A stretch of DNA of 64,000 bases from Bacteriovorax sp. BAL6_X (GTDB lineage: Bacteria; Bdellovibrionota; Bacteriovoracia; Bacteriovoracales; Bacteriovoracaceae). Position 1 is the stretch's first letter, and the number at the start of each line of letters is the position of its first letter. The translations under genes were made by a program, and so were the position numbers. Under the pieces are notes generated by a model. It did not search any database. It was not told where the DNA came from and was given only the letters and a program-made list of their open reading frames with translations. Positions 1 through 64,000 of the stretch are shown in pieces. The stretch covers positions 186,001 to 250,000 of the forward strand of contig NZ_AUMC01000006.1 of assembly GCF_000443995.1 (NCBI RefSeq), read 5' to 3'.

Positions 1-1115
1 CCGTTAACAGCTACTGGTCTTTCAACAATATTGTGCATTCCTAGAATCGCAGATTGAGGAACGTTAATAATTGGCGTTGAAAGCATTGAACCAAAAACAC
101 CACCATTTGTAATAGTAAATGTTCCACCAGTCATTTCATCAACAGTAAGCTTTCCATCACGACCTTTAAGAGCAAGTCTTCTTACTTCTTTTTCGATCTG
201 AGCTAGACTTAAACTTTCTGCGTTTCTAATAACTGGAACAACTAGACCCTTTGGAGTTGAAACAGCGATACCAACGTCAGCATAGTCGTGATAAATGATA
301 TTTTCACCATCAATTTGTGCGTTAACACCTTTGATTTCCATAAGAGCTTTTGTACATGCTTTTGTGAAAAAAGACATGAAACCAAGTCCGATATCGTGCT
401 TGTCTTTAAAAGCATCTTTATACTTCTTACGAAGCTCCATTACATTATACATATCAACTTCATTGAAAGTTGTTAGCATTGCCGTTGTATTCTTAGCTTC
501 CACAAGACGCTTAGCAATTGTCTTACGGATACGCTTCATTTTTACTTCTTCTTTTGCTCTGCTTGCACCACCCGTTGGAACTTGAGTTTCAATCGTTGGA
601 ACTTGAGTTTCAATCGTTGGAGCAGGAGCTGCCTTTGCTGCTGGAGCCGCTTTCGGAGCAGCACTTGCATTCATAGCGTCAGCTTTTGTGATTCTTCCAT
701 CTTTACCTGAACCGGCCACAGAGTTTGCACTCACACCTTTTTCAGCAAGAATCTTTGCTGCTGCTGGAGATGGATAATTCTTGTCGTTGGAAGAGCTCGC
801 TGCTGGCGCGCTCGCTGTAACTGAAGTATTGTCTGTTGTCGATTCAGCAGGAGCACTTTCTCCAGCTGGAGCCGATGCAGAAGTATCAAGTTCAGCAACT
901 ACTGCACCAATTTCAAGTTCAGCACCTTCTTCAGCGATAATCTTAATAACACCACTTTCTTCGGCCGGAAGAGGAAGAGTTGCTTTATCTGATTCAACTT
1001 CAACTAGTTCATCACCTTCACTAACGTAGTCACCGTCAGCTACTAGCCACTCACCTAGAGCAACTTCTGTAATTGATTCACCAATTGGTGGAATAGTAAT
1101 TTTTACGATTGCCAT
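1..1115 (-). CDS. odhB: Dihydrolipoyllysine succinyltransferase, E2 of 2-oxoglutarate dehydrogenase (3' end off the window)
   Basis: This is the E2 core of the 2-oxoglutarate dehydrogenase complex, which transfers succinyl groups from lipoamide to CoA in the TCA cycle. The ATG at 1115 opens MAIVKITIPPIGES, a lipoyl domain with the lipoyl lysine at K44 in VESDKATL. An Ala/Pro-rich linker and a peripheral-subunit-binding domain (about residues 117-150, SPAAAKILAEKG) follow, then the start of the catalytic domain. About 371 codons are visible. The reading frame leaves the left edge just before the HxxxD active-site region, so catalysis cannot be checked. The linker holds a tandem duplication (VPTIETQ twice, about 570-612). 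The gene starts 14 bases after the odhA stop, so the two are surely one operon. Confidence 0.93.
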   Translation of the reverse strand, partial: MAIVKITIPPIGESITEVALGEWLVADGDYVSEGDELVEVESDKATLPLPAEESGVIKIIAEEGAELEIGAVVAELDTSASAPAGESAPAESTTDNTSVTASAPAASSSNDKNYPSPAAAKILAEKGVSANSVAGSGKDGRITKADAMNASAAPKAAPAAKAAPAPTIETQVPTIETQVPTGGASRAKEEVKMKRIRKTIAKRLVEAKNTTAMLTTFNEVDMYNVMELRKKYKDAFKDKHDIGLGFMSFFTKACTKALMEIKGVNAQIDGENIIYHDYADVGIAVSTPKGLVVPVIRNAESLSLAQIEKEVRRLALKGRDGKLTVDEMTGGTFTITNGGVFGSMLSTPIINVPQSAILGMHNIVERPVAVN

Positions 1116-1129
1116 TTTCTTTTCCTTAT

Positions 1130-3874
1130 TTATTTAAATGCATTCTCTACAATTGTTTCTTGTTCTTTCATATGTACTGACGCGTAACCTGTCGCTGGAG
1201 AAGCTGATGCTTTTCTCGAAATACAATCAATTTCTCTGAATGTATCACGCCAACGATTGAGGTGCATCCAAGCGCCCATATTTGAAGGCTCTTCCTGTAC
1301 CCAACGATGAGTTGCATTTGGATACTTATCAAGAATTGCCTTAATTTTATCTGTCGGAAGTGGATATAGTTGCTCAAGACGAACAACAGCGACATCTTTG
1401 CGATCATTTTCTTGTTGGTACTTTAATAGGTCATAATAGATCTTACCAGTACATAGAACAACTTTCTTAACGTCTTTTGGGTTAACCCAAGAGTCATCAA
1501 AAACTTCTTCAAATTTACCAGAAGTAAAATCTTCAACTTTTGACTGACATAAAGGATGTCTTAATAAAGACTTTGGAGTGAAAACAACTAATGGCTTTCT
1601 AAACTCCCATTTAAGCTGACGTCTAAGAGCATGGAACATATTCGCTGGAGTTGTGATATTACAAATTACCATATTCTCTTCAGCACATTGTTGTAGAAAC
1701 CTTTCTGGACGACAAGAAGAGTGCTCTGGCCCCGCTCCTTCATAACCGTGCGGTAGAAGCATAACTAAGTTACTCATTCTTCTCCACTTACTTTCTGCAG
1801 CAGAAATGAACTGGTCGATGACAATTTGAGCACCGTTTGTGAAGTCACCAAATTGTGCTTCCCAAATATTTAGAGCATGTGGTGTTGCTTGAGAATAACC
1901 ATATTCAAAGGCAAGAACAGCATATTCTGAAAGTAGAGAGTTGTAGATATAGAAGTCACCTTGACCAGTTGTTAAGTGTTCTAGACCACAATAAGCCTCA
2001 TTAGTTTTTTCATCAAAAACTTTTGCGTGACGGTGAGAGAATGTTCCACGTATTACGTCTTCTCCAGAGAAACGAACATCGTTACCTTCTGTAAGAATTG
2101 ATCCATATGCAAAAAGCTCAGCTAGTGCCCAGTCAATTTGGTCACTTTCAAAAGCGGCCTTTCTTTGATCAAGAAGTTTCTGTGCCTTTCTTAACGTTTT
2201 AAAGCCTTCAGGTGTTTGAGTGATTGATGAAATAATATTTTCAAGTGTCTTCTTATCAACACTAGTATCAGGTGAGTTTGCGAAGTCTTCAAGTGTAGAG
2301 AAGCGAACATCTTTCCACTCTCTGTGTGGGCCTGGAACTTTCTTCGGAATAACATTTTGTTTAACATTGTTGAAACGATCAGAAAGAAGACTCTTGTATT
2401 CTTCTTGCATCTCTTTGGCCACAGCTCTATCAACAGAACCATGACTAGCTAATTCTTCGATATACATTTCACGTGGGTTCTTATGCTTTGATATCATCCC
2501 ATAAAGTTCTGGTTGAGTATATTTCGGCTCATCACCTTCATTGTGGCCGTGCTTACGGTAACAAACCATATCAACGAAAACATCACGCTTAAATTTTTGT
2601 CTAAACTTAACAGCAAGCTCACATGCGTAAACAACGTCTTCTGGACAATCACCATTGACGTGAATAACTGGGATATTTAGCATCTTAGCAACTGATGTTG
2701 AGTAGTGAGACGAACGAGCATCTGTAAAGTCAGTTGTGAAACCAATTTGGTTATTGATTACAAAGTGTAGAGAACCACCAGTGCGGTAACCAGGAAGCTC
2801 GGACATTTGAAGAGTCTCATAAACAATTCCCTGACCTGCAACAGCAGCATCACCGTGAATAACGATTGGGATAATTTTACTCTCATCTCCTCCGTATGCG
2901 ATATCAATCTGAGCACGAGCATAACCAGTAGCAACCGGAGAAACAGTCTCTAAGTGTGATGGGTTTGGCAGAAGCTTTAAGTAAACTTCACTATTGTCTT
3001 CAGTTTTAGTTACAGATGTAAATCCCATATGGTACTTAACATCTCCATCTCCTTGACCAGCTAATTGCTCAAGAGAATTTCCTTCGAATTCAGAAAAGAT
3101 ATACTCATAAGTTTTCCCAAGAGTATTTGCTAGAATATTTAGACGTCCACGGTGGGCCATACCAATAATAAACTCTTTAGCCCCTAATCTTGCACCTTCA
3201 TTAATAAAAGCATCAAGGCCCGGGATCGTCGACTCTCCACCTTCGAGCGAAAATCTTTTTTGTCCCGTGTATTTTGTTTGTAGAAAGTTTTCAAAAACAT
3301 TCGCTTCATTTAGCTTATGTAAAATTCTTTTCTTTTTATCAACACTGAAATCTTTTTTAAGATAAGTTGTTTCAAACTCCTCTCTAAACCAACGTCTCAT
3401 TTCAGTATCCGTTGAGTGCATATACTCAACACCGATCTTTCCGCAATAAAGCTTACTCATGTGATCCATGATATTTTTAAGAGTCGTTGCACCTAGGCCA
3501 ACAAACTCACCACATGTAAACACTTCGTTAAGGTCAGCATCTGTCAGGTCATAATCCTGTAGAGAGATATGAGCATGACGATCAAGCCTTGGACGAATCG
3601 GGTTAGTGTCCGAAAGAAGGTGTCCTCTTGATCTAAATGATTGAATTAGTCTGAATACGTTGAATTCTTTACGTAACTTCTCATCACTTACTTCACCACC
3701 GGCACCTGTGCTACCTTTACCGGCACCGAATTCAAAACCTAGAAAAAAGTTGCGCCAACTTTCTTCTACTTCCATCGGGTTTGATTCGTATTGTTCGTAG
3801 AGAGAGTCAATGTAAGAAATGTCTGAACTTGATAGTGTTGAAAAGTCGAATTTATCCATTTGATTAAAATCCAT
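1130..3874 (-). CDS. odhA: 2-oxoglutarate dehydrogenase E1 component
   Basis: The product decarboxylates 2-oxoglutarate with thiamine diphosphate and loads the succinyl group on the lipoyl arm of OdhB. It has 914 residues, close to the usual 900-950. The N-terminal E1o helix that docks to the complex is visible (residues 14-50, SYIDSLYEQYESNP). GMAHRGRLNIL is at 238-248, and the diphosphate/Mg-binding region GDAAVAGQG...INNQIGFTT spans 341-382. The pyrimidine-binding and C-terminal domains fill residues 580-914. A short CCGC-TTT-GCGG hairpin (3885-3895) lies just upstream of the ATG. It is the promoter-proximal gene of odhA-odhB, transcribed divergently from the MazG-like gene. Confidence 0.97.
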   Translation of the reverse strand: MDFNQMDKFDFSTLSSSDISYIDSLYEQYESNPMEVEESWRNFFLGFEFGAGKGSTGAGGEVSDEKLRKEFNVFRLIQSFRSRGHLLSDTNPIRPRLDRHAHISLQDYDLTDADLNEVFTCGEFVGLGATTLKNIMDHMSKLYCGKIGVEYMHSTDTEMRRWFREEFETTYLKKDFSVDKKKRILHKLNEANVFENFLQTKYTGQKRFSLEGGESTIPGLDAFINEGARLGAKEFIIGMAHRGRLNILANTLGKTYEYIFSEFEGNSLEQLAGQGDGDVKYHMGFTSVTKTEDNSEVYLKLLPNPSHLETVSPVATGYARAQIDIAYGGDESKIIPIVIHGDAAVAGQGIVYETLQMSELPGYRTGGSLHFVINNQIGFTTDFTDARSSHYSTSVAKMLNIPVIHVNGDCPEDVVYACELAVKFRQKFKRDVFVDMVCYRKHGHNEGDEPKYTQPELYGMISKHKNPREMYIEELASHGSVDRAVAKEMQEEYKSLLSDRFNNVKQNVIPKKVPGPHREWKDVRFSTLEDFANSPDTSVDKKTLENIISSITQTPEGFKTLRKAQKLLDQRKAAFESDQIDWALAELFAYGSILTEGNDVRFSGEDVIRGTFSHRHAKVFDEKTNEAYCGLEHLTTGQGDFYIYNSLLSEYAVLAFEYGYSQATPHALNIWEAQFGDFTNGAQIVIDQFISAAESKWRRMSNLVMLLPHGYEGAGPEHSSCRPERFLQQCAEENMVICNITTPANMFHALRRQLKWEFRKPLVVFTPKSLLRHPLCQSKVEDFTSGKFEEVFDDSWVNPKDVKKVVLCTGKIYYDLLKYQQENDRKDVAVVRLEQLYPLPTDKIKAILDKYPNATHRWVQEEPSNMGAWMHLNRWRDTFREIDCISRKASASPATGYASVHMKEQETIVENAFK

Positions 3875-3973
3875 TTTACCGCTTTGCGGCTATTACAAAA
3901 TTAATAATTTAGGCACGTTAATATACCTTATATGTTAACAGTTCGTGAAGTTTTCTTTTTGCACAGGCAAGCT

Positions 3974-4003
3974 TTGACTAGATAAAAATCAAAGTGATAA
4001 AGT
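3974..4003 (+). promoter_or_regulatory. Possible sigma-70 promoter for the MazG-like/apbE/nqrM group
   Basis: TTGACT at 3974-3979 is followed after 18 bases by TAAAGT at 3998-4003, 35 bases before the start codon at 4038. The -35 is good and the -10 is 4/6. This was read by eye only. Confidence 0.35.
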
Positions 4004-4037
4004 TCGATCAACTACCCAACTTTTGACAGGAGAAATT

Positions 4038-4430
4038 ATGGATTCAAAGAAATATATGAGTGATGCAATCAGAACAGAATCAAGAGATTTTGATGCAATG
4101 AATACTCGCCTAAATGACAATGGAATTAAGAGACTACTTCACGCAGGAATTGGCCTATCAACAGAGGCCGGTGAATTCCTAGATGCCCTAAAGAAGCATA
4201 TATTCTATGGTAAGGAGCTTGACCGCGTAAATTTAGCGGAAGAATTGGGAGACCTTTTCTGGTATATGGCCATTGTTGGAGATGAGCTAGGAATCAAATT
4301 TGAAGATGTCATGGAGAGAAATATTACAAAGCTTAAGGCGCGCTACGGCGAAAAATTTAGCGAAGAAAAGGCCGACAAGAGAGACCTTGATAGCGAAAGA
4401 AAAATTCTTGAGGAACAGGCGTTTAATTAA
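4038..4430 (+). CDS. MazG-like nucleotide pyrophosphohydrolase family protein
   Basis: The predicted protein is 130 residues and mostly helical. ELGDLFWYM near residue 78, with the acidic run before it (ERVNLAEELGD-type spacing; here DRVNLAEELGD), fits the all-alpha NTP pyrophosphatase fold of MazG/dUTPase-2-like proteins, where EExxE...ExxD residues bind Mg. Members hydrolyse (d)NTPs to (d)NMP and PPi, often for house-cleaning. An ORF start at TTG 4023 exists, but ATG 4038 is preferred because AGGAGAA lies 4-10 bases upstream. The stop codon shares one base with the apbE start, so the two are translationally coupled. The exact substrate cannot be told. Confidence 0.75.
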   Translation: MDSKKYMSDAIRTESRDFDAMNTRLNDNGIKRLLHAGIGLSTEAGEFLDALKKHIFYGKELDRVNLAEELGDLFWYMAIVGDELGIKFEDVMERNITKLKARYGEKFSEEKADKRDLDSERKILEEQAFN

Positions 4431-5449
4431 TGAGACTTAACAAAATCTTTATATTTGGAATGATCCTATTGTTAGGAGTCTTAACTTCTTGCAATAGTGA
4501 AAAACTGCAAATTTATCGTGTCACTGGCCCAACCATGGGTACGACATATCATATCAAGTATCTTGCTCCGGCTGGCTTTGACGAAGACTCTGTAAAGAAA
4601 GATATCGAGATACGACTAGATGAAGTCAATAAGGCCATGAGTACTTATATTAAAGATTCGGAAATTTCGCTCTTTAATAAAATGACAAAGAATGAAAAAT
4701 TCTACCCAGGCCCAGACTTCACAAGAACGCTAAAGCACGCACTAGACGTTGCAAAGAAGACTGATGGAACATTTGATCCAACAATTGGAACTCTTGTTAA
4801 CCTTTGGGGTTTCGGGCCTAATGGCAAACGCAAGATTCCATCTAAAGAGGACATTGTTGCGGCCAAGAATAAGGTTGGTTTTGAGAAAATCATTTTTAAA
4901 GACGGCGCCTTAACAAAAACTATTGATGGTGTTTATCTTGATCTATCGGCATCGGCCAAAGGCTTTGGAGTTGACGCAATCATCGAACTACTCCAATCAC
5001 GTGGAATTAAGAATGCCCTCGTAGAAGTTGGCGGTGAAGTTCGCACAATGGGTGAATCTCTGACACGTCCATGGCGAATTGGAGTTGAGTCCCCTAATAA
5101 CAAAGATAATAACCCTGTTGTTAAGGTCGTAAAAATCAAAAATGTTGCCCTTGCGACTTCAGGTGATTACCGAAATTTCTTCAAAGAAGGCGGCAAGCGC
5201 TATCAGCATACGATAAATTTTAAATCAGGTTCACCTGTAGAGTCACAACTTGCTTCTGTTAGTGTTATCTCTGACACATGCATGGATGCCGATGCTTGGG
5301 CAACGGCGCTAATGGCCATGGGTGCAAAGAAGGCCATTGCCTTCGCTAAAGAAAATAAATTGAAGGCGTTTTTTATCTACCGTTCAGATGATGGATCAGG
5401 AAAGTATTTAGAGACATCAACGCCAGGATTTGATAAAGTGACAGAGTAA
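4430..5449 (+). CDS. apbE: FAD:protein FMN transferase (ApbE), lipoprotein
   Basis: ApbE takes FMN from FAD and attaches it covalently to Thr in target proteins such as NqrB, NqrC and RnfG/D. The 339-residue product begins with a lipoprotein signal ending in LTSC (Cys21). The start of the flavin-transferase domain is TGPTMGTTYHIKY, followed by TDGTFDPTIGTLVNLWGFGP around residues 115-130, and DLSASAKGFGVD and VEVGGEVRTMG in the middle. DTCMDADAWATALMAMG holds the Mg-binding Asp/Thr region. The length is normal. The partner gene immediately downstream encodes NqrM, which makes Na+-NQR the likely client, although no nqr genes are in the window. Confidence 0.93.
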   Translation: MRLNKIFIFGMILLLGVLTSCNSEKLQIYRVTGPTMGTTYHIKYLAPAGFDEDSVKKDIEIRLDEVNKAMSTYIKDSEISLFNKMTKNEKFYPGPDFTRTLKHALDVAKKTDGTFDPTIGTLVNLWGFGPNGKRKIPSKEDIVAAKNKVGFEKIIFKDGALTKTIDGVYLDLSASAKGFGVDAIIELLQSRGIKNALVEVGGEVRTMGESLTRPWRIGVESPNNKDNNPVVKVVKIKNVALATSGDYRNFFKEGGKRYQHTINFKSGSPVESQLASVSVISDTCMDADAWATALMAMGAKKAIAFAKENKLKAFFIYRSDDGSGKYLETSTPGFDKVTE

Positions 5450-5480
5450 TCTAATCAGATAATTTTTATCGGAGAATATT

Positions 5481-5693
5481 ATGGATGCTAACATTAAACT
5501 ATTCCTTATTACTTTCGCTGTACTTGCTCTATCGATTACAGGAATGGCCGTTGGTGTAATTCTATCAAATAGAAAACTTCAAGGCTCTTGTGGTGGACTT
5601 GGAAAGCTAATTGGTGAAGATTGCCAATTTTGTGACAAAAAAGACGAGTGCACAGAAAATCCAGAGCAAGCGCAAGACTGTCTTAAAGCTTAA
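5481..5693 (+). CDS. nqrM: Na+-NQR maturation protein NqrM (DUF539 family)
   Basis: This 70-residue membrane protein has one N-terminal transmembrane helix (residues 5-28), then KLQGSCGGLG and a cluster of cysteines (C36, C48, C51, C56, C65). NqrM is a small Cys-containing factor needed to insert the iron centre between NqrD and NqrE of the Na+-translocating NADH:quinone reductase. In other genomes it usually follows apbE, as here (31-base gap, SD GGAGAA before ATG). The SCGGLG motif and gene order make the call strong. It implies the organism runs a sodium-coupled respiratory chain, which fits a marine habitat. Confidence 0.88.
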   Translation: MDANIKLFLITFAVLALSITGMAVGVILSNRKLQGSCGGLGKLIGEDCQFCDKKDECTENPEQAQDCLKA

Positions 5694-5717
5694 TCTAAAT
5701 ACAATTCAAATAAGCAG

Positions 5718-5743
5718 AAAGGCCCCATTTTGGGGCCTTTTTT
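5718..5743 (+). terminator. Rho-independent terminator after nqrM
   Basis: AAAGGCCCCA and TGGGGCCTTT form a 10-bp stem with a 3-base loop, followed by TTTTTTG. It ends the MazG-like/apbE/nqrM transcript 25 bases after the nqrM stop. Confidence 0.9.
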
Positions 5744-5827
5744 GTTCGTAAATAGGGCCAAAAAGCGCCCCTTGACCTAACGACACCACCCATTACGCTG
5801 TAAGTAACTGATTGTACGTGTTCAATT

Positions 5828-5847
5828 TTTGGCACAGTTCATGCTTT
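5828..5847 (+). promoter_or_regulatory. Sigma-54 (-24/-12) promoter
   Basis: TTTTGGCACAGTTCATGCTT contains GG (5831-5832), exactly ten bases, then GC (5843-5844). This matches the TGGCAC-N5-TTGCW sigma-54 consensus except at minor positions. The predicted start of transcription is near 5856, giving a leader of about 75 bases to the ATG at 5930. No sigma-54 activator gene is nearby. Confidence 0.65.
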
Positions 5848-5929
5848 TACTATAGCAACAAAGCTCTTAAACAGGATGTTTAAAGCTGAAGGCTTCAGGA
5901 AGAACGAACTTAGCGGAAAAGAGGCCATT

Positions 5930-6289
5930 ATGAAAAGTACATTAAGGAGAGCACTTTACATCACTTTAGGATTAGTTATGTTATCGATAACAGTCCAAGA
6001 AAGAGTTCATGCAAGAACGATGAAGAGAATCACGCCAGAGCAGATCCAAAAACTAGACCGTGCAATGGCAATTGAAACGTTCAATGGTGAATTTCTCGAT
6101 ATCACAAAAGTAGCAAAAATCAGAAAAACTTTTGGGAATCTTGAAGGACTAAAAGATGGTGCACAAATCAAATTAGCAAATGGTGATGTACTAACTGCAA
6201 GAGATATTCGTTTTCTATACGTAGAAAGACTCAAGCAAAAAAAGGAGAAGAAATCAGTAGTGGGGCGTACTCCACACGACGAAGAATAG
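5930..6289 (+). CDS. Small exported protein of unknown function
   Basis: I do not recognise a family. The ORF is open from 5876, but ATG 5930 is preferred: it has AAAAGAGG upstream and gives a clean signal peptide (MKSTLRRALYITLGLVMLS, cleavage probably after VHA). The mature part is about 90 residues, charged and without cysteine: an N-terminal helical stretch (ITPEQIQKLDRAM), a beta-rich middle (IKLANGDVLTARDIRFLYVE) and a basic then acidic tail. The sigma-54 promoter at 5828-5847 should drive it, separately from the preceding operon, which is closed by a terminator. It stands alone, convergent with the methyltransferase gene. Confidence 0.7.
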   Translation: MKSTLRRALYITLGLVMLSITVQERVHARTMKRITPEQIQKLDRAMAIETFNGEFLDITKVAKIRKTFGNLEGLKDGAQIKLANGDVLTARDIRFLYVERLKQKKEKKSVVGRTPHDEE

Positions 6290-6314
6290 TCGAAAATATT
6301 TTGGGAATCTGTAA

Positions 6315-6938
6315 CTAATTTGCTGCATCTTCCTTAGTAGCAATGACCAGTAAGACATCCGGGTCGCTCGAAAGAGCGGCCCTTCTTTTTTTATCGGCAA
6401 TAATCTTTCGCCCACTCGGTAACATCAAATAAATAATACGAAGGCCGGCTTCTGTCACGATTCGCTCATATTCAAGGTAATCTAAAACAGTAACAGATAA
6501 ATCAGAAAGGATCATCTCCTTACTCTTAACCATCGCTTCAAAACAAAAAACTCCCCCATTACTTAATTGTCCGTAGACACCATTTATATAGCGACAAATT
6601 TCATCTTGAGATTGTAAGTAATGGATTTGGTGAGCATCGAGAATAAAATCAAAGCTCTCTTGAAATTGCCCTAACTCAAGGCTTGAGAGACATTTAAATT
6701 CATAATTTGGAAAGTTTGTTTTGGCCTTATTTATTGCGGCCTCGGAGATATCAACGCCTAACAGCTGAGAAAAGTTGAAGTCGGCCAAGTTAAGACCTTG
6801 TCCACAGCCAATTTCCAAGGCCTTTAGATCTTGAGCGCTAAGAGACGTAATAGAAAGCGCTTTTTGAGCTAAATCAATAAGTGTCTGTGACTTGAGAAAG
6901 TGGTCTCTTTCTAAATGGGCCTGATTAAATTGATTCAC
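6315..6938 (-). CDS. Class I SAM-dependent methyltransferase
   Basis: The 207-residue product has the Rossmann motif I LEIGCGQGLNLADF (about residues 42-55), motif II LLGVDISEAAINKAK, and a downstream FDFILDAHQIHYL acidic strand, typical of the UbiE/Tam small-molecule methyltransferase superfamily. The substrate cannot be deduced. It lies 3 bases after the YiiX-like hydrolase gene and is certainly co-transcribed with it. The protein has no signal peptide and should be cytoplasmic. Confidence 0.82.
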   Translation of the reverse strand: MNQFNQAHLERDHFLKSQTLIDLAQKALSITSLSAQDLKALEIGCGQGLNLADFNFSQLLGVDISEAAINKAKTNFPNYEFKCLSSLELGQFQESFDFILDAHQIHYLQSQDEICRYINGVYGQLSNGGVFCFEAMVKSKEMILSDLSVTVLDYLEYERIVTEAGLRIIYLMLPSGRKIIADKKRRAALSSDPDVLLVIATKEDAAN

Positions 6939-6941
6939 AAT

Positions 6942-7547
6942 TTAATATAGCGGCCCCATATCCCTGAAGTCACCATCAAATCCTGTTGAGAAAAAGAAAT
7001 CATTTGGTGAAAGTCCTAACTTCCCGCTTGGAGGAAGTTTTCCACCAAAGTAGATCTCCCAACCTTTTGGATTCTTATCATATGTCATAGGAGTCGGCTT
7101 AAACTTCTCAATGGCGTAAACACTTTTAAGAAGCTTATAAATAAACTCTGAACAGTAGAGCTTTCCATCATCCCAAACATAGTCGTGATCAAAATCCATT
7201 CCAAGATATTTTCTCTTGTAATTTTCAAGTAATTTTCTTTTCTTAGAAAAGTTAATATGTTTTGGGCGAATCACATGAGGAGTTTTATTTGAATATCCTA
7301 GGAAGGCCTGAAGTGGAATATGATGAACACTTCCAAGAGACTGGGCCACATAGACTTGTGAACCTAGCTTAAGCACAATTCCAGAGTGTGAAAAAGGGCC
7401 ACCTGTTTCATTTTCGATTAGCTCACAACTAAAGCAGTCCAAATCTAACAGGATAATATCACCTGTTTGTAGATCACTTAAAGGCAGTGCCAAAGTTTTA
7501 AGGCTTACAAAAACAAAGAACAACACCAAAATACGTCTAAAATTCAC
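6942..7547 (-). CDS. YiiX/YebB-like NlpC/P60-superfamily cysteine hydrolase, exported
   Basis: A signal peptide (MNFRRILVLFFVFVSLKTLA) is followed by LQTGDIILLDLDC, the characteristic opening of the permuted NlpC/P60-like (DUF830, papain-fold) family. GGPFSHSGIVL (about residues 49-59) supplies the histidine, and LYCSEFIYKLL (about 130) supplies the catalytic cysteine after the histidine, as in permuted members. Such enzymes act on peptides or lipids at the envelope; the substrate is unknown. It is first in a two-gene operon with the methyltransferase. Confidence 0.82.
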   Translation of the reverse strand: MNFRRILVLFFVFVSLKTLALPLSDLQTGDIILLDLDCFSCELIENETGGPFSHSGIVLKLGSQVYVAQSLGSVHHIPLQAFLGYSNKTPHVIRPKHINFSKKRKLLENYKRKYLGMDFDHDYVWDDGKLYCSEFIYKLLKSVYAIEKFKPTPMTYDKNPKGWEIYFGGKLPPSGKLGLSPNDFFFSTGFDGDFRDMGPLY

Positions 7548-7622
7548 AACTATACCCCTGTAATAACAGAAACTTAAATCATTAAACAGCTATTGCCCTA
7601 CTATTAATAACTAAGGCTTTGC

Positions 7623-7631
7623 TGTTATACT
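7623..7631 (+). promoter_or_regulatory. Possible extended -10 promoter
   Basis: TGTTATACT lies 47 bases before the start of the 7678 gene and fits a TGnTATAAT extended -10. No convincing -35 is present at the right distance. Confidence 0.35.
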
Positions 7632-7677
7632 AAGTAAGTAACTAGATTGATAGCCTAAAAAAGTAGGAAAAGTAAAA

Positions 7678-9573
7678 ATGAAAGGCATTATTTTGACACT
7701 CATATTTTTAAGTTTTGCACTTGGACACTTCGAAGTCTTTGCGACAACAAACTGCCCGACAGGACAAGTTTTCAACGCAAGCTTGAATCGCTGTATGTAT
7801 ACAGAAGGTTCAATTAAGAACAGAGATGAATACCAAGACTGTGATTCTAAATCTAGTGAGAGTGAGCGCAATGCTTGTATGAAAGCAGCAGCAGATACCA
7901 GACAACAAAAAACAGTTAATGAATTAAATGCAGGTCGAGTTTCTGATAGTGAAGTTGAGAGTAAAGGAAAAGGAAATCTCATTACTGGTTTTGCTGAAGC
8001 TTGGGGGATTGTGACAGGTGTTACGGCCCTCGTTGTTCCTAAATTTTTTAACGGCGATGATTCTATGTCAGTAGATTCATCAGGTAATCAACAAAATAAC
8101 GCCAACTCTAATTCATCGAATGTATCAAAAGATGAAAACCGTTCAAGCTGTAAATCTTGTATGCTGGTGGGAGCGGTTTCAGCCTATAGCTTTTATCAGA
8201 CAAAGGTCAACAAAGAAGACGTAAAGAAGAAAACAAAAGAATTCAAAGAAGAATACGAAGAGATCTCAAAAGATCCGGAAACGATGAAGAACGCTCAGAT
8301 AGCAGCATTTGATATGCTTGAGAAAGAGCAACAATACTTAGCAGATGTATCTTCTAAACAGGCCAAACAATACAAAACACTAGCTCTTGGCTATACAGCA
8401 GCTGCAGCAGTTGCCGTTTATGAAACATTCTCATCTTTTGGAACAAGTTGTATGAACCAGTCACCTGGTGAAGCAGGTGGTGCTTCAAAGTGGAACTTCA
8501 GTGATATGGCAAATGGCTTTCGCTCAATAACTAATAATCCATGTACAGTTATTGTGGCCTCAGCAGTAACAGTACCTGCTGCACTGACTGTTTCAAATCA
8601 AGCAAAGAAGAATAATAAAGATGCTAATTCAAATGTTGAACAGATTAAAGTTTTAAAAGAAAAGTATGTGAAAAGTGTTGCTTCGTTCTGTCCAGATGGA
8701 AGAGATAGTTTAAGTAATCCGGCCTGTTACTGTTATACAGCACAAGGAAATAAAAACCCTAACCGTGAAAAATCGAAGACATGTCAAGACTATTGGAACA
8801 AGTACAATGGTTCATTTATCACTTCGGCTGACTCAACTCGCGCGGCCCAAAATAATAACCCACAAGGTTGTTTCTATGTTGATGGAAAATTCGATCGTGA
8901 GTGTAACTGTAGAAAGCTAAAGAATAATAAAGGTGAAAATGCTTGTAAGAAGATTACGGTTTCCCCTACTGCTTTAAGCTCACTCGGAGGACTAGATGTC
9001 TCAGAGGCCATTAGAGCGGCAAATGCAACAACACAAGGAAACGGTGGAACTTACAATGCTTCAACAACTGATGCACAAGCGGCCATGGCGGCAAAGGCAA
9101 TGGATGCAATTAAGAAAAAACTAGAGAATCCATTTAAGAAAAACACAGGTCTTGGGCTAAGTAAGATCAGCGATGAACTTGCTAAGCAGGCCGGTAAGTA
9201 TGGTGATAATAATAACGTTTCAATCTTTAATGGAAGTGGTGCAAGTGAGGCCTTTGCTCGTCTAAGACCAACAGAGCCTTCATTCCAAAATGCCGTAGAA
9301 AGTGTTTCAGCAAAGCTTCCGGCCAAGGGACTTGCAGCACCAACAAAGAAAACGGTTAGAAAAACAACAAATAACGACACTAATCGTTGGAAGTTTGACG
9401 ACAGCTCAAGCTCGCAGGTTCTAAGCTTTGGAGCAGGAGCTGGTAACGGTGATTCTAAGAAGAAATATGATTATGGAGATAACGATATTATCAAAGATAA
9501 GTCGGTTTCTATTTTCAAAGTTATCTCACACCGCTATGTTCAGTCAGGACTAAAGAAATTATTCTCTGAGTAA
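7678..9573 (+). CDS. Large Cys-rich exported/membrane protein, unknown family
   Basis: I do not recognise this 631-residue protein. It has a signal peptide (MKGIILTLIFLSFALGHFEVFA), then CPTGQVFNASLNRCMY. Several hydrophobic stretches follow (around residues 101-122, 162-175, 236-256, 290-310), so the middle may be membrane-embedded. A Cys-dense segment follows, with CYCYTAQ and ECNCRKL (two CxC pairs, about 352-420), and then a Ser/Asn/Gly-rich low-complexity tail. The end SVSIFKVISHRY resembles NIFQRISTAYDK at the end of the 10947 protein. SD TAGGAAAAG precedes the ATG. An M15 peptidase gene follows after 14 bases, so they form an operon, suggesting an envelope or cell-wall role. Confidence 0.75.
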   Translation: MKGIILTLIFLSFALGHFEVFATTNCPTGQVFNASLNRCMYTEGSIKNRDEYQDCDSKSSESERNACMKAAADTRQQKTVNELNAGRVSDSEVESKGKGNLITGFAEAWGIVTGVTALVVPKFFNGDDSMSVDSSGNQQNNANSNSSNVSKDENRSSCKSCMLVGAVSAYSFYQTKVNKEDVKKKTKEFKEEYEEISKDPETMKNAQIAAFDMLEKEQQYLADVSSKQAKQYKTLALGYTAAAAVAVYETFSSFGTSCMNQSPGEAGGASKWNFSDMANGFRSITNNPCTVIVASAVTVPAALTVSNQAKKNNKDANSNVEQIKVLKEKYVKSVASFCPDGRDSLSNPACYCYTAQGNKNPNREKSKTCQDYWNKYNGSFITSADSTRAAQNNNPQGCFYVDGKFDRECNCRKLKNNKGENACKKITVSPTALSSLGGLDVSEAIRAANATTQGNGGTYNASTTDAQAAMAAKAMDAIKKKLENPFKKNTGLGLSKISDELAKQAGKYGDNNNVSIFNGSGASEAFARLRPTEPSFQNAVESVSAKLPAKGLAAPTKKTVRKTTNNDTNRWKFDDSSSSQVLSFGAGAGNGDSKKKYDYGDNDIIKDKSVSIFKVISHRYVQSGLKKLFSE

Positions 9574-9587
9574 TAATTGGAATTTAT

Positions 9588-10283
9588 ATGAGTAAGGTAG
9601 ACAAGGAAGTTCTATTCGGTATGACAAAAGATCACCTCATTTATGATGAGAGTATCAACCGCTACTTCCACAAAGATTCATTTGATGACTTTAAACGTTT
9701 TAAAGAAGATGCTCTAACAGAAGGTATCGACTTCTATGTCACAAGCTCCTTTCGTTCATTTGATGACCAATTAAGAATCTGGAATGAAAAATGCGCCGGT
9801 AAACGTCCTATCTATGATCGCAATGGAGTAGAACTCGATCACACCAAACTATCCCCTTCAGAAATAGTAGCGGCCATCATTAATTGGTCAGCGCTTCCCG
9901 GAACATCTCGCCACCACTGGGGAACGGAGCTTGATGTGGTGGATGGCAATAGCTGGCCAGAAGGCTATCACATTCAACTCATACCTGAAGAGTTTTCTGA
10001 AGGTGGCCCATTTGCTAATTTTAGTAAGTGGTTAAATTCTAAGATTGAGAACAAGCAAAGTTATTCTTACTATAGGCCATACGTTGAAGACCTTGGTGGA
10101 GTTGCACCAGAGGCATGGCATATTAGCTACAATAAGGTTTCGTCCGAATATCACCAAGAATATACTTATGAGTTATTTTGTGAATTATTAAATCATAAGA
10201 AGATGAATGAGCTTACTTATTTAGATGAAGTAAAAGCAAGCTCACAAGGAATCTATCATCACTTCTTTAGGCTTTTAAAGTAA
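9588..10283 (+). CDS. D-alanyl-D-alanine carboxypeptidase, VanY/M15B family
   Basis: The product cleaves the terminal D-Ala from peptidoglycan stem peptides, by family. Its 231 residues contain the M15B zinc-site motifs: SSFRSFDDQ (about 52-60), GTSRHHWGTELDV (about 104-116, giving the His and Asp ligands in SRHHxGxxxD) and EAWHIS (about 180, the catalytic Glu-region/His ligand). No signal peptide is visible, so it is either cytoplasmic or exported by another route. It follows the 7678 gene by 14 bases. Its last 17 bases overlap the convergent thioesterase gene. M15 enzymes reshape the prey wall in predatory bacteria; that role here is inference. Confidence 0.88.
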   Translation: MSKVDKEVLFGMTKDHLIYDESINRYFHKDSFDDFKRFKEDALTEGIDFYVTSSFRSFDDQLRIWNEKCAGKRPIYDRNGVELDHTKLSPSEIVAAIINWSALPGTSRHHWGTELDVVDGNSWPEGYHIQLIPEEFSEGGPFANFSKWLNSKIENKQSYSYYRPYVEDLGGVAPEAWHISYNKVSSEYHQEYTYELFCELLNHKKMNELTYLDEVKASSQGIYHHFFRLLK

Positions 10284-10719
10284 GTCCTACGGCCTTTAGC
10301 CAGTCAGGGTCGTGACCCATAAGCTTTCTTTCTTTAAGGTCAAATAGACCAGCAGTCATTTTGAATTTAGTGTAAACCTTTCCACTATCATCAAACATTT
10401 CCTGCTCATAAACTAGAACCTTACTATTAACAAAACTCGTAGCTTTTGAGCGAATTTTAACCATTTGCCTTAGGCGTAGCTCAGACTTAAAAGTGATATT
10501 AATGTCTAAAACAACTGGCCCTTTTTTTTCACGCATAATGCGATCCATACCCCAACCATTCTTTGTAATCATATCCCAACGGGCCTGCTCAAAGATCGTC
10601 AGATAAGTCGCATTATTCATATGACCGAAAGTATCCAGGTGAGTCTCTTGAACCTGAAATTCATAGATTGCTTCTTCAATATTAAAATCGTCGATTGTAA
10701 GTGTTCTTTGTGAATTCAT
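10267..10719 (-). CDS. Acyl-CoA thioesterase, hotdog-fold 4HBT family
   Basis: A 150-residue hotdog protein. QETHLDTFGHMNNATYLTIF carries the classic D-x-G-H-x-N-N motif of 4-hydroxybenzoyl-CoA-thioesterase/YbgC-like enzymes, in which the Asp is catalytic. LDINITFKSELRLRQMVKIRS is the following beta sheet. The open frame extends to 10851, but ATG 10719 is chosen because AGGTAGGA lies just upstream. It is transcribed alone, opposite to and overlapping the M15 peptidase by 17 bases. The acyl substrate is unknown. Confidence 0.85.
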   Translation of the reverse strand: MNSQRTLTIDDFNIEEAIYEFQVQETHLDTFGHMNNATYLTIFEQARWDMITKNGWGMDRIMREKKGPVVLDINITFKSELRLRQMVKIRSKATSFVNSKVLVYEQEMFDDSGKVYTKFKMTAGLFDLKERKLMGHDPDWLKAVGLTLKA

Positions 10720-10874
10720 ATATCCTACCTCTAAGTTATTAAATTTTCTTAAATGGCCACAATCATGGGCATTCGTAAAATTTAATTTTACATGGCCGGC
10801 CCTCAAAAATGAACATATTTTTAAGGACTTATCTTGTGCAACACCCCTCAAATGTCTAAAACATGCTTAAATAC

Positions 10875-10902
10875 TCAATTTTTAAAAGAAATTAACCGAA
10901 TA
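10875..10902 (+). promoter_or_regulatory. Possible sigma-28 (FliA)-like promoter
   Basis: TCAATTTT (10875-10882), 12 bases, then ACCGAATA (10895-10902) resembles TAAAGTTT-N11-GCCGATAA (6/8 and 5/8). A sigma-70-like TATAAT also lies at 10908-10913, so this is the weakest of the four similar sites in the window. Confidence 0.35.
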
Positions 10903-10946
10903 GAACTTATAATTTAAGTAAGGAAAACCTAACTTTCGAGTCACTT

Positions 10947-13001
10947 ATGAACAAGAAAACAACTTTATTAAACACATTTACCCTATCTCTTCTACTAGCT
11001 TCAGTGCCACTTAGCTCTGCCTATGCGTCGCTAACATGTGAAGATAGCGAAGGAAATAAGCACCAGTTCAACCACTCTTTCGATGGGCTTGATAAGGTAT
11101 CAGATGAAGATGTCCAAAAGGCATGTGAAGATCTTATCTCTAAAAAGGAAAGAGAACTTTCCAATGAACTAACAGATCAGCCAACTCCTCCTCAAGATGA
11201 AGACGATCATGGTTCGGGTGATCCAAAACATGCAAATTGGGATGGTTGTTTACAAGAAATGATGACTAAAAAGCAAAAATCAAATATCGATGCCTTTAAA
11301 GCATGTTCAAAATCAGTTTCAAAACTTAGTTTCCAAAATGTCGAACCAGACTTTACTGGTAGTACTGGCGCTATAAAATGTCAGCGAGCATTTAAAGTTT
11401 CGGGAAAAAATGGTAATGTAAACTGGCAGGATATTGCCCAAGAAGTTTACCGCAATGGTAGCTCTTCATCCATTGATTATACTAAGGCCGTCGCTGTTTT
11501 TATTCATGAAGCTAACCCTGATGAAGTTGATGGTAATGCAATCTCTGCTGCCGTTAAGAATGTTACTGCATGTAACCAAGTTGCTGCAGCATTTGGTGAA
11601 AACTTTTCAGAAGACCGTCAGTCCGAGGATCAATATCAGAAACCAGAGAAGCTCACTTCAATTGATGGACGTATCACTTGTAAGCTTGAAGGTCTTGAAA
11701 CTCTTGATTATGACGAGTGTTCTAACCTAGTTCTTGCACACAATGCCGCTCAATTAGGAAAAACTGCAAATGCAACTTTTCAACAATTTCAGGCCCAAGA
11801 CTTTAGTAATGAGCAACAAAATAAATTAATGAATATGGATGGGACAGAGAACGTAACAACAACTGCCCTAAAATCACAAAAAGATGGGCTAGCAAAGCAA
11901 CAATCAATGGCCGAAACACGTCGTACAATTGAAGCTGCAAGACTTGGGACAATCTTAACAATGTCTTCAAGTATTCCAACGAGTGAAACATATTTTGAAA
12001 CTAATGAACTATGTAAAAAACCTGTTGAGGGAGCATTAACAAAGATCCAACAATCGGCCCCTCATTTAAAAGATGCAGCAGGTGGTGGATCTCTTGGATC
12101 ATCACTAGAAATATGCCAGAAGAATTTTGGGCGTTTTGGTTTTTTAAGAAATGGTGATGCTAAGAGAGCTGGTAACCAAATCGCAGCTGAAGCTGGAGTT
12201 GATGTTGCCAAAGAACAAATGGCGATAAGCCAGCTTGGAAAACAACAAAAAATGATTTCAAATGCCATTGGAAAAATTGAAGGAATGGATACGATGGAAC
12301 TACCAGAAGACTTCTTTGAAAATCAAGATGTCTATATGGAGTTTTGTCAGGCCAATCCTGCACACGCTCAATGCCAATCAGGTTGGGCAAATACAGTTAA
12401 TGTTCCATCATTTGGGGACTACTCTGTTGGTGGCTTTGGAACGAATCAGGCCTATCAACATACAGATCAAGATCAGGCAGTTGCTGCAACGGCCGCAAGT
12501 ACTGATGACCCAACATCAGCTGGTGTAGATACATCAACTGTTGTTAACAAAGCAAAAACTGGTGGTGGACTTAAAGGTAACTTCGGTCCAGCTGCCACAG
12601 TATCTGAAGGTGGACAGATCGCACAAGGTGCCGGAGGAGGAGGAAGCTCCCCTGGTGGTGGAGGCGGTGGCGGAGGATCATCGGCAGGAGATGCAGGTCA
12701 ACCGGAAGCTCTATCAGGAAATGCCGGAAGTGGTTTAAAAGGTATCAGCTACGTTGGTGGCCGTGGCCCAAGCTTTGTCGGTGGACGAGGAACAGCTTCA
12801 GTTAAAAAGAAAAATAATGGGAATCCATTTAGTAATATGTTTAAGAAGAACCAAAATCGCAATCTAAGTTCACTTAACTTTAAAGGTAAGTCAGCAATTG
12901 GTTCTAAATCGGATAATATCTTCCAAAGAATCTCAACGGCATATGATAAGGCCAATGATGCGGGAAATCTTCTTAAGTATGAAACAAAAACCCTTGAATA
13001 A
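10947..13001 (+). CDS. Large exported protein with Gly-rich tail, unknown family
   Basis: The family is not recognised. The 684-residue product has a clear signal peptide (cleavage probably after AYA, residue 27), an acidic helical region with about a dozen cysteines spread through residues 30-480, a Gly/Ser block near 560-580 (GGGGSSPGGGGGGGGSS) and a basic C-terminus (VKKKNNGNPFSNMFKKNQN) ending in NIFQRISTAYDKA. It lacks the CxC signature of the 716-, 880- and 980-residue proteins in this window, but shares their plan: signal, Cys-containing helices, low-complexity linker, conserved end. It is a single-gene transcript closed by the hairpin at 13055. Confidence 0.75.
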   Translation: MNKKTTLLNTFTLSLLLASVPLSSAYASLTCEDSEGNKHQFNHSFDGLDKVSDEDVQKACEDLISKKERELSNELTDQPTPPQDEDDHGSGDPKHANWDGCLQEMMTKKQKSNIDAFKACSKSVSKLSFQNVEPDFTGSTGAIKCQRAFKVSGKNGNVNWQDIAQEVYRNGSSSSIDYTKAVAVFIHEANPDEVDGNAISAAVKNVTACNQVAAAFGENFSEDRQSEDQYQKPEKLTSIDGRITCKLEGLETLDYDECSNLVLAHNAAQLGKTANATFQQFQAQDFSNEQQNKLMNMDGTENVTTTALKSQKDGLAKQQSMAETRRTIEAARLGTILTMSSSIPTSETYFETNELCKKPVEGALTKIQQSAPHLKDAAGGGSLGSSLEICQKNFGRFGFLRNGDAKRAGNQIAAEAGVDVAKEQMAISQLGKQQKMISNAIGKIEGMDTMELPEDFFENQDVYMEFCQANPAHAQCQSGWANTVNVPSFGDYSVGGFGTNQAYQHTDQDQAVAATAASTDDPTSAGVDTSTVVNKAKTGGGLKGNFGPAATVSEGGQIAQGAGGGGSSPGGGGGGGGSSAGDAGQPEALSGNAGSGLKGISYVGGRGPSFVGGRGTASVKKKNNGNPFSNMFKKNQNRNLSSLNFKGKSAIGSKSDNIFQRISTAYDKANDAGNLLKYETKTLE

Positions 13002-13054
13002 TGAACACTTAGAGCACTCGTTAAGAAGACCAAAACGAAATAAATTATAGACAC

Positions 13055-13089
13055 TGGGGCCAATATTTTGGCCCCATCTAATTTTCACC
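13055..13089 (+). terminator. Rho-independent terminator
   Basis: TGGGGCCAA and TTGGCCCCA form a 9-bp stem with loop TATT (13055-13076), followed by the T-rich TCTAATTTTCACC. It lies 54 bases after the stop of the 684-residue protein gene. Confidence 0.8.
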
Positions 13090-13121
13090 TATCAAATATC
13101 GGACAGTTACAATTAGAAATT

Positions 13122-13140
13122 TTGGCACGTAATGTGTATA
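13122..13140 (+). promoter_or_regulatory. Possible weak sigma-54-like promoter for the TPR gene
   Basis: TTGGCACG (13122-13129) is a perfect -24 element. Ten bases after GG comes GT, not the expected GC, so the -12 element is poor. It lies in the short gap before the TPR protein. Confidence 0.25.
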
Positions 13141-13164
13141 TGTATAAAGTAACATATCAACGAT

Positions 13165-14454
13165 ATGTTGATGCGTCACAACGTAGACAAGATGAATCAT
13201 AGAGTGCATATTTCAGGGACGAAATATGAATATTCAAGGGAAGAAATCACTAAGATGAATACTATTCAAGAAATTTTATTAAGCGAACTCACACAATCAA
13301 GAAGCTACCTAGATAGGATTCTACATGCTATTTGTGAATTAAGTGAAACTCACCTCGATGCTAAGGCGCGCCTTATTATTGAAGAGTTTAGTTCTGAATA
13401 TGATAAGTTAGTAAGTGAATTGCTAATTCTATCTCACTTTGGTGATCTCAGTCTTCTCCACCAAAATAATTTTCGTCAAGGGCGTGAAAACTTAAGGCTT
13501 ATGAATAACTTTATTGAAAGCTTTATTGCTCTCGCTCCAAAAAATGATGATGAAGTTGTTGGCGTGATCACTCGTCTCATCAACCTATCATATAAGTACA
13601 CAAGAGAACTTCACCTAATCTTAATCGAGCGCTCATCACTTGATGTTGCCACTCCAAGAATGGGACTTTTAAAAGCAATCGATATTAAAGAAAAGAAAGA
13701 AATCGTTGTTGCAAAAGAAATCATTAAAAAAGGTCCATTCACACTAATTGAAGGTGGACGCGTGGACGAAGACGATGAAGATATGGAGTACGAAGAGGAC
13801 TTCACTCCTCCACTATACTTCTTAGAATCCCTTGAAATCCTAAACCTTGCTCACTCTAAAACTGCACCAATCCTTGGTATGAATGCAAAGAGAGAAGAAA
13901 AGTACGAACAATATATTTCAGATGCCCATGTACTAGTTTCTAAAAAAGATCTGGCCGGGGCACTAGAGCTTTTTAATATGGCCCGTGGCCATAAGGAAAC
14001 AGCAGAAGTCCTTACTCTTATGGGTTGGGTAACTTCACAAATGGGAAATATTGAAGATGCGAAGTCACTTTGCCTAAAGGCCATTGAAATCGATCCAGAA
14101 TATGGTGCACCTTACAATGATCTAGGAACACTTCTTTTAAATGAGGGTCATATCAATGAATCAATTAAATGGTATGAGCTTGCAAAAAAAGCACCTAAGT
14201 ACACAAATCGCGAATACCCATATATCAATGCAGGCCGCGCCTATATGCAGCTTAATAATTTTGATAAGGCCATGGAAGAATTCGAGGTTGCACTAAAACT
14301 GGTCCCAGAAAACCAGGAACTGCGCCACACAATAAGTAAAATCCGCTCAAGTGTAACAAAACCAGAGAATACGGATAAGACTCATGGATTTGAGAAGTTC
14401 AAAGTTGATTTCTCTGGCCACCAAGGGGATAATGATAACCAACCAACACAATAA
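13165..14454 (+). CDS. TPR-repeat protein
   Basis: The protein (up to 429 residues) has an N-terminal helical part (about 30-140), a Lys-rich then very acidic linker (RVDEDDEDMEYEEDF) and C-terminal tetratricopeptide repeats (about residues 250-400) such as DPEYGAPYNDLGTLLLNEG and EYPYINAGRAYMQLNNFDKA. There is no signal peptide, so it is likely a cytoplasmic scaffold. The start is uncertain: in-frame ATGs lie at 13165, 13192 and 13255, and only the last has a fair SD (AAGGGAAG, 11 bases upstream). Nif3-like follows after 23 bases, so they are probably co-transcribed. Partners cannot be inferred. Confidence 0.82.
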   Translation: MLMRHNVDKMNHRVHISGTKYEYSREEITKMNTIQEILLSELTQSRSYLDRILHAICELSETHLDAKARLIIEEFSSEYDKLVSELLILSHFGDLSLLHQNNFRQGRENLRLMNNFIESFIALAPKNDDEVVGVITRLINLSYKYTRELHLILIERSSLDVATPRMGLLKAIDIKEKKEIVVAKEIIKKGPFTLIEGGRVDEDDEDMEYEEDFTPPLYFLESLEILNLAHSKTAPILGMNAKREEKYEQYISDAHVLVSKKDLAGALELFNMARGHKETAEVLTLMGWVTSQMGNIEDAKSLCLKAIEIDPEYGAPYNDLGTLLLNEGHINESIKWYELAKKAPKYTNREYPYINAGRAYMQLNNFDKAMEEFEVALKLVPENQELRHTISKIRSSVTKPENTDKTHGFEKFKVDFSGHQGDNDNQPTQ

Positions 14455-14477
14455 TTTTAACGGTATGGATATCAATT

Positions 14478-15245
14478 ATGACAAAAGTCTCAGCAAGTGA
14501 GCTTGGAAAGTTCTTAGCAAAACACCTTAATACTTACGAGTATAACGACTACGGCCCAAATGGCCTACAAATCGAAGGTCGTCCAGAGATTTCAAAAATA
14601 GCATTTGCTGTTTCAGCACAAAGAGACTCTATTGCAAAGGCCTGTGAATTTGGCGCAGATGCTATGATTGTTCACCATGGGCTTTTTTGGAAATTCCACG
14701 GAGTCAGAACTATTACAGGAAGCTTCGCAAAGAGAGTGAAACCTCTTATTCAAAATGATATCAATCTATTCGGCTACCACTTACCTCTTGATGCCCATCT
14801 TGAAGATGGCAACGCTGCCGGAATTGCAAAACAAATCGGTTTAACAAACTTAAAACCATATGGTGACTACAAAGGAATGCCTACAGGTATCCAAGGTAGT
14901 TTTGAAAATCCACTTACACCAAGTGAGTTAAAGGAACTACTTAAGAAAGTCCTTAATCACGAAATCATTCATAGTGAACCAAACGATGAAAAGATCTCGT
15001 CAATGGGAATCATTACTGGTGGTGCAAACTCAGACTGGCGCTACTGCGTTCGAGAAGGTCTAGATGCTTATCTTACAGGTGAAATGAGTGAACATGACTG
15101 GCACGAGTCACGTGAAGAAGGAATTCACTTTTTTGCTGGTGGCCATAACGCAACAGAGAGATTTGGCGTTCTTGCTCTAAAGAAGTTAATTGAAGAAACT
15201 TACGGGCTAGAGTGCATCTTTATCGACTCCCCTAACCCTGCCTAA
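14478..15245 (+). CDS. Nif3-like dinuclear metal-centre protein (DUF34)
   Basis: A 255-residue member of the widespread Nif3/YbgI family, hexameric rings with a two-metal site; members have been linked to GTP-cyclohydrolase-like and metal-homeostasis roles, but the function is unsettled. NDYGPNGLQIEG (23-34), the ligand pair in MIVHHGLFW (H66, H67), GYHLPLDAHLEDGN, and the C-terminal FFAGGHNATERFG give the expected metal-binding set. The length is normal for the short form without the inserted PII-like domain. It follows the TPR gene by 23 bases. Confidence 0.9.
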   Translation: MTKVSASELGKFLAKHLNTYEYNDYGPNGLQIEGRPEISKIAFAVSAQRDSIAKACEFGADAMIVHHGLFWKFHGVRTITGSFAKRVKPLIQNDINLFGYHLPLDAHLEDGNAAGIAKQIGLTNLKPYGDYKGMPTGIQGSFENPLTPSELKELLKKVLNHEIIHSEPNDEKISSMGIITGGANSDWRYCVREGLDAYLTGEMSEHDWHESREEGIHFFAGGHNATERFGVLALKKLIEETYGLECIFIDSPNPA

Positions 15246-15265
15246 GCGGTTCACCCAAGGAGCAA

Positions 15266-15757
15266 TTATTTTCTCTTTAAGCTTAAAGTAATCGTAAACT
15301 TTGCGACAGGTTCATCCCCGGTAACATCTGGGCAAGTTGCAGTAATATCCAGTGGAAGGTTGTGACGTTCATCACTTGCTAAAACTTTTTCAACAAAAGC
15401 ATCAATCTCTTTACCTTGTGTACAAGTAAAGACTGTATCACCTTCTGCTCTCTTTAAAAATTCAGCATGAAAATCTTTAAAAGCAAGAGATACTCTCTTT
15501 CCTTTATCCATCGTCTTCTTCATTGCTGCAAATCCACCAGCAAGGTCTGCTCCACAAGCGAGAGCACCGAAGTACATACTATTGAGGTGATTCTTAGAGC
15601 GACGAGACAGTGGGATCTTAATGGCCGTTACTTCATCGCTAAGCTCTAGAACAGTTGGCCTAAGCCAAAAAATCATCGGAACTTTTGTAAGGCCAAAAAG
15701 TCTTACAAAAGCAGTATTTCTTAAACCTTCTGGTAATTTATCTAAAATTTTTTTCAT
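15266..15757 (-). CDS. DUF4442 hotdog-fold protein
   Basis: The 163-residue product resembles DUF4442 thioesterase-like proteins: PMIFWLRPTVLELSDE at the start of the sheet, SRRSKNHLNSMYFGALACGA for the hotdog helix, then FKDFHAEFLKRAEGDTVFTC. No catalytic residues have been established for this family; a role with acyl-CoA is inference. It begins one base into the end of proC (shared A at 15757), so it is co-transcribed downstream of putA-proC. It lies tail to tail with the Nif3-like gene, with only 20 bases between and no visible terminator. Confidence 0.75.
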   Translation of the reverse strand: MKKILDKLPEGLRNTAFVRLFGLTKVPMIFWLRPTVLELSDEVTAIKIPLSRRSKNHLNSMYFGALACGADLAGGFAAMKKTMDKGKRVSLAFKDFHAEFLKRAEGDTVFTCTQGKEIDAFVEKVLASDERHNLPLDITATCPDVTGDEPVAKFTITLSLKRK

Positions 15758-16563
15758 TACTTACTTCCTTTTAATTCAAGCGTTCTCTGGTATGCACGCT
15801 CAATTGCACGATTAAACATCTCCTCCATCCCCGACTCTTTAAAGGATTCAAGGGCCTCATAAGTGACACCATTCTTTGATGTGACATTATTTCGAAGAGT
15901 TTCGGCATCAGAGTTTTCAGATAGCATGCGACCTGCCCCCTCTATTGTACCCGCAACCATTTGATGTGCAAGGGCACCATCAATGCCGCGTGCTTTCATA
16001 TCCTCAATTAAGATACGTGCAACTTCAAAGAAGTATGCAGGTCCTGAACCTGAAAAAGGAGTTATCGTATCAATATCATCTTCATTTTCAAAAACTGTAT
16101 TAATTCCACTTGTATTAAATGCCTGCCAAAAAGCAGTCCACTTGTCTTGATGAACAGTCTTAGTCTTATAAAGAGCATTTACTCCGAGTCCAACTTGGGC
16201 CGGAGTATTTGGCATAATTCGAATAATTTGATCAGTTGATAAGAATTCGGTTAGGGCCTTAGCATCACTTCCAGCAAGAAGTGAAACGATTGTTAAATAT
16301 GGATGAGTTAAAAAATCAATTTCTAGCGCAACTTGTTTTAACTGTTGAGGTTTAAAACAGGCCCAGAGGTAATCAATATGAGTATTACGTAATTCTTCGA
16401 GATCCTTAACCCAAATCGCACCAAATTCATCTGCAAAGCTTTTCGCCTTACTTCCACTAGGAGTAAAAATTAAGAACTCGCAATCTTGAGAGTTTTGGAT
16501 GAAACCAGGAATTAAAGCGCGGGCCATATTGCCCGCTCCTAAGATTAAGTGACGATACTTCAT
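15757..16563 (-). CDS. proC: Pyrroline-5-carboxylate reductase
   Basis: ProC reduces 1-pyrroline-5-carboxylate to proline with NAD(P)H. The 268-residue sequence has the N-terminal Rossmann motif LGAGNMARALIPGF (residues 7-20), MPNTPAQVGLGVNALY in the middle, and the C-terminal signature TPFSGSGPAYFFEVARIL and GAGRMLSENSDAETLRNNVTSK region. The start overlaps the putA stop by one base, giving tight coupling. Having the proline-forming step next to the proline-degrading enzyme is unusual. Confidence 0.94.
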   Translation of the reverse strand: MKYRHLILGAGNMARALIPGFIQNSQDCEFLIFTPSGSKAKSFADEFGAIWVKDLEELRNTHIDYLWACFKPQQLKQVALEIDFLTHPYLTIVSLLAGSDAKALTEFLSTDQIIRIMPNTPAQVGLGVNALYKTKTVHQDKWTAFWQAFNTSGINTVFENEDDIDTITPFSGSGPAYFFEVARILIEDMKARGIDGALAHQMVAGTIEGAGRMLSENSDAETLRNNVTSKNGVTYEALESFKESGMEEMFNRAIERAYQRTLELKGSK

Positions 16564-19500
16564 TATGAGTCTAACTCCATCGGTGCTCCGTGCTTCATGA
16601 TATTGACAGCGTAGCTTCGCTCAGATGAGAACATATGGAATAGATCAAAATAAGAACCACTAATATAGTCTTCAAGTGGTGAAATAAATGACGTCATAAC
16701 AAATTGTCCATTCTTTTCACCAACTGCACTATTGAATTCTTTTATTGATTTAAGATCACCATCACAGATAACCACATCAAAGTTCTCACTTAGAAGAGTA
16801 TGCATCTTCTCCTTACTTACGTGGTAACAATCGATATTCTTCTTAGAGAAACGATTCTTCTTTAAAATATCAATTAGGTAATTCCACCAACGGTAAGCTT
16901 CAGCATTTGAACAAAGGATTGTAACTCCTGTCCCAGTCGTTAGAGACATAAGTACAGCAAAGAAAGTTTGCATATTAATCTCTTCATTTAAGCTTAAATA
17001 AAGCGCACGGTCCTTATTGCAATCGAAGACAGAGTAATTAATTTGTCCTGGGATATAGCGATTATCACGTCCCTTATTTAAGAGCTCTAAATAATCAACC
17101 TCAAGCCATTTCTTCAAGTCCTTAAGAGCATGCCTCTGCTCTCCGAAAGTTCCAGGAAATAAAGGGCCAAAGTTACTGATAATCTCATCGAGTGCTGAAA
17201 GCATCTTTTCACGTCTTACAAAATGATCAGAAGAAGAGCTACGAGAAACAACTGGTTCATAATCACTTCCTTCATCAAACTTTGAAGACTTAAGATCTTG
17301 CGAACTATTACGAACAAAGAGGCTTCTTAGGTAGTCAGCACCACCGGCCTTAGGGCCTGTTCCTGACATTTTAAAGCCACCAAAAGGCTCGATAGCAACA
17401 CGAGCACCAGTGATTGGACGATTGATATAATTATTTCCGATATACATCTCTTTAGTTAAGAAATCGATATCATCTTGAGATTGAGAAAAGACTCCACCAG
17501 TTAAACCGTACTCAACACTATTGAAAATATTCAACGCATCTTCATAATCATCATAAGCAACGATATGGATAACAGGAGCAAAGAGTTCCCTTGAAGCATA
17601 GCTTTCTTTCTCTAAAGCACGTGACTTTGGCAGTTCTATTATTGTAGGCCCGACACAGTAACCAGGAAGGTTTTCCTCTGAGCGGTTAACGTGTACGACT
17701 CCTCCGTACTTTTTAGCTTCTTCGCTGGCCTCTTTTACTTGAGCAATTAAGCGATTTTTCTCTTCTTGACTAACAAGAGGATTGATAAAACTAGCAAAGT
17801 CTGTTGCTGGCCCAACATAGATATCATTAGCGGCCTGCTTAAGACGAGCAACTAATTTATCTTTTACTTCTTTATGCACAAGAACACGAGAAGCGGCAGA
17901 ACACTTCTGTCCAGCATGTGCAAAAGCAGAATAAAGAATTCCAGAAACAGTTTCATCAAGCTCAGCATTATTTGTAACGATCACAGCATTCTTTCCACCC
18001 ATTTCAGTAATAACTCGTACAGGATAGCTCTTGTTTGTGTTGCGATTCTCATAAAGTCTCTTGGCACAAGTTTTAGCAATATGAACACCAACAGGTTTTG
18101 AACCAGTAAAGATAACACCAGCAATGCGCTGGTCTTCAATAAGCTTTTGACCAACGGTCTCTCCAATACCAGGAAGATGAATTAGAGCATCTTTAGGCAC
18201 TCCTGCCTCATGAAATAAATTTACGAGTTCACATGTGATAAGAGGTGTTTGTTCAGCAGGCTTTAAGATAACAGTAGAGCCTGTTAAAAGAGCTGATGCT
18301 GTCATTCCACAAGGAATTGCAAGTGGAAAGTTCCATGGTGCGATGATAGCAAATGGGCCACGGGCCTTGAATTCTTCATTATCACCAACTTCTGATAATT
18401 TTCTAATATAGAAATTTAAGAAATCGATTGCTTCATCTACGTCGGCAAGAGCTTCACCAATGGCCTTTCCAGACTCATGCATAATAAGTGCAGAATAGTA
18501 ATTACGGCGAAGATACATAATTTCAGCAGCACGTGCCATAACAGCAGCTCTTTCTTGCCAAGCAGACTTAGACCACTCACCTTCATAGAAAGAATTATCA
18601 ATTGAAGCAATCGCTTTTTCAGTATCGTCGATATTTGCGAAAGTTATCTTTCCAACAATACTCTTGCCATCAGAAGGAGAAAGAACTGATTCCAACTCTC
18701 CAGTTAGAGAAAAGTCTGTTGAATAATCTTTTCCAGATGCAAATTTTTCAAATTCATTTCTAAAATACTTAAGCTCTTTTTCAAGGTAAGTTTTTAGTGG
18801 AGGGCAATTACTAAATTGTCCATGAACGTGAGTTAACGTCGAGTCTAGGTTTAAAAGACCTTCACTTTGGTGTTTTTCAAAGATTTCATTTGGGGCCATA
18901 AGTTTTGCATTCTTCTTATGACTTCTCATGATTGTTAGAACACCAACTTGAGAAGAGTTCTCCATAATTCGACGAACAAGGTAGGCCATTCCAACAATCA
19001 AAGATCCAATTGGAACGTAATTTCTTACGGCCCATCCCATCTTGGCCATCGCAGTCGATAGCGCCTCGTAAGTCATATGCAGACATTGGTGCTCAATTTC
19101 ATCAATATCGTTGAATTTCATCTCTCTTAGTGCTTCAGCGTACGCATGATCTGCAAAGTTATGAGAAGCAATACAAAGCTTGATATGTGGAAATGCTTTA
19201 TACATTTCATAGATCATTTGTCTGAAGTTGATATCTGTTTCTTCTTTATTTAAGAATTCTGGAGCATTGTGACCATGGGCCTCGGCCTCAACAGTTTCAG
19301 CATCCCAATAGGCCCCCTTAACAAGACGAATAGGCATAATCATGCCACGCTCTTTTGCTAGCTCGACAACATCTTGAAGATGCTCGTAACAGTCACGTAG
19401 ATATGCTTGAACAACAATACCAGTGTCTGCATAGTCTTTTAGTTCTTCAGTTTCAAGAAGGGCCTTCTTATAGATTTCAAAAACGATATCACGGTAGTGG

Positions 19501-20669
19501 TAATGTTCAGCATCGATATTGATAAAGACTTGCTGTTCTTTTGCAGTCTTTAGAATTTTAATAAGTCTAGGAGCAACTAGCTTATATGTATAATCAAATG
19601 CCTCAGGTTTGAAGTCGGAACAAAGGGCAGAAACCTTGATAGAAACGTGCGCTCTTAAGATCCCCGCTTTATTGCGACTTCCAGGAGTGATGTGCATACT
19701 AAAACCATTAACTAGTTTTAGAACTTCATTCATATAGTTATCAGCCTCAGATTCAGAAACAACAAGTTCTCCAAGTTGATCCAGAGTAACATCTCTTCCA
19801 GTATTAAAAATTGCTGCAAAGTTCTTTTGTGCACTCTCAATTGTTTCACCAGCGATAAATCTCTTGGCCATAAAGCGGACTTTAAAACGAACAATATTAG
19901 CAAGGGCCTTCGCAGGAAAAATACGTACAATTAAAAGAACAAAGTAAAATAGGACTACTAACTGCGGAGGCAGAGGTTGACGATCACCTTTTAGATCTAA
20001 TCTCTTTGCTTTTTTCGAATCGAGAATAAGTCGTCTTAAAGACTCTCTCAATATACGCTTAACTTCCTTTCCCTCCATATCATGATCAAGAGATGGTAAG
20101 ATTGCTAAGAATTTTAATAAGTGGATTCTTAGAAGTGCATAATTTGCAGTAAGACCTAGAGCAAAGTCAGAGATCTTCTCAAAGAAGACTGGTCTATAAT
20201 CATTAAGAAACGTAAGAAGTTTCTTTGTAATTGTATCAGACATCTCACTAACAGATTGGTCCTCGATTTCATCAAGCTTCTTAAGTCCGTAGCGATGACT
20301 TATGATATTACTTACACCAGGAAAGTCTGCAATTTTAACACTCATAACATTTGTTACATGTGCTTTGAATTTCTTATAATCTTCACTTTCTTCTCCGACA
20401 TAGTTATCAAGAAGAAAGATTTCATTGGCCATTTTTATATTACAAAGGCGCAGTACTTTCTCATCATTATCAATTCCAAGTAAAAACTGAACACCTTCGA
20501 GACCTATTTGAAATTTGAATGAAGAATCAAACTCCGTCCAAAATAGTAAATCTTTTTTAATAGACTCTTTAATTTGTGAACCATCAAATAAAAGAGATTC
20601 AAAATGATCATAATAATCTAAGCGAAATGAATCATTTAATTGTGTGCTTTTAACCACAGGTAACTTCAC
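16563..20669 (-). CDS. putA: Bifunctional proline dehydrogenase / glutamate-semialdehyde dehydrogenase
   Basis: PutA oxidises proline to P5C with FAD and quinone, then to glutamate with NAD+. The protein is 1368 residues, longer than the 1000-residue short type. An N-terminal alpha region (1-320) is followed by the PRODH barrel (about 330-640; INIDAEHYHYRD, RLVKGAYWD) and the ALDH domain (about 680-1160; PWNFPL, VTEMGGKNA and the catalytic Cys in GQKCSAAS). A C-terminal region (about 1190-1368) is probably the ALDH-like domain found in long PutAs. No DNA-binding ribbon-helix-helix is evident at the N-terminus, so it should not be a repressor. The start is GTG 20669, with GGAG 6 bases upstream. 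Confidence 0.95.
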   Translation of the reverse strand: MKLPVVKSTQLNDSFRLDYYDHFESLLFDGSQIKESIKKDLLFWTEFDSSFKFQIGLEGVQFLLGIDNDEKVLRLCNIKMANEIFLLDNYVGEESEDYKKFKAHVTNVMSVKIADFPGVSNIISHRYGLKKLDEIEDQSVSEMSDTITKKLLTFLNDYRPVFFEKISDFALGLTANYALLRIHLLKFLAILPSLDHDMEGKEVKRILRESLRRLILDSKKAKRLDLKGDRQPLPPQLVVLFYFVLLIVRIFPAKALANIVRFKVRFMAKRFIAGETIESAQKNFAAIFNTGRDVTLDQLGELVVSESEADNYMNEVLKLVNGFSMHITPGSRNKAGILRAHVSIKVSALCSDFKPEAFDYTYKLVAPRLIKILKTAKEQQVFINIDAEHYHYRDIVFEIYKKALLETEELKDYADTGIVVQAYLRDCYEHLQDVVELAKERGMIMPIRLVKGAYWDAETVEAEAHGHNAPEFLNKEETDINFRQMIYEMYKAFPHIKLCIASHNFADHAYAEALREMKFNDIDEIEHQCLHMTYEALSTAMAKMGWAVRNYVPIGSLIVGMAYLVRRIMENSSQVGVLTIMRSHKKNAKLMAPNEIFEKHQSEGLLNLDSTLTHVHGQFSNCPPLKTYLEKELKYFRNEFEKFASGKDYSTDFSLTGELESVLSPSDGKSIVGKITFANIDDTEKAIASIDNSFYEGEWSKSAWQERAAVMARAAEIMYLRRNYYSALIMHESGKAIGEALADVDEAIDFLNFYIRKLSEVGDNEEFKARGPFAIIAPWNFPLAIPCGMTASALLTGSTVILKPAEQTPLITCELVNLFHEAGVPKDALIHLPGIGETVGQKLIEDQRIAGVIFTGSKPVGVHIAKTCAKRLYENRNTNKSYPVRVITEMGGKNAVIVTNNAELDETVSGILYSAFAHAGQKCSAASRVLVHKEVKDKLVARLKQAANDIYVGPATDFASFINPLVSQEEKNRLIAQVKEASEEAKKYGGVVHVNRSEENLPGYCVGPTIIELPKSRALEKESYASRELFAPVIHIVAYDDYEDALNIFNSVEYGLTGGVFSQSQDDIDFLTKEMYIGNNYINRPITGARVAIEPFGGFKMSGTGPKAGGADYLRSLFVRNSSQDLKSSKFDEGSDYEPVVSRSSSSDHFVRREKMLSALDEIISNFGPLFPGTFGEQRHALKDLKKWLEVDYLELLNKGRDNRYIPGQINYSVFDCNKDRALYLSLNEEINMQTFFAVLMSLTTGTGVTILCSNAEAYRWWNYLIDILKKNRFSKKNIDCYHVSKEKMHTLLSENFDVVICDGDLKSIKEFNSAVGEKNGQFVMTSFISPLEDYISGSYFDLFHMFSSERSYAVNIMKHGAPMELDS

Positions 20670-20715
20670 ATTAACTCCAATTAAAGTGTGTTTCTCAACG
20701 AAAAGTTGATTTCTT

Positions 20716-20743
20716 TTGTCATTTAATTATCAGCGGGTATAAT
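20716..20743 (+). promoter_or_regulatory. Sigma-70-type promoter for the receiver-domain gene
   Basis: TTGTCA (20716-20721), 16 bases, then a perfect TATAAT (20738-20743). It would give a leader of about 100 bases before the ATG at 20849. Confidence 0.55.
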
Positions 20744-20848
20744 AAACTAAAGTGAAGGTTTAAAAAACAAAATTCACACATCTAACTCATAGCAATAAAT
20801 TACTAAAAATTACTTTTGAAACTAGTTAAGATTTGAGAAACTATACTT

Positions 20849-21208
20849 ATGAATGAAGAGATCCTATTTATCGATGACGATGAGAATATTGCAGAGCTCT
20901 TTGCCCTTACCTTGAGTCAAGAAGGCCATGAGACACTGGCCCTGAGCGGTGAAGTTGACGTGGAGCACTACTTTGATAATATTAGCGACAACCTTAAAGT
21001 GGTCATTGCAGATAAGAATATGCCTGTTATCAATGGTGCTGAAGTTGTGCGTCGATTTGAGAATGGCCCAAAAGCTGGTACATTGAAGTATATCATCATC
21101 TCCGGTGACGAAGAGCTAGACAATGAGGAGCTCCAAGGCAAAGTTCACTTTATTAAGAAGCCTTTTAAAAAAGAAACTCTCTTCTCTGTGATTGAGGATA
21201 TTATTTAA
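20849..21208 (+). CDS. Single-domain response regulator (receiver only)
   Basis: A 119-residue CheY-like protein without an output domain. The acidic triad DDD (residues 9-11), the phospho-acceptor D55 in VVIADKNMP, the switch serine S85 in IIISGDEE and the conserved lysine in FIKKPF (103-104) are all in place, so it should be phosphorylated. No sensor kinase is in the window. The following gene starts at the base after its stop, so the two are coupled; that partner is an exported protein, which gives no clue to the pathway. Confidence 0.9.
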   Translation: MNEEILFIDDDENIAELFALTLSQEGHETLALSGEVDVEHYFDNISDNLKVVIADKNMPVINGAEVVRRFENGPKAGTLKYIIISGDEELDNEELQGKVHFIKKPFKKETLFSVIEDII

Positions 21209-22336
21209 ATGCGCGTATTGGTTTGTCTATTTATATCGCTTCTAGCTGTAAAGGTATCGGCCATCACCTATACGATGGATGACCTTCGTGTGCTCTATAA
21301 AGACAAATCCCACACTGAATATATGAAGCACTTTCTAGATGTTAGGCCGTCTCAAAGAGATTTTGAATGGAAGAAGATGACACGAGAGATGGCAACTTCA
21401 TATGTCGAAGATCTTATAAAGAAGAACGAAGTCAACAAGGCCCAGTTCACAAGAATTACAAAGTTTATTGAGAATAAGAACCTTAAGGCCTATGCCTTTT
21501 TCACTCTTGCCTACTCTAAATACGCTCGACTTTATTTTCAAAAGTGTTCAAACTGTCAAAAAGACTTAGATACTTATATTTCTCATTCGGCCCGCTATCC
21601 TGATATCGACTTTGATATTTATAAGGCCCTAGCGGCACCACTTCAGAATAAGTATGACAATCTAGTCAAAGCACCTTTAAAAAGTAACGATTCAATTTAC
21701 TACTGTCGCGAGGATCAAGGCCAGAAGGCTTTCCTACAAATTATTGTCAAAGAGATTTCTCGCATAGACTCAAAAGCTTCAATAATTAATAAGGCCAAGG
21801 ATATCTTTAACCCAGATTGCCTAAATGGTTTTACTAAGGCCGATATAGAGTCACTTCTTAGGCCAAGTAACTATAATAGCGAGATCATTTTTCTTACATT
21901 CAATGCTTTTGATAAAATTGATAAACAAATGAAATCTGTTTTCTTAACCAATTACCTTTTAACCAATCCAATCCCTGGGCCTGTGATGAATATGGCCTGG
22001 AATAAAATGGAAGAACTATCGGCCAATTACGACAGCAGAAAGAAAGTACTCGATGATCTTCTTAAATATCATCCTTTAAGAGGAGAGATCTTTCATCGTC
22101 GAAATGGTAAGGCCAGCACAAAAACGAAAGTTATTATCAAGAGGTTTGCTAAGAATTTCCCAGAATATATCGAAAGTTACGCTCAAACTTGCTTAAGCTT
22201 CTACCATGGTAAAAAGAAGTTTCCACGTGGGAACCCGGCCCGATACTGTGACGATTTCATGGCAGAAGACGTTGCTGGCCAATGGTTAAGTGATGAAATC
22301 CGTTTACGCTATTCTGGTGCTAAGAAAATCAATTAG
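21209..22336 (+). CDS. Exported protein of unknown function
   Basis: I do not recognise a family. The 375-residue product has a signal peptide (MRVLVCLFISLLAVKVSA) and a basic, helix-rich mature part. A CxxC pair (YFQKCSNCQKDLD, about 110-120) and further single cysteines (YYCRE, NPDCLNGF, TCLSFYHG, RYCDDF) could form disulfides in the periplasm. It starts immediately after the response-regulator stop. Repeating helix-turn-helix units in the C-terminal half suggest a solenoid, but no repeat motif is clear. Confidence 0.7.
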   Translation: MRVLVCLFISLLAVKVSAITYTMDDLRVLYKDKSHTEYMKHFLDVRPSQRDFEWKKMTREMATSYVEDLIKKNEVNKAQFTRITKFIENKNLKAYAFFTLAYSKYARLYFQKCSNCQKDLDTYISHSARYPDIDFDIYKALAAPLQNKYDNLVKAPLKSNDSIYYCREDQGQKAFLQIIVKEISRIDSKASIINKAKDIFNPDCLNGFTKADIESLLRPSNYNSEIIFLTFNAFDKIDKQMKSVFLTNYLLTNPIPGPVMNMAWNKMEELSANYDSRKKVLDDLLKYHPLRGEIFHRRNGKASTKTKVIIKRFAKNFPEYIESYAQTCLSFYHGKKKFPRGNPARYCDDFMAEDVAGQWLSDEIRLRYSGAKKIN

Positions 22337-22439
22337 TTATATCAAGTACATTATACAACTCACTGCGCAAAGACTTGCTTGTTAACCTCAACTATGGGAG
22401 GATGCCTGTATCAACAAATAATATTAGGGAATTAGAGAA

Positions 22440-23012
22440 ATGAAAAAAACTATACTAGCACTACTACTTGCTCTGCCAGTGTTTGCGAATACTGGAGATC
22501 AGGGACAAGAGCCTACACCAAAGCCTTGTCTTGAGTTAACTCAGGAAAAGTTAATTGGCCTAGAAAGTAAGCCGACAAATGAGCTAGTATTTATCTCTAA
22601 TAAATGTTCATACGCTGACTTTTCTAAAGAACTTAAAGAAGAGCTACAAAAAGCGATTCTTAATGCAGATGACAGCAGACTACAACTACTTCTAAAAGAC
22701 GAAAAGATCAATGTTATCATGGATACACTGGCCACAGATCATGTTGGTTCTACTCGCTTCTCATATGAAGATACAAAGAAGATTGAAGACTTCTACTCTT
22801 CAACTAAGGCCGACTCTCTAAAACAATCAGGAAACCTAGAATCTTTTAGAGAAGAACAATCAGATGATTTCTACTTAGTATTATTTTTTAATGCTGAAAA
22901 AGATCGTCTTATTGTTATCTACAAGAGACTTACAGAAGCTCCAGTTAAACAAGAGCCGACAGAGCCAAATGATGGTTCATCAGACGACCTTCCTTCTGAA
23001 GAAGTTCAATAA
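22440..23012 (+). CDS. Small exported acidic protein, unknown
   Basis: This 190-residue protein has a standard signal peptide (MKKTILALLLALPVFA) and an acidic mature part. Two cysteines (KPCLEL, NKCSYAD) could form one disulfide. The C-terminus is a Pro/Glu/Asp-rich tail (EPTEPNDGSSDDLPSEE) likely to be disordered. No family is recognised. It is separated by 103 bases from the preceding gene and probably has its own promoter. Downstream transcription may end at the hairpin with T-run at 23118-23147. Confidence 0.7.
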   Translation: MKKTILALLLALPVFANTGDQGQEPTPKPCLELTQEKLIGLESKPTNELVFISNKCSYADFSKELKEELQKAILNADDSRLQLLLKDEKINVIMDTLATDHVGSTRFSYEDTKKIEDFYSSTKADSLKQSGNLESFREEQSDDFYLVLFFNAEKDRLIVIYKRLTEAPVKQEPTEPNDGSSDDLPSEEVQ

Positions 23013-23020
23013 ATCAAAAG

Positions 23021-23044
23021 GCCCTTGAAGTCATTTTCAAGGGC
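23021..23044 (-). terminator. Terminator on the minus strand after the 32-codon micro-gene
   Basis: GCCCTTGAA and TTCAAGGGC pair perfectly (9 bp, 6-base loop). Read on the minus strand the stem is followed by CTTTTGATTT. It begins 10 bases past the stop of the small ORF at 23055. On the plus strand no T-run follows, so it mainly serves leftward transcription. Confidence 0.65.
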
Positions 23045-23054
23045 GCAAAATCAC

Positions 23055-23153
23055 TTAATATACATTGAATGCAATAAAGATCGATGCTAAAATTACAAGC
23101 AGGTGGGCGCCCTGCTTGCAAAATCCAGCGATTTTGCTTTCTTTTTTACTCAT
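23055..23153 (-). CDS. Probable 32-residue membrane micro-protein
   Basis: An ORF too short for standard calling: MSKKESKIAGFCKQGAHLLV then a hydrophobic run ILASIFIAF and NVY. That is a basic N-terminus plus one transmembrane helix, typical of bacterial small membrane proteins. AAGGGA lies 7 bases before the ATG at 23153 (an in-frame ATG also occurs at 23159). A terminator follows directly (23021-23044). The SD and start codon lie in a predicted RNA stem with the leader (23149-23211). The 716-residue protein gene ends 150 bases upstream on the same strand. No homologue is known to me. Confidence 0.5.
   Translation of the reverse strand: MSKKESKIAGFCKQGAHLLVILASIFIAFNVY
23118..23147 (+). terminator. 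Possible plus-strand terminator inside the micro-gene
   Basis: GCAAAATC-CAGC-GATTTTGC is a perfect 8-bp hairpin followed by TTTCTTTTTT. A second perfect hairpin, CAAGCAGG...CCTGCTTG (23096-23118), sits just before it. It could end rightward transcription from the 22440 gene, about 105 bases after its stop. Confidence 0.5.
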
Positions 23154-23211
23154 ACGCATTCCCTTGCCTAAGAGGTTAGCTCGGGACAAGATTGTCCTGA
23201 GCAAGTATGAG
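23149..23211 (-). promoter_or_regulatory. Structured leader that hides SD and start codon of the micro-gene
   Basis: Read on the minus strand, CUCAUAC (23211-23205) pairs with GUAUGAG (23155-23149), which contains the start codon. UUGC/CUUGC pairs with GCAA(G) at the edge of the SD. Inside is a hairpin, GCUCAGGACAA...UUGUCCCGAGC (23202-23179). The form suggests translational control (riboswitch, protein-binding leader or thermometer). I do not recognise a known class. Confidence 0.45.
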
Positions 23212-23302
23212 CTCAAAAGTTTTTGAATCCTAAATTTCTATCATTTAAATGAAAAGCGAATTGCTTCTCTTCTTGCATCTATTTCTAAAATAGAAAACCA
23301 AT

Positions 23303-25453
23303 TTATAGAATTAAAAATTTCTTGGCATAAAGACTCGCGGCCAAGTCCGCATTTTTTCGATTGCGATTTTCGACACGATAGCCGATGAAAACTCGCTTTC
23401 CAGCTTGAAAGCGATAAGCAGGAGTAAGCCTTACAAACTTATCCATATCACCTTTGTAGACAATAAATTCTTCACCAGGCTTTAAGTCTTTGGCGTTAAT
23501 AAGAAGTGAGCCTAGGTCGATACTCTCAGCACCCCAAGAAACCTTGATCTTTTTAACCTCACCTTTTTCACTTGCAATACCTCTACCCTTTTCATCTTTC
23601 TCATAAGCAAGGCCATTGAACATCTTTGAAATCTCAGATGCATCTGGGTGATTTGTAATCGAAGCCGGTAGCGTTGCTCCAGAACTTTGAAGATTATTTA
23701 AATCAATATTTGGTGCTGAACGCCCAGTGATATCAACTACTGTTGCCTTCTTCTCAGGTTGCGTAAATGTTGAACTTCCAGTTGAAGAAGACCCACCGCC
23801 ACCTGTAGCAAAGTTTGATCCACCACCTGACCCGGCACTTGCAACATTTGCGATCGGATAATTACCTGATCCGTTTGAACCTCTTCCTCTTCTACCTCTT
23901 TGGATTGGCTCAAGAGTTTCAGCATCATAACGTTGGTACTTATCCTGATTTTCACGTGCTAATTTTTCTCTTTCTCTTTTTAGTCTTTTTTGCTGTTGAT
24001 TTAGGGCATCGGCAAGACTACTTCCAGCTTGTCTTAATGTTTTAATAGTCTCTACAATCTGCTTCGTATTTTTTGAAATATTTCGATTATTTCTTGTTCG
24101 TGCTCCCATTCTAAGACCGCTTCTACCTGATGCCATTTGTACAGAAGCAGAACTAACACCATCACTTACACTTACAGACTCCACTGCTTGTTTTGTCGGT
24201 GGCTGCTGAGAAGGTCCAGTCATTTTGGCTGCGATTGGAGATCCAGCAGAGGAATCATTTTGAGATGGAGTTTGTGCCACTTTTTCATTCTTTTCTGGGC
24301 CACCAATGTCAAGGGCCTCACCATCTTTGCTGGCAAAGAATTGTGAAACAAGTGAGCCCTTCTTCATTGAGTTAGACTCGATCTTTGCAAGCTCAATTCT
24401 TTCTTCTAATTCATTAGAATCATCTTCATGCAGATGACTCCTAAAGAAGGCAATATCATCTTCATTTAACTCACCTGATTTGAAATCTTTTAATAATTGG
24501 TTTCCTATTGCTTCTTTCAAAAATTTACAATCCGGAGTTTCCGTATTTTCAATACAATTTGCTTTTTTAAATTCAGCTAGGGCCTTATTTTTATCTACAT
24601 GACATCCATGTATTGAATAAGGTGCTTCATCCATACAAATTTTAGTACAAGTTGGATTTACCGGTGCTTCAAGTGATTGATGGGCATTCTTTAAAGTCGA
24701 AAGAATATTGTTAGACATATCTTCTCGATATGGACGATCTTTTATTTTACAAAAGTAATTAAAGTTATCAATATCTGGTGTCGTTGCAAGGTCAAAGTCA
24801 AATTTATCAAACTCAGGTCCTGAAAGAGACTCTCCTTTACAAAAACCAATCACTTCGTTTTCAAACTTTCGACAAGAGTCATCAAGCTCTTCTTGTGAAG
24901 GTACACCAACCCCTGCAATATTACCTAAAGAAGATTGACAGATATTTGATCTAAATTGATTAATTGTATTATTATCTGAATTAGAAGATTGAAAGATTTC
25001 TAAGTAATCATTACCTATTTCACTACCTAGATCAAGACCCTTATATTCTGGAAATAATTCATCAATCATTTGTTGATCGCAATTCTTAGAAAGCGTATCA
25101 TTTAAACTACAATTAAGACTTAAATTTGAATTATCATTTTTGATACTTTCTGCTAACTCGAAAATTTTAGCTTTAAGCTGTTTTCCACTTTTTTGTCGAA
25201 ATGCCTTTCGACTTTGCTCAAAATCTGTTTTCTCATCATTAGAAACGCATTCACAATATGTATCAGAATTAGCATCGAAGCCAAGCTTTTCAACACATTT
25301 TTTTCCTACATTAACTCTTGTTCCACGATTAATTTTTGAAGCAATTTCTTCAATTGTATCACCACCATTAAAGATTGTAGCTATCCCCATACGACATTGT
25401 GCATTCGCAGAAAAAGATATTTGAATAAGTAGAAAATAAAATAAAGCTCTCAA
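23303..25453 (-). CDS. Large exported protein with five-cysteine module and Ser/Gly linker
   Basis: The family is not recognised. The 716-residue protein has a signal peptide (cleavage after ANA, residue 18), then cysteines at C53, C67-x-C69 (YCECV), C115 and C125, the same order as in the 880- and 980-residue paralogues at 44.6-50.6 kb. A basic coiled-coil stretch (about 480-510, QQQKRLKREREKLAREN) and a Gly/Ser linker (about 525-570) follow. The C-terminal folded region (about 600-716) contains KVSWGAESIDLGSLLINAKD and RFQAGKRVFIGYRVENR. It lies 8 bases after the 226-residue exported protein gene and is transcribed with it from the sigma-28-like promoter at 26162. Confidence 0.75.
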   Translation of the reverse strand: MRALFYFLLIQISFSANAQCRMGIATIFNGGDTIEEIASKINRGTRVNVGKKCVEKLGFDANSDTYCECVSNDEKTDFEQSRKAFRQKSGKQLKAKIFELAESIKNDNSNLSLNCSLNDTLSKNCDQQMIDELFPEYKGLDLGSEIGNDYLEIFQSSNSDNNTINQFRSNICQSSLGNIAGVGVPSQEELDDSCRKFENEVIGFCKGESLSGPEFDKFDFDLATTPDIDNFNYFCKIKDRPYREDMSNNILSTLKNAHQSLEAPVNPTCTKICMDEAPYSIHGCHVDKNKALAEFKKANCIENTETPDCKFLKEAIGNQLLKDFKSGELNEDDIAFFRSHLHEDDSNELEERIELAKIESNSMKKGSLVSQFFASKDGEALDIGGPEKNEKVAQTPSQNDSSAGSPIAAKMTGPSQQPPTKQAVESVSVSDGVSSASVQMASGRSGLRMGARTRNNRNISKNTKQIVETIKTLRQAGSSLADALNQQQKRLKREREKLARENQDKYQRYDAETLEPIQRGRRGRGSNGSGNYPIANVASAGSGGGSNFATGGGGSSSTGSSTFTQPEKKATVVDITGRSAPNIDLNNLQSSGATLPASITNHPDASEISKMFNGLAYEKDEKGRGIASEKGEVKKIKVSWGAESIDLGSLLINAKDLKPGEEFIVYKGDMDKFVRLTPAYRFQAGKRVFIGYRVENRNRKNADLAASLYAKKFLIL

Positions 25454-25461
25454 CCTGTTCC

Positions 25462-26142
25462 TTAATTCACATTAATTGGCATATAAGGATCTTCTTTTTT
25501 AATCTCTTCAATTGACTTTACAGGAAATAAATTAAAACGTTTTCCTGACCTAAGGCGTCTCATTACAGCAGCATATTCTCTCGCACGTTTAGAATTTGGA
25601 TAATTCTTTTCAAGATAGGCGAAAACATGAAAAATTGGTCCTTCTACAATTTTTCCCTCTCTTTCAATTCGTATATAAGCATTAGGATCAACTCCTCCAA
25701 ATTGAGATTTCATCATCGTCCCAAGATAGCTTGAGTAGTTTCCAGAGTAACTTAAATCATCGAAGAAGTTTTTACGAAACGCCCAACAATCCATCGTTAA
25801 CATATACTTAAAGAAGAACTCTTGTCGGCCCCCTGGGTAGTGCTTATCTATATTCTCCATAATTGAATTATAGCTTGGCACAATATCATTGGCCGAAAAA
25901 TAGGCATCACATACAGCCCTTACATTTGGCTGCATAATTTCTTTCATATTTGCAGGCCAATCTTTTGGATAATTTGGATTTGCACCGTAAGATCTAACAT
26001 TGGCAATTTTACGAATATTCTCTTCATTTACAGAATCTAGAGTTTCGAGAGTTCCGTTTACACAATTAACACCATCAGATGCAAAACTATGGCCGTTTTG
26101 CATTAACAATAATAATAAAAATGGTAAAATCAACTTCCTCAT
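25462..26142 (-). CDS. Exported protein of unknown function
   Basis: A 226-residue protein with a signal peptide (MRKLILPFLLLLLMQNGHSFA). The mature part has three cysteines (VNCVNG, AVCDAY, MDCWAF) and is mostly helical, with a basic region near RREYAAVMRRLRSGKR-type residues 190-210 (seen as RAREYAAVMRRLRSGKRF). It is not recognised. It is the first gene of a two-gene operon with the 716-residue protein. SD AAGG is 8 bases before the ATG, and a sigma-28-like promoter lies just upstream, giving a very short leader. Confidence 0.72.
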   Translation of the reverse strand: MRKLILPFLLLLLMQNGHSFASDGVNCVNGTLETLDSVNEENIRKIANVRSYGANPNYPKDWPANMKEIMQPNVRAVCDAYFSANDIVPSYNSIMENIDKHYPGGRQEFFFKYMLTMDCWAFRKNFFDDLSYSGNYSSYLGTMMKSQFGGVDPNAYIRIEREGKIVEGPIFHVFAYLEKNYPNSKRAREYAAVMRRLRSGKRFNLFPVKSIEEIKKEDPYMPINVN

Positions 26143-26161
26143 AAACTAATCCTTTGTGAAC

Positions 26162-26188
26162 TAATCGGAAGCAAAATAATTGACTTTA
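26162..26188 (-). promoter_or_regulatory. Sigma-28 (FliA)-like promoter
   Basis: On the minus strand TAAAGTCA (26188-26181), exactly 11 bases, then TCCGATTA (26169-26162), against the FliA consensus TAAAGTTT-N11-GCCGATAA (6/8 and 6/8). The predicted transcript starts near 26155, about 13 bases before the ATG. Confidence 0.55.
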
Positions 26189-26475
26189 GGGATTAATTCA
26201 CAAACTTATGCATAATTTCAACAACTTACTTGAGTAAACTAATTTGCTAAGTACTTAAATACACGTAAGATCCATCTACAAAGTCTCCTTCATTAGTATA
26301 AACCAGCTCAATGTCTAGAACAAAAACCAAATATAAGTACCTAAATATCGGTTAACCTAGCTACACAAAAGATTGTCAGAAGTAGACTTAACTCACTAAA
26401 TTTACGTGAATAAATTTGTCAAAAGTGAAAACAGCAAAGAATTATTACAATCTAGATGAACGCAATTCTTATTTT

Positions 26476-26484
26476 TGCTATAAA
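26476..26484 (+). promoter_or_regulatory. Possible extended -10 promoter of the RHS module
   Basis: TGCTATAAA lies 35 bases before the lipoprotein ATG. It fits an extended -10 box, but no -35 is clear. The rest of the 376-base gap (26143-26518) is AT-rich and holds only the divergent sigma-28-like site that I can name. Confidence 0.35.
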
Positions 26485-26518
26485 CAAAATCACTTAACTA
26501 ATAAATCTGGGATTAGAA

Positions 26519-27709
26519 ATGAAGAACAATAAAATCTTAACGATGGTGACATTATCACTTCTCTTTACGGCCTGTAGCGACAATAAGCTAAAGCCTACTA
26601 CTAATAATATTAATGATTCTCTGAAAACTGAGCAACAGAAAGTGGATCAACTAAAACTTGATATACAAAAACTAATTACAGGAGAACAAGTAGATATCGC
26701 ATCGACTCTTCAAAAAAGACTTAGAAGAAACGATCGCCGACTGAGGCAAGAGAGTGATTTCTCAGTAGAAGTATTACAAAAACTTGAAGAATTAAATACT
26801 GAGTTAATGAAAGCTAAAAATATTTCAAAGGCAAAACTACTCAATATCATTTTAAATAATGAGTATAAAGAGACAACTGTTGCTGAGGCACTAAACTACT
26901 ATCACCTCAACAATGCAGAGATGAATAAAGAGTCACTTATTTCGACACTCTATCTACTTAATCTAAACTTAAACTTAGAAGAGATTAGCACTCAGGAGTT
27001 TTCAGACTTTCTTGAGTTCTCATTAAACTCAATTTACCACTTAAATACATTTGAAAAGTATAACCGAAGGGCCGTTAAAATAATATCACCTTTAGTAAAG
27101 AAACTTACACTAACTGAAAAATACAAATTAATTCGTTCACTAGTATTTAAAAAAATAGTTTTCACGAATGAAGACTTCTCAAATACTAACATCAATATTG
27201 CCCTTACGAATCTTTTAGAAGCAGATAAAGTTGTGACAGGTGTATATAATAAGAACTTCATAGAAAATGTAAAAGCACAGTTAGCTAATGGAGAAAATGA
27301 TTATAAGCTAACGCTAAATTTCTTTAGCCTGCCATCAGATTACTATAACCTTGATGAAAAATATGATATCGATGGAAAGCAACACTATTTAACAAAATCA
27401 TATGACGTAATTTTAGAAAACAACAATCTTTATAAGGATAACGTTAATAACAAACTGATAGTAAATTTACCTAAGAAGAGTAAGTTTGACCTGTATCGAA
27501 TTAATGTAGGTAATTTAGTAAATCTTAACTATAGCACAAATCGTGAAACTTATCACAAGACACTAGTAAATGCGCTAAATCAATACAACAATTATGAAAA
27601 ATTCGAAACAATCTATAAAGGTAGTAAGAAATCACTATTTAAAGATCAGGGAGATATTAACGACAACAGTCTCAACAGAAGACTTTACAAGCAAGGTAAA
27701 GAAAGTTGA
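26519..27709 (+). CDS. Lipoprotein, probable N-terminal part of the RHS/YD-repeat system
   Basis: The ORF encodes 396 residues with a lipoprotein signal (MKNNKILTMVTLSLLFTAC, Cys19). The mature protein is helical with Asn/Lys-rich composition: a coiled-coil-like stretch (about 35-110) and a middle of helices with LLNLNLN-type repeats. Its last 116 bases overlap the RHS ORF in another frame (+1). The end, NRRLYKQGKES, comes abruptly. The RHS ORF has no SD at its own ATG, so this may be the N-terminal half of one protein split by a frameshift. As a lipoprotein it would anchor the RHS shell to a membrane. Confidence 0.75.
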   Translation: MKNNKILTMVTLSLLFTACSDNKLKPTTNNINDSLKTEQQKVDQLKLDIQKLITGEQVDIASTLQKRLRRNDRRLRQESDFSVEVLQKLEELNTELMKAKNISKAKLLNIILNNEYKETTVAEALNYYHLNNAEMNKESLISTLYLLNLNLNLEEISTQEFSDFLEFSLNSIYHLNTFEKYNRRAVKIISPLVKKLTLTEKYKLIRSLVFKKIVFTNEDFSNTNINIALTNLLEADKVVTGVYNKNFIENVKAQLANGENDYKLTLNFFSLPSDYYNLDEKYDIDGKQHYLTKSYDVILENNNLYKDNVNNKLIVNLPKKSKFDLYRINVGNLVNLNYSTNRETYHKTLVNALNQYNNYEKFETIYKGSKKSLFKDQGDINDNSLNRRLYKQGKES

Positions 27710-30431
27710 AAACTACGAAACTAAAAATAATTACATTGTCGTTAAGAAAGAATCATATGTCTCAGAAAATGGTTTAAAGAAAAACCATCAAAAATATCAT
27801 TATGATACGTCTGGCCTTCTTAAAAAGTATGAAGAACTAAGAACGAAGCTTAACTTTGAATATAACCAATTTGGAGATTTGATTAAAGAAACAAATTCAA
27901 TCTTTGAAAAAGATCAGGTCGCATCATATCGTCCCAACGGAACTACTAAATACTTTAGAAATACATCTGCTGAATTTAAAACAAAAATAGATCTATATAA
28001 TGGTAAACTTCTAGAAGTAGAAAAACTAAATAGTAATGGAAAGAATAAAAAGACTTTCACATACCACAACAATAATACACTTAAGTCATTTCATATTGAT
28101 GGCCAAACCATTTTAAGTAACGAGAAGATTAGTAATAATATGTACATCGCTAATTACTTAGATGATATATATGAATTTGAATTCGATAATTGGGGACGTA
28201 TTAAATCAACGAAATTACAAAACAGTAATAAGAGACTATTAAACACTGTTACTTCATTTAAAGGTAGAAACTTACAGACACTAGAAGGCCCTACAATTAT
28301 TAGTCAGAATATTCATGATTCGCTTGGACGAATATCTAAAGAGACTAATAAGCTAACAAATAAGACAAATACCTTTAAATATAATATTCCTATGAATGAT
28401 GACATTTTTGATATTGAATACATCAATGGAATTTACATCGGAAGTAAAAAGGTTAATCTAAAAAAAGAAATCGTTACTGATAGTAATAACTCAGAAAAAG
28501 TCGACTTTACGTATAGCTCACTATCTAAAATCAATTCTTCATCAAATGGTGGTAAATGGACACTTCACGATGACGGAACTTTTTCTAAGTTCTCATTAAA
28601 TGGTTCCTCAGTTATTGAACGAGAATGGTCAAAGGACTTAACAAGCTTTGTAGAAAACGATATGGCCTTTCAATTAGATGAAAAATCAAGACCGACCTAT
28701 TCAACATCAATGGATAATTTTGGTGAAAGCTTTGTAAAGAACGATCTCTTATACTTTGACAAAGAATACGAAAATGATCAGATAAGAAAAAAACTGCTCA
28801 CTATCGTACATAATGACGAGCTCTTCGAAATTGAGGAAAAATTTAAATATGACAAATACGAGAATATTAAAAGACATGAGTTAAACGAAGATTTCTTTAT
28901 CGACTATCGTTACAACACCCCTTTCACATTAAATGGCGTAAATTTAAATAACAAAATAAAATACGACATAAGCTATAAACATAATGATGAAATTAAGGCC
29001 ATTGCCGATATTAATCTAACATATAGTAATGATAGCGAGCTGACAGAAGTAAACTATGGAATTTTATCTCTCAAGCTTGATTATAGTAATCAGCAGCTAT
29101 CCAATATTTGTATACTTAGCGATTGCATTAGCTACACATATAATAAAGTGTCCAAAATCGAAGAGATAAGCAAATCGACAAATATTACTAGTAACAATCA
29201 ATATCAGTACAAAGACGACGCTTTTGAGCTTATTAGTGGCACATCGAAAAACTCTAACAATAGAGTGAAGAGAGATAATTTAGGTAGAGTACAAAACTAT
29301 CGCAATTATCAACTTAAGTGGCAAGATCAGCTATTATCGAGAACTAAAGATAATAGTATTTACTACGATAGTGATAAAAGCCTAAAAGCAGTTTATAATA
29401 ATGAAGAACAAATTCTTTATAAAGTAAACAAAGACACTTATCTTTTAAACTCAAAAGATCTTGTGCATAAACTAGTCGTTAACAATAGAATTATAGCAGT
29501 AGTAATAAACGAAGTTATCTACCCAGTCCTTACCGACCACATAGGGTCTGTCATTGCCATGTATGATAAATCAGGAACAAAGCTTTGGGAACGTGAGTAT
29601 AGCCTCTGGGGTGTTAAGAAACTTATCTATACGAAAGATGATGCTGCCAAAAAGCTTGAGTCACTAACAATCTTTGGATTTGCACACCTTTTAGAAGTAC
29701 CAAATATCAAAGGTATTTATTGGTCACAAACTCGTGCCTATCTTCCCTACTACAAAGAATGGGCCTCAATTGACCCGACGTTTATATACTCACCAGAAAA
29801 ACTTCTAAAGCATAAAAACAATTGGAATTATTTTCAATATGCTTCTGGGGATCCTATTAACTTTGTCGATCCGAGTGGGCGCAGTGCAACTGCCGCAATA
29901 GGAATAACAGGAGTTGTTATAGGAGGAACTGGAGCAGCAGCTTATGGAATAGGTCGAGGAGCTTTATGGTTAGCTCATTCAGTAGGTATTATGAATGATG
30001 CTACATATAGTAAACAAGTAAACACACTTAACAACGGAGCAGTTAAGGCATGGAATACAGTATATAAGCCTATTGTAGAGAACACTTTAAGTATGGCAAA
30101 TATCTTTTTAGGTGGAGCAAAAGGAATATACAACGCTTATACTGGGACAGATTTACTACATGCATCTACTAACTATAATGGTCTGAGTTTTGGGAATAAA
30201 AAACTTAATGTAGCTCAAAGACTATGGGAAGTATCATCTCCTTTTCTTGGGGCAATAACCAGCGCAATGTCTAGTGATATGTCTGCAGGCTGGAAATTTA
30301 CAATGGAAACATATTGGTTCGCGACAGATAAGATCATGTCAGGAAGCGCATCAAGCTTAGATTTTGATTCTAGTGGAGGAATACTTAATCCAGATGATTA
30401 TTCTATGGGAATAGATTATACTTTTGACTAA
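27594..30431 (+). CDS. RHS/YD-repeat protein with variable C-terminal tip (candidate polymorphic toxin)
   Basis: The ORF (945 residues) carries degenerate YD repeats (YHYDTSGLLKKY, FDNWGRIKS, IHDSLGRISK, KRDNLGRVQNY), then the RHS core: DHIGSVIAMYD, and YFQYASGDPINFVDPSGR ending near residue 763. RHS shells encapsulate a C-terminal domain that differs between strains. Here it is 182 residues, starting with a Gly/Ala hydrophobic segment (AIGITGVVIGGTGAAAYGIG). I recognise no toxin fold. The annotated ATG lies inside the lipoprotein ORF without an SD; no better start is visible. DNA here is visibly more AT-rich than its neighbours, consistent with transfer. A small membrane protein gene follows after 12 bases. 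Confidence 0.82.
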   Translation: MKNSKQSIKVVRNHYLKIREILTTTVSTEDFTSKVKKVENYETKNNYIVVKKESYVSENGLKKNHQKYHYDTSGLLKKYEELRTKLNFEYNQFGDLIKETNSIFEKDQVASYRPNGTTKYFRNTSAEFKTKIDLYNGKLLEVEKLNSNGKNKKTFTYHNNNTLKSFHIDGQTILSNEKISNNMYIANYLDDIYEFEFDNWGRIKSTKLQNSNKRLLNTVTSFKGRNLQTLEGPTIISQNIHDSLGRISKETNKLTNKTNTFKYNIPMNDDIFDIEYINGIYIGSKKVNLKKEIVTDSNNSEKVDFTYSSLSKINSSSNGGKWTLHDDGTFSKFSLNGSSVIEREWSKDLTSFVENDMAFQLDEKSRPTYSTSMDNFGESFVKNDLLYFDKEYENDQIRKKLLTIVHNDELFEIEEKFKYDKYENIKRHELNEDFFIDYRYNTPFTLNGVNLNNKIKYDISYKHNDEIKAIADINLTYSNDSELTEVNYGILSLKLDYSNQQLSNICILSDCISYTYNKVSKIEEISKSTNITSNNQYQYKDDAFELISGTSKNSNNRVKRDNLGRVQNYRNYQLKWQDQLLSRTKDNSIYYDSDKSLKAVYNNEEQILYKVNKDTYLLNSKDLVHKLVVNNRIIAVVINEVIYPVLTDHIGSVIAMYDKSGTKLWEREYSLWGVKKLIYTKDDAAKKLESLTIFGFAHLLEVPNIKGIYWSQTRAYLPYYKEWASIDPTFIYSPEKLLKHKNNWNYFQYASGDPINFVDPSGRSATAAIGITGVVIGGTGAAAYGIGRGALWLAHSVGIMNDATYSKQVNTLNNGAVKAWNTVYKPIVENTLSMANIFLGGAKGIYNAYTGTDLLHASTNYNGLSFGNKKLNVAQRLWEVSSPFLGAITSAMSSDMSAGWKFTMETYWFATDKIMSGSASSLDFDSSGGILNPDDYSMGIDYTFD

Positions 30432-30443
30432 GAGGACATACCT

Positions 30444-30677
30444 ATGACTATATTGAAAATTACTCTATCTTGCCTAAGTGTTTATTTTTTTAATTTCGTT
30501 GCAAGCCAATATCGAAAAAAAAATAATTTATCAAAATATAGAATAAATCATTATTTATCACCTAACATCGAACCCGCTCAAGACTGGTACAGAGGAGCAA
30601 AAGAATCAAAGTATTATTGGGGATTTTGGCTTCCTATCGGACTATTTATAATACTATTGGCCATTTCAACTAAATGA
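30444..30677 (+). CDS. Small membrane protein, candidate immunity protein
   Basis: The 77-residue product has hydrophobic segments at both ends (about 3-20 and 58-75) with a basic middle containing YRKKNNLSKYR. It begins 12 bases after the RHS stop, with GAGG 9 bases upstream of ATG. Small genes straight after an RHS tip commonly encode the cognate immunity protein, and membrane-located ones protect against pore-forming or membrane-acting tips. The function here is inferred from position only. Confidence 0.55.
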   Translation: MTILKITLSCLSVYFFNFVASQYRKKNNLSKYRINHYLSPNIEPAQDWYRGAKESKYYWGFWLPIGLFIILLAISTK

Positions 30678-30723
30678 CCATTTCCCAATCTTTTATTTGT
30701 ACTTCATATATTTATTAAATTAA

Positions 30724-32655
30724 CTAGAAGTTTTCGAAATATGCCAGAGTCTCAGGATTTGCCACGGCCTGAACATTATCAAGTGCACGGCCATTGATAA
30801 GACGGCTTACGGCCATCTCCATCTTCTTTCCAGAGCGAGTATATGGAATTCCCTTAACTTGAATTACACGTCTTGGCATATGCCTTGGTGTCGTATTTTC
30901 ACGAATACGCGCTTTAATAAACTTACAGTCTTCTTTAGTTAGCTCGTGACCATCTTTAGTTACGACAAAGAGCCAGATTTCAACATCACCATCGACACTC
31001 TTTCCAACACAAACAGAGTCTTCGATAAAGTCGATTGTCTCAGTTTGACGATAGATTTCTGCAGTACCAATTCTTACGCCACCAGGATTTAGAGTAGCAT
31101 CAGAGCGGCCAAGAACCATAGCTCCACCACCTTCAGTGATCTTAATAAAGTCACCGTGGTGCCACACTCCCTTAAATTCAGAGAAGTATGCCTTGTTGAT
31201 ACGCTCACCATCATCATCGTTTAAGAAGTATATTGGGCGCGAAGGGAAACTTTGAAGACAAACTAACTCACCCTCTTCACCTGTATCAACTTTCTTTCCA
31301 CGTGAATCAAAGCAAGTCACATCCATGCCAAGTCCAGCACATTGCAACTCCCCTCTAAAGACAGGAAGAATTGGATTTCCTAAGAAGAAACAACCAATAA
31401 TATCTGTTCCACCAGAGATACTTGAAAGTTGAATGTCTTTTTTAAACTTCGAATAAACGTAGTCAAATTGCTCTGGAAGTAATGGTGCTCCTGTTGAAAG
31501 GATTGTTTCAAGAGATGACATATCATACTTAGAAAGATCAATATTTGAATCTTCTAATGCTTTTAAGAATTTTGGACTCGTCCCAAAAATATTTAGCTGC
31601 TCTTTTTCAATAAGTGAAACAAAGTCGCCAAATGTTGGGAAACCAGGAGATCCTTCATATAGAACAACAGTTGAACCAAAGTATAATGATGAAACAAGCC
31701 AGTTCCACATCATCCAACCACAAGTCGTGAAGAAGAAGATTGATTTGTCTTCTTTTAGATCAGTATGAAGCCCCAGTTCTTTAATATGATTAACAAGAGT
31801 TCCACCAATACTATGAACGATACACTTAGGTTTTCCAGTTGTTCCAGATGAGTACATAATATATAGAGGGTCAGCAAAGTCACACTCTGTATATTCGATC
31901 TCTTTATCGACTGGTTTTACAACTTCACTCCAGCTAACTCCCTTATGAATAGAGCTTGCATCAAACCCCTCACCTTTGAAGTCAACAACGATGACTTTCT
32001 CAATAGAGTCAACGGCCTCAACAACAGCATTAATCTTATCTGTTAAATCGAAATACTTACCACCGTACTCGTAACCACTAACTGTTACGAGAATCTTAGG
32101 CCTTGATTGCCCAAAGCGATCAATAACACCTTCGATACCAAAGTCACAAGACGTCGACGTAAAGACACCACCAAGAGATGTTGTCGCTAACATTGAAGCG
32201 GCTGTCTCAGCAATATTTGGCATATAGCCAGCAAGAACATCGCCCTTTGAAATATAAGGAGCGATAACTTCTTGAAGGCCAGCTACCGTATTTTTTAAGT
32301 CTTTATATGAGATTTTTTGAGTTTGGCCATTTTCTCTAACGCTATTTAGAGCGATGGATACATCTCGGCCATTTTTTAGAAGATTCTTTGCGAAGTTTAA
32401 TTTTACCTTTGGAAACCATCCATAAGTATCAAAGCTAAGGTCGGTACATACTGGCTCTAGGTCGCCACTATAATCAACATCAAAGAACTTCACGAATTCT
32501 TTCCAAAAGCTTTTTGGATTATCCACCGAGTACTTATGTAGCGAGTGATAAGACTTACAATCTAGTCCTTGGGACTTATTAATTTGTCTTATAAACTCCA
32601 TCATATTTGATGACTGAATTCGCTCGCTACTTGGCGTATATAAAATTTTATTCAC
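30724..32655 (-). CDS. aacS: Acetoacetyl-CoA synthetase
   Basis: AacS activates acetoacetate to its CoA ester with ATP, saving the end product of leucine breakdown. The 643-residue protein has the opening ILYTPSSERIQSSNM typical of the family, LNFAKNLL near residue 90, the P-loop-like adenylation motif YSSGTTGKPKCIVHSIGG, WMMWNWLVSSL and the C-terminal catalytic lysine region YTRSGKKMEM. The open frame reaches TTG 32670, but GTG 32655 has GAGG 9 bases upstream and matches the usual N-terminus. It is last in the protease-fumarase-aacS operon, and pairs in function with the liu operon 5 kb away. Confidence 0.92.
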   Translation of the reverse strand: MNKILYTPSSERIQSSNMMEFIRQINKSQGLDCKSYHSLHKYSVDNPKSFWKEFVKFFDVDYSGDLEPVCTDLSFDTYGWFPKVKLNFAKNLLKNGRDVSIALNSVRENGQTQKISYKDLKNTVAGLQEVIAPYISKGDVLAGYMPNIAETAASMLATTSLGGVFTSTSCDFGIEGVIDRFGQSRPKILVTVSGYEYGGKYFDLTDKINAVVEAVDSIEKVIVVDFKGEGFDASSIHKGVSWSEVVKPVDKEIEYTECDFADPLYIMYSSGTTGKPKCIVHSIGGTLVNHIKELGLHTDLKEDKSIFFFTTCGWMMWNWLVSSLYFGSTVVLYEGSPGFPTFGDFVSLIEKEQLNIFGTSPKFLKALEDSNIDLSKYDMSSLETILSTGAPLLPEQFDYVYSKFKKDIQLSSISGGTDIIGCFFLGNPILPVFRGELQCAGLGMDVTCFDSRGKKVDTGEEGELVCLQSFPSRPIYFLNDDDGERINKAYFSEFKGVWHHGDFIKITEGGGAMVLGRSDATLNPGGVRIGTAEIYRQTETIDFIEDSVCVGKSVDGDVEIWLFVVTKDGHELTKEDCKFIKARIRENTTPRHMPRRVIQVKGIPYTRSGKKMEMAVSRLINGRALDNVQAVANPETLAYFENF

Positions 32656-32685
32656 TTCTTCTAACCTCAAATTGCTTAGTTAAAA

Positions 32686-33252
32686 CTAAACTAGTCCCTT
32701 TAGAATTTCAGCACTCTCCGCTTCAACTTTTGAGTGCAGAGAGTTTCCATGAGCATCCATTGTTACAACAACAGGAAATTCATCAACAGTTAATTCCCAA
32801 ATTGCTTCAGGTGAACCAAGATCACGCCAATAAACATTGTCTACAGACTTAATTTTCTCAGCTAAAACCTGTGCAGCACCACCGATACCGTGGAAGTAAA
32901 CACATCCGTACTCACGACACCCGTCCAGAGTCTTCTGTCCCATGCCACCTTTACCGATAACACCAAGGATACCGTGGTCGCGCATGACTTCCCACTGGTA
33001 TGGTTCTTCACGGATCGAAGTCGTCGGGCCAGCGGCCTTAACTTCATATGTCCCATCTTCATTCTCAAGGACAACAGGTCCACAGTGGTAGATAATTTGG
33101 TTATTTAAATCAACTGGTGGCTTTGTCCCTTCGTGAAGACGTTTGTGAACAGCATCGCGCCCCGTAAACATCTTTCCAGAGATTAAAACCATATCTCCAA
33201 CTTTAAGTTCTCTAATTTGTTCTTTTGTAAATGGATAATCTAAACGTTTCAT
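32686..33252 (-). CDS. Class I fumarate hydratase, beta subunit
   Basis: A 188-residue subunit equal to the C-terminal domain of single-chain class I fumarases. LKVGDMVLISGKMFTGRDAVHKRL near residues 15-40, IIYHCGPVV, AAGPTTSIREEPY, and VIGKGGMGQKT are the family hallmarks. It combines with the alpha subunit to form the 4Fe-4S enzyme interconverting fumarate and malate. The gene starts 9 bases after the alpha-subunit stop. L(+)-tartrate dehydratase beta is related, but the TCA-cycle context favours fumarase. Confidence 0.9.
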   Translation of the reverse strand: MKRLDYPFTKEQIRELKVGDMVLISGKMFTGRDAVHKRLHEGTKPPVDLNNQIIYHCGPVVLENEDGTYEVKAAGPTTSIREEPYQWEVMRDHGILGVIGKGGMGQKTLDGCREYGCVYFHGIGGAAQVLAEKIKSVDNVYWRDLGSPEAIWELTVDEFPVVVTMDAHGNSLHSKVEAESAEILKGLV

Positions 33253-33261
33253 ATACGCCTC

Positions 33262-34569
33262 TTAGTATAGCCAGTTTTTAATTTGGTTATTAGGTTTAAG
33301 TGCAATTCCTTGTCTTCTAAATGCCCAACACATATAAGACACAGAAACAAAGAATGATGCTGGTAAACGATTAAGGTCAGTAACTTTACAACCTAGAAGT
33401 GTTGTCTTACCACCGAATCCCATTGGCCCAATACCAAGTTTATTTGCAGTTTCAACGATATCAGCTTCAAGAGCAGCAAGTTCTGGCTTAGCGTTTGTAT
33501 CATCTAGCTTTCTTAGGAATTGGTCCTTAGCTGCGACGTGTCCTGTTCCTCTATCACCACCAATACAAACACCAAGTACGCCTGGTCCACATCCTTTACC
33601 TTGTGCTTTTTGAACACAATCAAGGATTGCTTTTCTTACACCATCAAGGTCACGTCCAGCGTTTAGTTCTGTATTTGGAAGAGAGTATTGAGCACCAACA
33701 TTTTCACATCCCCCACCTTTAAGCATAAGCTTAACTTCTAGGTTCTTAGACTTGTGTTGCTCAAATTTGATAACAGGATGTCCACCACCAACATTCATAC
33801 AATCATTCTTACCTGTTAGTGAATCAACTGAGTTCTGTCTTAGGTAACCAATTTTAGTTGCTTCAAGAACGGCCTTTTCACAAACTTTTCTAAATGCAGC
33901 TTGGTCGAAGTCTCTTGGGTGATAAACCTTGAATACGATTGTCCCTGTATCTTGGCAAAGTGGCTGAGACTTTTTCTCTGCCATCTTAATATTTGCTTGA
34001 ATAATATTCATTGCGTATTCAGCAGTTGTATTCTTTTCTTCTCTGTGAAGAGCGTCAAGAACAACACGTTGAATATCGTCAGGAAGAACTGTTGAAGTAA
34101 CTCTGATTAGTTCTAATAGAGAGTCAAAAAGATCCTTTGAAGGATTTACTTTTTTAGCTGCTTTCTTTGGAGCTACTTTCTTAGTTGTTTTTTTAGCTAC
34201 TTTTTTCTTAGTCGCTTTCTTCGTAACTTTCTTTGCTACTTTCTTCTTAGTCGCTTTCTTTGCAACTTTTTTCTTTGTCGCTTTCTTTGCAACTTTTTTC
34301 TTAGTAACTTTTTTCTTTGTCGCTTTCTTTGCTACTTTTTTCTTAGTAACTTTTTTCTTTGTCGCTTTCTTTGCTACTTTTTTCTTAGCTACTTTTTTCT
34401 TAGTCGCTTTCTTTGCTACTTTTTTCTTAGTCGCTTTCTTTGCTACTTTTTTCTTAGTCGCTTTCTTTGCTACTTTCTTTGCTAATTTTTTCTTAGTTAC
34501 TTTTTTCTTCGTTACTTTTTTTGTCGCTTTTTTAGCAACTTTTTTCTTTGCTACTTTCTTCTTGGCCAT
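33262..34569 (-). CDS. Class I fumarate hydratase alpha subunit with N-terminal histone-H1-like tail
   Basis: Residues 1-143 are almost only Lys, Ala, Val and Thr in tandem units such as KKVAKKATKKK, like the tails of bacterial histone-H1-like proteins and expected to bind DNA or RNA. Residues 144-435 (about 292, normal length) are a full class I fumarase alpha subunit with the three 4Fe-4S cysteines in PLCQDTGT, KGGGCENVG and LGVCIGGDRGTGH. The joint (KKVNPSKDLFDSLLELI) has no internal Met and no SD, so this is a true in-frame fusion. ATG 34569 has GGAG 8 bases upstream. It lies between the C1 protease (10-base gap) and the beta subunit. Confidence 0.9.
   Translation of the reverse strand: MAKKKVAKKKVAKKATKKVTKKKVTKKKLAKKVAKKATKKKVAKKATKKKVAKKATKKKVAKKKVAKKATKKKVTKKKVAKKATKKKVTKKKVAKKATKKKVAKKATKKKVAKKVTKKATKKKVAKKTTKKVAPKKAAKKVNPSKDLFDSLLELIRVTSTVLPDDIQRVVLDALHREEKNTTAEYAMNIIQANIKMAEKKSQPLCQDTGTIVFKVYHPRDFDQAAFRKVCEKAVLEATKIGYLRQNSVDSLTGKNDCMNVGGGHPVIKFEQHKSKNLEVKLMLKGGGCENVGAQYSLPNTELNAGRDLDGVRKAILDCVQKAQGKGCGPGVLGVCIGGDRGTGHVAAKDQFLRKLDDTNAKPELAALEADIVETANKLGIGPMGFGGKTTLLGCKVTDLNRLPASFFVSVSYMCWAFRRQGIALKPNNQIKNWLY
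34141..34569 (-). repeat. Coding tandem repeat for the Lys/Ala-rich tail
   Basis: Imperfect 33- to 45-base units (minus strand AAGAAAGTAGCAAAGAAAGC and variants) recur about ten times and encode KKVAKKATKKK or KKVTKKKVAKKATKKK. Such arrays change length easily by slippage. Confidence 0.9.
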
Positions 34570-34579
34570 GGCCGTCTCC

Positions 34580-35632
34580 TTAATCTATATAGAAAAAATT
34601 TCCAAAATCATGTGCATATTTCTGAGTAATCATTCCATAACCTGGATAGCTTACTCCATCTAACTTAAATCTTTTTCCGAATCCTTTAACGCCCCAAGAG
34701 TTTTTAAAGTAATAAACACCTTTGTACTCAAACTCTTGCCACGAACCATCTTCCATCTGCATTCTTGTTTTAACGACAATATCGTCATCATAGCCAACAA
34801 GAATCATCGAATGGCCACCGCCATTGGTTCTTGAAATTCGACGATCACGAGTCCCTACTTCAGGATAACCAACAATACCAGCATACCATTTGGACTTATC
34901 TCGCTCTTGAATTTCATATGTTTCAGTTTTTTTAGAATTCCACGAACCATAGTATAACTTAGTCCCTAGAATAACTGACTTTCCATCACTTAACCATTTC
35001 TTAATTTTAGATTGGTCTTTCGACAGATAAGACTTCTTTCTTGAGTACAGATCATTCACAAGTGTATCTCGTAAATATATTGCCTCTTTTCTAATTGGAA
35101 TAAATTCAGGGTCGATTTGAGCAATATCATAATCGGCCATTTCAAATAAACGAGGATCTCTTTGACCAAGAAGGCATGACTTTAAATATTTAGGTAATGA
35201 AACTAAGTGGCCACAGGCTTGTTTGGCCATTGTAATCTCTGGATAGTCTTCATCAAGAGATGGCCATTTCTTACGAGAGTAAGGCCATGTCTTCTCGTGA
35301 ACTACTCCCCAATCAAGAATGGCACGCATATTTCTTGACGTTGTCGAGCCTTCAGTATTCTTATCCTTCATGATGAGATATTCCATCCACTGTTCTGATA
35401 AGTCGAGCTCAACAGGAAGAACTCCGTGCTTACGAATAAGTAAGTGCTCAACAATTCCAATTGCACTAAACATTGTGCATGTACCGCGAGAGCCTTGAGA
35501 TTTAACGGAAGTTTGATGACCAATTAACCCATGGATATCGCTTCGACTAGGAAGCTCTGATGCTTGGGTGTATAGCGCACCCAGTAGAATTACTAAATTC
35601 AATAAAATCGATCGTAGCTGTGTTGTGTTCAT
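34580..35632 (-). CDS. Exported papain-like (C1 family) cysteine protease
   Basis: A 350-residue protein with a signal peptide (cleavage about residue 24, TQA). SQGSRGTCTMFSAIG gives the oxyanion Gln and catalytic Cys52. GGGHSMILVGYDDD gives the His (about 274), and VYYFKNSWG gives the Asn (about 311), the complete C1A triad. No long inhibitory propeptide is seen before the catalytic domain. An exported protease suits degradation of prey protein. It is the first gene of a four-gene minus-strand set with both fumarase subunits and aacS, spaced by 10, 9 and about 30 bases. Confidence 0.9.
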   Translation of the reverse strand: MNTTQLRSILLNLVILLGALYTQASELPSRSDIHGLIGHQTSVKSQGSRGTCTMFSAIGIVEHLLIRKHGVLPVELDLSEQWMEYLIMKDKNTEGSTTSRNMRAILDWGVVHEKTWPYSRKKWPSLDEDYPEITMAKQACGHLVSLPKYLKSCLLGQRDPRLFEMADYDIAQIDPEFIPIRKEAIYLRDTLVNDLYSRKKSYLSKDQSKIKKWLSDGKSVILGTKLYYGSWNSKKTETYEIQERDKSKWYAGIVGYPEVGTRDRRISRTNGGGHSMILVGYDDDIVVKTRMQMEDGSWQEFEYKGVYYFKNSWGVKGFGKRFKLDGVSYPGYGMITQKYAHDFGNFFYID

Positions 35633-35746
35633 GCATGAAATTCTGACTCTTTAGCTCGGTTTTATCAAGATGCAATGCATTTAAAAAAGTAGTGCTGATT
35701 TGATAAAGCGATTGCCTAATCGACTCTCTAGAGGCACATTATAAGC

Positions 35747-37792
35747 ATGATTTCATTGGCAGGATTAAACGACAAACAACGCGCGGCGGCTGAGACCATC
35801 GAAGGTCCAGTACTGATTTTAGCAGGTGCTGGAAGTGGTAAAACACGTACTATCACGTACCGTATTGCGCATATGGTTGATAACCTGCATATTCCAGGTA
35901 AGCAGATCCTGGCCGTATCATTTACAAATAAGGCCGCAAAAGAAATGAAGGAAAGAGTCCACGGTCTCCTTGGGAAGAATAAATCTCGAGGAATGACATT
36001 AGCGACATTTCATTCTCTAGGTCTAAAAATTCTTAAGAAAGAAATTACTCATCTTGGTTATCATAAAAATTTCTCTATTTATGATCAAACAGATCAGATG
36101 AGTATCATTCGTGAAGGACTTAGACTTTATCACGATAATAAAGGCTCTTTTAAAAAAGAAGTTATTCAATCAAAAATTGGTAAGCTCAAAAATGAAGGGA
36201 TTACACCTGAAAATTTTGCAGACTCACCTTTCTTTGATGGTGAGGATCCATACGATCACGCAGTCAATTTTCTTTACGAGTACTATCAAGAAAAGCTTAA
36301 GTTTTATAATGCCATCGACTTTGATGATATTCTTCTACTTACTGTAAAACTATTTGATGACAATCCTGAGATCGCTCTCGAGTATTCAAATGGCTTTAAG
36401 TACATCATGGTTGATGAGTATCAGGATACAAACCCGCTTCAATTTAGACTTATTCGTCACTTAACTTGTGCACACGATAACCTATGTGTTGTTGGTGATG
36501 ATGATCAGGCCATCTATTCATTTAGAGGCGCCGATATTGCAAATATTATTGGATTTGAGAGAGATTTCTCCCGAGCAAAAATTATTAAGCTTGAGCAAAA
36601 CTATCGTTCAGTTTCTCCAATTCTAAAACTAGCTAACGCTGTTATTCAAGAAAATACAGATCGAAGAGATAAGACACTTTGGTCAGATAAACCAAGTGAT
36701 CACAAACCAATTCTTTGGGAGCTTGAAGATACTGATCATGAAGCGGAAATAATTGTTGAGGATATTATCTCTCACCAGTCAAAAGGTGGACACCTTGGTG
36801 ATATTGCAATTCTTTACCGCTCAAATACACAAGCTGCCCCAATTGAAGAACAGCTAAGACTTTCACAAGTTCCATATACAATTATTGGTGGTCAGAAATT
36901 TTACGAAAAGAAAGAAGTAAAAGATATCATGGCATACCTTTCGGTTATTAAGAACCCGGCCGATCAGATGGCGCTTCGAAGAATTCTAAATGTTCCAAAT
37001 CGCGGAATAGGGATGAAGACGCTAGAAAAATTCCTAGAAGAAAGTGAGGCCCATCAAATAGATCTCTTTAGTGCGATGAAAGGTGCTCCAGAGCTTGCAG
37101 GGCCAAGAGCTGAGAAGATATCAGCATTTGTTCAATTGATCGAAACGGCAAAAGGATATTTTGAAAGACAGCCGCTAAGTCAGGCCATTACAAGCCTTAC
37201 TGAGGATCTAAAGTATTTTGAGTATATTGATAAATGCTATGATCAAGTTAAACAGGCTTCGAGAAGAAAGGATGATATTCACTTTTTCATTGAGTCAGCG
37301 GCCCGCTTTACAGAAAATTTTAAAGAGCAAGCAACCCTTAATAAGTTCATGGAAAAGCTCATGTTACAGGACTCTCAAGATTCAAAAGATGATGAAGAGG
37401 ATGATGATGTGAGAAAGAATGAAGTGACAATGATGACACTTCATTCTTCTAAAGGCCTAGAGTTTAAGCAAGTTTATATGGTTGGTGTTGAAGAAGAAAT
37501 CCTTCCGCACAAGAGAACAATTGTTAACGGCGAAGGAGACGCAGAGGAGCGTAGACTTTGTTACGTTGGAATCACACGTGCTCAAGAAAAGTTAATTATG
37601 ACAGTTTGTAAGCAGAGAAAAATCTATGGAAATATGCTAACACGTCACCACTCTCGATTTCTTTGTACGGACAAAGCTAAGAGCTTCTTTGTCAAACAAG
37701 ATCGCCAGAACTTTGGTCACCTTGAGTCACAAGAAGAAGTGGACGCCTATAAGAAAGACTTCTTTTCAGGCCTTATGAATCTTCTAGATTAA
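35747..37792 (+). CDS. UvrD/Rep-type superfamily 1 DNA helicase
   Basis: A 681-residue 3'-5' SF1A helicase, near the size of E. coli Rep (673). It has the Q-motif LNDKQRAAAE, Walker A GAGSGKT (27-33), Walker B VDEYQDTNPLQ (about 222-232), QAIYSFRGAD, LEQNYRS, and the late motifs TLHSSKGLEFKQVYMVGVEE and EERRLCYVGITRA. It acts in replication-fork restart or repair; Rep, PcrA and UvrD cannot be separated reliably by eye. It is transcribed alone and its last 20 bases overlap the convergent small lipoprotein gene. Confidence 0.92.
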   Translation: MISLAGLNDKQRAAAETIEGPVLILAGAGSGKTRTITYRIAHMVDNLHIPGKQILAVSFTNKAAKEMKERVHGLLGKNKSRGMTLATFHSLGLKILKKEITHLGYHKNFSIYDQTDQMSIIREGLRLYHDNKGSFKKEVIQSKIGKLKNEGITPENFADSPFFDGEDPYDHAVNFLYEYYQEKLKFYNAIDFDDILLLTVKLFDDNPEIALEYSNGFKYIMVDEYQDTNPLQFRLIRHLTCAHDNLCVVGDDDQAIYSFRGADIANIIGFERDFSRAKIIKLEQNYRSVSPILKLANAVIQENTDRRDKTLWSDKPSDHKPILWELEDTDHEAEIIVEDIISHQSKGGHLGDIAILYRSNTQAAPIEEQLRLSQVPYTIIGGQKFYEKKEVKDIMAYLSVIKNPADQMALRRILNVPNRGIGMKTLEKFLEESEAHQIDLFSAMKGAPELAGPRAEKISAFVQLIETAKGYFERQPLSQAITSLTEDLKYFEYIDKCYDQVKQASRRKDDIHFFIESAARFTENFKEQATLNKFMEKLMLQDSQDSKDDEEDDDVRKNEVTMMTLHSSKGLEFKQVYMVGVEEEILPHKRTIVNGEGDAEERRLCYVGITRAQEKLIMTVCKQRKIYGNMLTRHHSRFLCTDKAKSFFVKQDRQNFGHLESQEEVDAYKKDFFSGLMNLLD

Positions 37793-38111
37793 AATCAATG
37801 ATAACAGTATTTGAAGAATAACCAGGAATAAGGCTAATTAATGCCTCGAAGAATCCCTGTTTAATTGTGACTCGCATTTTACTAACCATGCGACAGTCAT
37901 AACTTCTTTGCTTAAAGATATCGCGAATTCTTCTTTCTTCAATTCCAAAACCAGAAATATTTTTTGAAACTTGATATTGAAGTTTCTCTTCGGAATTGCC
38001 CCATACTCCACTTCTTGAACCGCAGAATTGGCTATTGAGCTTTACTCCACTTGAAGCACAAGATGCAACCAACAGTAGTAAAGGAAGAAAGATAAATCTA
38101 GTAAACTTCAT
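37773..38111 (-). CDS. Small lipoprotein, unknown
   Basis: A 112-residue lipoprotein: MKFTRFIFLPLLLLVASCASS (lipobox VASC, Cys18). The ORF is open from 38126, but ATG 38111 gives the proper signal. The mature part has two further cysteines (QFCGSRSG, YDCRMV) and a final beta-rich stretch (VTIKQGFFEALISLIPGYSS) that resembles Bor-like small lipoproteins in shape only. Its start overlaps the preceding lipoprotein gene by 14 bases. It is the last gene of the liu operon strand run and overlaps the 3' end of the helicase gene. Confidence 0.72.
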   Translation of the reverse strand: MKFTRFIFLPLLLLVASCASSGVKLNSQFCGSRSGVWGNSEEKLQYQVSKNISGFGIEERRIRDIFKQRSYDCRMVSKMRVTIKQGFFEALISLIPGYSSNTVIIDFNLEDS

Positions 38112-38463
38112 ACTCATTCTCTCCAATATCTGTTGCGGCCTTTACTTCAATTTGTTTTTTTGAAAAGAGTCCAAAGCTTAAAAATTTAATGAATTGATCA
38201 AGGGGTGACTCCACCTCTTGAATTTCGATACGTGAGACATACTCACTTCGACGTCGAAAGAAATCATTTCCTAATTTCACATGGTGTTGTTTTGGAAGAG
38301 TTCCATAGAACATATTTTGAACTTCATGATTAGCTTTTAGTGTAATGGCCTCTCGGTTAGCATGTTTTGAAATATGCAATATTCTCTCACCTTCTCCACT
38401 ATAGAGAGTGTTAGAGCAAGACGAGAGAACTATAACCATGAAGGCCAAAACGATAAGCTTAAT
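38098..38463 (-). CDS. Small lipoprotein, apparently starting at AUU
   Basis: The conventional start (TTG 38448) would leave a truncated signal and has no SD. Reading two bases past the upstream stop, AUU at 38463 gives (M)KLIVLAFMVIVLSSCS, a textbook lipoprotein signal with Cys16, and AAAGGAAA lies 8 bases upstream. The mature part has about 105 residues, beta-rich, with FFRRRSEYVSRIEIQEV and a conserved-looking LIKFLSFGLFSKK segment. The family is unknown. The gene follows the enoyl-CoA hydratase stop at once and overlaps the next lipoprotein, so it is in the liu transcript. Confidence 0.6.
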   Translation of the reverse strand: MKLIVLAFMVIVLSSCSNTLYSGEGERILHISKHANREAITLKANHEVQNMFYGTLPKQHHVKLGNDFFRRRSEYVSRIEIQEVESPLDQFIKFLSFGLFSKKQIEVKAATDIGENEYEVY

Positions 38464-38464
38464 A

Positions 38465-39280
38465 CTAATTTCCTTTGAAGTCTGGATTTCTCTTTTCTTT
38501 TAGAGCAGATAATCCTTCAAAATGATCATTTGTTCGTTGAGCAATCCCTTGATAAGCACTCATAAGGTTTAAGTGCGATTCTAAATCGTCATGTGCAGCA
38601 CGTTTCATCGCAGTTTTTGTTAATTGAACCGCAACAGGAGCATTAGCAGAGATTTCATTTGCAAATGCACTTACCGCTAGTTCAAGATCTTCACCTGTTA
38701 CAATATTATTAACGAGTCCCATTTGCATAGCCTCTTTAGCTGTATAGATACGGCCAGTTAAGTACATCTCCATTGCTTTAGTGTAGCCAACTTTTCTCGT
38801 AAGAAAATATGGGCCACCATCACCTGGAACAAGTGAAAGCTTACAGAAAGTCTCACCAAATTTAGCATCATCACTTGCCACTGCAAGGTCACACATTGCC
38901 ACAAGATCACAACCGGCCCCTATTGCACCACCGTGAACCATAGCTATTATTGGTTTTTGAAGTCTTTCAATGACTCTTGGAATATTTTGAATTCCTTTTG
39001 AGTAACGATTTCTTAACTCAAATGATTCTCCAGCAAACATACCCTTGCGAGCAATCATTGCCTTGATATCGCCACCAGCACAAAAGTTCTCCCCTTCGCC
39101 TCTTAGAACAATTACACGAATATCAGGATCGCCATCAGCAAATGTCAGAACTTCAGTAAGAGAAGCAATCATTTTATTTGTGATAGCGTTTGCCATCTTT
39201 GTATTATCAAGACTTACCCAAAGGGCTGCATCTTTCTTTTCAATTTTTAAATGTTCAAATTCGTAGCCGTAAATAGACAT
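38465..39280 (-). CDS. Enoyl-CoA hydratase/isomerase family protein
   Basis: A 271-residue crotonase. The oxyanion-hole segments are visible as ENFCAGGDIKAMIAR (about 63-77) and HGGAIGAGCDLVAMCD (about 115-130). The usual acid residue regions are KFGETFCKLSLVPGDGG. The C-terminal ends RTNDHFEGLSALKEKRNPDF, as in EchA8-like hydratases. Its start shares one base with the liuE stop (39280), so it is the fifth gene of the liu operon. A second crotonase besides LiuC suggests a role in a related branched-chain or short-chain acyl-CoA step. Confidence 0.88.
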   Translation of the reverse strand: MSIYGYEFEHLKIEKKDAALWVSLDNTKMANAITNKMIASLTEVLTFADGDPDIRVIVLRGEGENFCAGGDIKAMIARKGMFAGESFELRNRYSKGIQNIPRVIERLQKPIIAMVHGGAIGAGCDLVAMCDLAVASDDAKFGETFCKLSLVPGDGGPYFLTRKVGYTKAMEMYLTGRIYTAKEAMQMGLVNNIVTGEDLELAVSAFANEISANAPVAVQLTKTAMKRAAHDDLESHLNLMSAYQGIAQRTNDHFEGLSALKEKRNPDFKGN

Positions 39281-40185
39281 TACTTTCTTCCTTTATAAGC
39301 TTGAAAAAACTTAGACGGTGCTGTGTGACCGATTTTAGAAATGATAAATGAACTAGCGTCGTGAAGCTTATCCATATCCACACCAGTTTCATAACCTAGT
39401 TTATGTAAGAGATTAACAACATCATCAGTTGCAACGTTACCACTTGCCCCTTTAGCATATGGACAACCACCAAGACCTGCCGCAGATGAATCAAAAACTT
39501 CGATCCCCTCTTCAAGAGAAGCATAGATATTTGCCAATGCCATCCCTTCTGTATCGTGAAAATGCATGGCCATTTGCTTTAAGTCAAAATTTTTGGCGAT
39601 GAGTTTTGTTATTCGTTTTACCTGGTCCGGATTAGCAACACCAATTGTATCACCTAAAGAAATCTCATAACATCCAAGATCCAATAATCTTTGAATTCCA
39701 TCGAGAATGTCTTTATCCTCGATATCTTTTTCATACGGGCAACCAAATACTGTCGAGAGATACCCTCTAACCTTCATACCTTCATTGAGAGCGGCCTTTG
39801 CTACTTCAATTTGTCTTGCATGGGCCTCTTCGATTGTTGCATTGATATTCTTCTGGTTAAAAGTACTAGATGTTGCCGTGAACATACTAATTTCTGTTAC
39901 CCCAAGCTCTTTTGCAACTTCAAGACCTTTTAGATTTGGAACTAAGCAAGGGGTTGCAATTCCTTTTTCCTGCGTAAACTTTAACACCTGTGGATAAAGA
40001 TTCGCAGCATCCTTCATTTGAGGAATTTTATCTGGACGAACAAAGCTTGTTACTTCAATCGTTGATAAACCTGTTTCACTAAGAAGCCTGATAAACTCAA
40101 GCTTATCTTCTGTGGCCACAAAACTCTTTTCATTTTGCAATCCATCACGAGGTCCTACTTCAACAATCTTAATTTTCTTAGTCAT
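39280..40185 (-). CDS. liuE: Hydroxymethylglutaryl-CoA lyase
   Basis: It splits HMG-CoA into acetoacetate and acetyl-CoA, the last step of leucine breakdown. The 301-residue DRE-TIM metallolyase has EVGPRDGLQNEK (9-20), EVTSFVRPDKIPQM, the metal ligands in MHFHDTEGMALANI, and the signature GLGGCPYAKGASGNVATDDVV, which holds the active-site cysteine. No mitochondrial-type targeting is present, so it is cytoplasmic. It sits 12 bases after liuD and overlaps the next crotonase by one base. Confidence 0.94.
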   Translation of the reverse strand: MTKKIKIVEVGPRDGLQNEKSFVATEDKLEFIRLLSETGLSTIEVTSFVRPDKIPQMKDAANLYPQVLKFTQEKGIATPCLVPNLKGLEVAKELGVTEISMFTATSSTFNQKNINATIEEAHARQIEVAKAALNEGMKVRGYLSTVFGCPYEKDIEDKDILDGIQRLLDLGCYEISLGDTIGVANPDQVKRITKLIAKNFDLKQMAMHFHDTEGMALANIYASLEEGIEVFDSSAAGLGGCPYAKGASGNVATDDVVNLLHKLGYETGVDMDKLHDASSFIISKIGHTAPSKFFQAYKGRK

Positions 40186-40197
40186 AGTTAATCCGAG

Positions 40198-42102
40198 TTA
40201 GTTTAATTCTACGAGGTCAACTCCACCATCAATTGTTTGGCCTTCTTGAACAAGTATAGCATCAATCTTTCCATCACGAGACGCCTTTACTGTGTGCTCC
40301 ATTTTCATGGCCTCCATCACAACAAGAGCATCACCAATCTTTACTTCTTGACCTGCCTCAACAAGAACCTTAAGGATCTTTCCAGGCATCGGAGAGCTCA
40401 TTTCGTGGGCCTCACCAGTTGCGGCACCAGAACGTTTTGCAACACTTCTTTTAATTTCAACACGCTTACTATTTACAATATAAGCGTCTTTTTGAGTTAA
40501 AATATGAAATGGCACTTCATTAATCCAAAGTGCATCCTCTTCTATATCAACAGCACATGTAAAGCCTTCAAAACGAACAACTAAAGTACTTACTCCGGAG
40601 AATTTGAAGAATGCCTCAAAAGTGTTTTCACCAAATTCGTAGACTCTCTTTTCCCCAGTATCTCCACTCATTCTAAAAGAATCAAAAAGAATATCATCCT
40701 TTAAAAAGTCATGAGCAAGTGCAGCTGCAATTTCTTCTGCATAGACTTCAGCAGGAGCAAGGTCTGCTTCATATGTTTTTACAAAGTGAGTATATGTATT
40801 CCCTGCTAAGAATGCCTCATGTTTTAGGATTCTTACAAGGTAATCATTATTTGTCGTTAGACCTTCAAATGGAAGGTGGTTAAGACCTGCAATCATAGTC
40901 CCAATAGCTTCGTTTCTTTCAGCTCCCCAAGTGATCACTTTTGCAATCATAGGATCAAAATTAACTGTGATTGAGTTTCCATTCTTATACCCCGTATCAA
41001 GACGTACACCATCGATAGCGTCACCGATATATTCAAGACGGCCAATTGCTGGCATAAAGTCATTATCAGGGTCTTCAGCATAGATACGACATTCAATAGC
41101 ATGTCCTACTTGCTTAATATCGTCTTGAGTAAAGTCAAATTTTTCACCACTAGCGGCCATCAGCTGTAGCTCAACAAGATCATAACCTGTAACCATCTCT
41201 GTTACAGGGTGTTCAACTTGTAGCCTAGTATTCATCTCTAGGAAGTAAAATTCTTCACCATCAAGAATTAGCTCAACAGTACCGGCACCGTGATAATCAA
41301 TTGCAGTAGTGATTTTCACAGCAGAGTCCGTCATACGTTTTCTTAATTCATCACTAAGTGCCATTGAAGGAGTTTCTTCAATAATTTTCTGGTGACGTCT
41401 TTGGATTGAACACTCTCTTTCAAAGAAGTGGAAGTGGTTTCCATGAGTATCACTCATCACCTGAATTTCGATGTGACGAGGACTTGTAATAAATTTCTCA
41501 ATAAGAACAATATCGGACCCGAAAGAGCTTAAGGCTTCACGCTTACAACTTTCAAGCTCAGCGAGAAATTCTTTTGAGTCATTTACAACTCTCATTCCTT
41601 TACCACCACCACCGGCAGATGCTTTAATCAGAACAGGGTACCCCATCTTATCAGCTTCAGCTTTAAGAAACTCTGGTTCTTGATTTTCACCATTATATCC
41701 AGGAATTACAGGGACACCGATTTCGATCATCTTATCTTTTGATCCCTTTTTATCACCCATTAAAACAATATGCTCAGGAGTAGGGCCAATAAAGATAAGA
41801 CCTGCATCTGTTACTTTTTGAGAAAAAGTAGCATTTTCCGATAGGAATCCATAACCAGGGTGAATGGCATCACAACCACTATCTTTAGCTATCTGAATAA
41901 TCTTATCCATATTTAGATAAGTTTCACTAAGAAGCTTCCCTTCTAGGTAATAAGACTCATCAGCAAACTCTCTTTGAGGAAGATTTCTTTCTTCAAAAGT
42001 GTAAAGAGTTACAGTTTTCATACCAAGGTTGCGACAAGTTTTAATAACTCTTAGTGCAATCTCAGCGCGGTTGGCGATTAATACTTTTTCAATCTTCTTC
42101 AT
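40198..42102 (-). CDS. liuD: Methylcrotonyl-CoA carboxylase, biotin-containing alpha subunit
   Basis: This 634-residue subunit carboxylates its own biotin with bicarbonate and ATP, then hands CO2 to LiuB. It has the biotin carboxylase domain (1-450) with KASAGGGGKGMRVV as the ATP-binding Gly-rich loop, ERECSIQRRHQKIIEETPS and EMNTRLQVEHPVTE. A shorter linker domain and a C-terminal biotinyl domain follow with the biotin lysine in EAMKMEH (about residue 599). Related acyl-CoA carboxylases look alike, but the operon with liuB, liuC and liuE settles the substrate. Confidence 0.93.
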   Translation of the reverse strand: MKKIEKVLIANRAEIALRVIKTCRNLGMKTVTLYTFEERNLPQREFADESYYLEGKLLSETYLNMDKIIQIAKDSGCDAIHPGYGFLSENATFSQKVTDAGLIFIGPTPEHIVLMGDKKGSKDKMIEIGVPVIPGYNGENQEPEFLKAEADKMGYPVLIKASAGGGGKGMRVVNDSKEFLAELESCKREALSSFGSDIVLIEKFITSPRHIEIQVMSDTHGNHFHFFERECSIQRRHQKIIEETPSMALSDELRKRMTDSAVKITTAIDYHGAGTVELILDGEEFYFLEMNTRLQVEHPVTEMVTGYDLVELQLMAASGEKFDFTQDDIKQVGHAIECRIYAEDPDNDFMPAIGRLEYIGDAIDGVRLDTGYKNGNSITVNFDPMIAKVITWGAERNEAIGTMIAGLNHLPFEGLTTNNDYLVRILKHEAFLAGNTYTHFVKTYEADLAPAEVYAEEIAAALAHDFLKDDILFDSFRMSGDTGEKRVYEFGENTFEAFFKFSGVSTLVVRFEGFTCAVDIEEDALWINEVPFHILTQKDAYIVNSKRVEIKRSVAKRSGAATGEAHEMSSPMPGKILKVLVEAGQEVKIGDALVVMEAMKMEHTVKASRDGKIDAILVQEGQTIDGGVDLVELN

Positions 42103-42107
42103 ACTAT

Positions 42108-42899
42108 TTATTTCCAGTTAGGTTTTCTTTTTTCAAGTAATGCAGTCATCCCTTCCTGACCTTCATCAGAAATTCTTTGCTTGGCAATTACTTCACAAGT
42201 GTAATTCATCGTCTCTTCATCATTTCCAAGACGCTCTTTCACACCAAAAATAAGTTTTTTTGCAACTCTTTGTGCATTTGGGGCAACCTTGATTAATTCT
42301 TTTGCCATACTAACGATATCCGCATCATAGTAGCGATCAAGTGATACCTTATGAATCAGGCCAATCTCTAGAGCACGTTTACCATCAAATCTTTCACCCG
42401 TTAGAAATAAGTGGCGTGCATTTGACTCTCCAATCTTGGCCATGACAAACGGAGAAATGACAGCAGGTACTAGACCAAGGTTAACTTCTGTTAATCCAAA
42501 TTTTGCACTTTCACTTGCAATAACAAAGTCACAACAAGCAACGAGTCCAACACCACCGCCAAGGGCAGCACCGTTTACTCGACCAATCACTGGCTTAGAA
42601 AGATTATTAATTGCATGGAATAATCCTGCTAACTTTTTCGAGTCAGCAATATTCTCATCCATCGAGTAATCTTTCATTTTCTTCATCCAATTAAGATCTG
42701 CTCCTGCACAGAATGATTTTCCAGCACCAGTTAGAATCACAACGCGTACGCTATCATCGTTTTCAAGTGCTAAGAATTCTTCTGTAAGAGCTGCAATCAT
42801 TTCATCATTGAACGCATTATGTACTTCAGGGCGATTAAGTGTAATAAAACAAATTCCACTTTCTTCACCTGTTCTTATCTCTTTTGTAAATCCTGTCAT
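42108..42899 (-). CDS. liuC: Methylglutaconyl-CoA hydratase
   Basis: It hydrates 3-methylglutaconyl-CoA to HMG-CoA between the carboxylase and lyase steps. The 263-residue crotonase has KSFCAGADLNWMKKM (about 65-79) and VNGAALGGGVGLVACCD (about 110-126), and NAFNDEMIAALTEEF near the N-terminus. ADLNWMK is characteristic of the LiuC/AUH subgroup. It lies between liuB (20-base gap) and liuD (5-base gap). Confidence 0.9.
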   Translation of the reverse strand: MTGFTKEIRTGEESGICFITLNRPEVHNAFNDEMIAALTEEFLALENDDSVRVVILTGAGKSFCAGADLNWMKKMKDYSMDENIADSKKLAGLFHAINNLSKPVIGRVNGAALGGGVGLVACCDFVIASESAKFGLTEVNLGLVPAVISPFVMAKIGESNARHLFLTGERFDGKRALEIGLIHKVSLDRYYDADIVSMAKELIKVAPNAQRVAKKLIFGVKERLGNDEETMNYTCEVIAKQRISDEGQEGMTALLEKRKPNWK

Positions 42900-42919
42900 A
42901 AAAAATCCTTTCTTATTAA

Positions 42920-44539
42920 TTACATTCTAAAGACACCAAACTTAGTCTCTTCAATAGGTGCTTGCTTACTTGCCTTTAGAGCTGCTCCTAAGATGTCACG
43001 AGTCTTGTGTGGCTCGATCACACCATCATCCCACAGTCTAGCTGTTGAGTAATATGCACTACCTTCATTTTCGTACTTATCTAAGATTGGTTGCTTAAAC
43101 TTCGCTTCTTCCTCTGTACTCATTGGTTTTTCACCTTTGGCCTTAAGTCCATCTTGGCGAACAGTAGCAAGAACTCCAGCAGCTTGCTCTCCACCCATTA
43201 CTGAGATACGAGCATTTGGCCACATCCATAAGAAACGTGGTGAATAAGCACGTCCACACATACCGTAGTTCCCAGCTCCAAATGATCCACCGATTACAAC
43301 AGTAAATTTAGGAACATTAACCGTTGATACGGCCGTAACCATTTTAGCACCGTGCTTTGCAATCCCTTCTGCTTCATATTTTGAACCAACCATGAAGCCT
43401 GTAATATTTTGTAGAAAAACGAGTGGAATATTTCTTTGACCACATAACTGAATAAAGTGAGAGCCTTTAATTGCAGATTCAGAAAATAGAATACCGTTGT
43501 TAGCAACAATCCCTACTCTTTCACCACAAATCTTTGCGAAACCACAAACTAGAGTTGGCCCATACTTTTCTTTAAACTCATGAAAACGTGAACCATCAAC
43601 AAGACAAGCGATGATTTCACGAATATCAAATGGCTTCTTAGTGTCACGAGGAAGGATACCGTAGATATCTTCAGCGTCATACTTAGGCATTTCAAAATTA
43701 AAATCTTCTTCATTTTGCACGAAGTTTGTATTTTCAACGATTGATCTCGTAATAGCTAGAGCATCTTCTTCATCTTCTGCAAAATGATCAGCTACACCTG
43801 ATTCACTTGTGTGAACCTTTGCCCCACCTAGAGTTTGAGCATCAACTTCTTCTCCTGTCGCCGCTTTTACTAACGGTGGCCCACCTAAGAAGATCGTTCC
43901 ATTATCTTTTACGATAATTGATTCATCTGCCATTGCAGGAACATATGCCCCACCAGCAGTACATGAACCAAGAACAACTGCAATTTGTGGAATCCCTTGA
44001 GCAGACATTTGTGCTTGATTGAAAAAGATTCTCCCAAAGTGTTCTTTATCTGGAAATACTTCATCTTGCATTGGTAGGAAAGCACCTCCAGAGTCAACAA
44101 GATAAATACAAGGTAGTCGATTTTCTCGTGCCACTTCTTGCGCTCTTAAGTGCTTCTTAACAGTCATTGGAAAATAAGTTCCACCTTTAACTGTGGCGTC
44201 ATTTGCAACAAACATACACCAGACACCGTGAACTTTACCGATACCTGTTACGATACCAGCACTTGGAATATCCATGCCGTACATACCATTAGCAGCTAAT
44301 GAAGATAATTCAATAAATGGAGATCCTGCATCGAGGATCTTATCGATACGCTCGCGTGGAAGTAGCTTTCCACGAGAATGGTGACGAGAAACAGATTTTT
44401 CCCCTCCCCCCAGATGAGCATGTTTAACTTTGTTTCTTAATTCTTCTACATTTGAAAAATGAAAATTGAAATTTTCTCTAAAGTCGTCACTAGAGCGATC
44501 AACTTTAGAAACGATAGGTAGCGTCCCTGAAATAGTCAT
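42920..44539 (-). CDS. liuB: Methylcrotonyl-CoA carboxylase, carboxyltransferase beta subunit
   Basis: A 539-residue carboxyltransferase moving CO2 from biotin to 3-methylcrotonyl-CoA. It has [43 protein letters not shown] (split over two lines of the fold), [15 protein letters not shown]-like [16 protein letters not shown], and the C-terminal half [16 protein letters not shown] and [21 protein letters not shown]. The ORF is open from 44575 (TTG), but ATG 44539 has GAGG 8 bases upstream and a usual N-terminus. It is the first gene of the operon liuB-liuC-liuD-liuE-crotonase. Isovaleryl-CoA dehydrogenase (liuA) is missing from this window. Confidence 0.93.
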
Positions 44540-44574
44540 AGAAATTGCCTCAAACTTTTGTAATAAACTGTGCA

Positions 44575-44604
44575 ATTCTATCTATTTATAAGGGATTTTG
44601 ACAA
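44575..44604 (-). promoter_or_regulatory. Sigma-70-type promoter of the liu operon
   Basis: On the minus strand TTGTCA (44604-44599), 18 bases, then TAGAAT (44580-44575), 36 bases before liuB. A palindrome borders its upstream edge. Confidence 0.5.
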
Positions 44605-44609
44605 GGCAA

Positions 44610-44627
44610 GGCACGTTATAACGCGCC
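44610..44627. promoter_or_regulatory. Palindromic operator candidate for the liu operon
   Basis: GGCACGTTATAACGCGCC is an 18-base inverted repeat with one mismatched pair, directly upstream of the -35 box. It is not followed by a T-run, so it is less likely to be a terminator of the 880-residue protein gene. The half-site GGCACGTTA recurs at 3912-3920 upstream of odhA. Confidence 0.4.
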
Positions 44628-44650
44628 TCACATCTGCTTATTCTAAGAAA

Positions 44651-47293
44651 TTATTCCGATATCTCTGCTGCATCGAGAAATTGGGAGTAGATACTATCCT
44701 CAGAACTTACTTCTGAAGGTTCAGAAGCTATTGATCGCCCTGCATTATTCAGGTTTTTAATTTGATCGATTTCTAACTGTGGTCCCTCTAATTCTGGAAC
44801 TATTGCAACTTCATATAACGCATCTTTAGATTGCGACAGTATTACATTCCCATTGTCATCGTGGCCAATGAAGTATGTTTGGCCGTCAGCTAGAATAACA
44901 CGTGTACTACCTTGAGAGATAGCGTCAGCAACAAGTTTACGATCTTGCTTACCAATTCGATTATCTGAAACAGATAAAACATCTGATCTTGTACTACTAG
45001 ACAGGCTCAATCCAGATGTCATCTCGGCAGGGCCAAGTGAACTTACGATCGCGGCCGCCCCAGAAGAAGACCCAGTACTCATACTACTAATACCACGACT
45101 CCCGACAGTACCAGTAGATGCGACGGCCCTTGCCTGCGATTGAAAATTTGAAGGCCCTGCATAACTAGAAGCATTCATTCCATTATTAGTAGAATTTTCA
45201 TTAATTGGCTGCTCACTAGCAGGATGTCTTTCTCTTTTCTTTGTACTTTCTTCATTAACAGCAAGTGCATTTTTTGCAACATTTGCTAGTTGTTCTTTAA
45301 GTGCTCGAAGTTGTTTTCTAAGCTCTTGCGCTTCAGTATCATCATTAGTATTTGAAGCAAGTTGGTTTTCAATTTTATCTACTTGATTTTCAATATTTCG
45401 ATCTACTCTTTCATCTTTTGTTGAAACGACATTGGAAACCGATTGACTAGTGCTATTATTAACTTGAGCTTCAGGAATAGTCGTAATCGTGCTCTGCGCT
45501 TCTACCGACGAACTCCTTGAATTATCACTATACTTCTTATTAAGATACTCTGCTGTTTGAGCGAAAGCATTATTATCTAAACCTTCTTGTGAATTATGTT
45601 CAAAGCTAGTGTGTCTCTTTCCACTATTAAATGTATTAGCAACTCCACTTTTCTCATAAGACTCTCTTAATGATGCTATTTGTTGCCCATGTCTACCACG
45701 AACTTCATCAAATACAGAAGCAGGATCATCGCTTGTACCAAAGCTCCCATAACCACCTGCAACAGCTTGAGAAATTTCACCATTATCAATTGAAGAACAA
45801 TAGTATTCTGCAACTTCAATATCATTTCCTCCAAATATCTCATTCGCTTCGGTAAACTCAACTGCTGAAATATTTTTCATAACATCATCAAGTTTAGAGG
45901 GATCACAAGTGTACTCAAGCTCACGAATTCTGTTATCACATTCCGTAATAACCTCTTCTTTCAATTCTTTAATATGCTTTCTTAAAGAATCGTATATGAA
46001 ATTCTTAGTCTCAATATTATTATTTTTAATTTCTTTTAATGCCTTACTAACCTGTTCGAAGTCGTTTGCATCACGAACCATTGTCTTCATAAACTTTGAT
46101 CCAAATAATGAAACGTATTGTATAAGGAATTGGTTCTCTTCTTCCGCTGTAAACACCTGATCTGCATAGTCTAGACGTCCATCCTTACCATTCGTTTGGT
46201 AATAGAGTGATCGACTTAGCTTATCTGTATTTTTAATTTCTTTTTCTCTAAAGCTGTAAAATTCACGACTAAAATTTTCATGATTATATATATATGTCTT
46301 TAAATTATTCATATATTCTCTGGAGTAGCCATTGCCAGAAATTCGTTGTTCATTAAAATCAATAATAAAAAGATCAATGAATTTATTTTTCTTACTTCGC
46401 TTCTTCTTAGCTAAAGAAAGATTTTCAGAAGCAATTTTGTCATCAAAGTAGCCCGCAATTTCCAAATTTGACTTATCAAAGATATCTTCTAAGCGTTGCC
46501 TTGCTTTACTTTCATTATCCATAGAGACAAGTGTCTCAAAATCAAAACCAAATTTACTATCAATTGCTTCACTCACCTCAGGACCTAAGCATGACTGTAT
46601 CCTTTGACTAATTTTATCAATATCACTCTTAGAACATGTAAATCGATCTAAGTTTTTATCTTTAATAGTTAAATATTTTCGATATTTTTCTAATCGACCG
46701 GCATTATCCTTTATAAGGTCAAATAGGTTATAAAGGCGATTTGCCACAATCGCCGAGTGAAACTTGTTCTTAAAAGCACCATACGTGCTATTTATATTTG
46801 GACTTTTTTGTTCAACAGTCATTGAAACATTGTTAATACAATTACAATACTGTTTAAAATCAATCTTCTCCTTTGCTCCTTGCTGAAGATCAATATTATA
46901 TAGAGTATCTCGGCATGCATTACCATAACGAGACATACTTATTTCCATCTTACTGACTTGTTCAATCTGCCCACTTGTCGGAGTTATTGTTTTACGACTT
47001 CCACTACAATCAATATTTATAATACTATTCTCAATACCGACAAAAGGATCACCAGAACCTAAAATTCTACTCATTCTAATTTCTTGAAATGTATCTTCGT
47101 TCTCTGCAACTTGTTGTAGTAGATATGAACCAGCATCAGCGGCACCGGTATTTACTTCACTTAACATAAGCAGATTTTCCTGTATAGGTGCAATAGAGCT
47201 ACCTCCACCAGCAGCTCCAAGTACTCCAACAGCTTGTGTAACACTTTGTAGAGTAAATAATGTTGTTGTAATAAAAAATTTAAATTGTTTCAT
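44651..47293 (-). CDS. Giant exported protein, tandem paralogue A (five-Cys module, Ser-rich tail)
   Basis: The family is not recognised. The product is 880 residues from ATG 47293 (the ORF is open from 47335, but only this start gives a signal peptide, MKQFKFFITTTLFTLQSVTQA). Cysteines at about C127, C150-x-C152 (YCNCI), C220 and C235 match the 980- and 716-residue proteins. A long helical region (200-480), a coiled coil with QLRALKEQLANVAK (about 630-665) and a Ser/Gly/Ala-rich linker follow. The conserved end contains RKLVADAISQGS, VILADGQTYFIGHDDNGNVI and SIYSQFLDAAEIS. It has a sigma-28-like promoter at 47323. It is adjacent to its paralogue, which has its own terminator. Confidence 0.78.
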   Translation of the reverse strand: MKQFKFFITTTLFTLQSVTQAVGVLGAAGGGSSIAPIQENLLMLSEVNTGAADAGSYLLQQVAENEDTFQEIRMSRILGSGDPFVGIENSIINIDCSGSRKTITPTSGQIEQVSKMEISMSRYGNACRDTLYNIDLQQGAKEKIDFKQYCNCINNVSMTVEQKSPNINSTYGAFKNKFHSAIVANRLYNLFDLIKDNAGRLEKYRKYLTIKDKNLDRFTCSKSDIDKISQRIQSCLGPEVSEAIDSKFGFDFETLVSMDNESKARQRLEDIFDKSNLEIAGYFDDKIASENLSLAKKKRSKKNKFIDLFIIDFNEQRISGNGYSREYMNNLKTYIYNHENFSREFYSFREKEIKNTDKLSRSLYYQTNGKDGRLDYADQVFTAEEENQFLIQYVSLFGSKFMKTMVRDANDFEQVSKALKEIKNNNIETKNFIYDSLRKHIKELKEEVITECDNRIRELEYTCDPSKLDDVMKNISAVEFTEANEIFGGNDIEVAEYYCSSIDNGEISQAVAGGYGSFGTSDDPASVFDEVRGRHGQQIASLRESYEKSGVANTFNSGKRHTSFEHNSQEGLDNNAFAQTAEYLNKKYSDNSRSSSVEAQSTITTIPEAQVNNSTSQSVSNVVSTKDERVDRNIENQVDKIENQLASNTNDDTEAQELRKQLRALKEQLANVAKNALAVNEESTKKRERHPASEQPINENSTNNGMNASSYAGPSNFQSQARAVASTGTVGSRGISSMSTGSSSGAAAIVSSLGPAEMTSGLSLSSSTRSDVLSVSDNRIGKQDRKLVADAISQGSTRVILADGQTYFIGHDDNGNVILSQSKDALYEVAIVPELEGPQLEIDQIKNLNNAGRSIASEPSEVSSEDSIYSQFLDAAEISE

Positions 47294-47584
47294 TTTTTGT
47301 CCCGAGTACCGATCCAAAATATCTATCGGTGGCATTAAGAATTCTCTTAAGTGACCAAAATTTATTGTCCAGCTTAATCTCTTCCATTAATTATGAAGCT
47401 AATAAACATATTCACTAATAGCTTTCTCATTGCTTTAGATAGTAAGTTGTCAAACCTATTGAATTCACGTTTATACTTATTTAAAAACAAATAAAATATT
47501 CTTAATCAACAAAATTCTCCTACGCCAATAATAGTCGTCAATTCAACACTTTTATTTTTTATAAAAATTGTAAAATGAAAATAA
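47294..47584. other. Intergenic region between the paralogues
   Basis: AT-rich, with no ORF I trust. It holds the sigma-28-like promoter at 47323-47350 and a short inverted repeat ACCGAT...ATCGGT (47309-47330) that overlaps its -10 element. I see nothing else in it. Confidence 0.6.
47323..47350 (-). promoter_or_regulatory. Sigma-28 (FliA)-like promoter of paralogue A
   Basis: On the minus strand TTAAGAGA (47350-47343), 12 bases, then ACCGATAG (47330-47323), ending 29 bases before the ATG. The -10 matches the FliA CCGATA core; the -35 is weak. Confidence 0.4.
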
Positions 47585-47612
47585 AAAGGCCAGCATATGC
47601 TGGCCTTTTATA
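47585..47612 (-). terminator. Bidirectional-looking terminator after paralogue B
   Basis: AAAGGCCAGCATATGCTGGCCTTT is a perfect 24-base palindrome with a T-run on both strands. It lies 22 bases after the stop of the 980-residue protein gene and isolates it from paralogue A. Confidence 0.88.
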
Positions 47613-47634
47613 AGAAATATTAATGAAATTTTAA

Positions 47635-50577
47635 TTAATCGCTAATTTCAGCTGCATCTAAAAACTTTGAATAAATACTATCTTCTCTTGGTTCTTTTAC
47701 ATCTTCTTCTTCCGAAGCAATCTCTCGCTTAACACCATCTTCGGCCTTCGGACTAGGTAATTGAGGACCTTCTTGTTCAGGTCCCGGTACACTTGCTAAA
47801 ACTTCTTCAGCAGTTTCAGAGAGAATAACATTACCTTCTTCATCATGACCAATATAGTAAATACGGCCATCTGCTAGTACAACGCTATTGCTCCCTTCAG
47901 CAATTGCCTTAGCAACTAAACGTTGATCACTTTTTGCAATATTATCTCCGGCCACAGCTCCAGAAGATGCCCTAGAAGATGGGCCACCAGAAGTAAGTCC
48001 TAGCCCACCTGTTGCACCAAGCCGACTGAGACCACTAACCCCTGCCCCGACAGAAGAAGTACTTCCAGTACTACCGACACTTGAGTTAGTTGGAATACTT
48101 GAACCACTCGTTGACTGTTGGATAGCTCTTGGATTGTTTGTAGAGTTAACATCACGACGTCCCCCACCAAAGCCACTACTTCCAGAGAAATTAGATGCCG
48201 CTCTATTTCTTTGTATAGCAGCATTCTTTTGTCTATCGAGTTCATCAGTAGGATCACTATTTTCATTCTTTGACGTAATAGCAGAGTTAAGCTCAGCAAT
48301 TTGTGCCTTTAACGCGGCCAACTCTGCTTTTAGTTCCGCGCTCTGACTGGCCTCATCGGTTGATACCGCTGTTGAATTTTGACTCTCTTCAATTTCTTTT
48401 GCAACGGCCATAGCTTCATCCTCTACTTTTGACCTCACATCTTCAAGTGACTTTACAGAAGTGGACGGGTTTTGAATCATCGTTTGCAGAGAGTTGCTAT
48501 CAATCACATTAGAGTTTGTGAAATTCGAATTTGCAGCCGAAGAGCTAGTGTTATTGTAACTTTCTAGAAATTGTGCAGCTTCATCAAAATTATAATCACT
48601 CGAGCTTGTATCGTTTGCAACAGTGCCTTCATTACCATTGTTAATTATATCACCAGCATTACTACTCCTTTCAGAGAATCCTCCAATTGAGTGTCCTAGG
48701 CTTTCGTCAACTTCTCTTCTTGTTTTTGAAGCAAGTTTATTTGATGGATCGTATGCACTTCTAATTTCATCCATACCTTTTTGTGATTCTAGAGCATAGT
48801 TTTTAACTACAACTTCAGAATCTTTAAAAAGTCCTTTATTTAATGCCGAACAATATTTTCTCGCATTAATCGACCTATCATCTAAACCATCATTCACTTC
48901 GTTTATCGCGATGAACTCTTCTGTTGAAAGTGACGACATAACTTCTTCAGCATTACTTTCGTTACAAGACTCTTCCAACAACATTATTTGCTCTTTACAA
49001 CTCGCTCTTAGTTCCTGTTCGTGCTGGCCTTTTATAACATTATAGATATCGCCCATAGCTTTTACACCTTCATCAGACTCTGTCTCAAGCTCATTGAACG
49101 CCTTTGAAATGTCAGCATATGACGCTTTAGATGAACCGTCTAAAAGACGTGGTAGAGTTTTTGAAAATATTGCAGTTGCAAATTGGAGAAAGAGCATATC
49201 TTCTTGAACTAAAGAAAGACTTTGCTTTTCTAAACTCATTTGACTTGCGAAAGACGACTTATTGTTTTCACTTTCTTTCGCCTTTAAAACAGAATCCATA
49301 TAATCAAGTTCTTTTTTTCTGAAATCTTCGTAAGCACCACGCATTATTCGATCATTGTATATATACCCACTTAACTTATTAATATACTCACGAGTAAAAC
49401 CAAGTGGCCCCTGACTATGTTTTTCATATCCAAGAACAAAAATTTCAGTAAACTCTTTTACTTTTTGTTCCTCGCTCACACTTTGACCATAAGGTTGCGT
49501 ATTACTATCTTTCATTTTTGAAAAGATTTGTGCCATACGGTCTTTAGAACGTCCTAACTTTCCAGATGGCCCCATTGAGATTAAATTTGATAAAAAGCTT
49601 GAAGTATCTTTAGAATTATCAAGTCCTAGTTTTTTATCAATTGCACTTGCAGCACTTCCACCAAAACAACCTTTCAACTTTTCACTTATAACAGCAATGT
49701 TCTTTCTTGAGCAACTATACTCATCGACAACTTCTTTACTCTCATCAAATAAATCAAATCGATCTTTCGACCTCTTTAGAAAATCTTCAAAATTCTTCAT
49801 ACGATGTGCAACAAGTTTTCCATATAGGTTGTCAGCAAAATCATTAAGGAGATCATCGCTTTCTAATTGTTTTTCAACATCATCTTCGTAACTAAATTCA
49901 CTAGTGCAGCTACAAAACTTTTTAGTATCAATGAGTGGCAAAATATTATAACCATCATCGACGAGAGTAAGATACTCATCTGAACAACCATTAATTCGAG
50001 TACCTAAATCAAAGATAACACCTTCAAGAAAACGAGAGTTTCCGCTAAAATTCCCGATAGTCGGATTACATTCTGTATAACCCTGATCAAAATCAAAATT
50101 TATATTACTCCAATTTGAATTAAACAACGATTGCGATGCACCACTATCTACATACTTACTCACATCCACTCTTGAAGACTTAGGGTTCGTAAAATTTAAA
50201 TAACTTTCATCCGTTGCGCTAAAGTCAGACATTAGTGTAGGAACTTCACTCATATAGGCCGTTGCCAAAAAGTTTGAATCATAAGACATAGGAGTAACTT
50301 TACTAACTAAGCTATCAGAGTTTAAGAAGAATTGAAGACGCTTACGACGAAGTGACTGTTCTATCGAAACACTTTTTTCAGCTTGTCCAATTGCTTGTTC
50401 TACAAGCTGTAAATGAACTTCGTCATCTAGAGTACTTCCATCGAGTACTTGTGTTGTTTCTCCTGCAGGTATCACTGCTGCCTGGCCATTAGAACCATTC
50501 AAGATTCCAATTCCTTCATTGGCCATAACAGAGTTAAGAGTAAACATTAGGATAATCGATGATTTAACAACTTTCAT
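47635..50577 (-). CDS. Giant exported protein, tandem paralogue B (five-Cys module, Ser-rich tail)
   Basis: The family is not recognised. The 980-residue product has a signal peptide (MKVVKSSIILMFTLNSVMA), a variable N-terminal segment (20-170), then C198, C222-x-C224 (FCSCT), C289 and C304 as in paralogue A. Helices, a coiled coil (ELKAELAALKAQIAELNSAI, about 765-785) and a Ser/Gly/Thr-rich stretch follow. The end is nearly the same as paralogue A: QRLVAKAIAEGSNSVVLADG, YYIGHDEEGNVILSE and SIYSKFLDAAEISD. GAGGAAGAA precedes the ATG. It is a single-gene transcript with a sigma-28-like promoter and a strong terminator. Confidence 0.78.
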   Translation of the reverse strand: MKVVKSSIILMFTLNSVMANEGIGILNGSNGQAAVIPAGETTQVLDGSTLDDEVHLQLVEQAIGQAEKSVSIEQSLRRKRLQFFLNSDSLVSKVTPMSYDSNFLATAYMSEVPTLMSDFSATDESYLNFTNPKSSRVDVSKYVDSGASQSLFNSNWSNINFDFDQGYTECNPTIGNFSGNSRFLEGVIFDLGTRINGCSDEYLTLVDDGYNILPLIDTKKFCSCTSEFSYEDDVEKQLESDDLLNDFADNLYGKLVAHRMKNFEDFLKRSKDRFDLFDESKEVVDEYSCSRKNIAVISEKLKGCFGGSAASAIDKKLGLDNSKDTSSFLSNLISMGPSGKLGRSKDRMAQIFSKMKDSNTQPYGQSVSEEQKVKEFTEIFVLGYEKHSQGPLGFTREYINKLSGYIYNDRIMRGAYEDFRKKELDYMDSVLKAKESENNKSSFASQMSLEKQSLSLVQEDMLFLQFATAIFSKTLPRLLDGSSKASYADISKAFNELETESDEGVKAMGDIYNVIKGQHEQELRASCKEQIMLLEESCNESNAEEVMSSLSTEEFIAINEVNDGLDDRSINARKYCSALNKGLFKDSEVVVKNYALESQKGMDEIRSAYDPSNKLASKTRREVDESLGHSIGGFSERSSNAGDIINNGNEGTVANDTSSSDYNFDEAAQFLESYNNTSSSAANSNFTNSNVIDSNSLQTMIQNPSTSVKSLEDVRSKVEDEAMAVAKEIEESQNSTAVSTDEASQSAELKAELAALKAQIAELNSAITSKNENSDPTDELDRQKNAAIQRNRAASNFSGSSGFGGGRRDVNSTNNPRAIQQSTSGSSIPTNSSVGSTGSTSSVGAGVSGLSRLGATGGLGLTSGGPSSRASSGAVAGDNIAKSDQRLVAKAIAEGSNSVVLADGRIYYIGHDEEGNVILSETAEEVLASVPGPEQEGPQLPSPKAEDGVKREIASEEEDVKEPREDSIYSKFLDAAEISD

Positions 50578-50607
50578 TTCTTCCTCACATAGATTAATCT
50601 TCTTAAT

Positions 50608-50635
50608 TTATCGGTTAATAAGTTTTATTTCTTTA
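50608..50635 (-). promoter_or_regulatory. Sigma-28 (FliA)-like promoter of paralogue B
   Basis: On the minus strand TAAAGAAA (50635-50628), 12 bases, then ACCGATAA (50615-50608), 30 bases before the ATG: 5/8 and 7/8 to consensus with one extra spacer base. The position relative to the start codon is within one base of that in paralogue A. Confidence 0.55.
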
Positions 50636-50833
50636 CTCAACCGACAATAAAGTTGACCATTCCCCTCTCATATTTTTACTTGAGAAAGAGTGTGAGTGAA
50701 TGATTTTAATAAAATAGACGCAAGATAATATTTCAAACTATATTAAGTAGTTAATATCAAAGGGTAATTTTCAATTGTAAAATTACTAATCACTAAAGTT
50801 TAGGCAAATAATTATGCCAATAAATTTTGCTTT

Positions 50834-52171
50834 TTAGCAAAGTCCAGGCCCAAACATACTTAACTTATCTAAGTGAGAGTCGATCGTAGCATATGCATAC
50901 TTATGTAATCTTTCAGGTAAATCAGGGTAAATTGATTGAAAGATTTCTTCGCGACTCTTACCTTCTTCTAGAAAGGCGCGGATTTGATTTTCTCTTTCAA
51001 TTCTATGATCCAATGTATGCTTAATCTTATTAGTCCCCCCAAGACAAATGCCATGTGAAGGCATCACAACTTGTGGATCAAGATTGATTACATGGTTTAG
51101 AGACTGAAAATATTCTCTCATATTAGAACCACGGCCACCAATTGTAACAGTTCCAATTGTTTGAATAAGATCAGATACGATCATCCATGAGCCGTCAGCA
51201 CGAAGCAGTGAGCTCTGGCCAAAAGCATGCCCACCTGTTGTGACAAGCTTCACATCATGGCCACATGACTTTGTGACAATATCGCCGTCTTTATAAAACT
51301 TTACATCGTGGCCTTCAAAGTAATCCTGTCCAAAGTCTTCAAGAAGATGCTCATAAGTACCTTTAGACATGGAAAAAGGAAGGCTTAATTTTTTTGCCAA
51401 CTCACGACTAAATTCATGATGATCAGGATGATGATGTGTTAAAAATATTTCACTTAGTTGATGTTCTTTTAGGCCATAGATGAGCTTTTCCAATTCTTTT
51501 TCATTCTTAGGTGAAGGATCGATAACAATCTTCTTTCCATTGTCATCTCCAATAACAAAACAATTTGTACGATTTGCAGGAGGAAAAGTATGAGACAATG
51601 GCATATACTGACGTAGGCCAAATAAAGGCTCAATCATGGGAACTTGCTTGTCACTATCATATTTTAAATTAGCATCAAGGAAGTCGACAGAATTAATATC
51701 TCGATCAAGATCCTTTAAAATCGTAATCATAGGAGGAACAACTAAGAGATGACCTTTCTTATATTCAGTAAAGGCCTCGTGGCAATTCATCCACGTTGCC
51801 TTGGCAATCTCGCCTTCATCGAAATGAAAAGCTATTTCATCAAGGGCCCTTTTATCTTTTATAAAAACCTTGTAGTAGTAATTTTCAAAACGATGTGGAT
51901 TGAAGTCAGGAGTTACAGCAAGAGCATACTGACTAACATTTTTAATATGTCCCGATTTTATCAGCTCATCTATATTTATATAAAGTTCTTCTTGTATCTC
52001 TCTTTTAAGAGCGAAAAGAAGGTAGTTATCACCACCATTGACAACATCCTCCTCATCTACTTTTCCTCCAGGAAAAGAAGAGTAGCCAGGAAACGCTCTA
52101 AGGTAATTTTGTCTCTTCATGATAAGGACTTGGTCCTCACAGATAAATATTGCTGAAACTGATTGCTTCAA
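50834..52171 (-). CDS. Nudix-hydrolase / metallo-beta-lactamase-fold fusion protein
   Basis: The 445-residue product joins an N-terminal Nudix domain (about 1-150; FPGGKVDEED, then REIQEEL) to a C-terminal MBL domain (about 200-330) with FLTHHHPDHHEF, the metal-binding HxHxDH motif, TGGHAFGQSS and the final MPSHG. A C-terminal helical part (about 370-445) resembles the LACTB2-like RNase/hydrolase extension. In the Nudix box an insertion lies between the Gly and REUxEE parts. The gene overlaps the IOR gene by four bases (ATGA), so they are translated together. The substrate is unknown; nucleotide-CoA or damaged metabolites are possible. Confidence 0.82.
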   Translation of the reverse strand: MKQSVSAIFICEDQVLIMKRQNYLRAFPGYSSFPGGKVDEEDVVNGGDNYLLFALKREIQEELYINIDELIKSGHIKNVSQYALAVTPDFNPHRFENYYYKVFIKDKRALDEIAFHFDEGEIAKATWMNCHEAFTEYKKGHLLVVPPMITILKDLDRDINSVDFLDANLKYDSDKQVPMIEPLFGLRQYMPLSHTFPPANRTNCFVIGDDNGKKIVIDPSPKNEKELEKLIYGLKEHQLSEIFLTHHHPDHHEFSRELAKKLSLPFSMSKGTYEHLLEDFGQDYFEGHDVKFYKDGDIVTKSCGHDVKLVTTGGHAFGQSSLLRADGSWMIVSDLIQTIGTVTIGGRGSNMREYFQSLNHVINLDPQVVMPSHGICLGGTNKIKHTLDHRIERENQIRAFLEEGKSREEIFQSIYPDLPERLHKYAYATIDSHLDKLSMFGPGLC

Positions 52172-55100
52172 TTGATCTCCAACTCTTTAAATACTCTTTG
52201 TGCATTAGTGTAGCGAACTTCTCTATAACCTTTAATATTATCGAGAAGCTTAAGTGCATGGTACTGGTTATTTTTGACCTCAATTTTCTGAATGCCATTA
52301 AATAAGAAATTTCTTACTTTAGAGCTAATCTCTCTTTCCTTCTCGTGCCACGCAGGAAGAAGTGAGCGCAGTAATCTAAAGTGCCTCATAATTTTTAACT
52401 GCCAATCTTTGGGAGAGATATCAAATTCAACTTTTTTTCCAAAAATATCAAATGAAGGTCGATTAATTCTCTCTTTTGTATATGACTTACCTAGGAAGCT
52501 ATAAATACCTTCTTCCATTTGTTTTAAAAATGGGGAAAGCATTAAATGCGCAACCATAACTTCATCTTTAACGATAAAGGTCTTAGCAAGAACACGTGTG
52601 GCCAGTACTCGGTTATCCTCGTTAACAATGGTTCCAATAGCTCTGGCACCCGAGATAAACTCAGTCGTCTCTTTGCCACGATTGAAGATATATTGATCAT
52701 GAATTAACTGAATTAAATCCTTGCGTCCCATCCAATTGATATCAACAATGGCCTGATCGAGATGCTCTCTAAATTTATTTAGTATATAATTTGAATTATG
52801 CCATGGTAGTAGTGATGCCTTAATAGACTCGATTGCTAAATCAAGTGGGTCCTTACTTTTGATAACAAGATTCTTATACTTAGTTTCAAAGGCTTCAGTT
52901 CCAAGAGAGGCCATTTCACGCCCAAGTTTGAAAGAAGCGATATTATTTTCAACTTCTGCTGGCTTCATTGATTTTTTTAGTGCACCAAGAAGGTCTTCTT
53001 CACCAAAAGGGACAAGGCCTAATTGAAACGCGTAACCAAGAATCATACTTGAAGCATAAACGGCCTTTCCAAAGAAGAGGTCACACCACTTCTTAAGTGG
53101 CACAAGAATAATTCGATCGTCACCCTTACTTCTAACTTTTTCGATTAGCTTTGCTCTTGTTAAGCTCTCTTCACTCTCCCCTTTATCAAGTAAAATCGAA
53201 AGAGGCACTTGATATGAATCATCAAAAATTGCCACAGCATTCTCAGTCTTTAAGAATCCAAGTTGACCGATACCATCTAAAAGGTCGGGACTTAAGAGAA
53301 CATCAGACCCTCCACGTGGAGTAACTGCTCCCATTGACTTGTCTTTGTGACAAATTGACATGTGACCAGTTACGTTTCCATTTCTTTGAGCAAGTCCTTT
53401 TTGATCCATAAATTTAAAATCAAGATCATTACGGCCGGCCATTTCAACACATGCGTTTGCAATAATTTTTGAAATCGTTGTAATCCCTGAACCACCAACT
53501 CCTGTGACAACCATTCGCCAAGTATCGCCACTAGCAATGGCATCAAATGTCTTCTTTGTTTCAAATTCTTTAAGATCATATGTTAAGTGAGAAAGGTCAC
53601 TGTCGCGATACATTGTCGGGTGATATCCCTTAACAACGACTTTTTCAAAACTAGGGCAGGCCTTCATTTTTGTACAATAACTATCGGCTACACAAATTGT
53701 AGGATCGATGGCCATTTTAGTTCCATAAGCATCCATCACCTGAGTTAAACCAGGACAGCCAGTTTCTTCAATACAAACACGGCAGTCTTCACAAGCAGAA
53801 GTATTAATTTGATAGAAAGTTTTCTCACCTAGAGTTCCTTTCTGCTTGATCTGAGTTCTCTCTTTAGCTCTCACTTTTGCTTGGTATGTAAGTGAGCACT
53901 CCTTATTTGAAATAATAACCTTAACACCTTTTTGCACGACAAATTCGCGCATAAGGTTTTGATAAAAATAGCGATCAGAAGGGTTAACCTCTTTAGCTAC
54001 TTTAACACCAAGGTTTTGCACGATATTTAACATATCCTGCTTTGGTCTCTTACTTCCCTCAACGTTAACTTGCGAAGCAGGAGTCATCTGGTGACCAGTC
54101 ATGGCAGTATTATCATTATCTAATAAAATATAAGTAATATCGTGATCAGCTTGTACTGAGTTTGAAATATCAGTTAAACCAGAGTGGAAGAAAGTTGAAT
54201 CTCCCATAAGAACAACTGAAGGGTTCTTTGTAAAAAGATCCATCCCAGCACCTAGCGCACCACCTTGTCCCATTGCAGATAAGTTATGCATCTCTCCAAA
54301 CGGAGGTAGAAATGAAAGAGAGTAACAACCAACATCACCGTGAGTGATGAGGTCAATATCTTGGGCCTTTAGCCAACGACGAAGATCTTTTAAAAGAGAA
54401 AGTGTTTCACGGTGCGGACACCCTGGACAAAAAGTCGGAAGTCTTTTTGGAAGTATCTCTCCGAAATTTCTTTCTTCGAATGCCAAAGATTTACATTGGC
54501 CAATTTCAAGATAGTCTTTCAGTGCTTCAAGCTTTTCACTGATGATTTCATAACTAAGCCCACCAAATGCAGGGAATCCTTCTGTATCTTTAAAGTCTTT
54601 ACCGACAATATCAAGAGTCAGGCCATGCTTTTGGCAAAGAGAGCGAATTTCTCCTTCAAGAAAGCCTCTCTTTTCTTCAACCACAACAAGTTTCTTTAGG
54701 CCTTTTAAGTATGGAACTAAAAAGTCATCAACTAGTGGGAATGAAGAAGCTACTTTATAAAGAGAGAAGTGATCAAGATACTCACCTTCTTCTAAGCACT
54801 GCTTAAGTGTTTCAAAAATAACTCCACTAGAGATAAAGCCAATATCTGCACTAGATTTTCCAAAAACTTGATCAAGGGCCATCTCTTTTAGTACGCTTTG
54901 TAACTTAGGGAAACGTTCCTTGATCATGCTAACATCGGCCAAGAGTGAATTTGGTGGAACCATAACATTCTTCTGCAAATCAAAAGTTGAAGGATCAATA
55001 TCAATCAAGCCTGCTTCAACTGGAGCTTCATCAAAGCACTCAACGCGGCCACCACCTTCAGCTAAGAACGTCGTTAGAAGTAAACCTTGATAGAGACTTG

Positions 55101-55605
55101 TTTTCGATGAAATCTCTTTTGCTTTTGCAATCCAATCTTTTAGCTCTTTTGGATTTGATGGTTCCAAAAAAGACATATGAAGATGTTTAAAAAGGTACCT
55201 TGAGTCTGCTGCCGTCGAAGTAGACATTGACCAAGGATCATCACCAACACAAATAACAGTTGCTGGGTAAACTTCCTTTCCATCGATGAATTGTGGTCGT
55301 GCAGGATTGGCAAAATTACCAACAGATAAAGCATCACTTGCTACATGCAGTCCCATAGACTTCATCGCCACAATACAATCACGTCCCGCTTGTTTTACTC
55401 CACTTGCCATTGCAGCAGCATTGGCCTCAGAGTTAGCAATAACAACACGGATACCTTTATCGTGAAATTCTTTTTTCTTCTTATATAAGATATTAAAATA
55501 ATCTGCTAACGGTGAACCTGGATAACCAGTGTAAAGATTAAAACCAGCTTCAAGAGCACCTTGAATGATTAACTCATTCCCATTGAGAATTCTATATTGA
55601 CTCAT
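52168..55605 (-). CDS. Indolepyruvate-type 2-oxoacid:ferredoxin oxidoreductase, fused subunits
   Basis: The 1145-residue enzyme oxidatively decarboxylates aryl or branched 2-oxoacids (after transamination of amino acids) to acyl-CoA, reducing ferredoxin. The N-terminal half is the alpha-type TPP chain (GYPGSPLADYF, CPGCPHRETL, GDVGCYSLSFLPPFGE, and GDSTFF...NDNTAMTG binding Mg-TPP). Cys clusters CEDCRVCIEETGC and CVADSYCTKMKAC near 600-650 suit iron-sulfur centres. The C-terminal part (about 690-1145) is the gamma domain, starting VTGVGGSGITTIS. The closest family is the large aerobic IOR found in proteobacteria. It is first in an operon with the Nudix-MBL fusion. Confidence 0.88.
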   Translation of the reverse strand: MSQYRILNGNELIIQGALEAGFNLYTGYPGSPLADYFNILYKKKKEFHDKGIRVVIANSEANAAAMASGVKQAGRDCIVAMKSMGLHVASDALSVGNFANPARPQFIDGKEVYPATVICVGDDPWSMSTSTAADSRYLFKHLHMSFLEPSNPKELKDWIAKAKEISSKTSLYQGLLLTTFLAEGGGRVECFDEAPVEAGLIDIDPSTFDLQKNVMVPPNSLLADVSMIKERFPKLQSVLKEMALDQVFGKSSADIGFISSGVIFETLKQCLEEGEYLDHFSLYKVASSFPLVDDFLVPYLKGLKKLVVVEEKRGFLEGEIRSLCQKHGLTLDIVGKDFKDTEGFPAFGGLSYEIISEKLEALKDYLEIGQCKSLAFEERNFGEILPKRLPTFCPGCPHRETLSLLKDLRRWLKAQDIDLITHGDVGCYSLSFLPPFGEMHNLSAMGQGGALGAGMDLFTKNPSVVLMGDSTFFHSGLTDISNSVQADHDITYILLDNDNTAMTGHQMTPASQVNVEGSKRPKQDMLNIVQNLGVKVAKEVNPSDRYFYQNLMREFVVQKGVKVIISNKECSLTYQAKVRAKERTQIKQKGTLGEKTFYQINTSACEDCRVCIEETGCPGLTQVMDAYGTKMAIDPTICVADSYCTKMKACPSFEKVVVKGYHPTMYRDSDLSHLTYDLKEFETKKTFDAIASGDTWRMVVTGVGGSGITTISKIIANACVEMAGRNDLDFKFMDQKGLAQRNGNVTGHMSICHKDKSMGAVTPRGGSDVLLSPDLLDGIGQLGFLKTENAVAIFDDSYQVPLSILLDKGESEESLTRAKLIEKVRSKGDDRIILVPLKKWCDLFFGKAVYASSMILGYAFQLGLVPFGEEDLLGALKKSMKPAEVENNIASFKLGREMASLGTEAFETKYKNLVIKSKDPLDLAIESIKASLLPWHNSNYILNKFREHLDQAIVDINWMGRKDLIQLIHDQYIFNRGKETTEFISGARAIGTIVNEDNRVLATRVLAKTFIVKDEVMVAHLMLSPFLKQMEEGIYSFLGKSYTKERINRPSFDIFGKKVEFDISPKDWQLKIMRHFRLLRSLLPAWHEKEREISSKVRNFLFNGIQKIEVKNNQYHALKLLDNIKGYREVRYTNAQRVFKELEIN

Positions 55606-55675
55606 AATTCCTCTAAATTTAATTGAGGAGCAAGTATAGAATTAATATCATGTTTTTTGACGAACCAAAGCGTCA

Positions 55676-56191
55676 TTACTCAATTGTAAACACTATTTTT
55701 TTAGTATACGTGCTTTCTATCTTCTGTGGCCTGAATTTCCACAGCCTGGCCACACTTAGAACAGCTTCATTAAATGCTGTATAATCAGCTGACTTTAGGA
55801 TCTTGGCGTCGATAACCTTACCGTCAACACCTACTACAAGAGAGATTGTAACAGAGCCCCCTATGGCAGACCTTCTGGCAGAACGCGGATAAATCGGCGC
55901 TTCAAAGTGTACGATTTGATTATCAAAGGTATTATTTGTCACAACCTGTTGCTGCTCAGATTTAACAGACTTCTTTTTGGCCTGAACACTTTTGCGGGAC
56001 TTTTGTTCAAGCTTCTTTTCTTTTATCTCTTCTTCATCCTTCTTACTAATAGCGTGTGCCTTAATTTGAATATCAATACCAATTCGCTCGCGTCTCATTT
56101 GCTGCTCACCCTTTCGAATATTTGAAAAGAAGATAACGGCATGAGTCACTAGACTTAGTGCAAAAAAGAAAAACCATAAACGATGCTTCAT
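55676..56191 (-). CDS. TonB-like energy transducer
   Basis: A 171-residue protein: an N-terminal membrane anchor (LWFFFFALSLVTHAVIFF), a charged, Lys/Glu-rich linker (about 40-95, KKDEEEIKEKKLEQK) and a C-terminal TonB domain (about 105-171, YPRSARRSAIGGSVTISLVV...AVLSVARLWKFRP). The linker is rich in Lys rather than Pro. It would couple the proton motive force to an outer-membrane receptor. ATG 56191 was chosen because the longer ORF has no hydrophobic start, but the SD is weak. No exbB, exbD or receptor genes are next to it. It is divergent from hpd. Confidence 0.82.
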   Translation of the reverse strand: MKHRLWFFFFALSLVTHAVIFFSNIRKGEQQMRRERIGIDIQIKAHAISKKDEEEIKEKKLEQKSRKSVQAKKKSVKSEQQQVVTNNTFDNQIVHFEAPIYPRSARRSAIGGSVTISLVVGVDGKVIDAKILKSADYTAFNEAVLSVARLWKFRPQKIESTYTKKIVFTIE

Positions 56192-56285
56192 GCACATATC
56201 ATAATGCAACTTGCTCCATTTGGGAAAAATCGTTAGTATCTTCCATACTCTATTCAAACAGCAAAATTTAAAGAAGGAAGTTTTT

Positions 56286-57359
56286 ATGAACTCAAAAATT
56301 TCTCCAGAGAACCCACTTGGAGTTCTGGCCATTGATCACCTTGAATTCACATGTGACTCATTAGAGACGGCCACGAAAGAATTATTCTACACATTTGGTT
56401 TTTCTAAAACATATGAAAAGCAAAGTGAAAGCAAGGAGCTTTTCACTCAAGGTCAAGTTAGATTTCTTCTAACAGCACAAAAAGGTGGCCATGCAGAAAC
56501 TTATTTCAAAAACCATGGTGAGGGTGTTTCGACAATTTCATTTCTTGTTGAAGATTGTGAATACGCATATAAGACTGCAATGGAGCGTGGTGCAGAGTCG
56601 CTTCAAGAAGTTATTATCACAGAAAATGAGCACGGTATTTACAAGTCTGCTCGTATTAAAGGCTTTGGGGATGTTGCCAATGAGTTTATTGAAAGACCTC
56701 GCTCATTCTTCCGTCCAGAGTACACAAAACTTGAAGAAGATCCAAAGGCACGTCCACTAGGTTCTCGAGTTGCCAGAATTGATCACCTAACAAATAATGT
56801 TCCTAAAGGTGAAATGAAAAAATGGGTTGAATTCTATGACCGTGTTTACGGGTTCAAAGTAACTCGTTACTTCGATATTAAAGGTTCAAAAACAGGCCTG
56901 AACTCAGAAGTTGTCCAACTTCCAAAGGGTGAAGTTATTATACCAATCAACGAACCAAAAGAAGCCGGTGGAAAGGATCAAATTCAAGAATTTCTTGATC
57001 GTCACAATGGTGCAGGTGTTCAGCATATTGCTCTAACTTGTGGAGATATTCTAACAACGGTTAAAGATTTAAGAGAAAGAGATATTAAGTTTCTCGATAT
57101 TCCTCACTCATATTATGAGGGAATTTCTGGACGTGGAATTAATGTTACAGAAAGTCTTGAAGAGCTTGAGGACCGTCAACTACTTGTTGATGGAGATGAA
57201 GAAGGATACTTAATCCAAAACTTCACTGATACATATGTTGGTCCGCTATTTTTTGAATTTATTCAAAGAAAGAATCACAATGGATTTGGGGAAGGTAATT
57301 TCCAGGCCCTCTTTGATGCCATTGAAAGAGATCAAATGGCCAGAGGATACCTGGACTAA
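56286..57359 (+). CDS. hpd: 4-hydroxyphenylpyruvate dioxygenase
   Basis: It converts 4-hydroxyphenylpyruvate from tyrosine to homogentisate with O2 and Fe(II). The 357-residue protein has two vicinal-oxygen-chelate domains. The iron ligands sit in the second: VARIDHLTNN (about 163), GVQHIALTCG (about 247) and FFEFIQRK (about 326). The first domain keeps LEFTCDSLETA. AAGAAGGAAG precedes ATG 56286. Genes for homogentisate dioxygenase and the later steps are not in the window, so the product may be processed elsewhere or released. Confidence 0.95.
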   Translation: MNSKISPENPLGVLAIDHLEFTCDSLETATKELFYTFGFSKTYEKQSESKELFTQGQVRFLLTAQKGGHAETYFKNHGEGVSTISFLVEDCEYAYKTAMERGAESLQEVIITENEHGIYKSARIKGFGDVANEFIERPRSFFRPEYTKLEEDPKARPLGSRVARIDHLTNNVPKGEMKKWVEFYDRVYGFKVTRYFDIKGSKTGLNSEVVQLPKGEVIIPINEPKEAGGKDQIQEFLDRHNGAGVQHIALTCGDILTTVKDLRERDIKFLDIPHSYYEGISGRGINVTESLEELEDRQLLVDGDEEGYLIQNFTDTYVGPLFFEFIQRKNHNGFGEGNFQALFDAIERDQMARGYLD

Positions 57360-57364
57360 GCTAA

Positions 57365-57724
57365 TTACTTAATACAACTGAAGATGCTTTGTTTTCGATA
57401 AGATCTCGAAGCAAAGCATCTTTTATCAATTGTCATATCTGACCAGGCCTTATAAGCACGATCGCGAATTGAATTAATCACTTCAACAAATCCTTCAAGG
57501 ACTTCATATTCTGACTTATCAGAACACTCAAAGAAGAAGTTTTCACAAATAACTTCTTTAGAAATGATAATATCTTCTCGCTCTGTATTGATAACAATAT
57601 GGGCCTCATGAAAAGGGCGAAAAGATTCAATTACGTGCGCACGCACATCTCTTGGTGAAACTTCTAAAGCAAATGACGCCTGAATTGCCAATGCTACAAG
57701 AATTACTTTGATTAATATTTTCAT
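57365..57724 (-). CDS. Small exported protein with four cysteines, unknown
   Basis: A 119-residue product with a signal peptide (MKILIKVILVALAIQASFA) and four cysteines (VICENFFFECSD, DKRCFA, FSCIK) that could form two disulfides. The family is not recognised. It is convergent with hpd, with only 5 bases between stops. The hpd terminator hairpin lies within its coding end. SD GGAG is 7 bases before the ATG. Confidence 0.7.
   Translation of the reverse strand: MKILIKVILVALAIQASFALEVSPRDVRAHVIESFRPFHEAHIVINTEREDIIISKEVICENFFFECSDKSEYEVLEGFVEVINSIRDRAYKAWSDMTIDKRCFASRSYRKQSIFSCIK
57383..57424 (+). terminator. Terminator of hpd
   Basis: GATGCTTTG (57383-57391) pairs with CAAAGCATC (57412-57420), with an inner TTCGA/TCGAA stem, and is followed by TTTTATC. 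It is embedded in the 3' end of the opposite-strand gene. Confidence 0.75.
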
Positions 57725-57913
57725 TTTCCACTCCGGGATCAGTATTTTTTTAGATGCGGCAATATAGACGAAAATCTAAAGGCAATGTTTATTATTGAAA
57801 GTATTTCACATAGCGTCATTGGAAACTGATATTTTTCATTAGATTAAACTAATATATGGTTTTACTTTATCTAAACCACTGAAAATACGTCAAGAAATGA
57901 CTCGATAAGCCTA

Positions 57914-57941
57914 TTCAAAAGACCCTTCATATCCCTACAAT
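57914..57941 (+). promoter_or_regulatory. Possible promoter of the phenylacetate-like operon
   Basis: TTCAAA (57914-57919), 16 bases, then TACAAT (57936-57941), 58 bases before the first ATG. The -10 is good, the -35 weak. The region 57725-57999 shows no ORF. Confidence 0.35.
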
Positions 57942-57999
57942 ATTGGTTTAATTAACTAAAATTTAAACAATACGACGCAACTTCAAAGAAAGGATACTT

Positions 58000-58311
58000 A
58001 TGTACAAGTTAATCGCCATTTATAAAATACCAAATGATATCGATGCATGGGAAAAACACTATGCAGAAGTCCACACTCCACTTGTTAAGAAAGTTCCAAG
58101 TATGAAAGAGCTACGCTTAAACCGCATCACGGGAACTCCACGTGGAGCTAGCGACCTACATGTTATAGCAGAGATGGTTTTTGAAAATAAAGATGACTTT
58201 AAAACAGGTATGAGCTCTGAAGAAAATATGGCATGTGGAAAAGATCTGTTTAACTTTGCTAAAGAGATCGTTTCTGTTCACTTCGCTAAAGAAGAAGTTA
58301 TCACTCTTTAA
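58000..58311 (+). CDS. EthD-family protein
   Basis: The 103-residue product is an EthD-like ferredoxin-fold (dimeric alpha/beta barrel) protein: MYKLIAIYKIPNDIDAWEKHYAEVHTPL holds the conserved HY...H-P region split over residues 20-27, and LRLNRITGTPRG follows. EthD proteins accompany oxygenases and help degrade ethers or aromatic compounds, though the chemistry is not settled. As the first gene of the paa-like operon (14 bases before the crotonase) it likely acts with the diiron PaaA-like protein. Confidence 0.82.
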   Translation: MYKLIAIYKIPNDIDAWEKHYAEVHTPLVKKVPSMKELRLNRITGTPRGASDLHVIAEMVFENKDDFKTGMSSEENMACGKDLFNFAKEIVSVHFAKEEVITL

Positions 58312-58325
58312 TAAGGAAAGTTTTA

Positions 58326-59105
58326 ATGAGTAATATCCTTTGTGAATTTCCATATAACGGACACGAGCATATCGCCCTAGTAAAGCTTAATCGCCCTAAG
58401 GTTTTAAATGCTCTTTCAACAGACTTAATGAGAGAGCTTGTTGATAAATTATTTGAACTTGATGATAACCCACAAGTTCGTGTCATCATTCTAACTGGAG
58501 ATGATCGCGCATTTGCCGCTGGTGCAGATATTGCACAAATGGTTGAAGCAACTCCAATTGATCAAATCAACGACAACCGTTTCCGCTCTTGGCAACAACT
58601 TGCTCAAATTACAAAACCAATCATTGCAGCCGTAAATGGTTTTGCACTTGGTGGTGGTTGTGAGCTAGCAATGCATTGTGATTTTATCATTGCAGGAGAT
58701 AGCGCCAAGTTTGGTCAGCCAGAAATTAAAATTGGAACAACTCCAGGTGCAGGTGGAACCCAGAGGCTAACTCGTGCTCTTGGAAAATCGAAGGCCATGA
58801 TGCTTGCTATGACAGGTGAAATGTTTGGAGCGAAAGAAGCAATGGATTGGGGCCTTGTAGCAAAGGTTGTCCCAAGCACTACTCTACTTCAAGAAACTTT
58901 TGAGGTAGCAAAAAATATCGCAAATAAAGCACCTGTTGCCATTAAGCTAATTAAAGAGTCTGTAAACAAGGCCTTTGAAATGAGTTTAAGTGATGGTGTT
59001 GATTTCGAAAGAAGAAATTTCTATCTCACGTTTGCAAGTAGCGACCAAAAAGAAGGGATGCGTGCTTTCTTAGAAAAACGTGATCCAGAATACAAAGGTA
59101 TATAG
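58326..59105 (+). CDS. Enoyl-CoA hydratase (PaaF-like)
   Basis: A 259-residue crotonase with both catalytic glutamates of true enoyl-CoA hydratases: NGFALGGGCELAMHCD (about 98-113) and KFGQPEIKIGTTPGAGGTQRL (about 122-140). The oxyanion segment is DDRAFAAGADIAQMVE. It would hydrate enoyl-CoA in the phenylacetate-like beta-oxidation. The next gene starts 2 bases after the stop (ATG 59108). Confidence 0.88.
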   Translation: MSNILCEFPYNGHEHIALVKLNRPKVLNALSTDLMRELVDKLFELDDNPQVRVIILTGDDRAFAAGADIAQMVEATPIDQINDNRFRSWQQLAQITKPIIAAVNGFALGGGCELAMHCDFIIAGDSAKFGQPEIKIGTTPGAGGTQRLTRALGKSKAMMLAMTGEMFGAKEAMDWGLVAKVVPSTTLLQETFEVAKNIANKAPVAIKLIKESVNKAFEMSLSDGVDFERRNFYLTFASSDQKEGMRAFLEKRDPEYKGI

Positions 59106-59107
59106 TG

Positions 59108-59896
59108 ATGTCAGAATATAATAATATCATCATTGAAAAAGAAGCCTTCACAGGTGTAATCACAATTGATCGTGAAGAAGTTTACGGTGCTCTATCAAAG
59201 GAAGCAAAGCTAGAAATTATTTCTGCGCTCCGTGCTTTAAATAAAGACAACGAAGTTGGCTGCATCATCCTGGCCTCCAAAGGTAAAGGGTTTTGTACAG
59301 GTCAGGACTTGAACGACCGTACGGTACAAGCAGGAGAAAAGCCAGTTGACCTAGGAGTCACACTTGAAACAGAGTGGAACCCACTTGTTAATGCAATAAA
59401 AAACTCAAAAAAGCTTGTTATTGCAGCAGTAGAGGGTGTTGTTGCAGGGGCCGGCGTCTCAGTAGCTCTTGCATGTGACTTAGTCGTGGCGAAACCAGGG
59501 ATAAAGTTTGTTTCTGGTTTTTCAAAATTAGGACTGTGCCCAGATGCAGGATCAACTCATATGTTCACCCAAGCACTTGGGCCAAAAAAGGCAATGGAGT
59601 ACTTTCTCTTTAATGCTCCCCTAACGAGTGAAGACCTTGAAGCAGCAGGACTTATTAATAAGGTAAGTGAAGAAGCATTTGCTGACGCGAAAGCTTGGGC
59701 CGGCCAAATTAATGCAATGGCACCACTTTCAGTAAAAGCAATCAAAGAAAATATCAGTGTTGCAATTGATAGCACTTCTAAAGAGTCAATGGATCGCGAA
59801 ACTGCATACCAGAGGTTCTTAGGAAATAGTGAGGATTACAAAGAAGGCCTATCGGCATTCTTTGAAAAGAGACAAGCAAAGTTTTTAGGAAAATAA
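59108..59896 (+). CDS. paaG: 1,2-epoxyphenylacetyl-CoA isomerase (PaaG)
   Basis: The 262-residue crotonase has the PaaG-type GFCTGQDLNDRTV (about 62-74), VDLGVTLETEWNPL and VEGVVAGAGVSVALACD. The hydratase Glu pair is replaced, with SGFSKLGLCPDAGSTHM around the position of the second Glu, leaving an Asp as in PaaG. PaaG turns the ring epoxide into the seven-membered oxepin-CoA. A GTG at 59105 is also in frame, but ATG 59108 is preferred. It overlaps nothing and is followed after 12 bases by the PaaA-like gene. Confidence 0.85.
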   Translation: MSEYNNIIIEKEAFTGVITIDREEVYGALSKEAKLEIISALRALNKDNEVGCIILASKGKGFCTGQDLNDRTVQAGEKPVDLGVTLETEWNPLVNAIKNSKKLVIAAVEGVVAGAGVSVALACDLVVAKPGIKFVSGFSKLGLCPDAGSTHMFTQALGPKKAMEYFLFNAPLTSEDLEAAGLINKVSEEAFADAKAWAGQINAMAPLSVKAIKENISVAIDSTSKESMDRETAYQRFLGNSEDYKEGLSAFFEKRQAKFLGK

Positions 59897-59908
59897 GAAG
59901 GAGGCCCT

Positions 59909-60721
59909 ATGGCAGCAAGAGAATACACTCAAGAAGAATTACAATTATTTGAAGACATTCAAAATGGAAAGAAATTTGATAAGGGAGATGAGTTACCTCC
60001 TCTATATAAGAAGGCCCTAAGAAACCTTCTATGGATGCAACACGATTCAGAATACTCAGGTGCACTTGGTTATGCTCCATGGATTGAAAAGGCACCAACG
60101 ATGCAAGAGAAAGTTGTTGTAGCTCAAATCGTTAAAGACGAAATGAGACATGCTTCTGTTTGCTACAGACTTCTAAAAGGCCTTGGTGAAGATGTTGATT
60201 CACATATCGAAAAATCAGAACTTGGCTTTAAGATGCCAGAAGATGAAGCACAGATTGGGTTCCAAAGATTAAAAGATGACTTCCGTGTAAACATCTTCTA
60301 CTACGGTATTAACTTCTGGGAAGACTTCATTCTATTTAACTTCCTAATGGACAGGGCCGCTGGTCACCAACTAGAAGACACTCTTGATTCTAGCTACCTT
60401 CCTTGGAAAAAAGGTATTGAAGGAATCTATAAAGAAGAGATCATGCACCTTGCTCATGGAGATAAGTGGATCAAGATTCTTGCAGAAGGTGAAAATAAAG
60501 AATTCCTACAAGAAAGATTAAATATCTGGTGGCCACGTGTAATGAATGTATTTGGATCAACTAAAGGCCGCTCAAATGACCTATACGTAAAACTAGGTCT
60601 TAAAAAGAGAACAAATGCTGTTGTTCGTGATGTTTTTGTAAAAGAAGTAGAAGAGCTTTGTCAGCAAGCTGGCCTAGTTTTACCTGTTTACGACGAAGAC
60701 GCACAACCACAAAGGCAATAA
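59909..60721 (+). CDS. PaaA-like diiron (ferritin-like) protein, C-terminally short
   Basis: The 270-residue product aligns by eye with PaaA, the catalytic subunit of phenylacetyl-CoA epoxidase (about 310 in E. coli): YKKALRNLLWMQHDSEYSGAL, APTMQEKVVVAQIVKDEMRHA with the first ExxH, GIYKEEIMHLAHGDKW with the second, and LNIWWPRVMNVFGS. It ends about 60 residues early. The genes for PaaB, PaaC, PaaD and PaaE are not adjacent, so it may be a stand-alone epoxidase, a different oxygenase, or work with subunits beyond the right edge. SD AGGAGG precedes the ATG. Confidence 0.8.
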   Translation: MAAREYTQEELQLFEDIQNGKKFDKGDELPPLYKKALRNLLWMQHDSEYSGALGYAPWIEKAPTMQEKVVVAQIVKDEMRHASVCYRLLKGLGEDVDSHIEKSELGFKMPEDEAQIGFQRLKDDFRVNIFYYGINFWEDFILFNFLMDRAAGHQLEDTLDSSYLPWKKGIEGIYKEEIMHLAHGDKWIKILAEGENKEFLQERLNIWWPRVMNVFGSTKGRSNDLYVKLGLKKRTNAVVRDVFVKEVEELCQQAGLVLPVYDEDAQPQRQ

Positions 60722-60725
60722 TTTA

Positions 60726-61589
60726 ATGAATATAAAAAGTGTACTAATTATTGGTGCAGGAACAATGGGGCGAGGAATCGCCCAGTGGTTTTGCCAACAT
60801 GGTGTTAAGGTTGAGTTAATTGACCAACACCTAGAAATGGCCCAAGCAAGTGGTGATCTCATCCACTCTTCTTGGGACAAGTTACAAAGTAAGGGAAAGT
60901 TTGACGAAGCAGAAGTTGCTGCGTTTAAAACCAATTTAAGCATCGTTGAAATGAAAGATCATCTGATCGATCACGACCTTGTGATTGAAGCAATTGTCGA
61001 AAACCTTGATATCAAAAAACAAGTCTTTGCAAAACTTGATGAGATTATGAAAGAAGAAACGATCTTCTCTTCAAATACATCATCAATCCCAATCACAAAG
61101 ATGGCAAAGGATCTATCAAAGTCTCGTCGAGAAAAATTTTTAGGACTACACTTCTTCAATCCAGCAACAATTATGAAACTTGTGGAGATCATCGAAACAC
61201 CTTGGAGTTCAAAAGATTATGCACATGCCCTTTATGATTGGTTCGAGCGCTATGGTAAAAAGCCTGCTTTATGTAAGGACTCTCCAGGGTTTATCGTTAA
61301 TCGTGTTGCCAGAAACTTTTACGGAGAAAGCTTTCACCGTCTCGAAAATTATGACCAAGAACAAGTAGCTGAAATTGACCGCGTCATGAAGAATGTAGGT
61401 GGATTTAGAATGGGGCCATTTGAATTAATGGACCTTATCGGAATTGATGTTAACTATGATGTCACACAGTCAGTTTGGGCCTCATACTATAACGAGCCTC
61501 GCTTCAGGCCACATAAAATCCAAAGAGAAATGGTTGATAGTGGCCGTATTGGACGTAAGGTAAAAGAGGGGTTCTACCGTTATGAATAA
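60726..61589 (+). CDS. paaH: 3-hydroxyacyl-CoA dehydrogenase, N-terminal half of a split PaaH
   Basis: This 287-residue enzyme oxidises 3-hydroxyadipyl-CoA-like substrates with NAD+. It has the Rossmann motif VLIIGAGTMGRGIAQWF, SSNTSSIPITKMA, LGLHFFNPATIMKLVEII (catalytic His) and the 3HCDH domain with KDSPGFIVNRVARNFYGES. Classical PaaH is a single chain of about 475-505 residues with a second, degenerate half. Here that half is the next gene, which begins 8 bases before this stop. 4 bases separate it from the PaaA-like gene. Confidence 0.9.
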   Translation: MNIKSVLIIGAGTMGRGIAQWFCQHGVKVELIDQHLEMAQASGDLIHSSWDKLQSKGKFDEAEVAAFKTNLSIVEMKDHLIDHDLVIEAIVENLDIKKQVFAKLDEIMKEETIFSSNTSSIPITKMAKDLSKSRREKFLGLHFFNPATIMKLVEIIETPWSSKDYAHALYDWFERYGKKPALCKDSPGFIVNRVARNFYGESFHRLENYDQEQVAEIDRVMKNVGGFRMGPFELMDLIGIDVNYDVTQSVWASYYNEPRFRPHKIQREMVDSGRIGRKVKEGFYRYE

Positions 61590-62241
61590 AACAATCTTAG
61601 TAAGTGATAACCACCCTCTTTATAAGAACGTCCTAGGAAGTGAATTCATTTCAATTGTCGTTGATCCGTATAGTATTAACACGCTCGATGGAGTTGACTT
61701 CGATGAAACTGACTTTATTATTGACCTAACATGCTTTGATCGCAATTCAAAGATGGACCTCTACGAGCATCTTGATATTGTTTTCGGTGGCCCAATCGTT
61801 TCTGACCTAACAGTTAACTGGGGTGAATACCTTATCTCACAATATGAAAATGTTCTCGGTGCAGTAGCGGCAGCTTTTTATTCACCAAAGAGCTGTTTCG
61901 AATTCTATATGAAAGATGACGTGATTGAAGAAGCAACATTTGATGTTTTTAAAAAACTTGGATTTGACTTAGAGATCGTTAACCACATTGGCATTGGTTT
62001 CACTTATCCAAGAGTTATTTCTCAAATTATTAATGAAGCATACTTTGCTAAAGAAGAGGCACTTGCCTCAAATGCTGATATTGATAAGGCGATGAAATTT
62101 GGAGTTAATTACCCTCTTGGCCCATTTGAGTGGTCGGAAAAAATTGGCGTTGAAAAGATCTTAATTCTTCTTGAAGAACTAAGAGAAATCACAGGTGATG
62201 CACGCTATCGTCCATCACGTCTATTAAGGATGAATCTATGA
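61582..62241 (+). CDS. C-terminal half of split PaaH-type dehydrogenase
   Basis: A 219-residue protein whose last third (IGFTYPRVISQIINEAYFAK...GVNYPLGPFEWSEKIGV) is a 3HCDH C-terminal domain; the first part resembles a degenerate Rossmann half without a Gly-rich loop. Together with the preceding 287 residues the total (506) equals long PaaH. It has its own ATG with GAGGGG 10 bases upstream, overlapping the previous gene by 8 bases, which speaks for a stable split rather than a recent frameshift. It overlaps the thiolase start by 4 bases. Confidence 0.8.
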   Translation: MNKTILVSDNHPLYKNVLGSEFISIVVDPYSINTLDGVDFDETDFIIDLTCFDRNSKMDLYEHLDIVFGGPIVSDLTVNWGEYLISQYENVLGAVAAAFYSPKSCFEFYMKDDVIEEATFDVFKKLGFDLEIVNHIGIGFTYPRVISQIINEAYFAKEEALASNADIDKAMKFGVNYPLGPFEWSEKIGVEKILILLEELREITGDARYRPSRLLRMNL

Positions 62242-63449
62242 GTTTAAATAATAGAGACGCATACATTGTGTATGCAAAACGAACTCCAATTGGAAAACTT
62301 GGTGGAAGTCTAGCTCACCTACGTGTCGATGATATGTTGGCGAACCTATTTCGTGACTTCTCTCAAAACTTTGATTTTGATATGAAAGAAATCGACGATG
62401 TTATCGTTGGTTGTGCTAACCAGGCCGGAGAAGATAATCGCAACCTAGCAAGAATGGCAGCACTTCTTGGAGGTCTTCCGTACGAAGTTCCAGGAGTAAC
62501 TCTTAACCGTCTTTGTGCTTCTTCACTTGATGCAATTATTGATGGTTGGTCACGAATTAACTTAGGAATGGCAGATTGCCTTCTCATTGGTGGTGCAGAA
62601 AGCATGACAAGAGCACCTCTTGTAATCTCAAAAGGATCAACTCCATTTGGGAGAGACTCACAAATGTTTGATACTACTTTTGGATGGCGATTTCCAAATA
62701 AGAAAATGGAAGAAATATTTCCTCTATTAGGAATGGGGCAAACTGCAGAAGAAGTTGTAACAAAACTTGGAATCTCTCGAGAAGACCAGGATCGATTCGC
62801 ACTAGCTTCTCACCAAAAAGCATGTCAAGCATGGGAGAATGGAGAATTTAACGACGAAATTCTTCCTGTGGAAATTAAACTAAGAAAACAAACGCTTACG
62901 GTTGAAAAAGATGAAGGACCTCGTCCTTCAACAACTCTAGAGGCCTTAGCTGGACTTCGAGCAGTTTTTAAAAAAGATGGATCAGTAACGGCCGGAAACT
63001 CTTCAATGATGAACGACGGGGCAGCTTGTGTTGCCCTAGTCAGTGAAGATTTTTTAAAGCGTCACAACCTAACTCCTCTAGTAAAATTAACTGGTGCAGG
63101 AGTTCGAGGCATCCACCCAAGTATTATGGGCCTTGGTCCAGTAGAGTCAACAAAGAGACTAATGGATAAGTTTGGAAAGAAAGTTTCTGACTTTGATGTT
63201 GTCGAACTAAATGAAGCCTTTGCATCTCAATCACTTGGATGTATTCGAGAACTAGGTCTAGATGAATCAAAAATTAATCTACGTGGTGGAGCAATCTCAC
63301 TTGGACACCCTCTAGGATGTTCAGGGGCAAGAATTGTAACAACCCTTACTCATATTATGAAAGACAATGTAAACCTTAAACAAGGTCTTGCGTCAATGTG
63401 TGTCGGTGTTGGGCAAGGTGTTTCTTTAAGTGTAGAGAATTGTAAATAG
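62238..63449 (+). CDS. Acetyl-CoA C-acyltransferase (thiolase), PaaJ-like
   Basis: A 403-residue thiolase that cleaves 3-oxoacyl-CoA (3-oxoadipyl-CoA in phenylacetate breakdown) to acetyl-CoA and a shortened acyl-CoA. The catalytic Cys is in [12 protein letters not shown] (about 91), [30 protein letters not shown], with the second Cys near the end (SMCVGVGQG). Family members PaaJ, PcaF and FadA differ subtly; operon context gives PaaJ. It follows split PaaH with an ATGA overlap. Confidence 0.9.
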
Positions 63450-63458
63450 GAGAAAGAT

Positions 63459-64000
63459 ATGGATGAAATCAAATTATACATAAATGGAGAAATCCGCCCT
63501 TCTTCGGAAGGCAAAATGGTCGATTCAATTGACCCATCGAATGGTGAATTAGTGGCCAAGGTTCACATTCCATCAACGCAAGACCTTGAAGAGGCAGTAC
63601 AATCCGCGAAGACAGCATTCTACAATAAAGAATGGCGCGAAATGACACCTGCTAAGCGTGGAGAAATTCTATTAAAAGTCTCAGAGCTTTTAAAAGAAAG
63701 AAAGCGTGACTTTATCGCACAAGAGATCAAGGATAGTGGCTCTACTTTTAGAAAAGCCGCCGCTGATCTTCATAACACAGCTAGCTTCTTTAAAGTTATG
63801 AGTAAAGTGGCAACAAACTTCAAGTTTGAACAACTTGATGAAAAGGCCACAAGAGCGGGCTTTTCCAAGAACACTCGTCGTTACGAACCAGTTGGTGTTT
63901 GTGCTCAAATTATTCCTTGGAACTTCCCTCTAGTCATGGCCGGTTGGAAAATTGGGCCAATCCTAGCAACTGGTTGTACAACAGTTCTAAAGTCAGCGAT
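63459..64000 (+). CDS. Aldehyde dehydrogenase (3' end off the window)
   Basis: About 180 codons are visible of an NAD(P)-dependent aldehyde dehydrogenase. TAGGAGAAAGAT precedes the ATG. The N-terminus LYINGEIRPSSEGKMVDSID and VCAQIIPWNFPLVMAGWKIG (with the catalytic Asn) belong to the general ALDH family. It does not resemble the fused PaaZ (ALDH-MaoC). The catalytic Cys and Glu are past the right edge. It is last in the operon as far as the window shows, 9 bases after the thiolase stop, and might oxidise phenylacetaldehyde or a pathway semialdehyde. Confidence 0.9.
   Translation, partial: MDEIKLYINGEIRPSSEGKMVDSIDPSNGELVAKVHIPSTQDLEEAVQSAKTAFYNKEWREMTPAKRGEILLKVSELLKERKRDFIAQEIKDSGSTFRKAAADLHNTASFFKVMSKVATNFKFEQLDEKATRAGFSKNTRRYEPVGVCAQIIPWNFPLVMAGWKIGPILATGCTTVLKSA

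Follow-up and report, generated by a model that had tools for sequence, protein, structure and literature searches.

The locus at positions 23021–23220 of the window, the whole 64,000-nucleotide stretch of Bacteriovorax sp. BAL6_X DNA that was analysed, is by its layout a candidate type I toxin-antitoxin-like unit, a reading that we hold with a probability of roughly 0.6 from the sequence. All parts of such a unit are found within 200 bp, in positions that fit together. They comprise, on the minus strand, a small peptide gene that has a terminator of its own and a start predicted to be masked, and, on the plus strand, a predicted antisense RNA gene.

The peptide gene and the opposite strand

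The features of the locus are as follows.

23227–23255, minus strand: possible, weak promoter of the peptide mRNA, TTTTCA-17-TAGGAT (8 of 12 positions), by match to the consensus
23205–23212, minus strand: GCUCAUAC, 5′ arm of the stem that masks the start (fold prediction)
23179–23202, minus strand: inner leader hairpin, GCUC-A-GGACA/UGUCC-C-GAGC (fold prediction)
23162–23165, minus strand: Shine-Dalgarno sequence AAGG, 8 nt 5′ of the AUG
23148–23155, minus strand: GUAUGAGU, 3′ arm of the stem that masks the start, with the start codon inside it (fold prediction)
23055–23153, minus strand: open reading frame (ORF) of a Lys-rich, single-helix membrane peptide of 32 aa (ORF list and hydropathy)
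23021–23044, minus strand: intrinsic terminator at which the peptide mRNA would end, with the stem GCCCTTGAAAATGACTTCAAGGGC followed directly by the tail CTTTTG
23065–23093, plus strand: predicted promoter of the antisense RNA, TTGAAT-17-TAAAAT with a TG extended -10, within the ORF, by match to the consensus
23097–23148, plus strand: antisense RNA, predicted at about 50 nt from deduced ends, comprising the hairpin AAGCAGG/CCUGCUU and a terminator hairpin
23118–23147, plus strand: predicted terminator of the antisense RNA, GCAAAATC-CAGC-GATTTTGC followed by the T-run TTTCTTTTTT

The ORF encodes the peptide MSKKESKIAGFCKQGAHLLVILASIFIAFNVY, whose best 15 residues reach a hydropathy of 2.46, which indicates one membrane helix and agrees with the short hydrophobic peptides of type I toxins. 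A second in-frame ATG is found at 23159, two codons 5′ of the main ATG. A TTG at 23216, which would open a 53-aa frame, is a possible start in a region more open than that of the ATG; it was set aside, as nothing supports it over the ATG. The terminator of the peptide mRNA has a 9-bp stem and is located 10 nt after the stop codon. According to the preliminary description of this DNA, the ORF has a Shine-Dalgarno sequence, a Lys-rich start, a hydrophobic helix and an immediate terminator, and the plus strand carries a hairpin with a T-run at 23118–23147; both observations hold in the sequence. That description overlooked the in-frame ATG at 23159 and, on the plus strand, the extended -10 promoter TTGAAT-17-TGCTAAAAT; this promoter is located in the 3′ half of the ORF and the terminator in the 5′ half. 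Type I toxin-antitoxin systems include an antisense RNA gene, and here a predicted promoter and a predicted terminator are present on the opposite strand inside the ORF. The predicted RNA forms two stable hairpins, is wholly antisense to the ORF over codons ~3–18, and ends about 4 nt before the AUG.

The leader of the peptide mRNA is predicted to fold into a three-way junction that consists of the start stem, the strong inner hairpin and a small hairpin in which the Shine-Dalgarno sequence pairs with CUCUU (23174–23170). The start stem GUAUGAGU/GCUCAUAC is present in both the MFE and the centroid structures, as had been proposed for the pairing of the start codon with an upstream CUCAUAC around a strong hairpin; the edge of the Shine-Dalgarno sequence had been thought to pair with UUGC, and the MFE structure pairs it with CUCUU instead. 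Thus, the AUG and the Shine-Dalgarno sequence are both paired in the MFE structure, and the masked start region that is common but not universal in type I systems is predicted here. For the minus strand of the locus (211 nt) the folding energy is -77.2 kcal/mol (z -7.4; 0 of 200 shuffles were equally stable), the leader alone gives a z of -3.7, and the plus strand of the locus folds at -71.1 kcal/mol. Of 1792 intergenic 211-nt windows taken from 1.25 Mb of this genome, only 6 equal or surpass this fold after GC correction, and the top of this ranking includes long palindromes and transfer-RNA-like regions. The cost of opening the start site, 12.1 kcal/mol, is equalled or exceeded in 7% of 871 genes and is only moderately unusual.

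Within the ORF, GCAAAAUC is predicted to be able to pair with GAUUUUGC ahead of the terminator. Moreover, the GCAAAATC of the antisense RNA hairpin occurs a second time on the plus strand at 23046, before the minus-strand terminator (window 23046–23137). Because this sequence is present twice, the ORF segment has two potential partners, one nearby and one at the 3′ end of the mRNA, and it is possible that the two alternative pairings constitute a long-distance switch.

If the locus is a type I unit, it may work as follows. A minus-strand mRNA of about 205 nt would encode the 32-aa peptide, with a leader that pairs the Shine-Dalgarno sequence and the AUG and with a terminator directly after the frame, and this full-length mRNA would be translated poorly unless it is unfolded or processed. 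A two-hairpin antisense RNA of about 50 nt would start from the extended -10 promoter, which is located in the 3′ half of the ORF, and stop at the terminator in the 5′ half. Transcribed from its own promoter, this RNA would pair with the complementary hairpins of the mRNA from about 4 nt after the AUG; the pairing would block the ribosome, and the duplex would be marked for decay by RNase III. When the antisense RNA is scarce, the peptide would be made, would insert into the inner membrane, and would slow growth.

Rarity of the combination and a second locus

A survey was made of 2.45 of the 3.23 Mb of the genome, in stretches that included the window, for intergenic ORFs of 18–60 codons that have a Shine-Dalgarno sequence and a hydrophobic segment, with a terminator no more than 70 nt away and a promoter/terminator unit on the opposite strand no more than 60 nt away. 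The first four conditions were satisfied by five loci in the 2.45 Mb, compared with a mean of 1.2 in 23 first-order Markov controls. All five conditions were satisfied by two loci, compared with a control mean of 0.09, a figure that is optimistic for the window locus because the filter was designed with this locus in view. The second of the two, at C3:130265, had been flagged by its fold alone before the filter existed. Elsewhere in this genome (G000), L133:2266–2436 on the plus strand (C10:742266–742436) holds a 56-aa ORF with a single helix, a hydrophilic N-terminal half, a GGAGG motif and its own terminator, and lacks an antisense unit.

The second locus belongs to a family with these members.

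G000, C3:130265–130477 (L075:10265–10477, L089): ORF at 130265–130339 for the 24-aa hydrophobic peptide MEDFLLLVELVICLLNLLIILSKF, with a masked start, its own terminator, and a divergent sRNA that also has a terminator
G020, C83:57813 and 58070 (L090, L094): two tandem copies, 75 and 79% identical
G020, C53:39548 (L176): a third copy

G020 represents another genus of the same family. At all four loci, part of the sRNA is antisense to the early codons of the toxin mRNA from that locus, and every sRNA matches its own mRNA best (scores of 13, 17, 15 and 14, compared with 4–10 for the others). This matching, kept despite sequence change, is comparative evidence for pairing from loci that are not fully independent, since two of the four are in tandem. 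The peptide has no match in Pfam, PADLOC or PHROGs. The locus has the same layout as zorO/orzO (PMC3919570), and judged from its sequence it is a conserved type I toxin-antitoxin-like family and is better supported than the window locus. Its homologues, with antisense stretches that fit their own mRNAs best, indicate that the filter probably selects genuine type I units from this genome. The presence of type I systems in the lineage is thus very probable; this makes such a unit more likely beforehand at the window locus as well and stops short of proof.

Comparison with known systems

In layout, the closest known counterpart of the window locus is aapA/IsoA of Helicobacter. In aapA3/IsoA3, the antisense RNA lies opposite a 30-codon ORF, its -10 box is inside the ORF, and hairpins sequester the Shine-Dalgarno sequence (PMC6733600). 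Like this system (PMC6733600), the window locus has a peptide ORF of about 30 aa, a predicted antisense RNA that would be transcribed from the other strand by a promoter within the frame, and a start region concealed by predicted RNA structures. However, IsoA3 is 80 nt, whereas the RNA predicted here is about 50 nt and ends just before the AUG, and the 5′–3′ long-distance interaction is only suggested here, by GCAAAAUC with GAUUUUGC. No similarity to AapA peptides or IsoA RNA was found with Pfam, NCBIfam and Rfam, libraries that may hold no AapA model.

The antitoxin RNAs of zorO/orzO and tisB/istR are divergently encoded upstream, whereas the antisense RNA predicted here overlaps the toxin frame. 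Both of these E. coli systems have in common with the window locus a hydrophobic peptide of about 30 residues (PMC3919570, PMC7708055), and tisB also has a start region that is masked by mRNA structure. RNA thermosensors and riboswitch-type leaders likewise pair the Shine-Dalgarno sequence and the AUG, and the window locus differs from them by its predicted RNA unit on the opposite strand. Over the whole window, no Rfam riboswitch or thermosensor family reached its gathering threshold; at the locus, the best Rfam match was at chance level, with an E of 0.7 and 18.6 bits where the gathering score is 77. The 32-aa peptide matched no Pfam family at E values up to 10, no NCBIfam family, and no entry of PADLOC or PHROGs.

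The preliminary description had read the locus as a regulated leader or an antisense/toxin-like peptide that corresponds to no known riboswitch. The Rfam results, the plus-strand unit inside the ORF, and the rarity of the combination in the genome fit this reading, and the failure to find a homologue counts against it. Of its two alternatives, the antisense/toxin one is strengthened, because a predicted promoter-terminator unit lies on the plus strand inside the ORF and the combination is rare genome-wide. We regard as evenly balanced the fuller proposal that the locus represents an undescribed type I family, restricted to its species, whose antisense RNA of about 50 nt overlaps in cis, and that the same genome holds a second undescribed family of zorO/orzO layout.

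According to a cyanobacterial report of 2025, the only groups previously found to have type I systems were Proteobacteria, Firmicutes and Tenericutes (PMC12390103). Among the papers searched on type I systems in Bdellovibrio and on toxin-antitoxin in Halobacteriovorax, no title or abstract described a type I system in these bacteria. If the present reading is true, type I systems would extend to another phylum, since the host, which by its gene content is Bacteriovorax-like and probably predatory, belongs to Bdellovibrionota. Such units would furthermore be recognisable in raw sequence by their architecture although the peptide has no homologue; the same filter recovered the second, comparatively supported locus.

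Conservation and rival explanations

No homologue of the 32-aa peptide was found in 129 genomes of the family or in 369 genomes of the phylum (one genome per species). A single-sequence covariance model (R1) matched only the window locus itself in 125 family genomes, and the GTDB, viral, phage and plasmid collections contained no relatives of the peptide or the RNA. Of the weak tblastn matches to the peptide, several were judged to be chance matches because, on the plus strand of their loci, which was the strand read, they fall within long ORFs: a ligase-like ORF (L002), a uracil-DNA-glycosylase-like ORF (L004) and a response-regulator-like ORF (L007). The preliminary description had named two findings that would speak against it, namely that close relatives conserve neither the peptide nor the pairing and that this strand gives no transcript, and the first of these is what the homologue searches returned. 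In two congeners (G001 and G003), putA and a 375-aa gene are conserved together and the next genes are different. In a third (G004), the convergent homologues of the flanking 716-aa and 190-aa genes are about 16 bp apart with nothing between them. These differences in the flanks place the unit in a variable block. Type I systems are usually narrowly distributed; for the window locus, such narrowness also gives no sign of selection on the predicted peptide.

The strongest rival explanation, which we consider unlikely, is that the ORF arose by chance where two convergent genes overlap at their 3′ ends and that the peptide is not made. The plus-strand terminator at 23118–23147 would then end the 190-aa gene (stop at 23012), and the minus-strand terminator at 23044–23021 would end the 716-aa gene (stop at 23303). 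The hairpin that adjoins the 190-aa gene has no plus-strand T-run, so this gene may need the more distal terminator; in addition, no convincing minus-strand T-run terminator is present between 23303 and 23044, and the peptide is not conserved. However, a chance ORF leaves as coincidences both the start-masking leader junction and the extended -10 promoter just before the plus-strand terminator. The combination of Shine-Dalgarno sequence, helix and terminator is also unexplained, given the control means of 1.2 ORF loci and of 0.09 with the antisense unit, and in the third congener the homologous convergent pair has a gap of only ~16 bp.

It is improbable, in our view, that the locus encodes a translated, non-toxic small membrane protein under the control of a leader that folds on itself, for example one that senses temperature or is activated by processing, and has no functional antisense RNA. 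The leader-only z of -3.7 and the pairing of both the Shine-Dalgarno sequence and the AUG would suit such a leader, but this reading leaves the promoter and terminator of the plus strand to coincidence; two small-ORF loci with such a unit were found where 0.09 were expected, and Rfam recognises no known thermosensor or riboswitch. Still less probable is that the frame is incidental to a structured non-coding RNA or to a small element rich in palindromes. The strong folds on both strands and the absence of the gene block around the locus at the equivalent place in congeners are consistent with such an element; the locus is nevertheless single copy in its own genome, and its frame has a Shine-Dalgarno sequence, a Lys-rich start and a clean membrane helix.

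A search of the genome for paralogous DNA copies of the locus gave no other significant match, and a mobile element reading was rejected as there are no repeat copies. Two other convergent intergenic regions of this genome, C6:253148–253255 (L039) and C6:91577–91795 (L033), share a long palindrome, GTGCCATGCACCTTTGGTTTCGCA...TGCGAAACCAAAGGTGCATGGCAC, with about 30 bp between the arms in one case, which is possibly a small mobile or REP-like element. At L055:8317–9014, a direct repeat of about 170 bp is located beside a transfer-RNA-like sequence, and both copies begin with GTGGTGGCCCGGGC, a tRNA-like end.
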